NCBI RefSeq assembly: GCF_021029445.1
Contig: NZ_CP072610.1
Coordinates: 372,001-436,000, forward strand
Length of the DNA stretch: 64,000 nucleotides
Direction of reading: 5' to 3'
DNA from: Pseudomonas wenzhouensis
GTDB taxonomy: Bacteria; Pseudomonadota; Gammaproteobacteria; Pseudomonadales; Pseudomonadaceae
Position 1 is the stretch's first letter, and each line of letters opens with the position of its first letter. Both the position numbers and the translations under genes were made by a program. A model generated the notes under the pieces. That model saw only the letters and a program-made list of their open reading frames with translations, searched no databases and was not told the DNA's origin. Of the stretch, positions 1 to 64,000 are shown piece after piece.

Positions 1-1836
1 CTCAGTTTTCTCGCCATTGGCGAGCCGCTCGATGGCGCCGCTCAGGCGCTGCATCTGATCGGTTATATCGGTGCCGATTATCCGGCCACTGTGGTTGACG
101 GCCAGGTCGTCGACGTCAGCGAGTACCAGGAGCAACTGGAATTTCTCGATGTATTGCAGGGATTGATCGTCGCCTTGCCCGCGCAGGCCGGTCGCGCCGA
201 GTTGGAGCAGGGCGTCAGCAATCTGCATCAGGCCATTATCCAACGCCAATCCGGCGATGAAGTCGCCAGCGCTGCCCGTGCATTGGGGGCGCGTCTGGCC
301 GAGCTCTATCAGGTCAGCCTGACGCCGATCCTGACGCCGGATCCGCAGCGCGGCGCGCAGCTTTACGCCCAGCACTGCTCGGTGTGCCATGGCGACTCCG
401 GGCTGGGCGACGGGCCGGCCGGCATCGGCCTGGAGCCGGCGCCGGCCAATCTGCGCGATACGGCGCGCATGGATCGCCTCAGCCTCTATGACCTCTACAA
501 CACCCTGGGTCTGGGCATCGAAGGCACCGATATGCCGGCTTTCGCCGATCAACTCGACGAGCGTCAGCGCTGGGATCTGGCGAGTTACATCGCCAGCTTT
601 ACCGCCACTGCGGCGCAGGGCCAGGCACGCTTTGCCATGAGCGAGTTGGCCGGGCGCACGCCTGCTGAAATTGCGGCCGCCGGTGGCGATGTCGCCGCGT
701 TTCGCGCTCAGCGCGCGCATCCGCTGCTGGAGCAGCGCGGCCCGCAGCAACTGATCGGCTACACCCGCGCTACCCTGGAACGCAGTCTGCAGGCCTACCG
801 CGAGGGCGATCGCGAGCAGGCCTATGACCTCTCCGTCGGCGCCTATCTGGAAGGTTTCGAACTGGTCGAAAGCGCTCTCGACAACCTCGATGCCGTGCAG
901 CGCAAGACCACCGAGCGCGCCCTGATGGCCTATCGGCAGGCGCTGCAGGATGGTGCCAGCGTCGGTGTGGCGGCGCAGGCGCTGGAACAGGTCAAGATCG
1001 AGCTGGACAAGTCCGCCACATTGCTGGTCGATGGCGCCATGGACGACAGCCTGAGCTTCTTCGCCAGCCTGCTGATTCTGCTGCGCGAGGGGCTGGAGGC
1101 GATTCTGGTGCTGGCGGCGATTCTCGCCTTCCTGCGCAATACCGGGCAGCAGCAGGCGGTGCGCAGTGTGCACATTGGCTGGGGCCTGGCGTTGCTCGCC
1201 GGCGTCGCAACCTGGGCAGTGGCGGCTTACCTGATCGATATCAGCGGCGCCCAGCGTGAGCTGCTGGAAGGCGCCACGGCGCTGTTCGCCAGCGTGGTGC
1301 TGCTGTGGGTTGGCGTGTGGATGCATGATCGTCGTCATGCTGCGGCCTGGCAGGACTACATCAAGAGCAGCCTGGTCGGTGGCGGTGGCCGTTTCGGCTT
1401 TGCCGTGCTGGCGTTCTTCTCGGTGTATCGCGAGCTGTTCGAAGTGATCCTGTTCTACGAAACCCTCTGGCTACAGGCCGGGCCTGCCGGGCACGGTGCG
1501 GTGCTGGCCGGTGCTGCGGCCGCGCTGGTGCTCTTGCTCGGCCTGGCCTGGGTGATCCTGCGCGGCTCGCGCAAACTGCCGCTGGCGACCTTCTTCGGCA
1601 TCAATGCGGTGTTGCTGTGCGTACTTTCGGTGGTGTTCGCCGGCCATGGCGTGGCGGCATTGCAGGAGGCCGGCGTGCTCGGCACGCGTCCGGTGGCATT
1701 CTTCGAGTTCGACTGGCTGGGCATTCACGCCGACGCCTGGAGCCTGGCCGCTCAGGGCCTGGCACTGACCGGTATCGCGCTGCTGTATGGGCGCAGCCTG
1801 CTGGGCGAGCGCCGACGCCTGGCCGAACAGCGCTGA
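1..1836 (+). CDS. Cytochrome c-FTR1 family iron permease (5' end outside window)
   Basis: The reading frame is open from base 1, so the start lies upstream; the GTG at 91 is internal. A class I haem site, CSVCH, is at nt 376-390. After it comes a helical linker, then from about nt 1050 a seven-helix membrane domain with the FTR1 iron-binding signatures REGLE (nt 1084-1098) and RELFE (nt 1429-1443). Known role: FTR1-type permeases bring oxidised iron across the inner membrane. A fused haem domain suggests that ferrous iron is oxidised at the periplasmic face before passage, but that step is inferred. No neighbour in the window belongs to iron uptake of this type; any partner genes would lie upstream. 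Confidence 0.9.
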   Translation, partial: LSFLAIGEPLDGAAQALHLIGYIGADYPATVVDGQVVDVSEYQEQLEFLDVLQGLIVALPAQAGRAELEQGVSNLHQAIIQRQSGDEVASAARALGARLAELYQVSLTPILTPDPQRGAQLYAQHCSVCHGDSGLGDGPAGIGLEPAPANLRDTARMDRLSLYDLYNTLGLGIEGTDMPAFADQLDERQRWDLASYIASFTATAAQGQARFAMSELAGRTPAEIAAAGGDVAAFRAQRAHPLLEQRGPQQLIGYTRATLERSLQAYREGDREQAYDLSVGAYLEGFELVESALDNLDAVQRKTTERALMAYRQALQDGASVGVAAQALEQVKIELDKSATLLVDGAMDDSLSFFASLLILLREGLEAILVLAAILAFLRNTGQQQAVRSVHIGWGLALLAGVATWAVAAYLIDISGAQRELLEGATALFASVVLLWVGVWMHDRRHAAAWQDYIKSSLVGGGGRFGFAVLAFFSVYRELFEVILFYETLWLQAGPAGHGAVLAGAAAALVLLLGLAWVILRGSRKLPLATFFGINAVLLCVLSVVFAGHGVAALQEAGVLGTRPVAFFEFDWLGIHADAWSLAAQGLALTGIALLYGRSLLGERRRLAEQR

Positions 1837-1846
1837 TAGCGTGATT

Positions 1847-1869
1847 CGAGGGCGGTTTTGCCGCCCTCG
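1847..1869. terminator. Hairpin after the FTR1 gene
   Basis: Perfect 9-bp stem CGAGGGCGG / CCGCCCTCG around a 5-nt loop, 11 bases after the stop. No T run follows, so it may act as an mRNA 3' stabiliser rather than a full intrinsic terminator. Confidence 0.5.
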
Positions 1870-1951
1870 TGACTCCATAGCGTGAACCGCTGCCGCGACA
1901 TTCGGTCTTACTGCGCTTAAGCTGTTTCAGATCCCTCTGCCGAGTGCGCGC

Positions 1952-2287
1952 ATGTCTTCCTCGATCCATTCCACCCATTACGCCGACAGCCCCGATCTGG
2001 CTCTGGCCGTGCTGCGTCATCCCACTCTGGAGCGGGCGTTGTCTGCCGCCTGTAGCCAGCTTGCCGTGCGTGAAGCCTTTCTGGCTGCGTTGCGTGATCC
2101 GGCCATTGGCCCACAGCCGAGGCTTTTGTTGGCGATTTCCGGTGCGGATATGAATGGCCAGCGGCGCCTGGCGGCGTTGGTGGCCGAGTTGTTGTCGGAT
2201 GAGGTTGAGCTGGATCTGATCGCGCTGGCCGACGACAGCCTGTCGCGTGCCGTGCGTGAGCGCTGCGAGCCGTTCTACAGCGCCTGA
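1952..2287 (+). CDS. Small hypothetical protein, possible SseB C-terminal-like domain
   Basis: 111 residues, ATG start. The second half (hydrophobic strand LLLAISG, a helix, strand ELDLIAL, then an ending in EPFYSA) resembles the C-terminal domain of SseB (enhanced serine sensitivity protein), whose members end in a similar PFY motif. This likeness is from memory and is not proven. No signal peptide or membrane segment is visible, so it is probably cytoplasmic. It lies between the FTR1 gene and the yaiI-like gene on the same strand. I do not recall an equivalent at this place in P. aeruginosa, so it may be lineage-specific. Confidence 0.55.
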   Translation: MSSSIHSTHYADSPDLALAVLRHPTLERALSAACSQLAVREAFLAALRDPAIGPQPRLLLAISGADMNGQRRLAALVAELLSDEVELDLIALADDSLSRAVRERCEPFYSA

Positions 2288-2339
2288 ACCACCTGCCTGC
2301 TGGCATACTGGCGGCTGTTTTCTCTGCGGAAGTAGCTGC

Positions 2340-2789
2340 ATGCGCGTATGGATCGACGCCGACGCCTGCCCTCGGGCGGCGCGGGATCAGGTGGTCAAGT
2401 TCGCTCTCAAGCGAGGGTTCGAGGTGGTGCTGGTGGCCGGGCAGGCCGTGGCGCGGCCGAACTTCGCCTGCGTGAAATTGATCGTGGTGCCCAGCGGGCC
2501 GGATGCCGCCGACGATCACCTGGTGGAACATGCCGTGCCTGGCGAGCTGGTGATCTGCAATGACGTGCCACTGGCTGACCGCCTGGTGAAGAAGGGCGTG
2601 GCTGCGCTCGATCCGCGTGGTCGTGAGTTCGACGAGCGCAACATGGGCGAACGCCTGGCGGTGCGTAATCTGTTCACCGATCTGCGCGAGCAGGGCCAGG
2701 TCGGCGGTGGTCAGGCACCTTACTCGGAGAAGGATCGTCAGGCCTTTGCCAATGCACTGGATCGGATTCTCACGCGTTTGAGTCGTTAG
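2340..2789 (+). CDS. YaiI/YqxD family protein (UPF0178)
   Basis: 149 residues, starting MRVWIDADACPRAARDQ, the strongly conserved N-terminus of UPF0178. The frame is open further upstream, but this ATG matches the family start and is preceded by a GGAAG-type ribosome site. DADACP and the later CNDVPLADR motif resemble acidic active-site clusters of PIN/NYN-type nucleases, so a metal-dependent nuclease fold has been suggested for the family; its substrate is unknown. Cytoplasmic, probably monocistronic. Confidence 0.9.
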   Translation: MRVWIDADACPRAARDQVVKFALKRGFEVVLVAGQAVARPNFACVKLIVVPSGPDAADDHLVEHAVPGELVICNDVPLADRLVKKGVAALDPRGREFDERNMGERLAVRNLFTDLREQGQVGGGQAPYSEKDRQAFANALDRILTRLSR

Positions 2790-2864
2790 CGGCCCCGGCT
2801 TGCATGTGGGCCAGGGTGCGTATGGCCAAGCCATGTTCAGCGTTGCAGGGGATGGCGGAATTCG

Positions 2865-3332
2865 TCAGCCACACAGATAGGTGCCGGTGCCCACGGCCAC
2901 CAGTACGCCTTCGTCGTTATGCAGCTCCATGCGAATCACCGCCACCTTGTTACCGGCGCGCAAGGGCGTGGCCGTGGCCGTGAAACGCTGACCGCGACCG
3001 GGGCGAAGGTAGTCGATGCGCAGGTCGATGGTGCCGAGCTTGGACAGCTTGCTCATGCGTTCGGCCGGCGGCAGATGCTGGTGGTTGGCGAAGGCGCCGA
3101 TCAGCGCCATGGCGCCGCCACAGACGTCGAGCAGCGAGGAAATCACCCCGCCATGCAGGATGCCGTGAACGAAGTTGCCGATCAGTTCGGGCTTCATCGG
3201 CAGGTGCATGGTCACCCGTTCATGACTCAGCTCATCGAGTTCGATGCCGAGCACCTGGTTGAAGGGAATGCGCTGGAAGAAGCTGGCCACCGCCTGTTGC
3301 AGGTCGGGGCTGAGAACGAAGGGTTTGGACAT
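2865..3332 (-). CDS. PaaI/YigI-like hotdog-fold acyl-CoA thioesterase
   Basis: 155 residues. The start MSKPFVLSPD was chosen because a GGAG ribosome site sits just upstream on the minus strand; the in-frame extension to 3416 is Arg- and Cys-rich and unlike the family. The motif GNFVHGILHGGVISSLLDVCGG is the catalytic hotdog segment (HGG plus an Asp on the central helix). The family hydrolyses acyl-CoA thioesters; the longer N-terminal helix and overall sequence resemble the YigI group acting on medium/long chains. Substrate range cannot be read from sequence. Confidence 0.85.
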   Translation of the reverse strand: MSKPFVLSPDLQQAVASFFQRIPFNQVLGIELDELSHERVTMHLPMKPELIGNFVHGILHGGVISSLLDVCGGAMALIGAFANHQHLPPAERMSKLSKLGTIDLRIDYLRPGRGQRFTATATPLRAGNKVAVIRMELHNDEGVLVAVGTGTYLCG

Positions 3333-3487
3333 GAAATACGCTCCGTGAAGTCTTGTCGCCACGCTGCCGCAGCGCGAGCGGCTTGAACAGCGTCGCGGCC
3401 AGACTGCCCTGAGCAATGACCGAAGCGCCCTGTAGAGGCGCTGGCTGGAGGGGTGGGGCGTGCGCTTCAGCTTCCGTGTCTATGAGC

Positions 3488-3510
3488 GGTGGGCTGAAGC
3501 CCACCCTACA
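3488..3510. repeat. REP half-unit, family A (GGTGGGCTGAAGCCCACC)
   Basis: A short palindrome, GGTGGGCTGAAGCCCACC followed by CTACA, identical to the right half of the two full elements near 16.3 and 50.1 kb. It lies in the 220-bp divergent gap between the thioesterase gene (2865-3332) and the end of elbB. Otherwise I see nothing in this gap. Confidence 0.75.
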
Positions 3511-3552
3511 AAGTCCAGAGTCCCACCCTGCAACGTCCCTGTAGGACGTAGG

Positions 3553-4212
3553 TCAGTGGTGCGCCAGTTCCAATACGCGGTCGACCATCTTGTTGATGCC
3601 CGACGCTGCCTCGGCGATGGATTGGGCGAGCATATAGGCCGGTGTGGTCACCAGTTTGCGCTGCTCATCCTCGATGATTTCGCTGACCTCGCACTCCTGG
3701 TGCGAGGCGCCCATCTGGGTCAGGGTGGCAGCGGTATCATGGTCGCTGCCGATGGTGCACACCACGCCGGCGCCGAAGATCTTCGCCGCCAGCGCCGGGG
3801 CGATGCACATCAGGCCGACTGGCTTGCCGGCATCGACGAAAGCCTTGCAGGCAGCCAGCACGTCGGGCTGCACGGTGCAGCCGGCGCCGCTGATGGCGAA
3901 GTCGGAGAGGTTCTTCGCCACGCCGAAGCCGCCCGGCAGGATCAGTGCGTCGAAGTCGGCCACATGCAGCTCCTTGACGTCCTTGATCTTGCCACGGGCG
4001 ATACGCGCCGATTCCACCAGGACGTTGCGCGTCTCGTCCATTTCGTCGCCGCTGTAGTGATCGACCACGTGCAGTTGCGGCACGTTGGGAGCGAAACACT
4101 GCACCTCGGCGCCACGCTGGTCGAGACGCAACAGGGTGATCACGCTCTCGTGGATCTCGGCGCCATCGTAGACGCCACAGCCGGACAGAATCACAGCCAC
4201 TTTCTTGCTCAT
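3553..4212 (-). CDS. elbB: Isoprenoid biosynthesis glyoxalase ElbB (DJ-1/PfpI superfamily)
   Basis: 219 residues. The ATG at 4212 (MSKKVAVILSGCGVYDG) has an AGGAG site in front, so the longer in-frame start is rejected. ElbB-type proteins are class I amidotransferase-like enzymes with glyoxalase activity, genetically tied to isoprenoid output in E. coli. Visible here are the glycine-rich strand LILPGGFGVAKNLSD and the nucleophile elbow GLMCIAPAL with Cys136. Full length for the family. The physiological substrate is uncertain. It is transcribed away from the sterol desaturase-family gene, with 175 bp between the two starts. Confidence 0.9.
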   Translation of the reverse strand: MSKKVAVILSGCGVYDGAEIHESVITLLRLDQRGAEVQCFAPNVPQLHVVDHYSGDEMDETRNVLVESARIARGKIKDVKELHVADFDALILPGGFGVAKNLSDFAISGAGCTVQPDVLAACKAFVDAGKPVGLMCIAPALAAKIFGAGVVCTIGSDHDTAATLTQMGASHQECEVSEIIEDEQRKLVTTPAYMLAQSIAEAASGINKMVDRVLELAHH

Positions 4213-5599
4213 GCTCGACTCCTGGTGAGGAAAGACGCGACCTTCAGTGGGCGCGGGTGTTACCGAATCCTGGATTGTCGCCAAATGCCACTTGCGCTGT
4301 CACTTGTCGTCGCGAAGCCTGGCGAACCTGCGCATAGGATGAATAACAGCGCATTCCCGACACAAAGTACAACGATAGGGCGCAGTCATGGATTATGTTC
4401 TCTACGCGGTACCCTTCTTCTTTCTGCTGATCGGCCTGGAACTGCTCGCCGACCGCTGGCGCGGCATGCACACCTATCGCCTGGCTGATGCAATCAACAG
4501 TCTCAGTGCTGGTGTTTTGTCGCAAGCCACCGGCCTGCTCACCAAGGTGCTCGGCCTGCTCACCTACGCCTTCGCCTGGGAGCATCTGGCGCTGTTCGAC
4601 CTGTCTGACAGTAGTCTCTGGGTGTGGCTCTTCGCCTTCGTCCTCTATGACTTCTGCTACTACTGGAACCACCGCCTGGGTCATGAGCGCAATGTGCTCT
4701 GGGCCGCGCATGCGGTGCACCACCAGAGCGAGGACTACAACCTTTCCACTGCGTTACGGCAAACCAGCACCGGCTTCATTTTCGGCTGGATCTTCTACCT
4801 GCCGATGGCCGTGCTCGGTGTGCCGCCGCTGGTATTTCTCACTGTTGCCGCCCTCAATCTGCTGTATCAGTTCTGGGTACATACCCGGCATATTCCCAAG
4901 CTGGGCTGGTTCGAGTGGCTGTTCATCACGCCGTCCAATCACCGCGTTCATCATGCGCTGAATCCTGTCTACATGGATCGCAATTACGGCGGTGTGTTCA
5001 TTGTCTGGGATCGATTATTTGGCACCTTCCAGGAGGAGCTGGACGCGGAGCCGGTGATTTTCGGTGTGACCGTACCGCTGGCCAGCTGGAACCCGCTGTG
5101 GGCCAACCTGCAGGTCTACGCCGGGCTATGGAATGACGCCAGGCGCGCCAGTTCCTGGTGGGACAAGCTGCGCATCTGGTTCATGCCCACCGGCTGGCGT
5201 CCGGCCGATGTGGCGGCGCGTTACCCGCAGGCCAAGGCGGACTTGAGTCAGTTCCGCAAGTTCGAGGTGCCATTGGCGCGTGCTGCACAGCTCTACGCGC
5301 TGCTGCAGTTCATCTGTTACCTGCTGGCCGGTGTCTGGCTGCTGGCGCAGGGCGACGCGCTCTCAACGGGCGCTGTGCTATTGGCCTGCCTGTGGACGGC
5401 GTTGGGGCTGTGCAGCATCGGTATGTGGCTGGAGAACCGCAGGCATGCCTGGCAGCTGGAGTGTCTGCGCCTGGCGAGCAACCTGCCGGCATTCTGGCTG
5501 GCCGGCGAACTGGGCATCTTGACCCTGAATGCGACTGCCTGGATGTGGTTGATCGCCTACAGCCTGGTCAGCCTGTTGGGCATATGGTGGGCTCGCGGT

Positions 5600-7388
<1,789 letters not shown>

Positions 7389-7407
7389 CGCCCACAGGAA
7401 CTCAGCG

Positions 7408-9591
7408 ATGAACAGCGAAGGACTCAACAGCGAAGTGCTCGACAATGACCTGCCTCCGGCCGAAGTGGTCGCCGAGCCGCCGGTCGTGGAAATCCCGCCG
7501 CCGGCCCCGATCCCCAGCCTGGATGACAGCAGCCTGTACATCCACCGTGAACTGTCGCAACTGCAGTTCAATATCCGCGTGCTGGAGCAGGCGCTGGACG
7601 AGTCCTATCCGCTGCTCGAGCGGCTGAAGTTCCTCTTGATTTTTTCCAGCAACCTCGACGAGTTCTTCGAGATTCGCGTCGCCGGCCTGAAGAAACAGAT
7701 CAACTTCGCCCGTGAACAGGCCGGTGCCGATGGCCTGCAGCCACATCAGGCGCTGGCGCGCATCAGCGAGCTGGTACACGAGCAGGTCGAGCGGCAGTAC
7801 GCCATTCTCAACGACACGCTGTTCCCGGCGCTGGCCAAGCACAACATCAACTTTATCCGCCGGCGCTTCTGGACCACCAAGCTCAAGGCCTGGGTGCGCC
7901 GCTATTTCCGTGACGAGATCGCGCCGATCATCACCCCCATCGGCCTCGACCCGACGCACCCCTTCCCGCTGCTGGTGAACAAGAGCCTGAACTTCATCGT
8001 CGAGCTCGAGGGCGTCGATGCCTTCGGTCGCGATTCCGGTCTGGCCATCATCCCGGCGCCACGCCTGCTGCCGCGCATCATCAAGGTGCCGGAGGACGTT
8101 GGGGGCCCTGGCGACAACTACGTGTTCCTGTCGTCGATGATCCACGCCCACGCCGATGATCTGTTCCAGGGCATGAAGGTCAAGGGCTGCTACCAGTTCC
8201 GCCTGACCCGCAACGCCGACCTGTCGGTGGACACCGAGGACGTCGAGGACCTGGCGCGTGCCCTGCGTGGTGAGCTGTTCAGCCGCCGCTATGGTGATGC
8301 GGTGCGTCTGGAGGTGGTCGACACCTGCCCGAAACACCTGCGCGATCATCTGCTCAAGCAGTTTGGCCTGACCGAGGGCGAGCTGTATCAGGTCAACGGC
8401 CCGGTCAACCTGACCCGCCTGTTCAGCATCACCGGCCTGGATAACCGCCCGGAGCTGCAGTACGCGCCGTTTACCCCGGTGATCCCCAAGCTGCTGCAGA
8501 ACGCAGAGAACATCTTCAGCGTGGTGAGCAAGCAGGACATCCTCCTGCTGCACCCCTTCGAGTCCTTCACCCCGGTGGTGGACCTGTTGCGCCAGGCGGC
8601 GAAAGATCCGCACGTGCTGGCGATCAAGCAGACCCTGTATCGCTCCGGGGCCAACTCGGAAATCGTCGACGCCCTGGTGGAGGCTGCGCGTAACGGCAAG
8701 GAAGTCACCGCGGTGATCGAGCTGCGTGCGCGCTTCGACGAGGAATCCAACCTGGCCCTGGCCAGCCGTCTGCAGGCCGCCGGTGCGGTGGTGATCTACG
8801 GTGTGGTGGGCTTCAAGACCCACGCCAAGATGATGCTGATTCTGCGCCGCGAGAACGGCGAGATCGTCCGCTACGCCCACCTGGGCACCGGTAACTACCA
8901 CGCCGGCAACGCCAGGCTGTACACCGACTACAGCCTGCTCACTGCCGACGTTGCGCTCGGTGAGGACGTGTCCAAGCTGTTCAGCCAGCTCATCGGCATG
9001 GGCAAGACCCTGCGCATGAAGAAGCTGCTGCATGCGCCCTTCACCCTGAAGAAGACCCTGCTCGACCTGATCGCCAAGGAAACCGCCGCAGCGGCCGAAG
9101 GCAAGCCGGCGCAGATCATCGCCAAGTTCAACTCGCTGACCGATCCCAAGGTCATCCGCGCGCTGTACAAGGCCAGCCAGACCGGGGTGAAGATCGACCT
9201 CGTGGTACGCGGCATGTGCTGCCTGCGTCCGGGCATTGCCGGGGTGTCGCATAACATCCAGGTGCGCTCGATCATCGGCCGCTTCCTCGAGCACACGCGG
9301 GTGTTCTACTTCCTCAACGGTGGCGACGAGAAAATCTACCTGTCCAGCGCCGACTGGATGGAGCGCAACCTCGACAAGCGTGTGGAGACTTGCTTCCCGG
9401 TGGAGGGCAAGAAGCTGATCATGCGCGTGAAGAAGGAGCTGGAAAGCTACCTGACCGACAACACCCAGGCCTGGGTGCTGCAACCCGATGGCCGCTATGT
9501 GCGGCTGCAGCCAACCGGTAACCAGAACCCGCGTAGCGCGCAGTCAGGCTTGCTGGAGAAACTGACCGCGCCCGTAGTCAGCGCCCGCTAA
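7408..9591 (+). CDS. ppk: Polyphosphate kinase 1
   Basis: 727 residues; makes inorganic polyphosphate from ATP, reversibly, as a membrane-associated oligomer. The ATG at 7408 has a CAGGA ribosome site. The order is an N-terminal helical domain ([22 protein letters not shown]), a middle head domain, and two C-terminal PLD-like domains. The autophosphorylated His is in [11 protein letters not shown], followed by [18 protein letters not shown], the diagnostic PPK1 segment. The first 35 residues are Pro- and acid-rich and variable. hemB ends 19 bp upstream, so they may share a transcript. The polyphosphate-degrading ppx lies convergently 230 bp away. Confidence 0.97.
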
Positions 9592-9618
9592 AAGCGGCTG
9601 CGTGCAGCCCTCTGATGA

Positions 9619-9661
9619 CCCTCTCCCTCCGGGAGAGGGTGCCCGAAGGGCGGGAGAGGGT
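9619..9661. repeat. REP-like inverted repeat (CCCTCTCCC type)
   Basis: CCTCTCCCTCCGGGAGAGGG followed by a second GGGAGAGGG arm after GTGCCCGAAGGGC. It lies just after ppk, in the 231-bp gap between the convergent ppk and ppx genes. Confidence 0.6.
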
Positions 9662-9761
9662 TGAGGCCGCGTGTCGACGCTTTTGGAAGCACAGCCTCCT
9701 ACGCCGGTGAGCGCCTGATCGCTGTCACCCTCATGGAACAGCGGCTATTTCGGTTTTCGAG

Positions 9762-9820
9762 CCCCGGATTGCATCCGGGCTACAGGCTGACGTGCGTAGG
9801 GTGCGCTGTGCGCACCACCC
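9762..9820. repeat. REP half-unit family B plus a GTAGGGTGCGC palindrome
   Basis: CCCCGGATTGCATCCGGGCT-AC (9762-9783) matches the right half of the family B elements at 44.5 and 63.4 kb. It is followed by GTAGGGTGCGCTGTGCGCACC (9796-9816), another Pseudomonas-type palindrome. Both are in the ppk-ppx gap and may also act as transcript ends. Confidence 0.65.
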
Positions 9821-9822
9821 GC

Positions 9823-11325
9823 TCAACGCACGCTCAACGTCAGATCGATACGCTTGAGCCACTCGGCCTCGGCCTCGAAGTCCGCCAGGGTCAGCGGGTT
9901 GGCGGCCAGCCAGCCTTCAGGGAAGACGATCTCCAGGCTGTTGTCGCCCACTATGAACTGCACCTGCGGCATGTCCTGCGAGCCACGGATGTGGTGGAAG
10001 AGGATGGCGAAGCGCAGCAGCACGCACAGGCGCATCAGCTTCACGCCTTCCTCGCCGCACTCGGCGAACTTGTCCTTGGGGATGTTGCGGCGGTGGCCGC
10101 GTACCAGCAGGGCGAGCATCTGCTGATCCTGGCGCGAGAAGCCGGCCAGATCGGAGTGCTCGATCAGATAGGCGCCGTGCTTGTGGTACTGGTAGTGGGC
10201 AATGTCCAGGCCCACCTCATGCACCTTGGCGCCCCAGCTCAGCAGCTCGCGGTGCCAGTCGTCGTTAAGCCCCCAGTCGGCTGCGACCTTGTCCAGCGCT
10301 GACAGCGCCTTGGCCTCGACCCGTGCAGCCTGGTCGACGTCGACGTGATAACGCTCCATGAAGGCTGCCAGGGTGCGCTCGCGCACGTCCTCGTGCTGGT
10401 GACGGCCGAGCAGGTCGTACAGCACGCCTTCGCGCAGCGCACCTTCGGAGTGGCTCATGCGCTGGATGTCGCAGGCGTCGAAGATGGCTTCGAGAATCGC
10501 CAGGCCGGCAGGGAAGATGCCGCGACGATCCGGCTTGATGCCGTCCAGATCGATCTTCTCCACCTCGCCGAGTTTGAACAGCTTGCGCTTGAGCCAGGCC
10601 AGGCCCTCGACCGTCACCTCGCCATTGCCCAGCCCGGCTGCCTTGGTCGCCAGGCCGATGGCCTTGATGGTGCCGGAAGCGCCGACGGCGTCTTCCCAGC
10701 CGAGGCGGCGCAAGCCCTGTTCGATGCCCATCAGTTCCAGACGGGCGGCGGTGTAGGCCTGGGCGTAGCGCGCCGGGGTGATCTTGCCGTCCTTGAAATA
10801 ACGCTGGGTAAAGCTGACGCAGCCCATCTGCAGGCTTTCGCGCAGCAGCGGCTCGAAACGCTGCCCGATGATGAACTCGGTGCTGCCGCCGCCAATGTCG
10901 GCGACCAGGCGCTTGCCGGGTGTGTCGGCGATGCTGTGGGACACGCCCAGGTAAATCAGGCGTGCTTCTTCGCGACCGGAAATAACCTCGACCTGGTGGC
11001 CGAGAATCTCTTCGGCGCGGCGGATGAACACGGCGCGGTTGCGCGCTTCGCGCAGGGCGTTGGTGCCGACGATACGCACGGCGCCTTCCGGCAGGCTGTT
11101 GGTGAACTGGGCGAAACGGCGCAGGCAATCCAGGCCGCGTTGCATCGCTTCTTCACTGAGCTGGCGCTCGTCATTCAGGCCTGCCGCCAGTTGCACCTTG
11201 TCGCCGAGGCGCTCGAGGATGCGGATTTCATGATTGTCGGCCTTGGCCAAAACCATATGAAAACTGTTCGAGCCCAGGTCGATGGCGGCGATCAGGGGAA
11301 AACTCTCGGCAGGGGCTTGGGGCAT
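9823..11325 (-). CDS. ppx: Exopolyphosphatase
   Basis: 500 residues; removes terminal phosphate from polyphosphate and may also hydrolyse pppGpp. The start [11 protein letters not shown] was chosen because the family begins just before [15 protein letters not shown], the first phosphate loop of the ASKHA fold; the longer frame adds 21 unlikely residues. The second loop, [15 protein letters not shown], and the catalytic Glu in [10 protein letters not shown] follow. The C-terminal half carries an HD-like helical domain ([21 protein letters not shown]). Convergent with ppk, the usual Pseudomonas arrangement. Confidence 0.95.
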
Positions 11326-11422
11326 GATTGCGGCATCTCGTTCGATTTCCGCGCATCCTGCCACGACTGAGCGCATGAGCCAACGCATTCGGTTGTCGCA
11401 TGAAACTGGTCTAGACCTGTGG

Positions 11423-11928
11423 TTATCGCAGGTTCAGCACGCTCAGCGGCTGTTTAAGAAGCTGTTCGTCGCAGTTATGCCCCTCGCCGCCACGATCCAC
11501 CACCAGGAAGCGACCGGGGTGCTGCAGGCATAGCAACGGGTGGTGCCAGGTGCCCCGCGCGTAGTTCACGCCCTGGTCCGGCGCGCTGATGAAGGCGCGT
11601 ATTTTCGACTCGTCCAGTTCGCCGGGCGGGGCGACGACGATCAGCATGCGTCCGCCGTCCACCGGGTAGAACGCCTGGCTGCCCAGCGGGTGGCGTTCGA
11701 GCATGCGAATCTCGATGGGCGCGTGCCAGGCCTTGCCCTCGAAGATGTTCACCAGGGTTCTTGGCGATTCGCCGGCCAGCTCCACCTGCACCAGATCGTG
11801 GTAGCGGGTGGTGGTGCCGGCATTGATCGGGAAGGCTGTGGCGCCGGCTGTTTCGATCACGTCGCCGAAGGGCGCGAAGGCTTCGCGGGTCAGCGGCTCG
11901 ATACGCAGCGGCAGGGGTGCTGGTGCGT

Positions 11929-11932
<4 letters not shown>
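11423..11932 (-). CDS. allA: Ureidoglycolate lyase
   Basis: 169 residues. AllA splits ureidoglycolate into glyoxylate and urea at the end of allantoin (purine) breakdown; small cytosolic cupin-type homodimer. Matching features: [15 protein letters not shown] at the N-terminus, the central [19 protein letters not shown], and [10 protein letters not shown] near the C-terminus. It is the last gene of a minus-strand operon: its ATG overlaps the stop of the ABC ATPase by 4 bp (ATGA), so translation is probably coupled. This linkage ties the importer to a ureide or purine-derived substrate. No other allantoin genes are in the window. Confidence 0.88.
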
Positions 11933-12646
<714 letters not shown>

Positions 12647-12660
<14 letters not shown>

Positions 12661-13294
12661 TCAGCCTCCTTTCCAGGCGGTATGCAGCGAGCGAGAGCGG
12701 GTAGCAAAGCAGGAAGTAACCGAGGGCGACGAAGCCGTAGACCATGAACGGCTCGAAGGTGGCGTTGGCCAGCATGCTGCCGGTCTTGGTCAGCTCGGTG
12801 AAACCGATGATCGAGGTCACCGCGGTGCCCTTGACCACCTGCACGGAGAAGCCGACGGTGGGCGCCACGGCTATGCGCAGCGCCTGCGGCAGCACCACAT
12901 GGCGCAGGGTTTCCAGGCGGCTCATGGCCAGGCTTTCGGACGCCTCCCATTGGCCACGGTTGATCGATTCGACGCAGCCGCGCCAGATTTCGGCGAGAAA
13001 GGCGCTGGTAAACAGCGTCAGTGCGGTGGCCGCGGCCAGCCAAGGCGACACGTCGATGCCGAGCAGGGCGATGCCGAAGAACACCAGGAACAACTGCATC
13101 AGCAGCGGCGTGCCCTGGAACAGTTCGATATAGCCACGGGCCAGAATGCGCGGCGCCGATAACGGCGACAGCCGTGCCAGCAACACCAGCAGACCGGCGA
13201 TGCCGCCGCAGACGAAGGCCACCAGCGACAGCAGTAGCGTCCACTGCAGGCCGGTGAGCAGGTTGCGCAGGATGTCCCAGAGGGTGAAGTCCAT
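12647..13294 (-). CDS. Polar amino acid-type ABC transporter permease 2
   Basis: 215 residues, HisM/GlnP type. N-terminal helix region LLTGLQWTLLLSLVAFVCGGIAGLLV, then the EAA loop ESLAMSRLETLRHVVLPQALRIAVAP that docks on the ATPase. About five membrane helices. The ATG overlaps the last base of the stop of permease 1 (TGATG), so translation is coupled. It forms the heterodimeric channel with the product of the gene at 13294-13959. Confidence 0.92.
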
Positions 13295-13959
13295 CAGCGC
13301 TCTCCCATGATGAAGCGGCGGCCGATCCAGGCCAGCAACTGGCGAATGCCGATGGCCATGAGCAGGTACAACGCGGTGGTCAACAGGTAGGTCTCGAAGG
13401 CGCGGAAGTTACGCGACTGGATGAAGTTGGCAGCGAACGACAGCTCCTCGGTGGAGATCTGCGAGCACACCGCTGAACCGAGCATGACGATGATGATCTG
13501 GCTCGACAGCGCCGGCCACACCTTGCCCAGCGCCGGGCGCAGCACCACATGGCGAAACGTTTCGAAGCGGCTCATGGCCAGTGCGCTGGCGGCCTCAAGC
13601 TGGCCATGCGGGATGGCCTGGATGCCGGCGCGGATGATCTCCGTGGAGTAGGCACCAAGGTTGATCACCATGGCCAGAATGGCGGCTTCCCACTCACTCA
13701 GGCGCACGCCGAGCGAGGGCAGGCCGAAGAAGATGAAGAACAGTTGGACGATGAACGGCGTATTGCGGGTCAGCTCCACATAGACGCCGAAAATGCGGTC
13801 GAACGGGCGGATGCGCCAGGCGCGCAGTATCGCCCCGACGATGCCGAGACCGACACCCAGCAGGGTGCCGATCGCCGTCAGGCCGAGGGTGAAGGCCGCG
13901 CCCTGCAGCAGCAGATCGCTGTGCTGCAGGACGGCGGCGAAGTCGAACTGGTACGCCAT
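13294..13959 (-). CDS. Polar amino acid-type ABC transporter permease 1
   Basis: 221 residues, HisQ/GlnP type. Contains LTRNTPFIVQLFFIFFGLPSLG, a hallmark of the HisMQ family, and the EAA loop SALAMSRFETFRHVVLRPALGKVWPAL. About five membrane helices. It starts 20 bp after the substrate-binding protein gene ends. Paralogous to the next gene; the two permeases share the fragment MSR-ETFRHVVL. Confidence 0.92.
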   Translation of the reverse strand: MAYQFDFAAVLQHSDLLLQGAAFTLGLTAIGTLLGVGLGIVGAILRAWRIRPFDRIFGVYVELTRNTPFIVQLFFIFFGLPSLGVRLSEWEAAILAMVINLGAYSTEIIRAGIQAIPHGQLEAASALAMSRFETFRHVVLRPALGKVWPALSSQIIIVMLGSAVCSQISTEELSFAANFIQSRNFRAFETYLLTTALYLLMAIGIRQLLAWIGRRFIMGER

Positions 13960-13979
13960 GGCTCAGCGCTCCGTCAGGC

Positions 13980-14765
13980 TCAGAGGTCAGCCGGCATGGG
14001 CTGCTTCAGCCACTTCTGGCTGAGCGCATCGAGGCTGCCATCGGTCTTGGCGTCGGCGATGATGGCGTTGACCTTGTCCAGTAGCGCGCTCTGGTTCTTG
14101 TTCACGCCGACGTACACCGGTGAGTCCTTGAGTTTGAGCTTCATGCTCGGGATGCGCTTGGGATTGCGCTCGGAGATGGCCACCATCACCACGTTACCGC
14201 TGGCGATCAGTTCCACCTGGCCGGACAGGTAGGCGGCGATGGTCGAGTTGTTGTCCTCGAAGCGCTTGATGGTGGCGCCTTTCGGGGCGACGTTGCTCAG
14301 TTCGATGTCTTCGATCGAGCCGCGAGTGACGCTGATAGTCTTGCCATTCAGGTCATCGAGGCTGGCGATGGCGGCGTCTTCGGGGCCGAACACGCCGAGA
14401 TAGAAGGGCGCATAGGGCGCCGAAAAGTCGATCACCGCCTCACGCTCGGGGTTCTTGCCGAGGCTGGAAATCACCAGATCGACCTTGCCGGTGGTGAGGA
14501 AAGGAATGCGGTTGGTGCTGTTGACCGGGGTCAGCTCCAGCTTCACCGCCAGCTTGTCGGCCAGCAGTTGCGCGGTATCGATGTCCAGGCCACGCGGTTT
14601 CATGTCCGGGCCGACCGAACCGAACGGTGGGAAATCCTGCGGCACGGCGACCTTCAGTACGCCAGCCTTGCTGATGTCTTCGAGTGCATCGGCGTGAGCG
14701 GTGCTGGCGCCGAAGGCCAGGGCGGCGAACAGGGTACCCAGCAGGGTGCGGTGAAATGTGCGCAT
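13980..14765 (-). CDS. Periplasmic substrate-binding protein of the ABC importer
   Basis: 261 residues with a signal peptide (MRTFHRTLLGTLFAALAFGASTAHA, cleavage after AHA). Type 2 periplasmic fold of the SBP_bac_3 family: GVLKVAVPQDFPPFG, GLDIDTAQLLADKL, LVISSLGKNPEREAVIDFSAPY and GKTISVTRGSIEDIEL. Relatives bind polar amino acids, but family membership does not fix the ligand. The allA gene in the operon suggests a ureido compound such as allantoate or a related purine product (inference). First gene of the operon, with a GGGAG ribosome site 6 bases before the ATG. Confidence 0.92.
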   Translation of the reverse strand: MRTFHRTLLGTLFAALAFGASTAHADALEDISKAGVLKVAVPQDFPPFGSVGPDMKPRGLDIDTAQLLADKLAVKLELTPVNSTNRIPFLTTGKVDLVISSLGKNPEREAVIDFSAPYAPFYLGVFGPEDAAIASLDDLNGKTISVTRGSIEDIELSNVAPKGATIKRFEDNNSTIAAYLSGQVELIASGNVVMVAISERNPKRIPSMKLKLKDSPVYVGVNKNQSALLDKVNAIIADAKTDGSLDALSQKWLKQPMPADL

Positions 14766-14889
14766 GTCGAACTCCCGATGAATGAACGAAAACTGAAGCG
14801 TTTTGCCTGGTTCGTGCAGTGCATCGGTTGTGCCAAGTTCAATGAAACAAGGGCTTTCATCGCTTCAGGCGAGCTGAAACAAGGTCTTA

Positions 14890-15043
14890 CTGGTCTGAAC
14901 AGTTGGCGGAGCTGACCAGTCGGTCAGCATGATTGCTGGTCCATCCTGGTGCGTTCGCTTTGCGGCGTGTTCCATGAGGGCGCGTCGCTTGCCTGGAGTG
15001 GTGTTCTGGCCTTACAAAGGCGGCCTAACTGGACTGACCGGCC
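14890..15043. promoter_or_regulatory. Divergent control region with candidate FadR/GntR-type operators
   Basis: The 287-bp divergent gap holds an inverted repeat GCTGACC-agtc-GGTCAGC (14911-14928), a nearby CTGGTCTGAACAG (14890-14902) and AACTGGACTGACCGG (15027-15041). These resemble the TGGT...ACCA style sites used by FadR-family regulators. Likely targets of the GntR protein at 15053, controlling both its own gene and the importer operon. Visual motif match only. Confidence 0.45.
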
Positions 15044-15052
15044 CGAACAGCG

Positions 15053-15757
15053 ATGAATGCTTCCGCTCCCCGCGCGGTACCCGAATATGCCTTGCAGGCG
15101 ATCCGCCGTCTGATCGAAGACGAGGGCTATCGCCCCGGCGACGTCCTGCCGTCGCAGCGCGATCTGGCTGAGCGTCTCGGGATCAGTCGTGCCTCTCTGC
15201 GCGAGGCGTTGTCATCGCTCAGCGCGCTGGGCCTGGTCAGCGTGCAGGCCGGCAAGGGCGTGTTCGTTCAGGATGCGGCGAAGGCAGAGGCAGCCCATGC
15301 GTTCGCCTGGCCCTTCGCTGCGCAGGTGTCGGCGGCCGATACCTTTCAGCTGCGCTTCGCCCTGGAGGGTTTCGCCTGTGGTCTGGCGGCCGGGGTGATG
15401 ACGGCCGAGGAATTGGACATTCTTGAAGACAACGTCGAGCAGATGCGCCGCGAGCTGCGTGCGGGCGATTTCGAGCAAGCCAACCGGCTGGATTTCGAAT
15501 TTCACCAGCGTATTCTTGTCGCCAGCGGCAATCAGGCGATGTGTGCTCTGGTGACGTCCAGCGCGGATATTTTCCTGGAAAGTCAGAAGCTGCCGTTCAT
15601 CCGCCCGGAGCGTGCGCAGGAAACCTGGCAGGAGCATCGCAAGATTCTCAAGGCGCTGGCCCGGCATGCTGCCGGCCCGGCGCAAAAGGCCATGCAGCAG
15701 CACATTCGCGCGGCAGCGCTGCGTACCGGAATCGCCTTCATCACCTTGGGTGATTGA
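15053..15757 (+). CDS. FadR-subfamily GntR transcriptional regulator
   Basis: 234 residues. The N-terminal winged helix (about residues 8-77) includes YRPGDVLPSQRDLAERLGISRASLREALSSLSALGLV and the wing VQAGKGVFV. An all-helical FCD ligand domain follows (about residues 95-225) with the metal/ligand-site pattern D-x3-H in RLDFEFHQRI and later histidines. Divergent from the ABC importer-allA operon, so it probably represses it until a ureide or amino acid effector binds. The ATG at 15053 has only a weak ribosome site. Confidence 0.9.
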   Translation: MNASAPRAVPEYALQAIRRLIEDEGYRPGDVLPSQRDLAERLGISRASLREALSSLSALGLVSVQAGKGVFVQDAAKAEAAHAFAWPFAAQVSAADTFQLRFALEGFACGLAAGVMTAEELDILEDNVEQMRRELRAGDFEQANRLDFEFHQRILVASGNQAMCALVTSSADIFLESQKLPFIRPERAQETWQEHRKILKALARHAAGPAQKAMQQHIRAAALRTGIAFITLGD

Positions 15758-15928
15758 AACTATTGAGTGGCTCAATCGCCAGTGCCTTTCGGTGTCACTC
15801 AAGCCGGGCTATGATGGCGCCACTTTTTGGTTGCCTGCCATCCTTGGCGGTAACCCTTCGGGCCGTCGCAAGCGACGTCAAAAATTCCTCCCGGCAAATT
15901 TTTGCTTCCGAATACACGGAGACTCCTC

Positions 15929-16255
15929 ATGAGCGAATTCATCACCAACGTCAGCGACGCCAGCTTCGACCAGGACGTCATCCAGGCTGAAGGTCCGGTT
16001 CTGGTCGACTACTGGGCTGAGTGGTGCGGCCCGTGCAAAATGATTGCTCCGGTGCTCGACGAGATCGCCAAGGAATACCAAGGCAAGCTGAAGATCTGCA
16101 AACTGAACATCGACGAAAACCAGGAAACCCCGCCGAAGTACGGCGTGCGTGGTATCCCGACCCTGATGCTGTTCAAGAACGGCAACGTCGAAGCGACCAA
16201 GGTTGGCGCGCTGTCCAAGTCGCAGCTGGCAGCCTTCCTCGACAGCAACATCTAA
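15929..16255 (+). CDS. trxA: Thioredoxin 1
   Basis: 108 residues; main cytosolic disulfide reductase, reduced by TrxB. Active site W32-C33-G34-P35-C36 and the conserved cis-Pro loop GIPTLMLF. The start [14 protein letters not shown] gives the usual family length. Sits upstream of rho, as in E. coli and other pseudomonads, but a strong terminator at 16353-16380 separates them. Confidence 0.98.
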
Positions 16256-16258
16256 AGA

Positions 16259-16326
16259 GTAGGGTGGGCTTTAGCCCACCGAGCTGTTCGCAGGTGGCGT
16301 GCTGGTGGGCTGAAGCCCACCCTACA
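16259..16326. repeat. REP element, family A (paired palindromes)
   Basis: GTAGGGTGGGCTTTAGCCCACC, a 26-nt spacer, then GGTGGGCTGAAGCCCACCCTAC. The two ends are inverted copies of each other, giving a large cruciform or hairpin directly after trxA. Other copies are at 50049-50107 (full) and 3488-3510 (half). Confidence 0.8.
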
Positions 16327-16352
16327 CCTCTGAGGCAAGTCGCTCTGGAAGG

Positions 16353-16380
16353 CCCTGCTTTTTGCGGGGTTTTTCGTTTT
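16353..16380 (+). terminator. Intrinsic terminator after trxA
   Basis: Stem CCCTGC / GCGGGG with a TTTTT loop, followed by TTTTTCGTTT. It separates the trxA transcript from the rho leader. Confidence 0.75.
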
Positions 16381-16562
16381 TAGGGCTAGACGCTGTTTTT
16401 TCACGGTGTTAAATTCGGCCTCGCTGCATCTTTCATGCAGCTCTCTGCACGCCGTCGCCGATTCATTCCTATACGAATTCGTTCGCGATCCTGTCGCCTT
16501 CTCTGCGGCGCGGCCTCTCAAGCTAACAGCTTTCTTCTCCTCTCGATGATCACGTCATTCCT
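16381..16562 (+). promoter_or_regulatory. rho promoter/leader region
   Basis: About 180 bp between the trxA terminator and rho. It holds a hairpin GCTGCAT-ctttc-ATGCAGC (16423-16441) followed by a pyrimidine-rich stretch (CTTTCTTCTCCTCTC around 16530-16545). No Shine-Dalgarno sequence is visible before the rho ATG. E. coli rho is autoregulated by Rho-dependent attenuation in its leader; a C/U-rich unstructured leader would fit that here (inference). Confidence 0.4.
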
Positions 16563-17822
<1,260 letters not shown>

Positions 17823-17837
17823 GCGTTGTGGCTTGCC

Positions 17838-17863
17838 AAAAGGCCGGGGAAACCCGGCCTTTT
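17838..17863 (+). terminator. Intrinsic terminator after rho
   Basis: Stem AAAAGGCCGGG / CCCGGCCTTTT around GAA, 16 bases after the rho stop. Clear rho-independent structure. Confidence 0.85.
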
Positions 17864-17955
17864 GCTGTCCGTCACTTTCACTGGCGCTTCTGAAAGTCCG
17901 ACTTCGGCGCTAAACTTTGCGGCCGACTCTGGCCTGTCCGACACGAGGCTCCTGC

Positions 17956-19422
17956 ATGCAGTATCGCGACCTGCGCGACTTCATCCGTGAACTGGAAAAG
18001 CGCGGCGAACTCAAGCGCATCCAGACCCCGGTTTCGCCGATTCTGGAAATGACCGAAATCTGCGACCGCACCCTGCGCAAGGGCGGCCCGGCGCTGCTGT
18101 TCGAAAAGCCCACCGGTTTCGACGTGCCGGTGCTCGGCAACCTGTTCGGCACGCCCAAGCGCGTGGCCTTGGGCATGGGCGCCGAAGAGGTGTCCGAGTT
18201 GCGCGAGATCGGCAAGCTGCTGGCCTTTCTCAAGGAGCCCGAGCCGCCCAAGGGGCTCAAGGACGCCTGGAGCAAGCTGCCGATCTTCAAGAAGGTCATT
18301 TCCATGGCGCCCAAGGTGGTCAAGGACGCGCCCTGCCATGAAGTGATCGAGGAGGGCGATGACGTCGACCTCGGCAAACTGCCTATTCAGCATTGCTGGC
18401 CGGGCGACGTGGCGCCGCTGATCACCTGGGGCCTGACCATCACCAAGGGCCCGAACAAGGAGCGGCAGAACCTCGGTATCTATCGCCAGCAGGTGATCGG
18501 CCACAACAAGGTGATCATGCGCTGGCTCAGCCACCGTGGCGGCGCGCTGGATTTTCGTGACTGGTGCCAGAAGTACCCGGACAAACCCTACCCCGTCTGT
18601 GTTGCGCTTGGCGCCGACCCGGCGACCATTCTCGGTGCCGTGACGCCCGTGCCCGATACCCTGTCCGAATACGCTTTCGCCGGCTTGCTGCGCGGTCATC
18701 GCACTGAGCTGGTCAAGGCCCGTGGCAGTGATCTGCAGGTGCCGGCCAGCGCCGAGATCGTCCTCGAAGGGGTGATCCATCCCGGCGAAACCGCGCCGGA
18801 AGGTCCCTATGGTGATCACACCGGCTACTACAACGAGGTCGACACCTTCCCGGTGTTCACCGTCGAGCGCATCACTCGCCGCCGCGACCCGATCTACCAC
18901 AGTACCTACACCGGCCGCCCGCCGGATGAGCCGGCGATCCTCGGCGTGGCGCTGAACGAAGTGTTCGTGCCCATCCTGCAGAAGCAGTTCCCCGAGATCA
19001 CCGACTTCTACCTGCCGCCGGAAGGCTGTTCCTACCGCATGGCGGTGGTGACCATGAAGAAGCAGTACCCAGGCCACGCCAAGCGCGTCATGCTGGGTGT
19101 GTGGTCGTTCCTCAGGCAGTTCATGTACACCAAGTTCGTGATCGTCACCGACGACGATATCAATGCACGGGACTGGAACGACGTGATCTGGGCGATTACC
19201 ACGCGCATGGACCCCAAACGCGACACGGTGATGATCGACAACACGCCGATCGACTACCTCGACTTCGCCTCGCCGATCTCCGGCCTGGGCTCGAAGATGG
19301 GCCTGGACGCTACCCACAAGTGGCCGGGCGAGACCACTCGCGAGTGGGGCCGCGCCATCGAGAAGGATCCGGCCGTGGTGGCGCGCGTCGACGCGCTGTG
19401 GAGCGAGCTGGGAATCGATTGA
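17956..19422 (+). CDS. ubiD: 4-hydroxy-3-polyprenylbenzoate decarboxylase
   Basis: 488 residues. Decarboxylates 3-polyprenyl-4-hydroxybenzoate in ubiquinone synthesis, using the prenylated FMN made by UbiX. The start [22 protein letters not shown] matches the family N-terminus; the in-frame ATG-type extension is not used. Family landmarks: [15 protein letters not shown], the catalytic region [25 protein letters not shown] with its conserved Glu and Arg surroundings, and MWAITTR-like [15 protein letters not shown] near the C-terminus. The TGA overlaps the next ATG (TGATG), coupling it to the flavin reductase-like gene. Confidence 0.97.
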
Positions 19423-20390
19423 TGAACGTCACCCTGCAACCCTCCGGCATCACCCTTGCCCTGCAGCCGGGCGAGCGTATCCTCGATGGCGCCCGTCGTC
19501 TGGGTTACGACTGCCCGCAGAGCTGCCGCAACGGCAATTGCCATATCTGCGCTGCCTTGCTGGTGGAAGGCCGTGTGCGGCAGAACGGTGTGGAGCTGGA
19601 TCACGGCGAGCTGTTCACCTGCCTCGCCGAACCGCTGGAAGACTGCGTGCTGCATTGGGATGGCGTGCTGGCGCCGGGCGAACTGCCGGTGCGCGAGCTG
19701 AGTTGCCAGGTGGTCGAGTGCCAGGACGTGGGCGGCGACGTGTTCCGTGTGCGCCTGCGCGCCCCGGCCGGCAAGGCGCCGCGCTATCACGCCGGGCAGT
19801 ACCTGCTGCTGCAGCGCCCGGATGGCGAGATGGCGGCATTCTCCCTGGCGTCGGCGCCGCATGCCGGACGCGAACTGGAATTGCACATTCTCGCCCGTGA
19901 AGACAGCAGTATCGATCTGCTGGAGGCGCTGCGCACAACCGGCATGGCGCGCGTGCAGATGCCCTACGGTGACACTCACCTCGCCGATCTGCCCGATGGC
20001 CCGCTGGTGCTGATCGCTGCCGGCACAGGCATGGGCCAGATGCACAGCCTGATCGAGCACTGCCGCGCGGCAGGCTTCACCCATCCGGTGCACCTGTACT
20101 GGGGCGCGCGTCGCCCCGAAGATTTCTACGAGCTGCCGCACTGGGCTGAGTGGCAACAGCTGGACAACCTGCGCCTGCATCAGGTGGTCAGCGAACAATG
20201 TGGCTGGCAGGGCCGTTGCGGCCTGCTGCACGAAGCGGTGCGCGAGGATTTCCCTGACCTCAAGGCCTTGCACGTCTACGCTAGCGGTTCACCAGCGATG
20301 GTCTATGCCACGCTCGACGCACTGGTCGAGGCCGGCATGGACGCCCACCAGATGCGCGCCGATGTGTTCGCCTACGCGCCACGAAGTTGA
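19422..20390 (+). CDS. 2Fe-2S ferredoxin-FNR type oxidoreductase (CDP-6-deoxy-glucoseen reductase-like)
   Basis: 322 residues. N-terminal plant-type 2Fe-2S domain with C-x4-C-x2-C (CPQSCRNGNCHIC) and a distal Cys in LFTCLAEPLEDC. Then an FAD-binding barrel (YHAGQYLLLQRPDGEMAAFSLAS) and an NAD(P)-binding domain (LVLIAAGTGMGQMHSLIEH, VYASGSPAMVYAT). Electrons flow from NAD(P)H to FAD to the iron-sulfur centre. Databases often name it after the AscD sugar reductase, which is probably wrong here. Its coupling to ubiD recalls ubiD-fre of E. coli, so it may supply reduced flavin or electrons to ubiquinone synthesis (inference). Confidence 0.88.
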   Translation: MNVTLQPSGITLALQPGERILDGARRLGYDCPQSCRNGNCHICAALLVEGRVRQNGVELDHGELFTCLAEPLEDCVLHWDGVLAPGELPVRELSCQVVECQDVGGDVFRVRLRAPAGKAPRYHAGQYLLLQRPDGEMAAFSLASAPHAGRELELHILAREDSSIDLLEALRTTGMARVQMPYGDTHLADLPDGPLVLIAAGTGMGQMHSLIEHCRAAGFTHPVHLYWGARRPEDFYELPHWAEWQQLDNLRLHQVVSEQCGWQGRCGLLHEAVREDFPDLKALHVYASGSPAMVYATLDALVEAGMDAHQMRADVFAYAPRS

Positions 20391-20410
20391 ATTAACAAGC
20401 TAATGTCTGT

Positions 20411-20520
20411 CAGTTAAGCGTCGACGCTGCCAGTGGGTAGGAGCGGCGCCCCGCCGCGAACCAGGGCGATACGCGATTGAAAAGCTTCGCCCTGGGGCGG
20501 GGCTCCTACGAAAGACCGCT
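20411..20520. repeat. Structured REP element, family C, copy 1
   Basis: Begins with CAGTTAAGCGTCGACGCT. Outer arms GTAGGAGC...GGCTCCTAC, GCGGCGCCCCGCCGCG-type GC palindrome, and an inner stem CCAGGGCGA / TCGCCCTGG. Near-identical in plan to the element at 22110-22212. Fills the gap between the ferredoxin-FNR gene and the convergent quinone oxidoreductase gene, where it may also end transcription from both sides. Confidence 0.8.
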
Positions 20521-20555
20521 TTGGCAAGCTTATCTGATCGGGATTGGCTGCAGCG

Positions 20556-21536
20556 TCACCGAACGGTTACTACCACCTTGCCCACTGCCTTGCGCTGGCC
20601 GAGGGTAGCGATGGCTTCGCCGCCGCGCTCCAGCGGGAAGGTCTGCGATACCAGCGGCTTGAGCTTGCCTTCGGCGTGCCAGGCGAACAGTTGCTGGAAG
20701 TTCGCGGCGTTGTCCTGCGGCTGGCGCTGGGCGAAGGAGCCCCAGAATACGCCGACTAGGGAGGCGCCCTTGAGCAAAGGCAGGTTGGCTGGCAGGGCCG
20801 GGATACCGCCGCCGGCGGCGAAACCCACCACCAGGAAACGGCCGTTCCAGCCGATGCTGCGGAAGGCTTCTTCGAACAGTGTGCCGCCCACCGGGTCGTA
20901 GATCACATCCACACCCTGGCCGCCGGTGAGGCGTTTTACCTCGTCCTTCAGGCTTTGCTCGCTGTAGTTGATCAGCTCATCCGCGCCGGCGTTACGCGCC
21001 ACTTCCAGCTTCTCGGCGCTGCTCGCGGCGGCGATGATCTTGGCGCCCATGGCCTTGCCGATTTCCACCGCGGCCAGACCGACGCCACCGGAGGCGCCGA
21101 GCACCAGCAGGGTTTCACCCGGTTGCAGGTTGGCGCGTTGCTTGAGGGCATGCATCGAGGTGCCGTAGGTCATGCCGAAAGCAGCAGCGGTGGTCAGGTC
21201 CATGCTCTTGGGCACCGGCAATACGTTGTAGGCCGGCACGGCGACCTCTTCGGCAAAGCCGCCCCAACCCGTCAGCGCCATCACCCGATCACCGGCGCGC
21301 AGATGGCTGACCTTCTCGCCGACGGCCTTGACCACGCCGGCTACCTCACCGCCCGGGGCGAAGGGGAAGGGCGGCTTGAACTGGTATTTGCCTTCGATGA
21401 TCAGCGTGTCGGGGAAGTTGACCCCGGCGGCCTGCACCTCGATCAGCACCTCGTTCTTTTTCGGTTCGGGGCTTGGCAGGTCTTCCAGTACCAGGGTGTC
21501 GGCGGGGCCGAAGGCTTTGCACAGCAGGGCTTTCAT
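20556..21536 (-). CDS. NADPH:quinone oxidoreductase family protein (zinc-free MDR)
   Basis: 326 residues. Medium-chain dehydrogenase/reductase fold: GroES-like part (AAGVNFPDTLIIEGKYQFKPPFPFAPGGEVAGVV) and Rossmann part with LLVLGASGGVGLAAVEIGKAMGA and KLEVARNAGADELINYSEQ. No structural or catalytic zinc cysteine pattern is visible, as in the QOR group. I chose the second Met (21536): a GAGGA site lies 9 bases upstream, whereas it touches the first Met at 21545. Likely reduces quinones or enals with NADPH; substrate not determinable. Confidence 0.88.
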   Translation of the reverse strand: MKALLCKAFGPADTLVLEDLPSPEPKKNEVLIEVQAAGVNFPDTLIIEGKYQFKPPFPFAPGGEVAGVVKAVGEKVSHLRAGDRVMALTGWGGFAEEVAVPAYNVLPVPKSMDLTTAAAFGMTYGTSMHALKQRANLQPGETLLVLGASGGVGLAAVEIGKAMGAKIIAAASSAEKLEVARNAGADELINYSEQSLKDEVKRLTGGQGVDVIYDPVGGTLFEEAFRSIGWNGRFLVVGFAAGGGIPALPANLPLLKGASLVGVFWGSFAQRQPQDNAANFQQLFAWHAEGKLKPLVSQTFPLERGGEAIATLGQRKAVGKVVVTVR

Positions 21537-21691
21537 TAAGGTCATTCCTCTTGCAGGGTGCCTTGCAGTGTAGAAAGCGCCCGCCGAGGGTCAACGAGCA
21601 TGCCGATGCCTGATAGGTCGGCATAAGCGCCGGGCTTGGGTACATGCGCGCGGATGGCTATGCTAGGCACATCCCCGATGGAGTGCCGAAC

Positions 21692-22096
21692 GTGAAACTG
21701 TTGACCGCCCTGCTGCTGAGCCTGTCGATCTGCCTGCCTGCCCTGGCCTCTTCGGAGAAGAAGGAAGAGGTGCCGGCAACGCTGTATCACAACCTGTTCC
21801 CGGCGCTGATCGGCAATCTGGCGGATCCGGGCAATCGTCTGAAGTTCTTCAAGGCCGATGTGTCGCTGCGGGTGAACGGCACCGAGGCCGAGGAGAAGCT
21901 CAAGCTGCATGAGCCGCTGATCCGCCACCAACTGGTGATGCTGTTCTCGGCGCAGACCAGCGAGACCATCAACGCCCCCGATGGCCGTGAGAATCTGCGC
22001 CTGGAGGCGTTGAAGAAGGTGCAGGACGCGATCAATGATGAAGAGGGCAAGCCCATCGTCGAAGACCTGCTGTTCAACAATCTGATCATTCAGTGA
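21692..22096 (+). CDS. Exported FliL-like protein
   Basis: 134 residues from a GTG start with GGAG 8 bases before it. Residues 1-20 are a signal peptide or anchor (KLLTALLLSLSICLPALAS). The rest resembles the periplasmic domain of FliL: KFFKADVSLRVNGTEAEEKLKLHEPLIRHQLVMLFSAQTSETI followed by GRENLRLEALKKVQDAI and a final strand VEDLLFNNLIIQ. FliL supports the flagellar stator, but this gene is far from any flagellar gene and its N-terminus looks like a cleavable signal, so it is best called FliL-like. Divergent from the oxidoreductase. Confidence 0.75.
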   Translation: MKLLTALLLSLSICLPALASSEKKEEVPATLYHNLFPALIGNLADPGNRLKFFKADVSLRVNGTEAEEKLKLHEPLIRHQLVMLFSAQTSETINAPDGRENLRLEALKKVQDAINDEEGKPIVEDLLFNNLIIQ

Positions 22097-22109
22097 AAGG
22101 CGGCATAAT

Positions 22110-22212
22110 CAGTCAAGCGTCGACGCTGTGAATGCGTAGGAGCGGCGCCCCGCCGTGAACCGGGGCGCAATGGAAAAGCTTCGCCCCGGGGCGGGGCTCC
22201 TATGAAAAGCCG
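22110..22212. repeat. Structured REP element, family C, copy 2
   Basis: Begins CAGTCAAGCGTCGACGCT. Outer arms GTAGGAGC / GGCTCCTA and inner stem CCGGGGCG / CGCCCCGG, corresponding to CCAGGGCGA / TCGCCCTGG in copy 1. Same orientation as copy 1; the two bracket a 1.6-kb segment with the oxidoreductase and FliL-like genes. Confidence 0.8.
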
Positions 22213-22224
22213 GCTCCGGGGTGT

Positions 22225-23352
22225 TCAGGCCATCTGCGCCAGGGTCTTGCGAAAACGCGTCAGCGCGGCGATGAAGAACAGCGTGCCGATGCCGGCAATG
22301 GCCAGCATGTACGGCCAGACGATGCTCAGCCCGGCGCCGCGATAGAGAATGGCCTGGGCCAGTGCGACGAAGTGGGTGGTCGGCGCCGCGAGCATGATCT
22401 GCTGTACCAGCTCCGGCATGCTTTCGCGCGGCGTGGTGCCGCCGGAGAGGATCTGCAGCGGCAACAGCACCAGGATGATCAGCAGGCCCAATTGCGGCAT
22501 CGAGCGCGCCACCGTGCCGAAGAAGATGCCCATCGAGGTAGTGGCGAACAGGTGCAGCGCCGCGCCAGCCAGAAACAGCACAATCGAACCCTCGATCGGC
22601 ACCTGTAGCCAGCCCTGCACCACCAGCAGCAGTGACAGCGCCGCAGCTGTGAGCACCACCAGCCCCATCGACCAGACCTTGGCCAGCATGATTTCCAGTG
22701 GCGTCACCGGCATCACCAGCAGGTGTTCGACGGTGCCGTGCTCGCGTTCGCGGATCAGCGCCGCGCCGGTGAGGATGATCGACAGCATGGTGATCTGGTT
22801 GATCACCTCCATCACCGAGCCGAACCAGGCGCGCGTCAGGTTGGGGTTGAACTCTATGCGTGCCACCAGTTCGGCTGGCTGCTGCAGCTCGCCCCGGTAG
22901 CGGCGGACGAACTCGGCCACCTCGCTGGCGCCGATATTCTGGATGTAGCCGGCACCGGTGAAGGCCATGCTGACCTGGGTGGCATCGACGTTGAGCTGGA
23001 TTGCCGGGCTGCGACCGGCGAGCACGTCGCGCTGGAAGTTCGGCGGAATGTTCAGGGTGAAGGTGTAGCGCCCGGCATCCATGCCGCGATCCATCTCGTT
23101 CAGGTCGATACGTTGCGGGGTACGGAAGTAGGGCGCCTGGAAGGCCTGGATCAGCCGTTCGGAGAGTTGCGACTGGTCTTCGTCGACCACGGCGATGGCG
23201 GCGTTGTGCAGGCTCTCCGGCATGCTGGTTGCGGCCGAGTAGATGCCCATGCTGAAGGCCCAGATGATCAGCAATACCAGCGCCAGGTCATGCTGCAGGC
23301 TGCGCAGCTCCTTGATACCTAGGTGCAGAATGTTGGCCAGGCGTTCCATCAC
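22225..23352 (-). CDS. ABC-2 type permease, YhhJ-like
   Basis: 375 residues. One N-terminal helix ([22 protein letters not shown]), a large periplasmic domain, then five or six C-terminal helices (from about residue 180) with [29 protein letters not shown], the classic ABC2_membrane motif. Its start overlaps the stop of the RbbA-type gene by 4 bp. Probably the second transmembrane half of the exporter. Family function is drug, lipid or polymer export; the cargo here is unknown. Confidence 0.88.
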
Positions 23353-26054
23353 ACCTCCTGTTTGCGCAGCAGGCTAGCGCTGAACAGCGTCAGCAGCGGG
23401 ATGGTCAGCGCCAGAGCGGTGAAGTAGCCGGTCAGGTCCTGCAGCTCCAGCGCCTTGGAGAAGATGCCGCGGCTGATCACCAGAAACTGCGAGGTCGGGT
23501 AGAGCTGGCCGATCAGCGCGCCCGCGCCTTCCAGCGAGGCCACCGGGTAGATCAGCCCGGAAAACTGGATGGCCGGCAGCAGGGTGACGATGGCGGTGCC
23601 GAACACGGCGGCGATCTGACTGTTGGTGAAGGTCGACATGAGCAGGCCGAGTCCGGTGGCGCAGGCCAGATAGAGCAGGGCGCCGGCCAGCAGAGTCAGC
23701 GGGTTGCCCTTGAGCGGGATGTCGAACACCGTGACTGCCAGCAGCATCAGCAGGATGAAGTTGAACAAGCCCAGGGCGATGTAGGGCAGTTGTTTACCGA
23801 GCAGGAATTCCAGGCGGGTGACCGGGGTAACGTAGAGATTGATGATCGAGCCCAGCTCCTTCTCGCGCACCACGCCCAGCGCCGTGAGCATCGCTGGGAT
23901 CAGCATCAGTAGCAGCGGAATCACTGCCGGTACCATGGCCTTGAGGCTTTCCACATCGGGGTTATAGCGGTAGCGCACTTCCAGTTCGGCGGCGCTGGCG
24001 GTTTGTGGCTGGGGTGAGCGGCGCGCCAGTTCCGCCAGGTAGTGCTGATGCAGGCCGGTGACGTAGCCCTTGATGGTTTCGGCGCGGGTCGGCATGGCGC
24101 CGTCGATCCACATGCCGATCTGCGGATTGTCGCCGCGCTTGAGATCGCGACCGAAGTGCGGCGGAATCTCCACGGCGAGGCTGATATCGCCATTGCGCAG
24201 GCGCCGTTCCAACTCGTCGTAGTCGGAGAGCGGCGCCTTCTCCAGGAAGTAGCGCGAGCCGGACAGGTTGAGGTGGTATTCCTGGCTGGTGGTGGTCTGG
24301 TCGCGATCGAGCACGGCGAAGGTCAGGTCTTCGACGTCGAGGCTGATGCCATAGCCGATGATGAACAGCAGCAGCACGGTGCCGAGCAGCGCCATGCCGC
24401 CACGGATCGGGTCGCGGCGCAGCTCCAGCGCTTCGCGGCGGGCATAGCTGAGCAGGCGGCGCAGGCTGAAGCGTTGACGCTGTTGTGGCGGCGCCTGTTC
24501 CAGCGGCGGCGCCTCGCTGACCGCTTGCTCGCCAACCGCCTCCTGCAGGTAGGCGATGAAGGTGGCTTCCAGGCTGTCCAGGCCGCGTTTGTCCATCAAG
24601 CCTTGCGGCGTGTCGCTGTCGAGCACGCGGCCGGCGTGCATCAGCGAGATGCGGTCGCAGCGCTGCGCCTCGTTCATGAAGTGGGTGGAGATGAAGATGG
24701 TCACGCCGTCCTGGCGCGACAGGTCGAGCATCAGTTGCCAGAAACCGTCACGCGCCACCGGGTCGACGCCTGAGGTGGGCTCGTCGAGGATGAGGATTTC
24801 CGGCTTGTGAATCACCGCCACGGCCAGCGACAGGCGCTGGCGGATGCCCAATGGCAGGCGCTCGGGGAGCATGTCCATGACCTCGCCGAGGTCGAAGCGT
24901 GCGGCCATCTGCGCCACGCGTGGCTCGATCTCCTCGGCGGGTACGTGAAAGAGTTGCGCGTGCAGCACCAGGTTCTGCCGCACCGTCAGTTCGCCATACA
25001 GGGAGAACGCCTGGGACATGTAGCCGACCCGCTTGCGCGTGGCCATGTCGCGCGGGTCAACTGCCTGGCCGAACAGCAGCGCCTCGCCCTCGGACGCTGG
25101 CAACAGGCCGGTAAGCATCTTCATGGTGGTGCTCTTGCCGCAGCCGTTGGAGCCGAGAAAACCAAAGATTTCGCCCCGGCGGATGCGAAACGACACCGAA
25201 TCGACGGCGACGAAATCACCGAAGCGCATGGTTAGACCCTTGGCTTCGATGGCGATCTCGTGGCTGTCTTGCAGGGGTGGAATGAGCACCTGCTGATGGC
25301 CACGCCGACGCTCTTCGGGCAACAGCGCGATAAAGGCCTGCTCCAGGCTGGCGCAGTTGGTGCGTTCGCGCAATTCGGCCGGGCTGCCTTCAGCCAGCAC
25401 GCGGCCGGCATCCATCGCTACCAGGTGGTCGAAGCGTTCGGCTTCCTCCATATAGGCCGTGGCCACCAGCACGCTCATCTGCGGACGCTGTGCGCGGATG
25501 CGCGCGATCAGTTCCCAGAACTGGTTGCGCGACAGCGGGTCGACGCCGGTGGTTGGCTCGTCGAGGATCAGCAGGTCGGGGTCGTGGATCAGCGCGCAGC
25601 ACAGCCCCAGCTTCTGCTTCATGCCGCCTGACAGCTTGCCCGCTGGACGCTCGCGGAAGGCCGACATACCGGTGCTGCGCAGCAGGTCGTCGATGCGCCG
25701 CTCGCGCTCGGCAGCGTCCTGACCGAACAGGCGGCCGAAGAAATCCAGGTTCTCGAACACCGACAGCGTCGGGTAGAGGTTCTTGCCCAGACCCTGCGGC
25801 ATGTAGGCGATATGCGGGCAGACATTGCGCCGATGACGGGCATCGGCCATGTCGCCGTCGAGCACTTCGACGCGGCCGTCCTGAATCTTCCGCGCCCCGG
25901 CGATCAGCGCCAGCAGACTGGACTTGCCGACGCCATCGGGGCCGATCAGGCCGACCATGCAGCGGGCCGGCAGTGCCAGCTCAACCTGTTGCAGCGCGTG
26001 GGTCTGGCCGTAGCGCAGGCCGACGCCGCTCAGGCGTGCGACCGGCGCGTTCAT
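23349..26054 (-). CDS. rbbA: RbbA-type ABC transporter: two ATPase domains fused to an ABC-2 permease
   Basis: 901 residues from [16 protein letters not shown]. ATPase 1 has Walker [10 protein letters not shown], signature [11 protein letters not shown] and Walker [14 protein letters not shown]. ATPase 2 has Walker [10 protein letters not shown], Walker [14 protein letters not shown] and switch FISTHFMNE, but its signature is [11 protein letters not shown] instead of LSGGQ. The E. coli RbbA second domain has the same change, so this is a family trait. From about residue 530 an ABC-2 permease with six or so helices follows. E. coli RbbA was reported as a ribosome-associated ATPase, but the operon with HlyD-like and permease genes points to export. 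Confidence 0.9.
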
Positions 26055-27118
26055 TGCGGAACCTTGATCGCCAGATGCGCGGGCCACTTGGCGTCAGGGT
26101 CGAGGCGCAGGTAGGCCATGCCCGGTACGCCGGTCTTGACCTGCTGCAGGTGCCTGCTCAGCAACTCGGGATCGAGGCGCGCCTTGACCCGGAACATCAG
26201 TTTCTCGCGCTCGTTGGCGGTTTCCACGCTCTTCGGGGTGAACTGGGCGACGCTGGCGACATAGCTGACCCTGGCCGGAATCACGTACTGCGGTACGGCA
26301 TCGATCACCAGGCGTACCTCGCTGCCGAGGGCGACGCGACCGGCCTGGCGTTCGGGCAGGAAGAAGGTCATGTAGACGTCGGTGAGATCCACCAGGTTGA
26401 GCAGCTTGCCGCCGGCACCGAGCACTTCACCGGGTTGGGTCACGCGGTATTGCACGCGACCGGCGCGAGGCGCCTTGAGCAGGCTGTCATCGATGTCCAC
26501 CTGCAGGCGCTCGACGCTGGCGCGGGCGGCCTCGGTCGCTGATTGCGCTTCGATGGCCTGCGATTGCGCGGCGGCGATACCGGCCTCGGCCGAGCTGACC
26601 TGGGCGCGCGCGGCGGCCAGCGCGGCTTCGGCGCTTTGCAGGCGGGCCAGATCGTCATCCAGCGTCTGCTGCGCCAGGGCGTTGCGCTTGACCAGGGTGG
26701 CGCTGCGCGCGTGACGTTTGCGTGCGGCATCCAGCTCGGCCTGGCGCTGGCGCACCACGGCTTCGGCAGCCAGCTTCTCGCTTTGGCGCAGGCTGATCTG
26801 GCTGGCGGCGGTGGTCTGGCCATTCTCGGCCTGGCGCAATTGGGCGCGGGCCTGCGCCAGTTGGGCCTCGAGCACCTGAGTGTCCATGCGCGCGAGAACC
26901 TGGCCTGGCTCGACGAAGTCCCCTTCGTCGACCTCGATGTTGGCAACGCGCCCGGCCAGCTTGGTGGCCACATCCACTTCGGTGGCTTCGATGCGTCCGT
27001 TGCCGCTGGCGAAGCCCTCGCCCAGGCCGTTCGGGCGCAGCTGCCACCAGGCTGTGGCAGCCAGTAGGGCGACGGCGGCAGCGAGCAGAACGGCCTGGCG
27101 AGATGTGATGTTGATCAT
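26051..27118 (-). CDS. HlyD-family periplasmic adaptor
   Basis: 355 residues. Start [25 protein letters not shown], which is the membrane anchor of the adaptor; the longer frame is rejected. Order: beta-barrel/lipoyl half ([36 protein letters not shown]), a long coiled-coil hairpin rich in Ala, Gln, Glu and Arg (about residues 80-200), then the second lipoyl half ([45 protein letters not shown]). It connects an inner-membrane exporter to an outer-membrane channel. First gene of the operon; its stop overlaps the rbbA start by 4 bp. YhiI-like. Confidence 0.9.
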
Positions 27119-27185
27119 TTCGGCTTCCCTGTTGAACCCCGGTTGCGGGGTTTTCACGACCTGTCGATTGTCTGCCGAATGGGCC

Positions 27186-29042
27186 TCAGGTGGCTTGATG
27201 CAGGTCAAGCACGGGCGGCTGCCACAGGCAGGTGCGGTTACGCCCTTCATGTTTGGCAAGGTACAGCGCCTGATCGCCCTGGGCGAGCAATTCGCCTGGC
27301 TGTTCGTTAATCACCGGATCCACTACGGTGATGCCGATACTCAGGGTCAAACGCCCCAGCGGGCTGCTTGGGTGCTTGATATCCAGGCTGGCAACCGCCG
27401 CATGGATGCGTGCGGCGACCTGCTCGGCACCCTCCTGATGGGTGTTGGCGAGGATGATGGCGAACTCCTCGCCGCCGTAACGGCAGGCGGTGTCGCCTTC
27501 GCGCTGCAGGCTTTCGCGCAGGGCTGCGCTGACTTTGCGCAGGACATCGTCACCGGCGAGGTGGCCGAGGGCATCGTTGTAGGGCTTGAAGTAGTCGATA
27601 TCCAGCATCAGCAGTGCCAAGGGTGCCGCGAGGCGACGCAGGCGGCGCCATTCAGTCAGCAATTGCTGATCGAAGTAGCGACGGTTGTACAGGCCGGTCA
27701 GGCCGTCGAGCTGTGACAGACGCTGCAATTGCGCTTCCAGTTGCAGGCGCTCGCTGTTGTCGCGGGAAACCGCGATCAGGTATTCGTGATCATGCAGTTG
27801 CACCAGTTGGGTGTTGATTTCGGCCGGCTGCCGGCTGCCGTCGCGGCGAATCAGTTCGCGCTGGAAGATCCGCGACAGGTTGTCGCGCTGTGCCTGGCGC
27901 GCCTGTTCCAGCCAGCGATGAAAGCCCGGCATGAGCTTGTCCGGGGCATCGCGCAGCAATTCGGCGAACTGCTCGGGGCGGTAGCCGAGCGTGGCGTAGG
28001 TGGCCTGGTTCATGTGCAGCAGCTCGCGGCTGTCGCTGTCGAAGATGAACAGTCCGTCATGGCTGGAGTCGGTCAGGTCGAGCACCAGCTGCAGACGTTC
28101 ACGGTTCTCGCGCAGGCGCTGTTCGGTTTCTTCACGGCGTTCGGCTTCCTCGCGGAAACGTCGATTGGCCAGTTGCAGGGCCCGGGCGCGGCGGCTGTTC
28201 TCCAGGGCCAGGGCCAGGGCCGCGACCAGCAGCAGGCTGATGGCCAGGCTGGCGCCGAGCACCACGCCGGGGAGTGGCGACTCGAGCTGGTCGAGCAATT
28301 GCTCGGTGGGGCTCAGGCGCAGGCTGAAGCTCTGGTTGTTGAGCAGACTCAGACCCAGTTGCAGGCTGTGCGGTGCATCGCTATCCGCCGTGCCATGTCG
28401 GTACAGGCTCTTGTCATGCTCCAGCAGCTCGAGATTGAAGGCTTCGCGGTCGATCTGGGTGAGCAACTGCAGCATCAGCGGCTCGACGCGAAATACGCCC
28501 TGGAGGAAGCCGTCGAACACTCGCGTGCCTTCCTGCATCCGGTACAGGGGGGTGTAAAGGACGAAGCCGCGTCCGCCCTGCACCAGTTCGAAACTGCCGG
28601 AGAAGCGCTGCTCACCGCTGTCACGGGCTTCCATGGCCAGCGGATAATTCGGGTGTTCGGGGGCCAGCGTGAAATTCAGCGCCGCTTCGTTGCCGGCGAC
28701 CGGCAGCAGCCAGCGCATGTGCAGGTCGGCGCCGACCCACTGGATCGACTGGTAGACCGGAAAGCCGCGCAGGGTCAGTTCGACCTCCTCGTCCCAGCTG
28801 GCACGTGGCAGGCGACCCAGACTGTTCCACAGGCGGGCGATACGCTCGAGGCTGGCGACTTCCAAGTGCAGGGTGCTTTCCAGCTGGCGTGCCAGGCTGC
28901 GTGCCTGATAACCGATACGCTCGTCGATGCGCTGCTGTTGCACGGCATCGATCTGGCGCCACAGTAGAACGCTGGCGCTGCTCAGCACCACTAACAGGAA
29001 CGCCAGCGCAAGGCGCGCCGGCCAGACGGAGGATGCCGGCAT
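27186..29042 (-). CDS. Membrane-bound diguanylate cyclase (CHASE-like sensor, PAS, GGDEF)
   Basis: 618 residues; ATG at 29042 with GGAG 7 bases before. First helix at about residues 8-28, a periplasmic CHASE-like sensor (about 40-255), second helix LGASLAISLLLVAALALAL, a short coiled coil, a PAS domain (LQLVLDLTDSSHDGLFIFDSDSRELLHMNQATYATLGY) and a GGDEF domain. The catalytic motif is GGEEF at 523-527, and an inhibitory RxxD site is at 514-517 (REGD), so it should make c-di-GMP and be product-inhibited. No EAL domain. Signal unknown. It ends 67 bp before the exporter operon on the same strand. Confidence 0.92.
   Translation of the reverse strand: MPASSVWPARLALAFLLVVLSSASVLLWRQIDAVQQQRIDERIGYQARSLARQLESTLHLEVASLERIARLWNSLGRLPRASWDEEVELTLRGFPVYQSIQWVGADLHMRWLLPVAGNEAALNFTLAPEHPNYPLAMEARDSGEQRFSGSFELVQGGRGFVLYTPLYRMQEGTRVFDGFLQGVFRVEPLMLQLLTQIDREAFNLELLEHDKSLYRHGTADSDAPHSLQLGLSLLNNQSFSLRLSPTEQLLDQLESPLPGVVLGASLAISLLLVAALALALENSRRARALQLANRRFREEAERREETEQRLRENRERLQLVLDLTDSSHDGLFIFDSDSRELLHMNQATYATLGYRPEQFAELLRDAPDKLMPGFHRWLEQARQAQRDNLSRIFQRELIRRDGSRQPAEINTQLVQLHDHEYLIAVSRDNSERLQLEAQLQRLSQLDGLTGLYNRRYFDQQLLTEWRRLRRLAAPLALLMLDIDYFKPYNDALGHLAGDDVLRKVSAALRESLQREGDTACRYGGEEFAIILANTHQEGAEQVAARIHAAVASLDIKHPSSPLGRLTLSIGITVVDPVINEQPGELLAQGDQALYLAKHEGRNRTCLWQPPVLDLHQAT
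27195..27208 (-). promoter_or_regulatory. ANR/FNR-like box upstream of the exporter operon
   Basis: On the minus strand it reads TTGAC-ctgc-ATCAA, one base from the ideal TTGAT-N4-ATCAA, and ends 77 bases before the adaptor ATG. It lies within the last codons of the diguanylate cyclase gene, so the match could be accidental. Confidence 0.35.
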
Positions 29043-29091
29043 GGATAACTCCTGAGGCTCTGTAGGGTGATAGCACAGTGCCGCAGTTGAC

Positions 29092-29541
29092 TCAACGCAT
29101 GGCGAGAATGGCCGCCCACTGGTCATCGCTGACCGGCATCACGGACAGGCGGCTGCCGCGCTGTACCAGCGCCAGTTCGGCCAGTAGCGGGTTGTTCTTC
29201 AGCTGCTGCAGGGGCAGAACCTTGTCGAAGGCTTCGACGAATTCGACGTCCAGGGCGCTCCAGGGGTTCTTCTCGATACTGGCCTTGGGGTCGTGATAAT
29301 GGCTGTCTGGGTCGAGCGCGGTCGGGTCCGGGTAGATCTCGCCGGCAATGCGTGCAATGCCGGCGATGCCCGGCTGCGGGCAACTGGAGTGATAGAAGAA
29401 GAACAGGTCGCCTGCCCGCATCGCGCGCATGAAGTTGCGCGCCTGGTAATTACGTACGCCATCCCAGCGCGTTTTGCCCAGGCGTTGCAGGTCGAGAATC
29501 GACAGTTCGTCGGGTTCGGATTTCATCAGCCAATGAGGCAT
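29092..29541 (-). CDS. EVE domain protein
   Basis: 149 residues: PHWLMKSEPDELSILDLQRLGKTRWDGVRNYQARNFMRAMRAGDLFFFYHSSC is the EVE signature, almost the whole protein being one domain. EVE belongs to the PUA-like folds that recognise modified DNA or RNA bases (YTH/ASCH relatives). Free-standing EVE proteins are common in proteobacteria, and their ligand is mostly unknown. Its neighbours do not suggest restriction or defence. Confidence 0.92.
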   Translation of the reverse strand: MPHWLMKSEPDELSILDLQRLGKTRWDGVRNYQARNFMRAMRAGDLFFFYHSSCPQPGIAGIARIAGEIYPDPTALDPDSHYHDPKASIEKNPWSALDVEFVEAFDKVLPLQQLKNNPLLAELALVQRGSRLSVMPVSDDQWAAILAMR

Positions 29542-29736
29542 GAACTTTGCTCCTGCAGGTCTGTCCGTAAGCGGACGCTTGTTTGAGTGAAAGTCTCCGA
29601 CGGTCGGTTGACGCCGGAAATTGCACTGCGTTCGGGACTGGCGGAAAATGCCCGGCTAAACACCTAGCGCCGCCTTATTGCACACAACAATAACGCGCGA
29701 CCAACGTGCGCATTGCCTTGAAGGGGGAGGCAATAG

Positions 29737-29868
29737 ATGAAACGCAAGCCAGATCTTCTGTGGGTTCTCGTCGTACTGTTCAGCCTGGGTGTGGTTACCA
29801 CGGGTTACACCCAGAGTCTCTGGGAACGCCAGGGCGACGCTCCAGCCAATATCACGCAGCAGCCCTGA
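29737..29868 (+). CDS. 43-residue single-span membrane peptide
   Basis: ATG preceded by the strong ribosome site GGGGGAGG 7 bases upstream. The product begins MKRKPDLLWVLVVLFSLGVV, a positively charged N-terminus followed by one hydrophobic helix, and ends in a short polar tail (DAPANITQQP). Too short to appear in most gene calls but looks real: good start, intact frame, and membrane-protein composition. Function unknown. It faces the end of fthC, with 54 bp between stops. Confidence 0.65.
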   Translation: MKRKPDLLWVLVVLFSLGVVTTGYTQSLWERQGDAPANITQQP

Positions 29869-29922
29869 CACTCCGCTTGCCCGCGTGAGCACCGCAGGGA
29901 GTGCGGTGCCGCAGGGTTCACC

Positions 29923-30519
29923 TCAATACCACGCCTTGTCCGTCACCGTTGCCTGCAAGGGCACGTCCCAGCTGGCCATCGCCAGTTCGTCCACGCGCTG
30001 ACATTCGTGCGCCAGGCCCAGTAGTGTCGGCATGTGCCAATTTTTGCGTCTGTGCAGATAGGCCAGGCTGCGGTCGTAGAAACCACCTCCCATGCCCAGG
30101 CGCCCGCCACGATCATCGAAGCCCACCAGCGGCAGCAGCACCAGATCCAGGGCCCAGACCTTGCGTTGGCGCTTTGGCTGCGGGCGTGGTTCGAGGATGC
30201 GAAAACGATTACCTGCCAGTTTCTCGTGCCGGCTGACGCGCTGGAAGACCATCTTGGTGCGCGGCCAGGCGCTGAGCACCGGCAGGTAGATGTGCTTGCC
30301 GCGTTTCTGCGCAGCGGCGAGCAGTGGCCGCGGATCGATTTCACCATCGTTGGGCAGGTACAGGGCGATGTGCCGGGCGCGACGAAACTGCGGGCTTTGT
30401 GCCAGTTGCCGATACAGGTTGCGTGCAGCAAGACGTTGCTGGCTACGGCTGAGCGCACGACGGCGCTGGCGCAGTACGCGGCGCAGTTGCGGGCGACTGG
30501 GAGTGCTGGACGTGGTCAT
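29923..30519 (-). CDS. fthC: 5-formyltetrahydrofolate cyclo-ligase
   Basis: 198 residues, also called YgfA. ATP-dependent conversion of 5-formyl-THF to 5,10-methenyl-THF. Visible: an N-terminal basic helix (LRRVLRQRRRALSRSQQRLAARN), the substrate region ALYLPNDGEIDPRPLL, and the phosphate-binding VLLPLVGFDDRGGRLGMGGGFYDRSLAYL, the family signature. It lies directly downstream of 6S RNA on the same strand, the arrangement conserved from E. coli to Pseudomonas, so it can be co-transcribed with 6S. Confidence 0.95.
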   Translation of the reverse strand: MTTSSTPSRPQLRRVLRQRRRALSRSQQRLAARNLYRQLAQSPQFRRARHIALYLPNDGEIDPRPLLAAAQKRGKHIYLPVLSAWPRTKMVFQRVSRHEKLAGNRFRILEPRPQPKRQRKVWALDLVLLPLVGFDDRGGRLGMGGGFYDRSLAYLHRRKNWHMPTLLGLAHECQRVDELAMASWDVPLQATVTDKAWY

Positions 30520-30573
30520 GAGGTGAGGTTGTGCTGAGGCAGATAGCAGTGCTGAAACGCGCTGCAGGAAATG

Positions 30574-30753
30574 ATGACTTCCCGGCGTGCCGCTGTCGGT
30601 TTAGCCCTTGAACCCGAAAGTTCAAGGTGGAGGTTGCAGGAGGCGTTAAGGCTTTCCGTCAGGCGGACATGCACACCGGCCCCAACATGCAACCCCCGTG
30701 GTTGTGCGTATCGGCTCAGGGACATCACCGACTGGCGCACACCCCAGGAAGTT
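30574..30753 (-). ncRNA. ssrS: 6S RNA
   Basis: About 180 nt. The ends pair: 5' ACTTCCTGG (30752-30744) with 3' CCGGGAAGT (30585-30577), with one G-U pair. The body matches the Pseudomonas 6S I know (GTCGGTGATGTCCCTGAGCC near the 5' end; CCTTGAACTTTCGGGTTCAAGG hairpin near the 3' end). Position between zapA and fthC is the standard locus. 6S binds sigma70 RNA polymerase by mimicking an open promoter and reprogrammes transcription in stationary phase. Ends are estimated from the stem and the -10 box. Confidence 0.93.
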
Positions 30754-30759
30754 GGGCTT

Positions 30760-30765
30760 AGTATA
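30760..30765 (-). promoter_or_regulatory. -10 element of the 6S RNA promoter
   Basis: TATACT on the minus strand, seven bases before the predicted 5' end at 30753. No strong -35 hexamer is visible at the proper distance. Confidence 0.6.
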
Positions 30766-30820
30766 CCCGAACAGAGGGTGTGCGGGGCGGCCTGCGACGA
30801 ACCGGCAGGCATGGAGGTGC

Positions 30821-31126
30821 TCAGGGCGTCGGGTCGTCGGCCAGCGCATGGTCGACACGATCGAGCAGATCGCGTACCTGCTGGCGGGTGGAGCTGGCGT
30901 CCTGATCCAGGCGCTGCTGCTTGTGCAGCAGGTCATGGGTGATGTTCAGAGCGGCCATCACCGCCACGCGGTCGGCGCCAATCACCTTGCCGCTGGTGCG
31001 GATTTCACGCATCTTGCCGTCCAGGTAGCGGGCAGCGCTTTCCAGGTTGGCGCGTTCATCCTGCGGGCAGGCGATGCAATATTCTTTGTCCAGAATGTGG
31101 ACGGTCACGGTGTTCGACTGGGTCAT
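30821..31126 (-). CDS. zapA: Cell division protein ZapA
   Basis: 101 residues. Begins MTQSNTVTVHILDKEYCIACP, the small N-terminal domain, followed by a long helix (AARYLDGKMREIRTSGKVIGADRVAVMAALNITHDLL) that forms the tetramer coiled coil. ZapA cross-links FtsZ filaments at the division site. Its ATG overlaps the end of the upstream small gene by 4 bp, so the two are coupled. Confidence 0.95.
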   Translation of the reverse strand: MTQSNTVTVHILDKEYCIACPQDERANLESAARYLDGKMREIRTSGKVIGADRVAVMAALNITHDLLHKQQRLDQDASSTRQQVRDLLDRVDHALADDPTP

Positions 31127-31332
31127 GAGTCCTGCTCCAGGGCTTTGAGGCGCGAAATCATCGATTCGACCTTGTGCCGGGCCAATTCGTTCTTTTCGAT
31201 CAGATGAGCGCGTTCCTCGCGCCAGGCCTGTTCATTCGCCAGCAGGAGTCGGTTGTGAGCCTTTAGCTGCTCGACACGCTGGATCAGCAGCTCCAGCTTG
31301 GCGGTCAATGCGTGCAAATCGGCGTCTTCCAT
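31123..31332 (-). CDS. TIGR02449 family coiled-coil protein (ZapB-like)
   Basis: 69 residues, almost entirely a coiled coil: LHALTAKLELLIQRVEQLKAHNRLLLANEQAWREERAHLIEKNELARHKVESMISRLKALEQ. The family always sits just before zapA in gammaproteobacteria and is taken to be a division protein resembling ZapB. Stop overlaps the zapA start by 4 bp. Confidence 0.9.
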   Translation of the reverse strand: MEDADLHALTAKLELLIQRVEQLKAHNRLLLANEQAWREERAHLIEKNELARHKVESMISRLKALEQDS

Positions 31333-31391
31333 GGGCTCTCGCTATGGGAGGGAATGGCTGGACTATATAGGCCTGTCCCGTTCAGGGCACC

Positions 31392-31530
31392 TCTAAAAAC
31401 TACCTGCGTTGTCATCACTGCGTTAAAAACAAGCTCAAAATGTTAATTGCAACTCGTAAAGTCGAGCGCGACTCCGACCGTTTTTCGCTTGTTTTTGCCT
31501 TGTGCTGACTACCTCGCCTACGTTTTTAGA
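31392..31530. repeat. Structured dispersed repeat, family E, copy 1
   Basis: A 139-bp element in the 348-bp gap between the TIGR02449 gene and the YecA-family gene. Outer stem TCTAAAAAC (31392-31400) / GTTTTTAGA (31522-31530); inner stem AAAAACAAGC (31425-31434) / GCTTGTTTTT (31487-31496). Interior blocks CTGCGTTG, GCTCAAAATG, ACTCCG, TTTTTCGC and CCTCGCCTACG are shared with the copy at 38940-39060, which lies in the opposite orientation. The rest of the gap (31531-31680) shows nothing recognisable beyond the YecA promoter region. Confidence 0.8.
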
Positions 31531-31680
31531 TGCGCCCGTTGCGGGTCAAACCACGGTTGGCAGTGATGTGATGCTGATGACGGCATCACTCCGGCGCCTC
31601 GGATGGTCTTGGCGCGTCTGCCGGTGCTAGGATACGAGGCCTCCATTCTAGAGATTGCGCCGCCTGGCGCCTAGCTATCT

Positions 31681-32235
31681 ATGTCGATTCCAAGCTCTCC
31701 CTACGCCGCCTTCGCCGCTCTGCTCAGCAGCGCCGGGCATCCCGTTTCCCCTGCCGAACTGCACGGCCTGTTGCTGGGTCGCAGTTGCGCGGGCGCCGGC
31801 TTCGACGCCGACGCCTGGCTGCTCGACGCGGCTGATCTGCTCGGCGGCGAGCCGCAGGACAACGTGCGCCAGGCGCTGATCGGCCTGCAGGAGATGGTCA
31901 AGGGCGAATTGTGCAGCGAGGACATCACCGTGGTGCTGCTGTTGCCCGATGACGAAGCCCCGCTGACGCAGCGCGCGGTCGCGCTGGGGCAATGGTGCCA
32001 GGGCTTTCTCGCCGGTTTCGGCTTGACCGCCCGCGACGGTGCGCTGAGCGCCGAGGCCATGGAAGTGTTGCAGGATCTCTCCGCCATCGCCCAGGTGCAG
32101 AGTGCCCTGGAAGAGTCCGAAGATGGCGAGAGCGACTACATGGAGGTCATGGAGTACCTGCGGGTGGCGCCGCTGCTGCTGTTCACCGAATGCGCCAAGC
32201 CCGCCGTGCCTGCCGCCAAACCCTCCCTGCACTGA
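31681..32235 (+). CDS. YecA/YgfB family protein (UPF0149)
   Basis: 184 residues, helical. Family features: [42 protein letters not shown] at the N-terminus and [13 protein letters not shown] in the middle. No C-terminal SEC-C zinc motif, so this is the YgfB-type. In P. aeruginosa a YgfB protein modulates beta-lactamase (ampDh3) expression; the same role here is only inferred. Followed 19 bp later by pepP, likely in one operon with ubiH and ubiI, as in E. coli (ygfB-pepP-ubiH-ubiI). Confidence 0.9.
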
Positions 32236-32254
32236 TTTTTTGCCGGAGCCTGCC

Positions 32255-33589
<1,335 letters not shown>

Positions 33590-33593
33590 GTCC

Positions 33594-34778
33594 ATGGCCC
33601 GTGTGAACCTGGCGATCATCGGTGGCGGTCTGGTTGGCGCCAGCCTGGCACTGGCCCTGCAGGACACAGCGCGCCAGCGCGGCTGGCGCATCGCCCTGAT
33701 CGAGCCCTTCGCCCCGGGCAGCGAGTACCAGCCCAGCTACGATGCTCGCTCCACCGCGCTGTCCTACGGCAGTCGGCTGATCTATGAGCGCCTCGGCCTG
33801 TGGCAGAGCATCGCCCAACGCGCCGAGCCGATTCAGCAGATTCATGTATCCGATCGCGGCCGTTTCGGCGCCACGCGTCTGCAGGCCATCGAGGAAGGCG
33901 TGCCGGCGCTCGGCTACGTGGTGGAAAACGCCTGGATCGGCCATTGCCTTTGGCAGGCGCTGGATGTGGATGTGATCGAATGGCGTTGCCCGGCCGAGGT
34001 GGTCGGCATGCAGCGTGTCGACGACGGCTATCGCCTGAGCCTGAGCGACGAAAGCAGCCTGGATTGTGACCTGGCCATTCTCGCCGACGGCGGGCGTTCC
34101 GGCCTGCGTGAGCAGCTCGGCATCAATATCAGCAGCAAGCCGTATGGGCAGAGTGCGCTGATCGCCAACGTCAGCCCGCTGGAGGCGCATCGTGGCCAGG
34201 CTTTCGAGCGTTTCACCGATGATGGCCCGATGGCCATGCTGCCCTTGACCGACAACCGCTGCGCACTGGTCTGGACGCGTGCCGCCGCCGACGCCGAGCG
34301 CCTGCTACAGGCCAGCGAGGCAAGCTTCCTGGCTGAGTTGCAAGAGGCCTTCGGCTATCGCCTGGGTGCCTTGTGCCAGGTGGGCGCGCGGCATCTCTAT
34401 CCGCTGAGCCTGGTCGAGGCGCAGGAGCAGGTGCGTGCGCATCTGGTGGTGCTGGGCAACGCCGCGCACAGCCTGCACCCCATCGCCGGCCAGGGCTACA
34501 ACCTGTCGCTGCGCGATACCCTGGCGCTGGCCGAGGTGCTGATCGACAGCGAGGCACCGCTGGGCGACTTCGTCACCCTGCAGCGTTACCAGCAACGGCA
34601 GCAACTCGATCAGCGCATGACGGTCGGCTTCTCCGACCAGGTGACGCGTCTGTTCAGTAATGCGCAGCCGCTGCTGACCGCCGGGCGCAATCTGGGTTTG
34701 CTCGGCCTCGATCTGCTGCCACCGGCCAAGCGCTGGTTCGCCCGGCAGGCCATGGGCATGGGTACGCGAAGCCTCTGA
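33594..34778 (+). CDS. ubiH: 2-octaprenyl-6-methoxyphenyl hydroxylase
   Basis: 394 residues. FAD monooxygenase of ubiquinone synthesis (C1 hydroxylation). FAD-binding LAIIGGGLVGASLALALQD, a DG motif in LAILADGGRSGLREQLG, and the GD-type motif LVVLGNAAHSLHPIAGQGYNLSLRD, where the family GD is replaced by GN, as is usual in UbiH. Starts 4 bp after pepP. Membrane-peripheral, acting in the Ubi complex. Confidence 0.93.
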   Translation: MARVNLAIIGGGLVGASLALALQDTARQRGWRIALIEPFAPGSEYQPSYDARSTALSYGSRLIYERLGLWQSIAQRAEPIQQIHVSDRGRFGATRLQAIEEGVPALGYVVENAWIGHCLWQALDVDVIEWRCPAEVVGMQRVDDGYRLSLSDESSLDCDLAILADGGRSGLREQLGINISSKPYGQSALIANVSPLEAHRGQAFERFTDDGPMAMLPLTDNRCALVWTRAAADAERLLQASEASFLAELQEAFGYRLGALCQVGARHLYPLSLVEAQEQVRAHLVVLGNAAHSLHPIAGQGYNLSLRDTLALAEVLIDSEAPLGDFVTLQRYQQRQQLDQRMTVGFSDQVTRLFSNAQPLLTAGRNLGLLGLDLLPPAKRWFARQAMGMGTRSL

Positions 34779-34794
34779 CAGCCAAGGAATGAAT

Positions 34795-36012
34795 ATGCGA
34801 GCGGATCTGATCATCGTCGGCGCCGGAATGGTCGGCAGCACCCTGGCCCTGGCGCTGGAGCACTGCGGCCTGGACATCCTGATCGTCGACGGCAGCCCGC
34901 TGAGCGTGGCGCCATTCGCTGCGCAGGCGCCGTTCGAGCCGCGTGTCAGCGCATTGTCGATGGCCAGCCAGCGCATTCTCGAACGTCTGGGCGTTTGGCC
35001 TGGCATTGCCGCGCGGCGTGCCTGCCCCTATGGCGAGATGCGTGTGTGGGACGGTTCCGGCACTGGCAGCATCCACTTCGCCGCCGCCAGCGTGCATGCC
35101 GAGACGCTGGGCCATATCGTCGAGAACCGCGTGGTGCAGGATGCCCTGCTCGAAAGGCTGCACGACAGCCAGATCGGTCTGTTGCCCGGTGCGCGTCTGG
35201 AGCAATTGCGCCGCTCCGGCGATGACTGGCTGCTGACTCTCACCGATGGCCGTCAACTGCGTGCGCCGCTGCTGGTGGCAGCCGATGGCGCCAACTCGGC
35301 AGTGCGTCGCCTGGCTGGTTGCGCCACGCGCGAATGGGATTACCTGCACCACGCGATCGTCACCAGCGTGCGCTGCGAGCAGCCACACCAGGCCACCGCC
35401 TGGCAGCGCTTCACTGACGACGGCCCGCTGGCCTTCCTGCCCTTGGCCGGGCCGGCTGACGAGCACTGGTGCTCGATCGTCTGGTCGACCGTACCGGCTG
35501 AGGCTGAGCGCCTGATGGCGCTGGATGATGCCGCCTTCTGTGTCGAGCTGGGCAAGGCCTTCGAGCATCGCCTGGGCCAGGTGCTACATGCCGACCGCCG
35601 TCTGTGCATTCCACTGCGTCAGCGCCATGCCAAGCGCTATGTCGAGCCGGGGCTGGCGCTGACCGGCGATGCCGCGCACAGCATTCATCCGCTGGCCGGG
35701 CAGGGGGTCAATCTGGGCTTCCTCGATGCGGCGGTGCTGGCCGAGGTGCTGCTGCATGCCGCCGAGCGCGGCGAGCGCCTCAGTGATGAGCGGGTGCTGA
35801 GCCGCTACGAGCGCCGGCGCATGCCGCATAACCTGGCGATGATGGCGGCGATGGAGGGATTCCAGCGTCTGTTCCAGGCCGACCCGCTGCCGCTGCGCCT
35901 GCTACGCAATTTCGGCCTCGACCTGGTCGATGGCCAGGCCGAGGCCAAGGCGCTGTTCGTGCGTCAGGCGCTGGGGGTATCGGGCGATCTGCCGGAGTTG
36001 GCGCGAGTCTGA
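34795..36012 (+). CDS. ubiI: UbiH/UbiF/VisC-family FAD monooxygenase (UbiI-like)
   Basis: 405 residues. Start at the second ATG (34795): AAGGA lies 6 bases upstream, but touches the first ATG at 34789. FAD motif LIIVGAGMVGSTLALALE, DG motif LLVAADGANSAVRRLAG, and GD motif GLALTGDAAHSIHPLAGQGVNLGFLD. Position after pepP-ubiH corresponds to VisC/UbiI (C5 hydroxylase), but C6 hydroxylases (UbiF, Coq7) are related and sequence alone cannot exclude another regiospecificity. Ten bp separate it from ubiH. Confidence 0.85.
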   Translation: MRADLIIVGAGMVGSTLALALEHCGLDILIVDGSPLSVAPFAAQAPFEPRVSALSMASQRILERLGVWPGIAARRACPYGEMRVWDGSGTGSIHFAAASVHAETLGHIVENRVVQDALLERLHDSQIGLLPGARLEQLRRSGDDWLLTLTDGRQLRAPLLVAADGANSAVRRLAGCATREWDYLHHAIVTSVRCEQPHQATAWQRFTDDGPLAFLPLAGPADEHWCSIVWSTVPAEAERLMALDDAAFCVELGKAFEHRLGQVLHADRRLCIPLRQRHAKRYVEPGLALTGDAAHSIHPLAGQGVNLGFLDAAVLAEVLLHAAERGERLSDERVLSRYERRRMPHNLAMMAAMEGFQRLFQADPLPLRLLRNFGLDLVDGQAEAKALFVRQALGVSGDLPELARV

Positions 36013-36067
36013 TACGACGCAACTTGTAATAACTGCTGCGTGTCGTCTCGCTGTTTACGTTGAGAAG

Positions 36068-36086
36068 GCAAATAACATTCACTACT
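36068..36086. promoter_or_regulatory. Weak Fur-box candidate before hitA
   Basis: GCAAATAACATTCACTACT matches about 11 of 19 positions of the classical Fur consensus and lies 38 bases before the hitA ATG. Iron repression would be expected for this transporter, but the match is weak. Confidence 0.25.
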
Positions 36087-36123
36087 ATTCAGCCACTTTG
36101 CTCACCCACAAGAGGCTGGTCCC

Positions 36124-37125
36124 ATGAAAGCTCGCAACGCGCTTCTCGCTGCATTCACTCTCAGCTCCCTGGCAACCGCCGTTCAGGCTGCTGATGAGGT
36201 GGTGGTCTACTCCGCCCGTATCGACGAGCTGATCAAGCCGGTATTCGATCTCTACACCGAGAAGACCGGGGTCAAGGTGAAGTTCATCACCGACAAGGAA
36301 GCCCCGCTGATCGCCCGTCTCAAGGCCGAAGGTGCCAACACCCCGGCTGACCTGCTGATCACCGTCGACGCTGGCAACCTCTGGCAGGCCGAGCAGGAAG
36401 GCGTGCTGCAGCCAACCAAGTCCGATGTGATCGACGCCAACATACCCGCCCAGTACCGCTCCAGCACCGACAGCTGGACCGGCCTGTCGCTGCGTGCACG
36501 GACCATTTTCTACTCCACCGAGCGCGTCAAGCCGGAAGAGTTGTCCACCTACGAAGCGTTGGCAGACAAGAACTGGGAAGGCCGCCTGTGCCTGCGCACC
36601 AGCAAGAAGGTCTACAACCAGTCGCTGACCGCCACCCTGATCGAAGCCCATGGCGCCGAGAAGACCGAAGAAATCGTTAAGGGTTGGGTCAACAACCTGG
36701 CTACCGACGTGTTCCCGGATGACACCGCGCTGTTGCAAGCCATCGACGCCGGTCAGTGCGACGTGGGCATCACCAACACCTACTACTATGGCCGTCTGCA
36801 CAAACAGCAGCCGGATCTGAAGGTCAAGCCGTTCTGGCCGAACCAGAACGACCGTGGCGTGCACGTCAACCTGGCCGGTGCCGGTGTGACCAAGCATGCA
36901 CCGCATGCCGAACAGGCCAAGAAGCTGCTGGAGTGGATGACCACCGCAGAAGCACAGAGCATCTTCGCCGGTGTTAACCAGGAGTACCCGGCCAACCCGG
37001 CGGTGAAACCGTCTGCCGAGGTGGCTTCCTGGGGCACTTTCAAGGCCGATACCGTGGCCACCGAAGTATCTGGCAAGCGCCAGGCCGAAGCGACCATGCT
37101 GATGGACCGCGCTGGCTGGCAGTAA
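36124..37125 (+). CDS. hitA: Periplasmic ferric iron-binding protein
   Basis: 333 residues with a signal peptide ([22 protein letters not shown]). FbpA/HitA family: [32 protein letters not shown], then the iron-ligand tyrosine pair in [11 protein letters not shown]. Binds Fe3+ in the periplasm after siderophore-free or outer-membrane delivery and passes it to HitB. The gene downstream is the permease. A hairpin at 37170-37193 between them probably keeps the binding protein more abundant. Confidence 0.92.
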
Positions 37126-37169
37126 GCGCGTAACGATCATCGACTAGCCCAGCGCTGCCGTTATACTGC

Positions 37170-37193
37170 GACGCCCCGCCTAGCCGGGGCGTC
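37170..37193 (+). terminator. Hairpin between hitA and hitB
   Basis: GACGCCCCG-cctagc-CGGGGCGTC, 44 bases after the hitA stop. Partial attenuator or 3' stabiliser, a frequent feature between binding-protein and permease genes. Confidence 0.6.
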
Positions 37194-37219
37194 GTCATTT
37201 CCGTAGTCGAGGAGTCCGC

Positions 37220-38836
37220 GTGCCGCATCCCGTCCAGCGTCGCTGGTACCCCATCGTCCTTGCCGTCGCCGTTCTGGTGTTGATGCCGCTGTCGGTGCTG
37301 CTGCTGAGCTGGCACGACGTGGATCAGCAGATCTGGGCGCACCTGTGGCAGACGCAGATGGCACGGCTGATCGGTAATACGCTGACGCTGGTGATCGGTG
37401 TCGGCGTAGGGGTGACGCTGCTGGGCGTGAGCCTGGCCTGGCTCACCAGCCTCTGTGAGTTTCCCGGCCGGCGCTGGCTGGACTGGGCGCTGATGCTGCC
37501 TTTCGCCATTCCCGCCTACGTGCTGGCATTCGTTTTCGTTGGCCTGCTGGATTTCGCCGGCCCGGTGCAGACGCTGCTGCGCGAATGGTTCGGCAGTGGC
37601 TTGCGCCTGCCGCGCGTGCGCTCGACCGGCGGGGTGATCATCGTGTTGGTGCTGGTGTTCTATCCCTACGTCTATCTGCTCGCTCGTGGCGCCTTCCTGG
37701 CTCAGGGCAAGGGCTTGATGGAGGCGGCCCGGGTGCTCGGGCAAAGCCCCTGGCAGGCGTTCTGGCGGGTGGCGCTGCCAATGGCGCGCCCGGCCATCGG
37801 TGCTGGTCTGGCCCTTGCAATCATGGAGACTCTGGCGGATTTCGGCGCGGTGTCGGTGTTCAACTTCGACACCTTTACCACGGCGATCTACAAGACCTGG
37901 TACAGCTTCTACAGCCTGACCAGTGCCACCCAACTGGCCAGCCTGCTGCTGCTGGCCGTGGCGTTGGTGCTCTACGGCGAGCGTCGTGCCCGTGGTGCGG
38001 CGCGGCCGGCCAGCGAGCGGCCCCGTGGCCAGGCGCTGTATCACCTGCATGGCTGGAAGGCCTTCGCAGCCAGCGCCTGGTGTGGCCTGGTATTCGCCTG
38101 TGCCTTCGTCATCCCGCTGCTACAACTGCTGGCGTGGTTCTGGCAGCGCGGCCGCTTCGACCTCGACGAGCGCTATGCCGGGCTGATCCTGCATACCCTG
38201 TACCTGGGCGGCATGGCGGCACTGATCACGGTGAGCGTGGCCATGCTGCTGGCCTTTGCCCGGCGTCAGGCGCCGAATCGCGGCGTGCGTTTCGGCGTGG
38301 CGTTGGGCAACCTCGGTTATGCCCTGCCGGGGTCTGTGCTGGCGGTGGCGATCATGTTGGCCTTCAGTTTCCTTGATCGCGAGCTGGTGATTCCGCTGTC
38401 CACGGCACTGGGTGGAGCCGGCAAGCCGCTGCTGATGGGGAGCCTCACGGCGCTGCTGGTGGCCTATCTGATCCGCTTCATGGCCGTGGCATTCGGGCCG
38501 CTGGAAACCAGCTTGGCGCGGATTCGCCCATCGCTGCCGGAAGCCTCGCGCAGTCTCGGGGTTGGCGGCGTTGGCCTGTTCTTCAAGGTCTACCTGCCAC
38601 TGCTGTTGCCGGGCACCCTGTCGGCTGCGTTGCTGGTCTTCGTCGATGTGCTCAAGGAAATGCCGGCGACCTTGCTGATGCGCCCGTTCGGCTGGGATAC
38701 GTTGTCGGTACGCGTGTTCGAGATGACCAGCGAAGGCGAATGGGCGCGCGCCTCGTTGCCGGCGCTGACGCTGGTGCTGGTCGGCCTGTTGCCGGTGATT
38801 TTGCTGATAAGGCGCTCGGCCCGCAGCTTCGGTTGA
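37220..38836 (+). CDS. hitB: Ferric iron ABC transporter permease
   Basis: 538 residues from a GTG start with GAGGAG in front. A fused two-half permease of about 12 helices, as in FbpB/HitB. Two EAA loops: EAARVLGQSPWQAFWRVALPMARPAIGAG in the first half and EASRSLGVGGVGLFFKVYLPLLLPGT in the second. No ATPase gene (hitC) follows; the next gene is gcvT, so the ATPase must be encoded elsewhere or shared. P. aeruginosa likewise has hitAB alone. Confidence 0.92.
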   Translation: MPHPVQRRWYPIVLAVAVLVLMPLSVLLLSWHDVDQQIWAHLWQTQMARLIGNTLTLVIGVGVGVTLLGVSLAWLTSLCEFPGRRWLDWALMLPFAIPAYVLAFVFVGLLDFAGPVQTLLREWFGSGLRLPRVRSTGGVIIVLVLVFYPYVYLLARGAFLAQGKGLMEAARVLGQSPWQAFWRVALPMARPAIGAGLALAIMETLADFGAVSVFNFDTFTTAIYKTWYSFYSLTSATQLASLLLLAVALVLYGERRARGAARPASERPRGQALYHLHGWKAFAASAWCGLVFACAFVIPLLQLLAWFWQRGRFDLDERYAGLILHTLYLGGMAALITVSVAMLLAFARRQAPNRGVRFGVALGNLGYALPGSVLAVAIMLAFSFLDRELVIPLSTALGGAGKPLLMGSLTALLVAYLIRFMAVAFGPLETSLARIRPSLPEASRSLGVGGVGLFFKVYLPLLLPGTLSAALLVFVDVLKEMPATLLMRPFGWDTLSVRVFEMTSEGEWARASLPALTLVLVGLLPVILLIRRSARSFG

Positions 38837-38939
38837 GGCTAGCCCTTGCCAAGGGGGCGACCTTTGGTCAGATGACCCCCGCCAACCTTGCGGCTACAAT
38901 GCGCGCCATTCGCGAGCCGGCCCATCCGGCAGACGTGTC

Positions 38940-39060
38940 GAGAAGCGTAGGCGAGGCGGCCAGTGCAAGGCGCAGCAAGGCGAAAAAGCGGAGTGTGCTT
39001 CTGCACATGAGCATTTTGAGCCTGGCTGTAACGCAGCAATGGCAACGCAGCTAGCTTCTC
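38940..39060. repeat. Structured dispersed repeat, family E, copy 2
   Basis: 121 bp, opposite orientation to copy 1. Outer stem GAGAAGC (38940-38946) / GCTTCTC (39054-39060); inner stem CAGCAAGGC / GCCTGGCTG (8 of 9 paired). Both stems sit at the positions of those in copy 1 but have different sequences. Fills much of the 268-bp hitB-gcvT gap. No glycine riboswitch is evident there. Confidence 0.8.
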
Positions 39061-39104
39061 GGGGGTCTGAATCGCTTCGCCAAGCCCGGAAGGAGATATA
39101 ACCC

Positions 39105-40202
39105 ATGGGACAGCGCACCCCCCTCTATGACCTGCATGTGGCGTTGGGGGCCAAGATGGTGGATTTCGGCGGCTGGGACATGCCGCTGCACTATGGTTCG
39201 CAAGTCGAGGAACATCATCAGGTGCGCCGCGAGTGCGGCGTATTCGATGTCTCGCACATGTGCGTGGTGGACGTCAGTGGTGAGCAGGCGCAGGCCTACC
39301 TGCAGCGCCTGCTGGCCAATGACGTGGCGCGCCTGCAGACGCCTGGCAAGGCGCTGTACAGCGCCATGCTCAACGAGCAGGGCGGGGTGATCGATGACCT
39401 GATCGTCTACCTGACCGGCTCTTCTTCTCCGGCACCGGGCTACCGCCTGGTGCTCAATGCGGGGACTCGCGACAAGGACCTGGCCTGGATGCACGCCCAG
39501 ACCGCCGAGTTCGCTGTCGAAGTGCGCGAGCGCCGCGACCTCGCGGTTTTGGCCATTCAAGGCCCCAAGGCCCGTGCCCGTGTCGCCGAGCTGGTGACCC
39601 AGGCCCGTGCCGCGCTGATTCACGAGCTCAAGCCGTTCCAGGGGCTGCCAGAGGCTGACTGGTTCATCGCGCGTACGGGTTATACCGGCGAGGATGGTCT
39701 GGAGATCGTGCTGCCGGCGGCAGAGGTGGTGTCTTTTTTCAACGATTTGGTCGGTGCCGGTATTTCGCCGATTGGCCTGGGCGCGCGTGACACCCTGCGC
39801 CTGGAAGCGGGCATGAACCTGTATGGCCAGGACATGGACGAGCAGGTCAGCCCGCTGCTCGCCAACATGGCCTGGACCATCGCCTGGGAACCCGCTGCGC
39901 GTGACTTTATCGGTCGTGTGCCGCTGGAGGCACAACGCGCCGTCGGCTGCCCGAGCAAGCTGGTCGGTCTGGTGCTGGAAGAACGTGGCGTGTTGCGTGC
40001 CCATCAGGTGGTGCGGGTGGCTGGTGTCGGCGACGGTGAGATCACCAGTGGCAGCTTCTCGCCTACGCTGAACAAGTCCATCGCCCTGGCGCGTGTACCG
40101 GCAGCCACCGGTGAGCGGGCCGAGGTGGAGATCCGTGGCAAGTGGTACCCGGTGCGTGTGGTGCAGCCGGGGTTCGTGCGTAACGGCAAAACGCTGATCT
40201 GA
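39105..40202 (+). CDS. gcvT: Aminomethyltransferase (glycine cleavage T-protein)
   Basis: 365 residues. Transfers the aminomethyl carbon from lipoyl-GcvH to tetrahydrofolate, releasing ammonia. Key regions: TPLYDLHVALGAKMVDFGGWDMPLHYGSQ, GVFDVSHMCVVDVSG, the folate-site Asp region, LARTGYTGEDGLEIVLP, and the C-terminal GLGARDTLRLEAGMNLYGQDM. A very strong ribosome site, AAGGAGATATA, precedes the ATG. Followed by gcvH, 86 bp later. Confidence 0.96.
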   Translation: MGQRTPLYDLHVALGAKMVDFGGWDMPLHYGSQVEEHHQVRRECGVFDVSHMCVVDVSGEQAQAYLQRLLANDVARLQTPGKALYSAMLNEQGGVIDDLIVYLTGSSSPAPGYRLVLNAGTRDKDLAWMHAQTAEFAVEVRERRDLAVLAIQGPKARARVAELVTQARAALIHELKPFQGLPEADWFIARTGYTGEDGLEIVLPAAEVVSFFNDLVGAGISPIGLGARDTLRLEAGMNLYGQDMDEQVSPLLANMAWTIAWEPAARDFIGRVPLEAQRAVGCPSKLVGLVLEERGVLRAHQVVRVAGVGDGEITSGSFSPTLNKSIALARVPAATGERAEVEIRGKWYPVRVVQPGFVRNGKTLI

Positions 40203-40288
40203 ATGGGCCCGGTGGCGCACGGTCGCCACTGCAGCCTGCTAAATTGTCCTGGCGACCCGTTGGTCGCCATCGCCTAGAGGAATGACAC

Positions 40289-40678
40289 ATGAGCAATATC
40301 CCCGCCGATCTGCGTTATGCCGCCAGCCATGAGTGGGCGCGCCTGGAGGCCGATGGCAGCGTGACCGTAGGTATTTCCGACCACGCCCAGGAAGCGCTTG
40401 GCGACGTGGTGTTCATCGAGCTGCCGGAAGTCGGCAAGCAGCTGAACGCCGGTCAGGAGGCCGGTGTGGTGGAGTCGGTCAAGGCCGCTTCCGACATCTA
40501 TGCCCCGGTTGGCGGCGAAGTGATCGCCATCAACGAAGCCCTGACGGACAGCCCGGAGAGCGTCAACAGCGACCCATACGGCAGTTGGTTCTTCAAGCTC
40601 AAGCCGAGCGCTGTCAGCGAGCTGGACAAGCTGCTCGATGCCGCAGCCTATCAGGCCGCCGCTGACGCCGACGCCTGA
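40289..40678 (+). CDS. gcvH: Glycine cleavage H-protein
   Basis: 129 residues; lipoyl carrier shuttling the aminomethyl group between P-, T- and L-proteins. The lipoylated lysine is K65 in [14 protein letters not shown]. Full length. A terminator follows at 40696-40719, so gcvT and gcvH form a closed unit. gcvP, which follows gcvH in the homologous P. aeruginosa cluster, is not here. Confidence 0.97.
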
Positions 40679-40695
40679 TTCATCCGCAACACTGA

Positions 40696-40719
40696 GAAAA
40701 CCCGCCAAGGCGGGTTTTC
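40696..40719 (+). terminator. Intrinsic terminator after gcvH
   Basis: GAAAACCCGCC-aa-GGCGGGTTTTC, a strong A/T-flanked hairpin 17 bases after the stop. Confidence 0.85.
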
Positions 40720-40800
40720 GCATTTCTGGCGTATGGCGCGCTGTCGTTTTCAGCCATGTAGCCCGGATGACCGTTTGTCGTATTGCCAACACTTTCAAGA

Positions 40801-40830
40801 AATACAATATATAATAATAGATATTGTGTT
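40801..40830. promoter_or_regulatory. Inverted-repeat operator of the BigR-like operon
   Basis: Arms AATACAATAT (40801-40810) and ATATTGTGTT (40821-40830), paired at 9 of 10 positions, around the A/T-only core ATAATAATAG. It lies 15 bases before the ATG of the ArsR-family gene, overlapping where a promoter and transcription start should be. AT-rich palindromes of this kind are the sites of BigR. Likely autorepression. Confidence 0.65.
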
Positions 40831-40845
40831 AAGTGAAGGTGTTGC

Positions 40846-41160
40846 ATGGTCGAATCCATCGATATCCAGCAACTGCGTGCCAATGCCGACGCTGCCGGGC
40901 AGTTGCTCAAGGCGCTGGCCAATCCGGATCGTCTGTTGCTGCTCTGTCAACTGTCGCAGGGCGAGCGCAATGTCAGTGAGCTGGAGGCATTGCTCGGCAT
41001 TCAACAGCCGACGTTGTCGCAACAGCTCGCCGTGCTGCGTCGTGAGGGGCTGGTGGATACTCGCCGTGACGGCAAGCAGATCTTCTACCGCATCAGCAGC
41101 CCGGCCGCGTTGGCGGTGATCGAGACGCTGTATCGGCTGTTTTGTGAGGATCGGCAATGA
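40846..41160 (+). CDS. ArsR-family repressor, BigR/SqrR persulfide-sensor type
   Basis: 104 residues. Winged helix with RNVSELEALLGIQQPTLSQQLAVLRREGLVDTRRDGKQIFYRI, closely matching BigR. The two sensing cysteines are present: C34 (LLLLCQLSQGE) and C100 (YRLFCEDRQ), spaced 66 residues apart exactly as C42 and C108 of Xylella BigR. No ArsR metal-site CVC motif. In BigR/SqrR, persulfide or polysulfide links the two cysteines and releases DNA. Its stop overlaps the next gene by 4 bp. Confidence 0.88.
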   Translation: MVESIDIQQLRANADAAGQLLKALANPDRLLLLCQLSQGERNVSELEALLGIQQPTLSQQLAVLRREGLVDTRRDGKQIFYRISSPAALAVIETLYRLFCEDRQ

Positions 41161-41591
41161 CCATCGACTGGGTTGGATTCACGCCCTGGAGCGCCCTGGC
41201 TGGCGGCGCCCTGATCGGTCTGGCGGCCTCGCTGTTCGCGCTGCTCAATGGCCGCGTGGCTGGCATCAGCGGCCTGCTTGGCAGCCTGCTGCAGCGCGGC
41301 GCAGAAGGGCGTGGGGAAAAGGCCGCATTTCTCCTTGGTCTGCTGCTGGCGCCCTCGCTCTGGGGCGTATTCGCGGCACTGCCGCCCATTGATTTCGAGG
41401 CGGACAGCCTGGGCCTGATCGTAGCCGGGCTGCTGGTCGGTATCGGCACGCGATATGGCTCGGGCTGTACCAGTGGCCATGGCGTTTGCGGCATTTCCCG
41501 GCTGTCGCCGCGCTCGCTGCTGGCAACCCTGTGTTTCATGGCGACGGGTTTCGCCACGGTCTTTGTCCTGCGTCATCTCCTGGGAGGCTGA
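41157..41591 (+). CDS. YeeE/YedE-family sulfur transporter half 1 (PmpA/B-like)
   Basis: 144 residues, four hydrophobic segments. Contains VGIGTRYGSGCTSGHGVCGISRLSPRSLLATLCFMATGF, the YeeE/YedE signature with conserved cysteines (SGCTSGHGVCG) implicated in handling thiosulfate or sulfane sulfur. The first member of a split pair; the second lies 2 bp downstream. Full-length YeeE is about twice this size, so the two halves probably dimerise. Confidence 0.88.
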   Translation: MTIDWVGFTPWSALAGGALIGLAASLFALLNGRVAGISGLLGSLLQRGAEGRGEKAAFLLGLLLAPSLWGVFAALPPIDFEADSLGLIVAGLLVGIGTRYGSGCTSGHGVCGISRLSPRSLLATLCFMATGFATVFVLRHLLGG

Positions 41592-41593
41592 AC

Positions 41594-42013
41594 ATGGCCA
41601 GACTCAGTGCATTCACCTGTGGCCTGCTGTTTGGCCTGGGCTTGCTGCTGGCGGGCATGGCCGATCCGGCCAAGGTGCTGGTTTTTCTTGATCTGGCCGG
41701 TCATTGGGATCCGTCGCTGGCGCTGGTGATGATTGGCGCCATTGCTGTCGCCGCGTTGCCGTTGAGTCTGGCGCAGCGGCGTGCCCGAGCCTTGCTGGGC
41801 GGCGCCATGCAGTTGCCGACGCGTCGTGATGTCGATGCTCGCCTGATTGGCGGCAGCCTGCTGTTCGGCGTCGGTTGGGGGATTGCCGGCATCTGTCCGG
41901 GACCGGCCGTGGCCATCCTGCTGACCGGGCACTGGCAGGTGTTGCTGTTCGTCGCGGCGATGCTCGCCGGCATGCTGATCTTTACTGCGCTGGAAGGCCG
42001 GCGCGGACGTTGA
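41594..42013 (+). CDS. YeeE/YedE-family sulfur transporter half 2 (PmpA/B-like)
   Basis: 139 residues, four hydrophobic segments. Starts MARLSAFTCGLLFGLGLLLAGMADPAKVLVFLDLAGHWDPSLALVM and ends with LFGVGWGIAGICPGPAVAILLTG, the second YeeE half with its single conserved Cys (GICPGPA). Two bases after the previous stop, GGAGG ribosome site within that gene. In BigR operons of Xylella and relatives the same pair accompanies the repressor. Confidence 0.87.
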   Translation: MARLSAFTCGLLFGLGLLLAGMADPAKVLVFLDLAGHWDPSLALVMIGAIAVAALPLSLAQRRARALLGGAMQLPTRRDVDARLIGGSLLFGVGWGIAGICPGPAVAILLTGHWQVLLFVAAMLAGMLIFTALEGRRGR

Positions 42014-42027
42014 CCTGGAGAACCTCG

Positions 42028-42216
42028 ATGAAAGCCAATGTTGGAACGCTCGACCGCAGTCTGCGCATCGCCGCAGGTCTGATTCTTATCGCGCTGAGTC
42101 TTGCCGGTGTCATCGGTCTGTGGGGTTGGATCGGTGTGGTGCCACTGGCGACCGGCATCTTCCGTTTCTGCCCGGCGTATCCATTGCTGGGTATCAACAC
42201 CTGCAAAATGAAATGA
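42028..42216 (+). CDS. DUF2892 small membrane protein (YgaP C-terminal-like)
   Basis: 62 residues: MKANVGTLDRSLRIAAGLIL... two hydrophobic segments and the ending FRFCPAYPLLGINTCKMK with conserved cysteines (C at positions 50 and 60 approximately). This matches the membrane part of YgaP, normally attached to a rhodanese domain that moves sulfane sulfur. Here the rhodanese domain is missing, so the peptide stands alone. Fourth gene of the operon; AACCTCG precedes the ATG. Confidence 0.85.
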   Translation: MKANVGTLDRSLRIAAGLILIALSLAGVIGLWGWIGVVPLATGIFRFCPAYPLLGINTCKMK

Positions 42217-42249
42217 AACATATCCACTGAGGCGAGATGCGCATGCGAC

Positions 42250-42263
42250 TTGATGCAGATCAA
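42250..42263. promoter_or_regulatory. ANR/FNR box upstream of the cytochrome c peroxidase
   Basis: TTGAT-gcag-ATCAA, a perfect consensus. Centred 41.5 bases before a predicted start at about 42298, and 70 bases before the ATG. Oxygen limitation should activate the peroxidase through ANR, as known for ccpA in pseudomonads. Confidence 0.8.
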
Positions 42264-42333
42264 GTCGCCCCGGGTGTGCGCTGGGCATGGTCGAGACATA
42301 ACCTGAACAGCCAATACCTGAGGAGATACACAC

Positions 42334-43323
42334 ATGCGCACTCTGACCCTGCTGGCCGGATTGTGTTTGGGCGCCAGCGCCTGGGCCAATCTACCGGCCA
42401 ATGAACCCGTCGAGCCGATCGCACCGGCCGAGATCACTGATCCGGCCAAGGTGGAGCTGGGCAAGCAGCTCTTCTTCGACCCGCGCCTGTCGCGCTCGGG
42501 GTTCATTTCTTGCAACTCCTGCCACAACCTGTCGATGGGGGGCAGCGACAACCTGCCGAGCTCAATCGGCCACAACTGGCAGCAAGGGCCGATCAATTCA
42601 CCGACCGTGCTCAATTCCAGTCTCAACCTCGCGCAGTTCTGGGATGGCCGCGCCGCCGACCTCAAGGAACAGGCCGCCGGCCCTATCGCCAACCCGATGG
42701 AAATGGCCTTTACCCACATTCTCGCCGTCGACGTGCTGCGCTCGATCCCGCAATACCGCGAGTCGTTCAAGGCCGTGTACAAAACCGACGAGATCACCCT
42801 GGACGAAGTGACCGATGCTATCGCCGAGTTCGAGAAGACCCTGGTCACGCCCAACTCGCGTTTCGACCTGTGGCTCAAGGGGGATGCTGAGGCCATCACC
42901 AAGACCGAGCTGGAAGGTTACGAGCTGTTCAAGTCCATCGGCTGCGTGGCTTGCCACAACGGCCCGGCGCTGGGCGGCAACTCGTTCCAGAAGATGGGCC
43001 TGGTAGAACCCTATGAAACCAGCAACCCCGCCGAAGGCGTTGCCGGTCTGACTGGCAAGGATGCCGACCGCTTCAAGTTCAAGGTGCCGACCCTGCGCAA
43101 CGTCGAACTGACCTATCCCTACTTCCACGACGGTGCCTACTGGAAGCTGGAAGAGTCGGTGGACATCATGGCGCGCCTGCAGCTCGGCCGGCAGCTGAGC
43201 GAAGGCGATATTGGCAAGATCACCGCCTTCCTCAAGACCCTGACCGGCGAGCAGCCGAGTTTTGCCCTACCGATCCTGCCGCCGTCGAACAACGATACGC
43301 CAAGGCCGCAGCCGTTCGAGTGA
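42334..43323 (+). CDS. ccpA: Di-haem cytochrome c peroxidase
   Basis: 329 residues with a signal peptide (MRTLTLLAGLCLGASAWA). Two class I haem sites: SCNSCHN (residues about 60-66) and GCVACHN (about 206-212). Reduces H2O2 to water in the periplasm using electrons from cytochromes or azurin. QLFFDPRLSRSGFISC, INSPTVLNSSLNLAQFWDGRAADL and the low-potential domain are typical, and the Met ligand region is present (NSFQKMGL). Preceded by an ANR box. ccpR is a synonym. Confidence 0.93.
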   Translation: MRTLTLLAGLCLGASAWANLPANEPVEPIAPAEITDPAKVELGKQLFFDPRLSRSGFISCNSCHNLSMGGSDNLPSSIGHNWQQGPINSPTVLNSSLNLAQFWDGRAADLKEQAAGPIANPMEMAFTHILAVDVLRSIPQYRESFKAVYKTDEITLDEVTDAIAEFEKTLVTPNSRFDLWLKGDAEAITKTELEGYELFKSIGCVACHNGPALGGNSFQKMGLVEPYETSNPAEGVAGLTGKDADRFKFKVPTLRNVELTYPYFHDGAYWKLEESVDIMARLQLGRQLSEGDIGKITAFLKTLTGEQPSFALPILPPSNNDTPRPQPFE

Positions 43324-43332
43324 GCAGGCTGT

Positions 43333-43368
43333 AACGATAACGCCCGGCATATGCCGGGCGTTATCGTT
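43333..43368. terminator. 36-bp perfect palindrome between ccpA and aguA
   Basis: Arms AACGATAACGCCCGGCAT and ATGCCGGGCGTTATCGTT form an uninterrupted palindrome. It ends with TTT on the plus strand and AAC on the other, so it can terminate both convergent transcripts. Confidence 0.8.
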
Positions 43369-43405
43369 TCGTGGGCGGCGAGTGACTCCCGCCGGAGTTG
43401 GCGCG

Positions 43406-44503
43406 CTAGCCTTTGGGTTGTTGCTGGGTGATGCAATGGATATTGCCGCCGCCGAGTAGAATCTCGCGGCCCGGCACCATCACCACGCGATGCTCGGGGA
43501 ACACGCGCTCCAGGATGGCGTGCGCCTCTTCGTCCTTCGGGTCATCGAAGCTGGGCGCGACGATGCCGCCGTTGACGATGAGGAAGTTGACGTAGGAACC
43601 GGCCAGGCGCACCTCCGGGCTGCGCTCCTGGCTGCCTTCGACCATGTCGACGCCGGCGCACTCCTCGGCAGTGGCGTGCAGTGGGCCCGGGATCGGCATC
43701 TTGTGCACGGTCAGCTGACGACCTTTGGCGTCGCGCGCGCTTTCCAGCACGCGCATGGCGGCCTGACAGCGCGGGTAGTTGGGATCGTTCTGATCATCGG
43801 TCCAGGCCAGCAGCACTTCACCCGGACGTACGTAGCAGCAGAAGTTGTCGACGTGGCCATCGGTCTCGTCGTTGTACAGGCCGTCCGGCAGCCAGATCAC
43901 CGTGTCGATGGCCAGGTGCTCGTGCAGCACAGCCTCGATCTCTTCACGCGACAGGTGCGGGTTGCGGTTGCGGTTCAGCAGGCACTCTTCGGTGGTGATC
44001 AGGGTGCCTTCGCCGTCGACATGGATCGAGCCGCCTTCGAGCACGAACCCTTCGGTGCGGTAGCGCTTGCAGCCTTCGATCTCAAGGATCTTGCGCGCCA
44101 CCTGATCATCACGCAGCCAGGGCCAGTACAGGCCGCCGTCGAAGCCGCCCCAGGCGTTGAAGGCCCAGTCCACGCCGCGCACGTCGCCGCTGTCGTTGAT
44201 CACGAAGGTCGGCCCGGTATCGCGTACCCAGGCATCGTCGGTGGTGATTTCCACCAGGCGGATGTTGTCATCGTCCAGGCGGGCGCGGGCGTTTTCATAC
44301 TGCGCGGCGCTGACGCAGACGGTCACCGGCTCGAACTGGGCGATGGCCTTGGCCACGGCGGTGAAGGCCGCCTGCGCCGGCTTGCCGCCGTTGCGCCAGT
44401 TGTCCGGACGCTCGGGCCAGACCATCCAGGTCTGGCTGTGCGGCGCCCATTCGGCGGGCATATGGAAACCATCGGCGCGTGGTGTGGTGTTCAGCGTGGT
44501 CAT
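43406..44503 (-). CDS. aguA: Agmatine deiminase
   Basis: 365 residues. Converts agmatine to N-carbamoylputrescine and ammonia. Catalytic Cys357 in [11 protein letters not shown], plus the guanidinium-binding [13 protein letters not shown] and the His in [22 protein letters not shown]; all as in the P. aeruginosa enzyme. Second gene after aguB; a REP element (44513-44572) separates them. Cytosolic. Together with aguB it turns agmatine into putrescine. Confidence 0.96.
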
Positions 44504-44512
44504 GTTTCACCT

Positions 44513-44572
44513 GTAGCCCGGATGCAATCCGGGGAGTCGTGAGAAAAAGCCCCGGATTGCATCCGGGCTACG
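44513..44572. repeat. REP element, family B, inside the aguBA operon
   Basis: GTAGCCCGGATGCAATCCGGG ... CCCCGGATTGCATCCGGGCTAC. It fills the gap between aguB and aguA almost completely (70 bp), so it is transcribed in the middle of the operon and may tune the aguB:aguA ratio. Another copy is at 63360-63418. Confidence 0.8.
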
Positions 44573-44573
44573 T

Positions 44574-45455
44574 TCATTCGGACAGGCTTTCGCCATCGAG
44601 CGTGGAAAGCGGCCAGTATAGGTTCGGCCGGCGGTCGCGGAACACACCCCAGGCGGTACGCACCTTCTCCAGCTCGGTCAGATCGAAGCTGTGCACCAGC
44701 ACGCCTTCCTCGGTCTGGTTCAGCTCCTCGACCTTCTCGCCGAACTGGTCGGCGATGAACGAACTGCCGTAGAAGGTGATGGCGTAGCCGTCCTGTTCCT
44801 CGCGGCCGATGCGGTTGCTTGCCACCAGCGGCATCAGGTTGGCGCCGGCATGGCCCTGCTGTACGCGCTGCCAGTGCTCGCGTGAATTGATGCTGGCGTC
44901 GTGCGGTTCGCTGCCGATGGCGGTGGGGTAGAAGAGGATTTCCGCGCCCATCAGCGCCATGCTGCGTGCGCACTCCGGGAACCACTGATCCCAGCAGATG
45001 CCCACGCCGATGCGCGCATAGGCGGTATCCCAGACCTTGAAGCCGGTATCGCCCGGGTTGAAGTAGTACTTCTCGTGATAGCCGGGGCCGTCGGGGATAT
45101 GGCTTTTCCGATAAATCCCGAGGTTCGTGCCGTCGGCATCGAGGATGGTGATGCTGTTGAAACGGGCGCGACCGGCGCGCTCGAAGAAGCTGATCGGCAG
45201 CACCACCTTCAGTTCCGCCGCGACCTTGCTGAAGTGCGCAATGGCCGGGTTGTCCTCGACCGTGGTGGCCAGCTGGGTGTAGTCGGCATTGGGCTTCTGG
45301 CAGAAGTAGGGTGTCTCGAACAGCTCCTGAATCAGGATGATCTGCGCGCCCTGGGCTGCCGCTTGACGCACCAGCTTCTCGGCATTGGCGATGTTCGCAG
45401 GAGTATCCCAGGAGCAGGCCATCTGGGTCGCGGCAACGGTGACGATACGGGACAT
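44574..45455 (-). CDS. aguB: N-carbamoylputrescine amidohydrolase
   Basis: 293 residues. Nitrilase-superfamily enzyme that hydrolyses N-carbamoylputrescine to putrescine, CO2 and ammonia. Catalytic triad: Glu in LIQELFETPYF, Lys in GIYRKSHIPDGPGYHEKYYF, Cys in GVGICWDQWFPE. The start MSRIVTVAATQMACSWD has AAGAGG 6 bases before it; the long upstream frame is noncoding. Upstream lie the candidate AguR operators at 45544-45620. Confidence 0.96.
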   Translation of the reverse strand: MSRIVTVAATQMACSWDTPANIANAEKLVRQAAAQGAQIILIQELFETPYFCQKPNADYTQLATTVEDNPAIAHFSKVAAELKVVLPISFFERAGRARFNSITILDADGTNLGIYRKSHIPDGPGYHEKYYFNPGDTGFKVWDTAYARIGVGICWDQWFPECARSMALMGAEILFYPTAIGSEPHDASINSREHWQRVQQGHAGANLMPLVASNRIGREEQDGYAITFYGSSFIADQFGEKVEELNQTEEGVLVHSFDLTELEKVRTAWGVFRDRRPNLYWPLSTLDGESLSE

Positions 45456-45543
45456 AAAGCACCTCTTGGAGTGATATGAGGCCTGATATCGGCCTGCGCG
45501 GGGCGCCATGGTGGAAGTTCGACCAAGGCTGGATGGTCGATTT

Positions 45544-45620
45544 ATATTCGATAAAAATCGAATATGAAAGTGGTATTTGATCTTGAAAGCCAAAGTTAGC
45601 AGATTTTTATCGAATAAATA
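45544..45620. promoter_or_regulatory. Candidate AguR operators before aguB
   Basis: A perfect inverted repeat, ATATTCGAT-aaaa-ATCGAATAT (45544-45565), and a second site with the same core in reverse, TATCGAATA (45609-45617). They lie 89-165 bases upstream of the aguB ATG, in the 295-bp gap after the TetR-family gene. The strong AT content against the surrounding GC-rich DNA also suggests a promoter here. Confidence 0.6.
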
Positions 45621-45750
45621 TCTGCGTTTGGTCGGGTTCGGGCGCGGGCTCATCCGCGACGTATAGCGGGCCGGCAGCAGACTTATTTGTGACAGAGGGT
45701 GGGGCGCGAACCGGCGGTGTCAGGTTTGTTAAGGCGCAGGCTGGGGGAAA

Positions 45751-46392
45751 TCAGGCCAACGGCTCGGGGCGCTTGGGCAGGGCGGGCGGGAGGTACAGGC
45801 CGAGGTAGGCATCGAACACGCGCATGCCTTCTTCGGCCAGGCGCGGGGTGATGTGGCCGTGCAACTGCACGGAACGCGCATAAACACGATCACCCAGCGA
45901 CATCGCCAGGTTGAAAACGTCGATATCCTTCGGCAATTGCGGCAGGGGGAAGTGACGATCGAACAGTGCATGCATCAATCGGCCCAATTCCAGGTCGTGC
46001 TGCTGATCGGCCTGAGTCACTTCGGCCAGGCCGTGCTGTGCCAGGATCAGTTGGCGCGCTGCAGCATCCTCGGCATAGATGGCCAGCATGCGCTGCTCGA
46101 TCAGGCGCGAGAGGTCGTGCCAGCTACGCAGGGCAGTGTGATCGATCGGCTGCTGCAGGCTGGCGCGAAAGGCTGCATGCACGTCGGCGGTCAGCCCTTC
46201 GAGCAGGGCCGGTACGCTGGCGAAGAAATGGTAGATCGACGAGGGCGGGATGCCGGCGCGTTCAGCCACTGTGTAGATCGACAGGGTGGCCATGCCTTGC
46301 TCGGCCAGCAGCTCGCGCGCTGCCGTGAGGATCTGGACGATCCTCGCCTGGCTGCTGGCGCGGGGTTTGCGCGGGCTGGCAGTGCGCGACAT
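45751..46392 (-). CDS. aguR: TetR-family regulator, probable AguR
   Basis: 213 residues. The ATG at 46392 has GAGGAG 7 bases upstream; a TTG two codons earlier is rejected. TetR DNA-binding domain at the N-terminus: ARIVQILTAARELLAEQGMATLSIYTVAERAGIPPSSIYHFFASVPALLEGL. The C-terminal ligand domain has no recognisable match. In P. aeruginosa the gene just upstream of aguBA is aguR, which represses it until agmatine or N-carbamoylputrescine is present; the position here is the same. The symbol rests on this context. Confidence 0.75.
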   Translation of the reverse strand: MSRTASPRKPRASSQARIVQILTAARELLAEQGMATLSIYTVAERAGIPPSSIYHFFASVPALLEGLTADVHAAFRASLQQPIDHTALRSWHDLSRLIEQRMLAIYAEDAAARQLILAQHGLAEVTQADQQHDLELGRLMHALFDRHFPLPQLPKDIDVFNLAMSLGDRVYARSVQLHGHITPRLAEEGMRVFDAYLGLYLPPALPKRPEPLA

Positions 46393-46499
46393 GAACAAGC
46401 TCCTCGGTTGTGAGGCGCTATTGGACGTCAGGCGCGGTCACTTGGGCAAGCAGGCTGAGCCGCCCGGCACTCTTGAGCGGGTGTGGGCGGCTTCTGCGC

Positions 46500-47879
46500 T
46501 TACACGGTATGCAGGTACCAGTTGTACTCGAGGTCGGAGATGGTGGTCTCGAACTCTTGCAGCTCGGCTTCCTTGCAGGCGACGAAGATGTCGATGTACT
46601 TCGAGTCGATGTACTTGTTCATCACCTCGCTGTCGTCCAGCTCGCGCAGGGCGTCACGCAGGTTGTTCGGCAGGCTGGGCTCGAGCTGCTCGTAAGAGTT
46701 GCCTTCGATCGGCTCGCCCGGCTCGATCTGGTTGGTCAGGCCGTGGTGGATACCGGCGAGGATCGACGCCAGCATCAGGTAGGGGTTGGCGTCGGCGCCG
46801 GCTACGCGGTGTTCGATGCGCACGGCATCCGGACTGCCGGTGGGGATGCGAACGGCCACGGTGCGGTTGTCCAGTGCCCAGCTCGGTGCGTTGGGCACGT
46901 AGAACTGCGCGCCGAAGCGGCGGTAGGAGTTGACGTTGGGGCAGAGGAAGGCCATCGACGCGGCCATGGTGTCGAGAATGCCGCCCACGGCATGGCGCAG
47001 CGAGCTGTTCTGCAGCGGATCGTCGGCGGCGAAGATGTTCTTGCCGGTCTTCTTGTCCAGCAGCGAGATGTGCACGTGCAGACCGTTGCCCGCCTGGCCC
47101 GGGTAGGGCTTGGCCATGAAGGTGGAATCCATCTCATGGTCGTAGGCGATGTTCTTGATCAGGCGCTTGAGCAGTAGCGCATAGTCGCAGGCCTTGATGG
47201 CGTCTTCGACGTGATGCAGGTTGACCTCGAACTGTGCCGGGGCGCTTTCCTTGACGATGGCGTCGGCCGGGATGTCCTGTTCCTTGGCGGCTTCGAGCAT
47301 GTCCTGCAGGCAGTCGACGTACTCGTCGAGGTCGTCGATCAGATAGACCTGGGTGGAATGCGGGCGCTTGCCGGAGATCGGCGAGCGCGGCGGCTGTGGG
47401 CGGCCGTTCACGTTCTCCTGGTCGATCAGGTAGAACTCCAGTTCGAAGGCTGCGCAGATGCGCAGGCCCAGTTCGTCGAACTTCTGCACCACCTGGCGCA
47501 ATACCTCGCGTGGGTCGGCGAAGAAAGGCGTGCCGTCCAGCTCGTGCATGGTCATCAGCAGTTGCGCGGTCGGGCGCTTCTGCCAGGGTTCGTTGCACAG
47601 GGTATTGGGGATGGGGAAGCAAATACGGTCGGCGTCGCCGATGTCCAGGCCGAGGCCGGTGCTTTCGACGGTGGAGCCGTTGATGTCCAGGGCAAAGAGC
47701 GAGGCCGGCAGGTTGATACCTTTCTCGTACACCTTGTGCAGGGCATTGCGGTCGATGCGCTTGCCGCGCACCACACCATTCATATCTGCAATAAGAAGGT
47801 CGACGAACTGGACCTCGGGATGTTCCTTGAGGAACGCGTTCGCTTCATTGAGCTGAACGGCACGCGGGGGTACCGACAT
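46500..47879 (-). CDS. spuI: Gamma-glutamylpolyamine synthetase (glutamine synthetase family)
   Basis: 459 residues. GS-like enzyme that attaches glutamate to putrescine or other polyamines at the expense of ATP. Beta-grasp N-domain with FVDLLIADMNGVVRGKRID, then the catalytic domain: EFYLIDQ, GNGLHVHISLLDKKTGKN, NSYRRFG and RIEHRVAGADANPYL. No adenylylation tyrosine motif of true GlnA is visible. Lies on the minus strand, opposite to spuB; the 798-bp gap between them carries the control region. Confidence 0.9.
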   Translation of the reverse strand: MSVPPRAVQLNEANAFLKEHPEVQFVDLLIADMNGVVRGKRIDRNALHKVYEKGINLPASLFALDINGSTVESTGLGLDIGDADRICFPIPNTLCNEPWQKRPTAQLLMTMHELDGTPFFADPREVLRQVVQKFDELGLRICAAFELEFYLIDQENVNGRPQPPRSPISGKRPHSTQVYLIDDLDEYVDCLQDMLEAAKEQDIPADAIVKESAPAQFEVNLHHVEDAIKACDYALLLKRLIKNIAYDHEMDSTFMAKPYPGQAGNGLHVHISLLDKKTGKNIFAADDPLQNSSLRHAVGGILDTMAASMAFLCPNVNSYRRFGAQFYVPNAPSWALDNRTVAVRIPTGSPDAVRIEHRVAGADANPYLMLASILAGIHHGLTNQIEPGEPIEGNSYEQLEPSLPNNLRDALRELDDSEVMNKYIDSKYIDIFVACKEAELQEFETTISDLEYNWYLHTV

Positions 47880-48677
47880 GATGCAACACCTTTTTGTTAA
47901 ATATATCAATCATGCGACTGCATGGGTGTGAGTCAATCCGAAACGCACTTTACTGTCAAGCTGGCCCCGTCGTGCCCTGCGTTGGAGCATCATGGCCATT
48001 TTTGGGGCATTTCAGAGCCTTTCAGTGCGCCTCGGAGGCTGAGCGGCCGGGCTGCTCAGTGGGGTGTGTTCAATTTTTTACAGAGCTATTGTGTAAAAAA
48101 ATGAACAAAGCTAAGCTCGGCTCAAACCCACTAACAGCAATAATACGGGTGCCCCATGTTTTGCCTGCCGACCACCGGCGTCAGCGTTTGTAGCAGTGTC
48201 ACGGGTTTTGCCAATGCCTTGCGCGGCCTCGAAATGAGTGTGCGCAAGCGGCGAGCTACCCGTACCAGTGCGCCTCGCCAGGGTGTGACGTCGCAGTCTT
48301 GCCTTTTCGCCCTTGCAGCGCCGCTCGGCCTGCCTGATCGGGCTTTCTCTCCGTTCGATAACCTGCACGATAGCGCACACGACGCCATGGCGCGCCCCTG
48401 TCGGCCGCCTGTGCGGGCCAGTGCGACGCCTGCTGCATGTACCGAAGCTGTCGCATGCCCGCCATTGCGCGCGTCAGAGGCATTGCTGCAACTGTCCAAG
48501 GAGGCGCAGTTTTCTTTGCCTGGTATGCAAACTCGGGTGTCGGAGGTGCTCTGCCCCTAGTAGCATCCACCCGAATATCTCGTCTTCTTCCAGGCCTTTG
48601 GTGAGGCTTGCAGGGGGAAGGCGGTGCAACGCTGAACCGGCTATACATCTAGTAGGTTCTACAACCCTGAGGTCTCT
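47880..48677. other. Long spuI-spuB intergenic region, no gene
   Basis: 798 bp between divergent spuI and spuB. Frames of 120-135 codons exist but are rich in Cys, Arg and Ser in shadow fashion and none has a convincing start or known likeness. The region holds the paired PuuR-like boxes (48068-48106), an AT-rich stretch at 47885-47915 next to spuI, and nothing else recognisable. In P. aeruginosa the corresponding gap contains spuA. Confidence 0.6.
48068..48106. promoter_or_regulatory. Inverted pair of PuuR-like boxes
   Basis: Arms GTTCAATTTTTTACAG (48068-48083) and GTGTAAAAAAATGAAC (48091-48106) pair at 14 of 16 positions. The right arm AAAAAAATGAACA resembles the E. coli PuuR consensus AAAATATAATGAACA. 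The PuuR relative PauR controls polyamine genes in P. aeruginosa and could bind here, 190 bases upstream of spuI. Confidence 0.55.
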
Positions 48678-50036
48678 ATGAGTACCAAGTTAGACCAGCT
48701 CACGAGCTGGCTGAAAGAACGCAAAATCACCGAAGTCGAATGCCTGATCAGCGACCTGACCGGCATTGCCCGTGGCAAGATCTCGCCGACCAACAAGTTT
48801 CTCGACGAGAAGGGCATGCGCCTGCCCGAGAGCGTGCTGCTGCAGACCGTTACGGGCGATTACGTCGAGGACGACATCTATTACGAGTTGCTCGACGAGG
48901 CGGATATCGACATGTTCTGCCGTCCGGACGCCAACGCTGTCTTCGTCGTGCCCTGGGCCATCGAGCCCACCGCCATGGTGATTCACGACACCTTCGACAA
49001 GCAGGGCAACCCCATCGAGCTGTCGCCGCGCAACATCCTCAAGAAAGTGCTGCAGATGTACGCCGACAAGGGTTGGAAGCCCATCGTCGCACCGGAAATG
49101 GAGTTCTACCTGACCAAGCGCAACAGCGACCCGGACTTCCCTCTGGTGGCGCCGGTTGGGCGTTCCGGCAGGCCGGAAACCGGTCGTCAGAGCTTCTCCA
49201 TCGACGCGGCGAACGAGTTCGACCCGCTGTTCGAAGACATGTACGACTGGTGCGAGCTGCAAGGCCTGGATCTGGATACCCTGATCCACGAAGAAGGCCC
49301 GGCGCAGATGGAAATCAACTTCCGTCATGGCGATGCCTTGCACCTGGCCGACCAGATTCTGGTGTTCAAGCGCACCATGCGTGAGGCCGCGCTCAAGCAT
49401 GATGTGGCAGCCACCTTCATGGCCAAGCCGATCACCGACGAGCCGGGCAGCGCCATGCATATTCACCAGAGCGTGGTTGATCTGAAGACTGGCAAGAACA
49501 TCTTCTCCAACGACGACGGCACCATGAGCGAGCTGTTCCTGCACCACATCGGTGGCCTGCAGAAGTACATCCCCGAGCTGTTGCCGCTGTTCGCGCCGAA
49601 CGTCAACTCGTTCCGCCGCTTCCTGCCCGATACCTCGGCGCCGGTGAACGTGGAATGGGGCGAGGAGAATCGCACCGTGGGCCTGCGCGTGCCGGAGGCC
49701 AGCCCGCAGAACCGCCGTGTGGAAAACCGCCTGGCCGGGGCCGATGCCAACCCTTACCTGGTGCTGGCGGCGACGCTGCTGTGCGGCTACATGGGCATGG
49801 TCGGCGGGGTCAAGCCCGGTGCGCCGGTCAAGGGGCGTGGTTACGAGCGGCGCAACCTGCGCCTGCCGGTGACCATCGAAAGTGCCCTGGAACGCATGGA
49901 AGCCTGCAAGGACGCCGAGAAATTCCTCGGCGAGAAATTCATCCGTGGCTATGTCGCGGTCAAGCGTGCCGAGCACGAGAACTTCAAGCGGGTGATCAGT
50001 TCCTGGGAGCGCGAGTTCCTGTTGTTGTCGGTTTAG
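48678..50036 (+). CDS. spuB: Gamma-glutamylpolyamine synthetase SpuB
   Basis: 452 residues. Second GS-family enzyme of the cluster: WLKERKITEVECLISDLTGIARGKISPTNKF, EMEFYLTKRN, GSAMHIHQSVVDLKTGKN, APNVNSFRRF and NRRVENRLAGADANPYLVLA. About 40% similar by eye to SpuI; the two are paralogues with overlapping polyamine preferences in P. aeruginosa. A REP element (50049-50107) lies between it and spuC. Confidence 0.9.
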   Translation: MSTKLDQLTSWLKERKITEVECLISDLTGIARGKISPTNKFLDEKGMRLPESVLLQTVTGDYVEDDIYYELLDEADIDMFCRPDANAVFVVPWAIEPTAMVIHDTFDKQGNPIELSPRNILKKVLQMYADKGWKPIVAPEMEFYLTKRNSDPDFPLVAPVGRSGRPETGRQSFSIDAANEFDPLFEDMYDWCELQGLDLDTLIHEEGPAQMEINFRHGDALHLADQILVFKRTMREAALKHDVAATFMAKPITDEPGSAMHIHQSVVDLKTGKNIFSNDDGTMSELFLHHIGGLQKYIPELLPLFAPNVNSFRRFLPDTSAPVNVEWGEENRTVGLRVPEASPQNRRVENRLAGADANPYLVLAATLLCGYMGMVGGVKPGAPVKGRGYERRNLRLPVTIESALERMEACKDAEKFLGEKFIRGYVAVKRAEHENFKRVISSWEREFLLLSV

Positions 50037-50048
50037 TCCGGCGCAGCT

Positions 50049-50107
50049 GTAGGGTGGGCTTTAGCCCACCATTGCAGGCCGACTCGGTGGGCTGAAGCCC
50101 ACCCTAC
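50049..50107. repeat. REP element, family A, between spuB and spuC
   Basis: GTAGGGTGGGCTTTAGCCCACC, a short spacer, then GGTGGGCTGAAGCCCACCCTAC, matching 16259-16326. Followed to 50145 by a further CCCACCCTACAG copy of the motif. Confidence 0.8.
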
Positions 50108-50187
50108 TTGAGCGCGCTGAAGCGGATCGCCGCCCGGCCCACCCTACAGCGCCGCGAGCCGGCAGGGCCAACAGATAAGGTGTGGTA

Positions 50188-51561
50188 ATGAGCAAGCAAG
50201 CGAACAATCCCAAGACTGCGCACTGGCAGGCGCTGAGCCAGGCCCATCACCTGGCGCCGTTCAGTGATTACAGGCAGCTGGCCGAAAAAGGCCCGCGCAT
50301 CATCACTGAAGCGAAAGGTGTGCACCTGTGGGACAGCGAGGGCAACAAGATCCTCGATGGCATGGCTGGCCTGTGGTGCGTGGCCGTCGGCTATGGCCGC
50401 GAGGAACTGGTCGCGGCTGCTTCCAAACAGATGTTGCAGCTGCCGTTCTACAACACCTTCTTCCAGACCGCCCACCCGCCGGTGCTGGAGCTGGCCCACG
50501 CCATTTCCCAGCTGGCGCCGGCTGGCATGAACCACGTGTTCTTCACCGGTTCGGGTTCGGAAGGCAACGACACCATGCTGCGCCTGGTACGCCACTACTG
50601 GGTATGCAAAGGCCAACCGCAGAAGAAGATCATCATCGGCCGCGACAACGGCTACCACGGCTCCACCGTGGCCGGCGCCAGCCTCGGCGGCATGAAGTTC
50701 ATGCACGAGCAGGGCGACCTGCCGATTCCGGGCATTGCCCATATCCCGCAGCCGTACTGGTTTGGTGAAGGCGGTGACATGAGCCCGGAAGCCTTCGGTA
50801 TCTGGGCGGCTGACCAGTTGGAGAAGAAGATTCTCGAACTGGGCGAGGAAAACGTGGCGGCCTTTATCGCTGAGCCGATCCAGGGTGCCGGCGGTGTGAT
50901 CATCCCGCCGGACACCTACTGGCCGCGCATCAAGGAAATCCTTGCCAAGTACGACATTCTCTTCGTCGCCGACGAAGTGATCTGCGGTTTCGGTCGTACC
51001 GGCGAGTGGTTTGGCAGCCAGTATTACGATTTGCAACCTGACCTGATGACCATCGCCAAAGGCCTCACCAGCGGTTATGTGCCGATGGGCGGGTTGATCG
51101 TCAGCGACAAGGTGTTCGCGGTGATCGAGGCGCACGGCGACTTCAACCACGGCTTCACCTACTCCGGTCACCCGGTGGCGGCAGCGGTGGGGCTGGAGAA
51201 CCTGCGCATTCTCAAGGAAGAAGGCATCGTCGAGCGGGTAAAAGCGCAAACGGCACCGTATTTGCAGAGTCGTTTGCGTGAGCTGGCGGATCACCCGCTG
51301 GTGGGCGAGGTACGCGGTATCGGCATGCTCGGCGCCATCGAACTGGTGCAGGACAAGGCCAGCCGCAAGCGTTACCCGAGTGACGTGGCTGCCGGCATGG
51401 TCTGTCGCGGACACTGCTTTAATAACGGTCTGATCATGCGCGCCGTGGGCGACACCATGATCATTGCGCCGCCGCTGGTGATCAGCACGGCAGAGATAGA
51501 CGAACTACTGGAAAAAGCACGCAAGTGCCTGGATCTGACCTTGCGTGACCTGTCGGTCTGA
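50188..51561 (+). CDS. spuC: Polyamine:pyruvate aminotransferase
   Basis: 457 residues. Class III PLP transaminase acting on putrescine, cadaverine and spermidine with pyruvate. The PLP lysine is in DLMTIAKGLTSGYVPMGG; other marks are FFTGSGSEGNDTMLRLVRHYW, RDNGYHGSTVAGASLGG, EPIQGAGGVIIPP and DEVICGFGRTG. Start ATG at 50188 with AAGGTG before it. Leads putrescine to 4-aminobutyraldehyde, an alternative to the glutamylation route. Confidence 0.94.
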   Translation: MSKQANNPKTAHWQALSQAHHLAPFSDYRQLAEKGPRIITEAKGVHLWDSEGNKILDGMAGLWCVAVGYGREELVAAASKQMLQLPFYNTFFQTAHPPVLELAHAISQLAPAGMNHVFFTGSGSEGNDTMLRLVRHYWVCKGQPQKKIIIGRDNGYHGSTVAGASLGGMKFMHEQGDLPIPGIAHIPQPYWFGEGGDMSPEAFGIWAADQLEKKILELGEENVAAFIAEPIQGAGGVIIPPDTYWPRIKEILAKYDILFVADEVICGFGRTGEWFGSQYYDLQPDLMTIAKGLTSGYVPMGGLIVSDKVFAVIEAHGDFNHGFTYSGHPVAAAVGLENLRILKEEGIVERVKAQTAPYLQSRLRELADHPLVGEVRGIGMLGAIELVQDKASRKRYPSDVAAGMVCRGHCFNNGLIMRAVGDTMIIAPPLVISTAEIDELLEKARKCLDLTLRDLSV

Positions 51562-51599
51562 ACGACCGCAGTCACGGAAAGTTGTCAGCGGTGCCATGA

Positions 51600-52790
<1,191 letters not shown>

Positions 52791-52803
52791 TCGCAGCAGT
52801 ACA

Positions 52804-52830
52804 GGCCTGGCGGGTATTGCCCGCCAGGCC
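52804..52830 (+). terminator. Hairpin between spuD and spuE
   Basis: GGCCTGGCGGG-tattg-CCCGCCAGGCC, perfect 11-bp stem, 14 bases after the spuD stop. Without a T run it probably stabilises the upstream mRNA. Confidence 0.65.
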
Positions 52831-52905
52831 ATCCAGCAATACCTGATCGGCCATGCTGATGGCCATTGATGTGCGCGTGTTCGGGCCGAGAGCCTTCAGC
52901 GTTGA

Positions 52906-54090
<1,185 letters not shown>

Positions 54091-54097
54091 TCGTTCC

Positions 54098-54119
54098 TGC
54101 CCGGCCGCAGGGCCGGGCA
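54098..54119 (+). terminator. Hairpin between spuE and spuF
   Basis: TGCCCGGCC-gca-GGGCCGGGCA, 7 bases after the spuE stop. Second processing or stabilising hairpin of the operon. Confidence 0.6.
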
Positions 54120-54143
54120 CAATCTTCCGGGAGTTTTCCAATA

Positions 54144-55298
54144 ATGGCTGTTGCCTCCAGCGCCTACAAAAAAGCCCTCGAGGGAGATCAGACACCGAAA
54201 GAGGTGCTGGTCAAGATCGATCGGGTGACTAAGAAATTCGACGAGACCGTGGCCGTTGACGATGTCTCGCTGACCATCAACAAGGGTGAGATCTTCGCCC
54301 TGCTCGGTGGTTCCGGCTCGGGCAAGTCGACCCTGCTGCGCATGCTCGCCGGTTTCGAGCGGCCGACCGAAGGGCGCATCATCCTCGATGGTGTCGACAT
54401 CACCGACATGCCGCCGTACCAGCGGCCGATCAACATGATGTTCCAGTCCTATGCGCTGTTCCCGCACATGACCGTGGCGCAGAACATCGCCTTCGGCCTG
54501 CAGCAGGACAAGCTGCCCAAGGCCGAGATCGACGAGCGCGTGGCCGAAATGCTCAAGCTGGTGCACATGACCCAGTACGCCAAACGCAAGCCGCACCAGC
54601 TCTCCGGCGGTCAGCGTCAGCGCGTGGCCCTGGCCCGCTCGCTGGCCAAGCGCCCGAAACTGCTGCTGCTCGATGAGCCGATGGGCGCGTTGGACAAGAA
54701 GCTGCGTTCGCAGATGCAGCTGGAGCTGGTGGAAATCATCGAGCGCGTCGGCGTGACCTGCGTAATGGTGACCCACGACCAGGAAGAGGCCATGACCATG
54801 GCCCAGCGCATCGCCATCATGCACCTGGGCTGGATCGCCCAGACCGGTAGCCCGATCGATATCTACGAGACGCCGACCAGCCGCCTGGTGTGCGAATTCA
54901 TTGGCAGCGTCAACCTGTTCGACGGGCAGATCACCAGTGACGAGGCCGACCACGCGATCATCGACTGCCCGCACCTGGACAAGCCCATCTACATCGGTCA
55001 TGGCGTCAGTACCCGCGCCGAGAACAAGTCCGTCAGCTACGCCCTGCGCCCGGAAAAGCTGCTGATGGCCACCGCCTTGCCGGATGACCACGAACACCCC
55101 GAGTACAACTGGAGCCGTGGCCACGTGCATGACATCGCCTACCTCGGCGGTCACTCGGTGTACTACGTCAAGCTCACTTCCGGTCAGGTGGTGCAGTGCT
55201 TCATTGCCAACGCCGAGCGCCGTGGCAAGCGTCCGACCTGGGACGATCCGGTGGTGGTGTACTGGGAAGACGACAGCGGCGTGGTACTGCAATCATGA
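54144..55298 (+). CDS. spuF: Polyamine ABC transporter ATP-binding protein
   Basis: 384 residues, PotG/PotA type. Walker A GGSGSGKST, Q-loop MMFQSYALFPHMTV, signature LSGGQRQRVALARSL, Walker B LLLLDEPMGALDK, switch MVTHDQ, then a C-terminal TOBE-like regulatory domain from about residue 260. Start ATG 25 bases after the hairpin, GGGAG before it. The ATGA overlap at 55295-55298 couples it to spuG. Confidence 0.93.
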   Translation: MAVASSAYKKALEGDQTPKEVLVKIDRVTKKFDETVAVDDVSLTINKGEIFALLGGSGSGKSTLLRMLAGFERPTEGRIILDGVDITDMPPYQRPINMMFQSYALFPHMTVAQNIAFGLQQDKLPKAEIDERVAEMLKLVHMTQYAKRKPHQLSGGQRQRVALARSLAKRPKLLLLDEPMGALDKKLRSQMQLELVEIIERVGVTCVMVTHDQEEAMTMAQRIAIMHLGWIAQTGSPIDIYETPTSRLVCEFIGSVNLFDGQITSDEADHAIIDCPHLDKPIYIGHGVSTRAENKSVSYALRPEKLLMATALPDDHEHPEYNWSRGHVHDIAYLGGHSVYYVKLTSGQVVQCFIANAERRGKRPTWDDPVVVYWEDDSGVVLQS

Positions 55299-56203
55299 AA
55301 CTGGCCAAACTCTCGCGCTATCTGCCCAGTGGGCGGCATGCCGTGATCGGCATACCCTTCCTCTGGCTGTTCCTGTTCTTCCTGCTGCCGTTCGTCATCG
55401 TGCTGAAGATCAGCTTCGCCGAAGCCGACGTGGCCATTCCACCCTACACGGAAATCTACCAGTGGGCGGACAACAAGCTGACCCTGCTGCTGAATTTCGG
55501 CAACTACATCTTCCTCACCGAGGATGCGCTGTACCTGTCGGCTTATCTGGGTTCGTTGAAGGTGGCGTTCTTCAGCACGCTGCTGTGCCTGGTGATCGGC
55601 TACCCGATGGCCTATGCCATCGCCCGTGCCCCAAGGGAGCGCCAGACCGTCCTGCTGCTGCTGATCATGATGCCGACCTGGACCGCGATCCTGATCCGCG
55701 TCTATGCCTGGATGGGCATTCTCGGCAACAACGGCCTGCTCAACAGCCTGCTGATGGGCATCGGTCTGATCGATACGCCGCTGCAGATCCTCAATACCAA
55801 CACGGCGGTCTACATCGGCGTGGTTTATTCCTACCTGCCGTTCATGATCCTGCCGCTTTACGCCAACCTGGTGAAGCATGATCTGAGCCTGCTGGAAGCC
55901 GCCTCCGATCTGGGCTCGAGCAACTTCAACAACTTCTGGAAAATCACCGTGCCGCTGTCGAAGAACGGCATCATCGCCGGCTCCATGCTGGTGTTCATTC
56001 CGGTGGTCGGTGAGTTCGTCATCCCCGAACTGCTCGGCGGCCCGGAGACCCTGATGATCGGCAAGGTGCTGTGGCAGGAGTTCTTTAACAACCGCGACTG
56101 GCCGGTGGCATCCGCCCTGGCGGTGGTCATGCTGGCGATCCTGATCGTGCCCATCATTCTCTTCAACCGTAACCAGGCTAAAGAGCTGGAGGGGCGGCCA
56201 TGA
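55295..56203 (+). CDS. spuG: Polyamine ABC transporter permease SpuG
   Basis: 302 residues, PotH type, six helices. The EAA loop is EAASDLGSSNFNNFWKITVPLSKNG. MKLAKLSRYLPSGRHAVIGIPFLWLFLFFLLPFVIVLKISF begins the first helix; GGPETLMIGKVLWQEFFNNRDWPVASALAV is a PotH mark. The last 50 bases are duplicated after the stop (see 56200-56289). The stop TGA overlaps an ATG (ATGA) at 56200-56203. Confidence 0.93.
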   Translation: MKLAKLSRYLPSGRHAVIGIPFLWLFLFFLLPFVIVLKISFAEADVAIPPYTEIYQWADNKLTLLLNFGNYIFLTEDALYLSAYLGSLKVAFFSTLLCLVIGYPMAYAIARAPRERQTVLLLLIMMPTWTAILIRVYAWMGILGNNGLLNSLLMGIGLIDTPLQILNTNTAVYIGVVYSYLPFMILPLYANLVKHDLSLLEAASDLGSSNFNNFWKITVPLSKNGIIAGSMLVFIPVVGEFVIPELLGGPETLMIGKVLWQEFFNNRDWPVASALAVVMLAILIVPIILFNRNQAKELEGRP

Positions 56204-56289
56204 TTCGTTCAATCACTGTGAGCCCATCATTCTCTTCAACCGGCTTTGCAACCAGAAGCGGAGCTAAAGAGCTGGAGGGCCGCCCATGA
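56150..56289. repeat. Direct duplication of the spuG 3' end
   Basis: CCCATCATTCTCTTCAACC occurs at 56150 and 56223, and GCTAAAGAGCTGGAGG at 56177 and 56263. The second copy holds a 13-nt difference in the middle and ends in GGCCGCCCATGA, which carries the spuH ATG. A local tandem duplication of the spuG-to-next-gene junction. Confidence 0.8.
56200..56289 (+). CDS. Putative 29-codon ORF between spuG and spuH
   Basis: ATG inside the ATGA that ends spuG; TGA inside the ATGA that starts spuH. Peptide MIRSITVS...GAKELEGRP, ending with the same AKELEGRP as SpuG because of the local duplication. Its product is unlikely to have a function of its own, but translating ribosomes could carry through to spuH and so keep the permeases in step. 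Could equally be untranslated spacer. Confidence 0.35.
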   Translation: MIRSITVSPSFSSTGFATRSGAKELEGRP

Positions 56290-57137
56290 AGCGTTTCAGT
56301 TTCTCCAGCGTCATGCTCTGGGCCGGTCTGGCATTTATCTACCTGCCCATGGTCATCCTAGTCATCTACTCGTTCAACGCCTCGCGGCTGGTCACGGTGT
56401 GGGGTGGTTGGTCGGTCAAGTGGTACGTCGGCCTGCTGGACAACACCCAGCTGATGAACTCGGTGATGCGCTCGCTGGAAATCGCCTGCTACACCGCCAT
56501 TGCGGCGGTGGCGCTGGGCACCCTGGCGGCTTTCGTGCTGACCCGCATCACCCACTTCAAGGGCCGTACGCTGTTCGGTGGCCTGGTTACTGCGCCGCTG
56601 GTGATGCCGGAAGTGATCACCGGTCTGTCGCTGCTGCTGCTGTTCGTGCTGATGGCGCAACTGATCGGCTGGCCGATGCAGCGCGGCATGACCACCATCT
56701 GGATCGCCCACACCACCTTCTGCTCGGCCTATGTGGCGGTGGTGGTGTCGTCGCGCCTGCGTGAGCTGGACATGTCCATCGAAGAGGCGGCCATGGACCT
56801 GGGCGCACGGCCGTGGAAGGTGTTCTTCCTGATCACTGTGCCGATGATCGCGCCGTCGCTGGCGGCGGGGGCGATGATGTCCTTCGCCCTGTCGCTGGAC
56901 GACCTGGTGCTGGCCAGCTTCGTCTCCGGCCCTGGCTCGACTACGCTGCCGATGGAGATCTTCTCCGCCGTACGCCTGGGGGTCAAACCGGAGATCAACG
57001 CGGTGGCCAGCCTGATCCTGCTGGCGGTGTCGTTCGCTACCTTCCTGGCCTGGTACTTCGCCCACCGCGCCGAGGAAAAACGCAAGAAGGCCATGCAGCA
57101 GGCCATGGACGAGACCAGCAACCCGTCCTGGAAGTAG
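56286..57137 (+). CDS. spuH: Polyamine ABC transporter permease SpuH
   Basis: 283 residues, PotI type, six helices, EAA loop EAAMDLGARPWKVFFLITVPMIAPS, and LSLDDLVLASFVSGPGSTTLPMEIFSAVRLGVKPEINA, typical of PotI. GGAGGGCC precedes the ATG inside the duplicated segment. Last gene of the transporter; a strong terminator follows. Confidence 0.93.
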   Translation: MKRFSFSSVMLWAGLAFIYLPMVILVIYSFNASRLVTVWGGWSVKWYVGLLDNTQLMNSVMRSLEIACYTAIAAVALGTLAAFVLTRITHFKGRTLFGGLVTAPLVMPEVITGLSLLLLFVLMAQLIGWPMQRGMTTIWIAHTTFCSAYVAVVVSSRLRELDMSIEEAAMDLGARPWKVFFLITVPMIAPSLAAGAMMSFALSLDDLVLASFVSGPGSTTLPMEIFSAVRLGVKPEINAVASLILLAVSFATFLAWYFAHRAEEKRKKAMQQAMDETSNPSWK

Positions 57138-57161
57138 GGCGTCGACATTAGGCGCAACGAG

Positions 57162-57186
57162 AACGGGCCCCGCAGGGCCCGTTTTT
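57162..57186 (+). terminator. Intrinsic terminator after spuH
   Basis: AACGGGCCC-cgca-GGGCCCGTTTTT, 24 bases after the stop; ends the spuB/C or spuD-H transcript, and also faces the convergent CYTH gene. Confidence 0.85.
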
Positions 57187-57202
57187 CATGCTGTCGCCGG
57201 CA

Positions 57203-58567
57203 CTATTTGACCAGTGCCTTCCAGGCCTTGAGGCTGTTGACGATCTGCGTCTGAGTTGCCCGCAGTTGCCGCTGCTCGTCATCCAGATCCTGCTGTGCCA
57301 GGCCATACAGCTTGTTCAGCTCGCCATACAGGCGGTCAGTCTCCGGCACTTCCAGCACGCCGCGCGCCAGGCGCAGCCAGACCAGCAGGCGCTCCAGGCG
57401 TGGCATCTGCTCGGCCAGATCCTCTGGCTGCTGCTGATAGCGGCGCAGCTGCAGGGCCGTGCCTTCTTCGCCCAGCAGAGTTGGCAGCCAGTTACCCAGT
57501 GCTGCGTTGCCCTGGCGATCGCCACGGCTGTTGCGTGCTTGCGTCCAGCTGCGTTGCAGCAACCAGTGCGACAGCTTCAGCGACAGCAGGCCCCAGCGGC
57601 AGCCATCCAGCTCGGCGGCGAACAGTGCCGGCGCATTACGGCGCATGCTGTCGTCGTGCTGCCCGGTTGCCAGACGCGGGCGCCAGTCGTCGAGCAGGGC
57701 ATCGAGGGCTTCGCGCAGTTCGCGTGAGCTGGCGCGCGGTGCGGCCTGGCCGAGGCTGGCAAGCAGGGCGCGCAGATCGATCAGTTGCTCCAGCCATTGC
57801 TGCAACAGATTCCAGTGGCCGTTCCAGCGATATTGCTCGGCCAGGCGCTGGCTGGCGCCGAGCAGGTGCCAGGCGAGTGCGGCGAAAGCGTCGTCCAGGC
57901 TCATCTCACCCTGCAGCTCGGGTGCTGGCAGGCTGAGGTTATAGCTGCCAGCATCGAACAGACGATAGCCGCGTTCGGCCTTGCTGATATCGCAGGGCAT
58001 CAGCGGCAGCTCGGCGGCGAGCTCGCAGGCCAACTCCAGCAGCGCAGCAGGTTCGCCCTGGCGCAGTTCCAGCTCCAGTTCGCAGATCTCTTCTTCGCCC
58101 TCGCCGGCGATCACCTTGCCCTGGTCCAGTGCGGCTTCGATGACCACCTTGGCCTTGCCGCGGCCCCAGGCGATTTCGGCCTTCTCGCGGACGAAGTCGG
58201 TGGTGAACAGCGGTTGCAGGGTTTTCTTGTCCAGCTCGGCCAGGCTGGCCGGCCAGCAACTGTCGTCGAGCTTTTTCAGGTCGAGCTTGGCCTTGCTCAG
58301 GTACCAGTCCCACTCGTTGCGCTCGGACAGCCCGGCAACGCTCTGGCCGCGGCTTTTCAGGGTCTGGATGAATTGTTCGCCATCGCGGCGCAGGCGCAGG
58401 GCGACCTTGGCATGGGCCAGGTCGCGATCCGGCGTGTCGTAGTACTGGTTGAACAGTTCGCCGCGCTGCCAGCCGCTCTTGTTGCGCTTTTTCAGCAGCG
58501 GATGCTCGCGCAGGGCGGCCAGGGTGGCGCGGCTGGCACGCAGTTTGATTTCGGTTTCTTTGACCAT
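57203..58567 (-). CDS. CYTH-CHAD domain protein, inorganic triphosphatase type
   Basis: 454 residues, YgiF-like. The CYTH tunnel motif ExExK begins the protein (VKETEIKLR), followed by FNQYYDTPDRDLAHAKVALRLRRDG and ISKAERGYRLFD. From about residue 210 a helical CHAD-like domain rich in histidine and arginine follows (WHLLGASQRLAEQYRW). CYTH enzymes of this group hydrolyse inorganic triphosphate; the CHAD part probably binds polyphosphate. The Pit transporter genes on the opposite strand fit with phosphate metabolism. Start chosen at MVKETEIK, the family N-terminus. Confidence 0.88.
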   Translation of the reverse strand: MVKETEIKLRASRATLAALREHPLLKKRNKSGWQRGELFNQYYDTPDRDLAHAKVALRLRRDGEQFIQTLKSRGQSVAGLSERNEWDWYLSKAKLDLKKLDDSCWPASLAELDKKTLQPLFTTDFVREKAEIAWGRGKAKVVIEAALDQGKVIAGEGEEEICELELELRQGEPAALLELACELAAELPLMPCDISKAERGYRLFDAGSYNLSLPAPELQGEMSLDDAFAALAWHLLGASQRLAEQYRWNGHWNLLQQWLEQLIDLRALLASLGQAAPRASSRELREALDALLDDWRPRLATGQHDDSMRRNAPALFAAELDGCRWGLLSLKLSHWLLQRSWTQARNSRGDRQGNAALGNWLPTLLGEEGTALQLRRYQQQPEDLAEQMPRLERLLVWLRLARGVLEVPETDRLYGELNKLYGLAQQDLDDEQRQLRATQTQIVNSLKAWKALVK

Positions 58568-58642
58568 GGTGGAGACTTGATCGCCTTTTATAAAAATGTG
58601 ACAGACCGATGACACGCGCTGGCGAATGACGAAGCCGCTCCC

Positions 58643-58648
58643 TATACT
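58643..58648 (+). promoter_or_regulatory. Candidate -10 of the phosphate transporter operon
   Basis: TATACT 31 bases before the ATG of the PhoU-like gene, in the 111-bp divergent gap. No clear -35 or complete Pho box seen. Confidence 0.4.
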
Positions 58649-58678
58649 TGCGACCTTCTCAAAACGGGGGCTTACCCT

Positions 58679-59356
58679 ATGCCTATCAATCCCTTTGTCA
58701 GCCTGTTCGGCCGCTCACCCATCGGCCCCATGCAACAGCATATCGCCAAGGCCCACGAGTGTGCGGCGAACCTGGTGCCTTTCTTCGAGGCCGTGATGGC
58801 CGAGGACTGGGCCAAGGTAGAACAGGTACAACAGGAGATGTCCCGGCTGGAGCATGAGGCCGACAAGCTGAAGAAAAGCGTGCGCCTGCACTTGCCCAAA
58901 AGTCTGTTCCTGCCGGTGCCGCGTTCGGACCTGCTCGAGCTGCTCAGTGTACAGGACAAAGTCGCCAACCGTGCCAAGGACATCGCCGGCCTCATGCTCG
59001 GTCGGCAGATGGCCATTCCGCAGCCATTGCAGCCGCTGGTGCGTACCTACGTACAGCGCAGCGTAGACGCCAGCGCCCAGGCGCTGAAGGCGATGAACGA
59101 ATTGGACGAACTGCTCGAGACCGGTTTTGCCGGTCGCGAAGCCGTGCTGGTGGAAACCCTGATCGAGGAACTCGGTGTTATCGAAAACGATACCGACCGG
59201 CTGCAGATCGAGGTGCGCCGCAACCTGTTCAAGCTGGAGAAGGACCTTCCCCCGGTCGATGTGATGTTCCTCTATCAGATCATCGACTGGATCGGCGACG
59301 TCGCCGATCGTGCCCAACGAGTGGGCAACCGTCTGGAACAACTGCTGGCGCGCTAA
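58679..59356 (+). CDS. TIGR00153/DUF47 family PhoU-like protein
   Basis: 225 residues, all helical. FVSLFGRSPIGPMQQHIAKAHECAANLVPFFEAVMAEDW at the start and the metal-binding-type helices VEQVQQEMSRLEHEADKLKKSVR and ENDTDRLQIEVRRNLF, which match the PhoU E-x3-D pattern. Such proteins sit next to Pit transporters and are thought to regulate them. The next gene is the Pit transporter, 39 bp after the stop. Confidence 0.92.
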   Translation: MPINPFVSLFGRSPIGPMQQHIAKAHECAANLVPFFEAVMAEDWAKVEQVQQEMSRLEHEADKLKKSVRLHLPKSLFLPVPRSDLLELLSVQDKVANRAKDIAGLMLGRQMAIPQPLQPLVRTYVQRSVDASAQALKAMNELDELLETGFAGREAVLVETLIEELGVIENDTDRLQIEVRRNLFKLEKDLPPVDVMFLYQIIDWIGDVADRAQRVGNRLEQLLAR

Positions 59357-59395
59357 GCGCCAGTGTCCTTTCTGGGATCTACGGAAACTAACTTT

Positions 59396-60667
59396 ATGTC
59401 TCTAATTGCGGACTACGGGCTGATTCTGCTCGTGCTTGCCTGCCTTTTCGGTTTTTTCATGGCCTGGGGTGTTGGGGCCAACGATGTAGCCAACGCCATG
59501 GGTACATCCGTTGGCTCGCGAGCATTGACCATCAAGCAGGCGATCATCATCGCCATGGTCTTCGAATTCTGCGGTGCTTACCTCGCTGGCGGTGAGGTCA
59601 CCGAAACCATCAAGAACGGCATTGTCGATGCCAACATGATCAGCCCCAACCTCATGGTGTTGGGCATGATGTCGGCGCTGCTGGCAGCGGGAACCTGGCT
59701 GCTGGTCGCTTCGACGCGCGGCTGGCCGGTATCGACCACGCACACCATCGTCGGCGCGGTCATCGGCTTTGCTGCGGTCGGTGTATCGGTGGATGCGGTG
59801 CACTGGGGTGGCGTCGGCCCCATCGTCGCCAGTTGGGTGGTCACGCCGCTGCTGGCCGGGATCATCTCCTTCTGCCTGTTCGTCAGCGTACAGAAGCTGA
59901 TCATCGACACCGATAACCCCTTCCTGAATGCCAAGCGCTTCGTGCCGCTGTACATGTTCATCACCGGGTTCGTGATCTCGCTGATGACCATGACCAAGGG
60001 GCTCAAACACGTTGGCTTGAACCTCTCCAGTACCGAAGGTTTCCTGCTGTCGATCGGCATCGGTGTGCTGGTCATGCTTATTGGTGTCGCCCTGCTCAGC
60101 CGCATCCATGTCGATGCCGAAGCCGACAAGGCCTTCCACTTCTCCAGTGTGGAGAAAGTGTTCGCGGTGCTGATGATCTTCACCGCCTGCGCCATGGCCT
60201 TTGCCCACGGTTCCAACGACGTGGCCAACGCCGTTGGCCCGCTGGCGGCTATCGTCGGCGTCATTCAGAGTGGCGGCGACATGGCTGCAGGTGAGAAATC
60301 CATCGTTCCGAGCTGGATTCTGTTGCTGGGTGCGCTGGGTATCGTCGTGGGTCTGGCCACCTATGGCTACAAGGTGATCGCCACCATCGGCAAGGAAATC
60401 ACCGAGCTGACGCCTAGCCGTGGTTTCGCTGCCGAGCTGGCGGCTGCCACCACCGTGGTCAGTGCCTCGGGCCTTGGGCTGCCGATCTCCACCACCCACA
60501 CCCTGGTCGGTGCCATTCTCGGCGTTGGCCTGGCGCGCGGCATCGGTGCCTTGAACCTGGGCATGATCGGCAAGATCTTCCTGTCCTGGATCATCACCCT
60601 GCCTGTCGGCGCTTTGCTGTCGATCATCTTCTTCTTCATCCTGCGCGCGCTGTTCGGCGGAATCTGA
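59396..60667 (+). CDS. Low-affinity inorganic phosphate transporter (PiT family)
   Basis: 423 residues from ATG 59396; the in-frame GTG at 59363 has no ribosome site. About 10-11 helices. The two PiT signatures GANDVANAMGTSVGSRAL (near the N-terminus) and GSNDVANAVGPLAA (middle) and the inverted halves are intact; the STTHTIVGAVIGF and STTHTLVGAILGV segments belong to the same inverted repeat. Co-transports metal phosphate with protons. Partner of the PhoU-like gene. Confidence 0.94.
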   Translation: MSLIADYGLILLVLACLFGFFMAWGVGANDVANAMGTSVGSRALTIKQAIIIAMVFEFCGAYLAGGEVTETIKNGIVDANMISPNLMVLGMMSALLAAGTWLLVASTRGWPVSTTHTIVGAVIGFAAVGVSVDAVHWGGVGPIVASWVVTPLLAGIISFCLFVSVQKLIIDTDNPFLNAKRFVPLYMFITGFVISLMTMTKGLKHVGLNLSSTEGFLLSIGIGVLVMLIGVALLSRIHVDAEADKAFHFSSVEKVFAVLMIFTACAMAFAHGSNDVANAVGPLAAIVGVIQSGGDMAAGEKSIVPSWILLLGALGIVVGLATYGYKVIATIGKEITELTPSRGFAAELAAATTVVSASGLGLPISTTHTLVGAILGVGLARGIGALNLGMIGKIFLSWIITLPVGALLSIIFFFILRALFGGI

Positions 60668-60735
60668 TTCCGCCCTGGCGGTTTCCCCTGAGGTTGGATG
60701 CTCCTATCATGGGGCTCCGACCCAGGAGATCGCCG

Positions 60736-61902
60736 ATGCCCTTGCCGTCCTTCCGAGAGCAGTTCGCCGCGCTGATCGCAGCGCCCTCGGTGAGCTGTAC
60801 CCAGCCCCATTGGGATCAGAGCAACGCGCCGGTCATCGAGCTGCTCGCTGCCTGGCTGGGTGATCTGGGGTTTACCTGCGAAACCCAACAGATTGCGCCC
60901 GGTAAATTCAACCTGCTTGCCAGCTATGGCTCCGGCCCAGGCGGGCTGGTGCTGGCCGGGCACAGCGATACCGTGCCCTTCGATGCCGCTCTGTGGCAGA
61001 CCGACCCGCTCAAACTGAGCGAAGTGGGCGACCGCTGGGTGGGCCTCGGTAGTTGCGACATGAAGGGCTTCTTCGCCCTGGCCATCGAAGCCGTGCGGCC
61101 CTTACTCGACCAGCCCTTCCAGCAGCCGCTGCTGATCCTCGCCACCTGCGACGAAGAAAGCTCCATGGCCGGCGCCCGCGCCCTAGCCGCTGCCGGCCGA
61201 CCGCTGGGTCGGGCGGCGGTGATTGGCGAGCCGACCGGTCTCAAGCCCATCCGCCTGCACAAGGGCGTGATGATGGAGCGCATCGATATTCTTGGGCAAA
61301 GTGGCCATTCCTCCAATCCAGCCCTTGGCCGCAGTGCACTGGAGGCCATGCAGGATGTCATGGGCGAGCTGCGCGGCCTGCGTGCGCAGTGGCAGCGTGA
61401 GTTCAACAACCCGCAATTCAGCGTGCCGCAACCGACACTGAACCTTGGCTGCATCCACGGCGGCGACAACCCCAATCGTATCTGTGGCCAATGCGCCCTG
61501 GAGTTCGACCTGCGTCCGCTACCGGGCATGGATCCCGAGCAGTTGCGCGCAGCCATTCGTGGCAAGTTGCAGCCGCTGGCGCTCAAGCATCAGGTGCGTA
61601 TCGATTACGGCCCGCTGTTCCCGGAAGTGCCACCCTTCGAGCAGCGCGCCGATGCCGAACTGGTGCGTCTGGCCGAGCGTCTGACCGGGCACACGGCCCA
61701 GGCAGTGGCATTCGGCACCGAGGCGCCTTATCTTCAGCAGCTTGGCTGCGAGACGCTGGTGCTTGGCCCCGGCGATATCGACTGCGCGCACCAGCCGGGG
61801 GAACACCTGGAGCTGGCGCGCATCGAACCCACCGTGGCGCTGCTGCGCCAACTGATCCAACACTATTGCCTGACCCGGAGCGAAGACGTGCAGCGACGAT
61901 GA
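60736..61902 (+). CDS. argE: Acetylornithine deacetylase
   Basis: 388 residues. Zinc peptidase M20 family enzyme that frees ornithine from N-acetylornithine in arginine synthesis. Metal ligands in LAGHSDTVPFD, GSCDMKGFFAL and CDEESSMAGA; MERIDILGQSGHSSNPALGRSALE belongs to the dimerisation domain. ATG at 60736 with AGGAGAT 6 bases upstream. Pseudomonads mainly recycle acetyl groups through ArgJ, so this enzyme and ArgA coexist with that route (established). Followed 20-65 bp later by argA. Confidence 0.92.
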   Translation: MPLPSFREQFAALIAAPSVSCTQPHWDQSNAPVIELLAAWLGDLGFTCETQQIAPGKFNLLASYGSGPGGLVLAGHSDTVPFDAALWQTDPLKLSEVGDRWVGLGSCDMKGFFALAIEAVRPLLDQPFQQPLLILATCDEESSMAGARALAAAGRPLGRAAVIGEPTGLKPIRLHKGVMMERIDILGQSGHSSNPALGRSALEAMQDVMGELRGLRAQWQREFNNPQFSVPQPTLNLGCIHGGDNPNRICGQCALEFDLRPLPGMDPEQLRAAIRGKLQPLALKHQVRIDYGPLFPEVPPFEQRADAELVRLAERLTGHTAQAVAFGTEAPYLQQLGCETLVLGPGDIDCAHQPGEHLELARIEPTVALLRQLIQHYCLTRSEDVQRR

Positions 61903-61967
61903 GAGCGACTCTTTAACCGAACATGACGGCTACGCCCGTCCTACGTCTCGACGCTAATGGATTGCTC

Positions 61968-63266
61968 ATGCACGACTACGTCACCTGGTTACGCCACGCC
62001 TCGCCTTATATTAACGCCCATCGCGACTGCACCTTCGTGGTCATGCTGCCGGGCGAGGGGGTTGCCCACCCCAATTTCGCCAATATCGTCCACGATCTGG
62101 TGCTGCTGCACAGCCTTGGCGTGCGCCTGGTGCTGGTGCACGGCTCGCGTCCGCAGATCGAGGCGCGCCTCGCTGCCCGTGGCCTGACTCCGCATTATTA
62201 CCGTGACCTGCGCATCACCGACGCGCCGACTCTGGAGTGTGTGATCGACGCCGTCGGCCAGCTGCGTATCGCCATCGAGGCGCGTCTGTCGATGGACATG
62301 GCCGCCTCGCCGATGCAGGGTTCGCGCCTGCGCCTGACCAGCGGCAACTTCGTCACTGCCAGGCCGATCGGCGTGCTCGACGGGGTCGATTACCACCATA
62401 CCGGCGAAGTGCGGCGCATTGACCGCAAGGGCATCAATCGCCAGCTCGACGAGCGCAGCATCGTGCTGCTGTCGCCGCTGGGCTATTCGCCCACCGGGGA
62501 AATCTTCAACCTGGCCTGCGAAGACGTCGCCACCCGCGCCGCCATCGACCTGGGCGCAGACAAGCTGCTGTTGTTCGGCGCCGATGATGGCCTGCTCGAC
62601 GAGCAGGGCAAGCTGGTGCGCGAGCTGCGTCCGCAACAGGTGCCCGCGCACCTGGCACGGCTGGGCAGCAACTATCAGGGCGAGCTGCTCGACGCCGCCG
62701 CAGAGGCCTGTCGGGGCGGCGTCAAGCGCAGCCACATCGTCAGCTACGCCACCGATGGCGCGCTGCTCAGCGAGCTGTTCACCCGCACCGGCAACGGTAC
62801 GCTGGTGGCGCAGGAGCAGTTCGAATCCCTGCGCGAGGCGACCATCGAGGATGTGGGTGGCCTGATCGAGCTGATCAGCCCGCTGGAAGAGCAGGGCATT
62901 CTGGTGCGTCGTTCGCGTGAGGTGCTGGAGCGCGAGATCGAGCAGTTCAGCATCGTCGAGCGCGAAGGGCTGATCATCGCCTGTGCGGCGCTCTATCCCA
63001 TCGCCGATTCCGACTGCGGCGAGCTGGCCTGTCTGGCGGTCAATCCCGAATACCGTCACGGCGGTCGCGGCGACGAATTGCTTGAGCGGATCGAGGCCAG
63101 GGCGCGGGCGCAGGGCATCAAGACCCTGTTCGTGCTCACCACGCGTACCGCGCACTGGTTCCGCGAGCGCGGTTTCGAGCCGAGCAGTGTCGAGCGCATG
63201 CCCGCGGCACGAGCATCGCTGTACAACTATCAGCGTAATTCCAAGGTATTCGAAAAGGCGCTGTAG
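61968..63266 (+). CDS. argA: N-acetylglutamate synthase
   Basis: 432 residues from the ATG at 61968 (MHDYVTWLRHASPYINAHRDCTFVVMLPGEGV), the length of the P. aeruginosa enzyme; the upstream ATG at 61923 is a possible longer start with weaker support. Amino acid kinase-like domain (about residues 25-270, with LVLVHGSRPQIEARLA) that binds arginine for feedback control, then a GNAT acetyltransferase domain (about 285-430) with LACLAVNPEYRHGGRGDELLERIEARARAQG. First step of arginine synthesis. Confidence 0.93.
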   Translation: MHDYVTWLRHASPYINAHRDCTFVVMLPGEGVAHPNFANIVHDLVLLHSLGVRLVLVHGSRPQIEARLAARGLTPHYYRDLRITDAPTLECVIDAVGQLRIAIEARLSMDMAASPMQGSRLRLTSGNFVTARPIGVLDGVDYHHTGEVRRIDRKGINRQLDERSIVLLSPLGYSPTGEIFNLACEDVATRAAIDLGADKLLLFGADDGLLDEQGKLVRELRPQQVPAHLARLGSNYQGELLDAAAEACRGGVKRSHIVSYATDGALLSELFTRTGNGTLVAQEQFESLREATIEDVGGLIELISPLEEQGILVRRSREVLEREIEQFSIVEREGLIIACAALYPIADSDCGELACLAVNPEYRHGGRGDELLERIEARARAQGIKTLFVLTTRTAHWFRERGFEPSSVERMPAARASLYNYQRNSKVFEKAL

Positions 63267-63290
63267 GCGGGGCGAGAGCAGGTCGCAACG

Positions 63291-63325
63291 GTAGGAGCGG
63301 ATTTATCCGCTGAAGCCGCTCCTAC
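63291..63325. repeat. REP element, family D
   Basis: GTAGGAGCGG-atttatccgctgaag-CCGCTCCTAC; same outer GTAGGAGC arm as family C, but with a short AT-containing centre. Follows argA and may serve as its terminator. Confidence 0.65.
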
Positions 63326-63359
63326 GCTGGGGTGATGCAGGAGGCCAAGGCCGAGCATG

Positions 63360-63418
63360 TAGCCCGGATGCAATCCGCGAGAGCGAGCCAGAATACCCCC
63401 GGCTTTCATCCGGGCTAC
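63360..63418. repeat. REP element, family B, after argA
   Basis: TAGCCCGGATGCAATCCGCG ... CCCGGCTTTCATCCGGGCTA, paralleling the element in the aguBA operon. Confidence 0.75.
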
Positions 63419-63454
63419 CTCTCTACTGGCGCAATCCTAGGGTGCGTTCAGGAC

Positions 63455-63646
63455 TCAGGCACTGTGCTGCTGCAGGCGCATCTGTTCGAAGCCGTCGTCC
63501 CAGCCGGCCTCCCAGGCTGCAGCAGGGATTTCGTCAGGGTAGGGCTGGCGGGTTCTCGGCTGGCCGGTGAGGCCGGCCATATAGCCTTGCTGGTAGGCCT
63601 TGGTCAGGCTCTCCAGGCTCCATTGCGGCGTGGCTTCTTCGGCCAT
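63455..63646 (-). CDS. Rmf-like small protein
   Basis: 63 residues. YQQGYMAGLTGQPRTRQPYPDEIPAAAWEAGWDDGFEQMRL follows the ribosome modulation factor layout (QRGYxAGIxG ... W..GW.EA), which drives 100S ribosome dimer formation. The classical Rmf has a shorter start and more basic residues, so it may be a relative with another role (the CrpP group also belongs here). Weak ribosome site. It lies downstream of gshA on the same strand. Confidence 0.65.
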   Translation of the reverse strand: MAEEATPQWSLESLTKAYQQGYMAGLTGQPRTRQPYPDEIPAAAWEAGWDDGFEQMRLQQHSA

Positions 63647-63771
63647 GGGCGCTGCTCGTCTATCGTCCTTTACCCGGCAATGCTAGCTTGCCGGGCGGCC
63701 CCGGGAGTGGCCGCCCATCCTGGCTTTTGCTCCGCTGGTTGGCTTTGTGACGCAGTCGACGCTTCGTCGCC

Positions 63772-64000
63772 TTACACGGCCAACGCCAGAATGCTTGCCT
63801 GATACGCCGCGACGAAGGCATCGAAATCGCCCTCGGGCTGTGCTTCCAGCTCTGCCTGTGCCGCCAGCGAGTCCCTGGCCGCCTGTTCGAAGGCCTGCTG
63901 CTGTTCGGCTGGGAGTGCTTGGCCACGGAAATACTCGGCATGGCGCAGGCTCTGCTGCAGGGCGAAGTCGGTGAAGCTCTGCCCCTGACGGAGTATCACC
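63772..64000 (-). CDS. gshA: Glutamate-cysteine ligase, C-terminal end only
   Basis: The last 75 residues or so of a gene that enters from the right edge; codon 63997-63999 is GTG, read as an internal Val. [59 protein letters not shown] resembles the GshA C-terminus of pseudomonads, and gshA follows argA in P. aeruginosa. First step of glutathione synthesis. Assignment from a short fragment and gene order. Confidence 0.75.

Follow-up and report, generated by a model that had tools for sequence, protein, structure and literature searches.

The two repeats analysed here, in a window of 64,000 nucleotides from Pseudomonas wenzhouensis, are probably copies of an old, two-part, non-autonomous mobile element in which insertion sequence (IS)-type ends enclose a core that folds on one strand and has exchanged its end pairs. 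Under this model, terminal inverted repeats of about 16 bp would be recognised as double-stranded DNA by transposases encoded elsewhere and, judging from the comparison of ends and target habits, the enzymes of the matching ISs would each move elements of their own end class. The core, of about 105 bases, would fold on the bottom strand of our family model into a nested series of helices whose internal loops are conserved, as RNA or, less likely, as single-stranded DNA. Joined to different end pairs, one passenger could serve several kinds of transposase. Conversion between dispersed copies would probably account for part of the exchange of modules and paired arms, and the core would most likely act within transcripts, close to the 3' ends of genes, as a hairpin that is processed or resembles a terminator and makes insertions tolerable.

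Element 1 carries ends of class A and matches the family model at 31385-31537 on the minus strand, which is the strand favoured by folding, the top strand of the model corresponding here to the plus strand of the window. Along the plus strand, the left terminal repeat GGGCACCTCTAAAAAC (31385-31400) pairs with the right one (31522-31537), the left arm of the mid stem (31412-31418) with 31502-31508, and the left arm of the inner stem, AAAAACAAGC (31425-31434), with 31487-31496, while 31437-31486 holds the 4-bp helix and the apical region with an extra module, GTCGAGCGCGACTCCGAC. The TTCA at 31381-31384, to which no strand is assigned, is likely the left half of a 4-bp target duplication; its right half has decayed to GTTG in the window (31538-31541) and reads TTCT in the ortholog L094.

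Element 2 lies in inverted orientation at 38930-39069 on the plus strand, here the folding-favoured one. On that strand the inner part of its outer stem (38939-38946) pairs with 39054-39061, its mid stem GCCAGTGC (38959-38966), the same in 11 orthologs, with 39036-39043, and its inner stem CAGCAAGGC (38973-38981), swapped pairwise among orthologs, with 39020-39028. The most conserved motif, GCGGAG and TGAGCA around the apical stem, occupies 38988-39013, and the G.U pair closing that stem joins 38993 and 39008. The ends of element 2 (CAGACNNNNCGAGAAGC-like) start with CAGAC, as in classes C and I, and match no defined end class; no target duplication was seen in its flanks. Both elements, their common blocks and four stems were found where the sequence-only reading had placed them, with stems that pair as it described except for one mismatch between CAGCAAGGC and GCCTGGCTG.

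Folding of both copies, on either strand, beats dinucleotide-preserving shuffles (z from -3.2 to -4.6, with 0 of 200 shuffles equal in each of the four folds). A blastn search of the 4.45-Mb genome with copy 1 recovered copy 2 at E=0.001 and 67% identity; with the family model copy 2 scores 122.7 bits, a value reached partly by construction, because copy 2 is among the 16 source sequences of the model. The 407-aa protein of the window at 34789-36012 shares 99% identity with a protein from P. mendocina EF27 and 97% with one from P. oleovorans, which suggests a host from this group. An ORF in the mechanical list (38740-39054) crosses element 2, and the element is too short to contain a transposase. 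At gathering score, Rfam gave three matches within the window and none at either element. Neither a promoter nor a terminator was predicted in 31300-31700, and in 38830-39110 the scan gave no terminator, its single hit being a promoter-like sequence upstream of element 2.

Both copies are members of a large family. The blastn search with copy 1 returned 29 pieces with a common interior and very different outer arms. A covariance model built from 16 own-genome copies, both window copies included (R1; genomic copies with large insertions or poor termini were kept out of its alignment, A1), found 46 matches in the genome at E<=1, 42 of them at E<1e-6, with an element length of about 140 bp. All tallies of copies and genomes are minimum values, and each includes the own genome: R1 matched at least 43 of 57 genomes in a sample of relatives (best 56 candidates per genome scored) and at least 69 of 185 in a class sample (best 17 scored), and a broader model, R2, matched at least 81 of 249 in a phylum sample (best 13 scored). 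At least 59 of these 81 carry the label 'same phylum', that is, they lie outside the class. The 15 stretches inspected from 12 out-of-class genomes plainly have the same core, and the 12 that were scored by the model all match it. We identified no description of this family in the literature, where the core strings matched nothing; the repeat families described for P. fluorescens (R178 and others, PMC2718517) could include it.

The copies vary in sequence and keep their structure. From the outside inward, a stem of about 16 bp is followed by an asymmetric internal loop (TACTGCGCTCGG / CTTCGCTCGCTACG or variants), the mid stem, the loop TGCGTT / GCCTT, an inner stem of about 10 bp, TC / TC, a 4-bp helix, the loop TGCTCA / CTCCGC and a 5-bp apical stem; some copies have extra modules at fixed positions. 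The two stems that had been proposed are present, but they are too few, since the helices, nested one within the next, number five (outer, mid, inner, 4-bp and apical), every one of them variable on both arms. The proposal that pairing survives changes on both arms was borne out: across 85 copies (alignment A4, 85 rows from 84 loci, with several copies from some genomes), both-arm changes occur at 42 of 42 base pairs. Pairing cells make up 90.8% of the total, against 60.1% when shuffled and 37-47% when the partners are slid, and covariation scores 0.752, compared with 0.192 (0 of 500 shuffles as good), in an alignment fitted to the model structure, which favours the pairing result. The 12 out-of-class copies, fitted to R2, show 92.8% pairing and both-arm changes at 40 of 42 pairs. 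The shuffled folds and the covariation rule out chance similarity as well as the decay of identical stems; of the two outcomes that the sequence-only reading had named as refuting, neither occurred, for stem positions covary in the further copies and the window copies are not degenerate exceptions in a family whose stems are otherwise the same.

The fold also has a preferred strand. On the top strand, core mismatches are A.C more often than G.T in 30 copies and the reverse in 9, with 46 tied (p=0.001, the copies being non-independent), an excess that arises although the aligning model prefers G.T. In the ends the corresponding numbers are 29 and 19 (p=0.19), and in the apical helix the bias is reversed, with three G.T and no A.C. 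On the top strand the apical stem is closed by A.C in 78 of 85 copies and by A-T in two; on the bottom strand this A.C is a G.U beside GA/GA, a typical RNA arrangement. Together, the bottom-strand wobble bias and the near-invariant G.U suggest a folded RNA or single-stranded DNA, and we read them as selection that would act on that strand in the form of RNA or, less probably, of single-stranded DNA. According to a crude gene caller, the neighbouring-gene classes at 88 of 106 loci number 34, 25, 20 and 9, and copies lie mostly near gene ends, 12 of the 106 loci overlapping a predicted ORF. Orientation relative to genes showed no significant bias (34 versus 20, p=0.076), so a role within host messages is not favoured.

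How the pairing persists can be followed at the gcvT locus, where element 2 gives a model match in the window and at 13 of 80 loci. Divergence was measured on 11 of 21 sequences of this locus, the other ten being remnants, lacking the element or carrying large insertions or deletions. No differences occur among these 11 rows in the mid stem or in the loops TGCGTT, TGCTCA and GCCTT; the loop CTCCGC is variable (0.26 differences per site), and two rows carry the apical module. The inner stem differs at 0.33 per site, compared with 0.08 in the gcvT coding flank, 0.19 in the downstream spacer and 0.02 in the upstream spacer, and pairs such as GCAGGCAAAC/GTTTGCCTGC and GAAAGTGGG/CCCACTTTC, among others, substitute for each other. 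Copy pairs that are 95% or more alike show, within the core, 31 changes of a single arm and 12 double changes, with 0.7 double changes expected; pairs 85-90% alike show 194 and 280 (pairs non-independent in both sets). Compensation and block copying both fit these counts.

DNA mechanics could keep the arms paired, through template switching between hairpin arms and gene conversion among copies, with no need for a folded RNA. An inner stem that changes faster than the coding flank and downstream spacer would be expected on this account, as would the excess of double changes already present in the closest copies, and at the fixed site of element 1 three of the six filled rows have the apical module that is also found in other dispersed copies. 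We nevertheless consider this explanation rather unlikely. It does not account for loops and a mid stem that stay invariant in the same 11 rows, nor for a wobble bias and a G.U pair that are strand-specific; single-arm changes outnumber double ones in the closest copies, as if compensation follows; and a search for conversion donors found the exact inner-stem arms of the element 2 orthologs almost exclusively at their own locus, so that no donor is evident.

The element 1 site was aligned in 19 rows (the window and 18 of 80 loci), of which six are filled, 12 are cleanly empty and one, L102, is too diverged; the unoccupied site reads CCCGGTTACGGG or similar, and in L094 TTCA and TTCT flank the element. 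Four own-genome copies (L043, L044, L046 and L047) are 98-100% identical and have unrelated flanks, their GGTTCTGTACGAAAAG-type ends sitting between YTA and TAG. Because of the empty site and of near-identical copies in unrelated surroundings, comparison indicates that the elements are mobile DNA.

The outer stems are transposon-like terminal inverted repeats of about 16 bp, and not palindromes adopted from the target as had been suggested; three end classes match the ends of three ISs: class I those of IS1182, class C those of IS5 group 4 and class H those of IS5 group 3. In the own genome, which has 22 PF01609 matches, an IS1182-family element has the class I ends CAGACTGTGTGAAAAC / CAGGCTGTGTGAAAAC, and a 1331-bp IS5_4 element has the class C ends CAGGCCGTTGAAAAA, with 4-bp YTAR duplications at six of its six copies. 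The class H end occurs in genomes G007, G008 and G010 as inverted pairs 910-947 bp apart, which represent an IS5-type IS flanked on each side by TA within a YTAR context; both reading frames of its protein in G007, the only protein of this IS that was tested, exceed the IS5_3 cut-off, and class H elements are also present in G007 and G008.

The elements share the target habits of these ISs (eight duplicate loci, L060-L065, L067 and L068, were excluded from the end-class, duplication, palindrome and core-versus-end analyses). Exact 4-bp duplications flank 11 of 19 class C elements, YTAR in all 11, as well as 7 of 14 class I and 7 of 16 class A elements (0 of 2000 shuffles in each class), and TA flanks both sides of 9 of 11 class H elements; duplications in classes B and G did not reach significance. 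The IS1182-type copies inspected (n=10) sit in terminator-like palindromes, six of them with exact 4-bp duplications, and the flanks of class I elements are palindromic like those of the matching IS (2 of 300 swaps as good); this comparison sets class I elements of other genomes beside an IS of the own genome. For class A flanks the palindrome signal is suggestive, with 25 of 300 swaps doing as well, and classes C, H and B/G gave none. The idea of an element that enters or adopts palindromes survives as to mobility and class I insertion, is suggestive for class A and finds no support in classes C, H and B/G. Exact-pattern searches for a partner IS found none for class A in eight genomes or for class B in six, and at the ends of two transposase genes located about 1 kb away from copies of class A the only matches to class A ends, besides those of the elements themselves, were two with four substitutions. 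Altogether 77 of 156 copies match no defined end pattern. Since class ends match different, separately encoded transposases, several of these probably move the same passenger.

Cores and ends do not travel together. In the 68 copies with both ends recognised, cores of classes A and C are up to 97% identical with ends only 41-47% alike; class A and class I have cores at 92% and ends at 47-59%, and class A and class H cores at 90% and ends at 41%. These comparisons indicate that either matched end pairs were swapped, or cores were converted between residents with different ends, and the occurrence of one module at the fixed site of element 1 and in dispersed copies favours some conversion.

An ordinary MITE family, with ends that drifted along with related IS5/IS1182 ends and a functionless core that is alike through youth, would be another account, and we judge it quite improbable. 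The three ISs are indeed distant relatives, as the protein of each also matches the models of other families, and the ends of classes C and I are on average 62% alike. The contrast between the ends of classes A and C on near-identical cores is, however, too abrupt for shared drift, and youth is no explanation for a core that is recognisable outside the class with wholly changed stems. It is very unlikely that the folded strand is single-stranded DNA for recombination, like attC or IS200/IS605 hairpins, with the end repeats secondary: a strand-specific structure within a moving element would fit, but exact duplications begin at the IS-like ends, and all nine genomic Y1_Tnp matches lie more than 10 kb away from every one of the 46 copies.

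The element as we reconstruct it, with IS-type ends on a folded passenger, appears to resemble a MITE in its mechanism; its core is conserved in structure, its transposon ends can be exchanged, and its sequences have an RNA-like covariation signature despite being mobile DNA, in a family this widespread. The end classes offer transposase-element pairs that are directly testable, and the strand bias a concrete target for RNA mapping.

Among known systems, REP, BIME and REPIN sequences are RAYT-linked palindromes of 20-40 nt. They are likewise repeated, palindromic and mostly intergenic, but the element is about 140 bp long and has IS5/IS1182-like ends, 4-bp or TA duplications and no linked Y1 transposase, features that exclude the REP family, as the sequence-only reading had held; the linked RayT/REP-type transposase for which it had advised a search did not turn up within 10 kb of a copy. 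MITEs are usually regarded as derivatives bound to one transposase. Those of IS5- or IS1182-type origin are, like the element, short and non-autonomous, with IS ends and target duplications, and classes C, H and I do share IS ends in this way. What departs from the usual view is one core with the ends of at least three transposase types, together with covarying helices and a strand bias. The Tn3-derived TIMEs of Pseudomonas spp. are also non-autonomous and mosaic and are moved in trans, but they differ in length (262 bp), end type (38-bp Tn3-type ends) and duplication size (5-6 bp), and the parts of their description available to us mention no shared folded core (PMC4133298).

ERIC (enterobacterial repetitive intergenic consensus, also called IRU or RU-1) is a further system of this kind. 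As far as the accessible parts of two accounts go, it is a 127-bp element with a long hairpin, TA termini and TA duplications, and its transfer mechanism has not been elucidated (PMC2759123; PMC2229807). The element is similar in size and likewise a long hairpin, and it may share the TA ends and duplications, TA standing on both sides in 9 of 11 class H copies and the other classes differing. At four of five enterobacterial ERIC loci R2 scores 18-30 bits on the predicted strand, with the match on the ERIC sequence itself, failing at the fifth, and on the opposite strand of the best-scoring locus the same palindrome reaches 4.2 bits. In 40 kb of E. coli, however, an unrelated palindrome scored 19.2 bits against 18.1 for ERIC, R1 reached only E=0.015 on ERIC in 1.3 kb, and a sequence-only profile gave zero matches. 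By eye, the two have in common GGAG-stem-stem'-TGA and AACGCA, while the inner helices of ERIC are unlike those of the element. Taken together, these comparisons tip the balance towards ERIC as a remote relative. A wider reading is possible, though we give it a little less than an even chance: an ancient folded core, phylum-wide beyond the class and with ERIC as its enterobacterial branch, would persist by switching between transposases, swapping matched IS5/IS1182 end pairs under selection for a one-strand RNA fold that leaves almost all stems free to change in sequence, and so form a satellite defined by structure and not by its sequence or transposase. If ERIC does belong here, the family would provide a testable explanation of ERIC movement and of the persistence of its central hairpin.

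At G000:C1:4366980-4367060 (loci L024 and L183) we found a very short hairpin whose ends are like those of the element (GTAGGCGAG... / ...AGGTAG), with only about 27 bases between them, and this hairpin is an element nearly without a core. A pair of inverted class H ends, one of the types resembling the ends of IS5-type insertion sequences, was present at G012:C22:208995-209045, where a spacing of just 51 bp leaves no space for a core.

In the genome containing the window, PF01609 transposase genes lie about 1 kb from two class A elements (L294 and L312, near 3073600 and 2363700), and no insertion sequence ends matching class A were found when sought at these genes. The same genome carries ten IS1182-type copies (L296-L300, L307-L309, L311 and L313) lying within terminator-like palindromes, six of them with exact 4-bp duplications.

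The window also contains a short palindromic repeat, AGCCCCGGATTGCATCCGGGCTAC, distinct from the element and probably an ordinary REP-type family (9760-9786, 44510-44571 and 63395-63418), as well as a segment of roughly 640 bp that is duplicated in tandem (51775-52417 and 53078-53717); its two copies are 70-81% identical and probably represent paralogous genes. Known RNAs in the window are the Pseudomonas Rho leader (16414-16514), 6S RNA (30575-30753) and Pseudomonas sRNA P1 (47972-48152).

As for ERIC, compared earlier as a possible remote relative of the element, the apical stem sequence varies among copies L387, L392 and L393 while pairing is retained, the arms being CTTAC/GTAAG, CATAG/CTATG and CCTAC/GTAGG.
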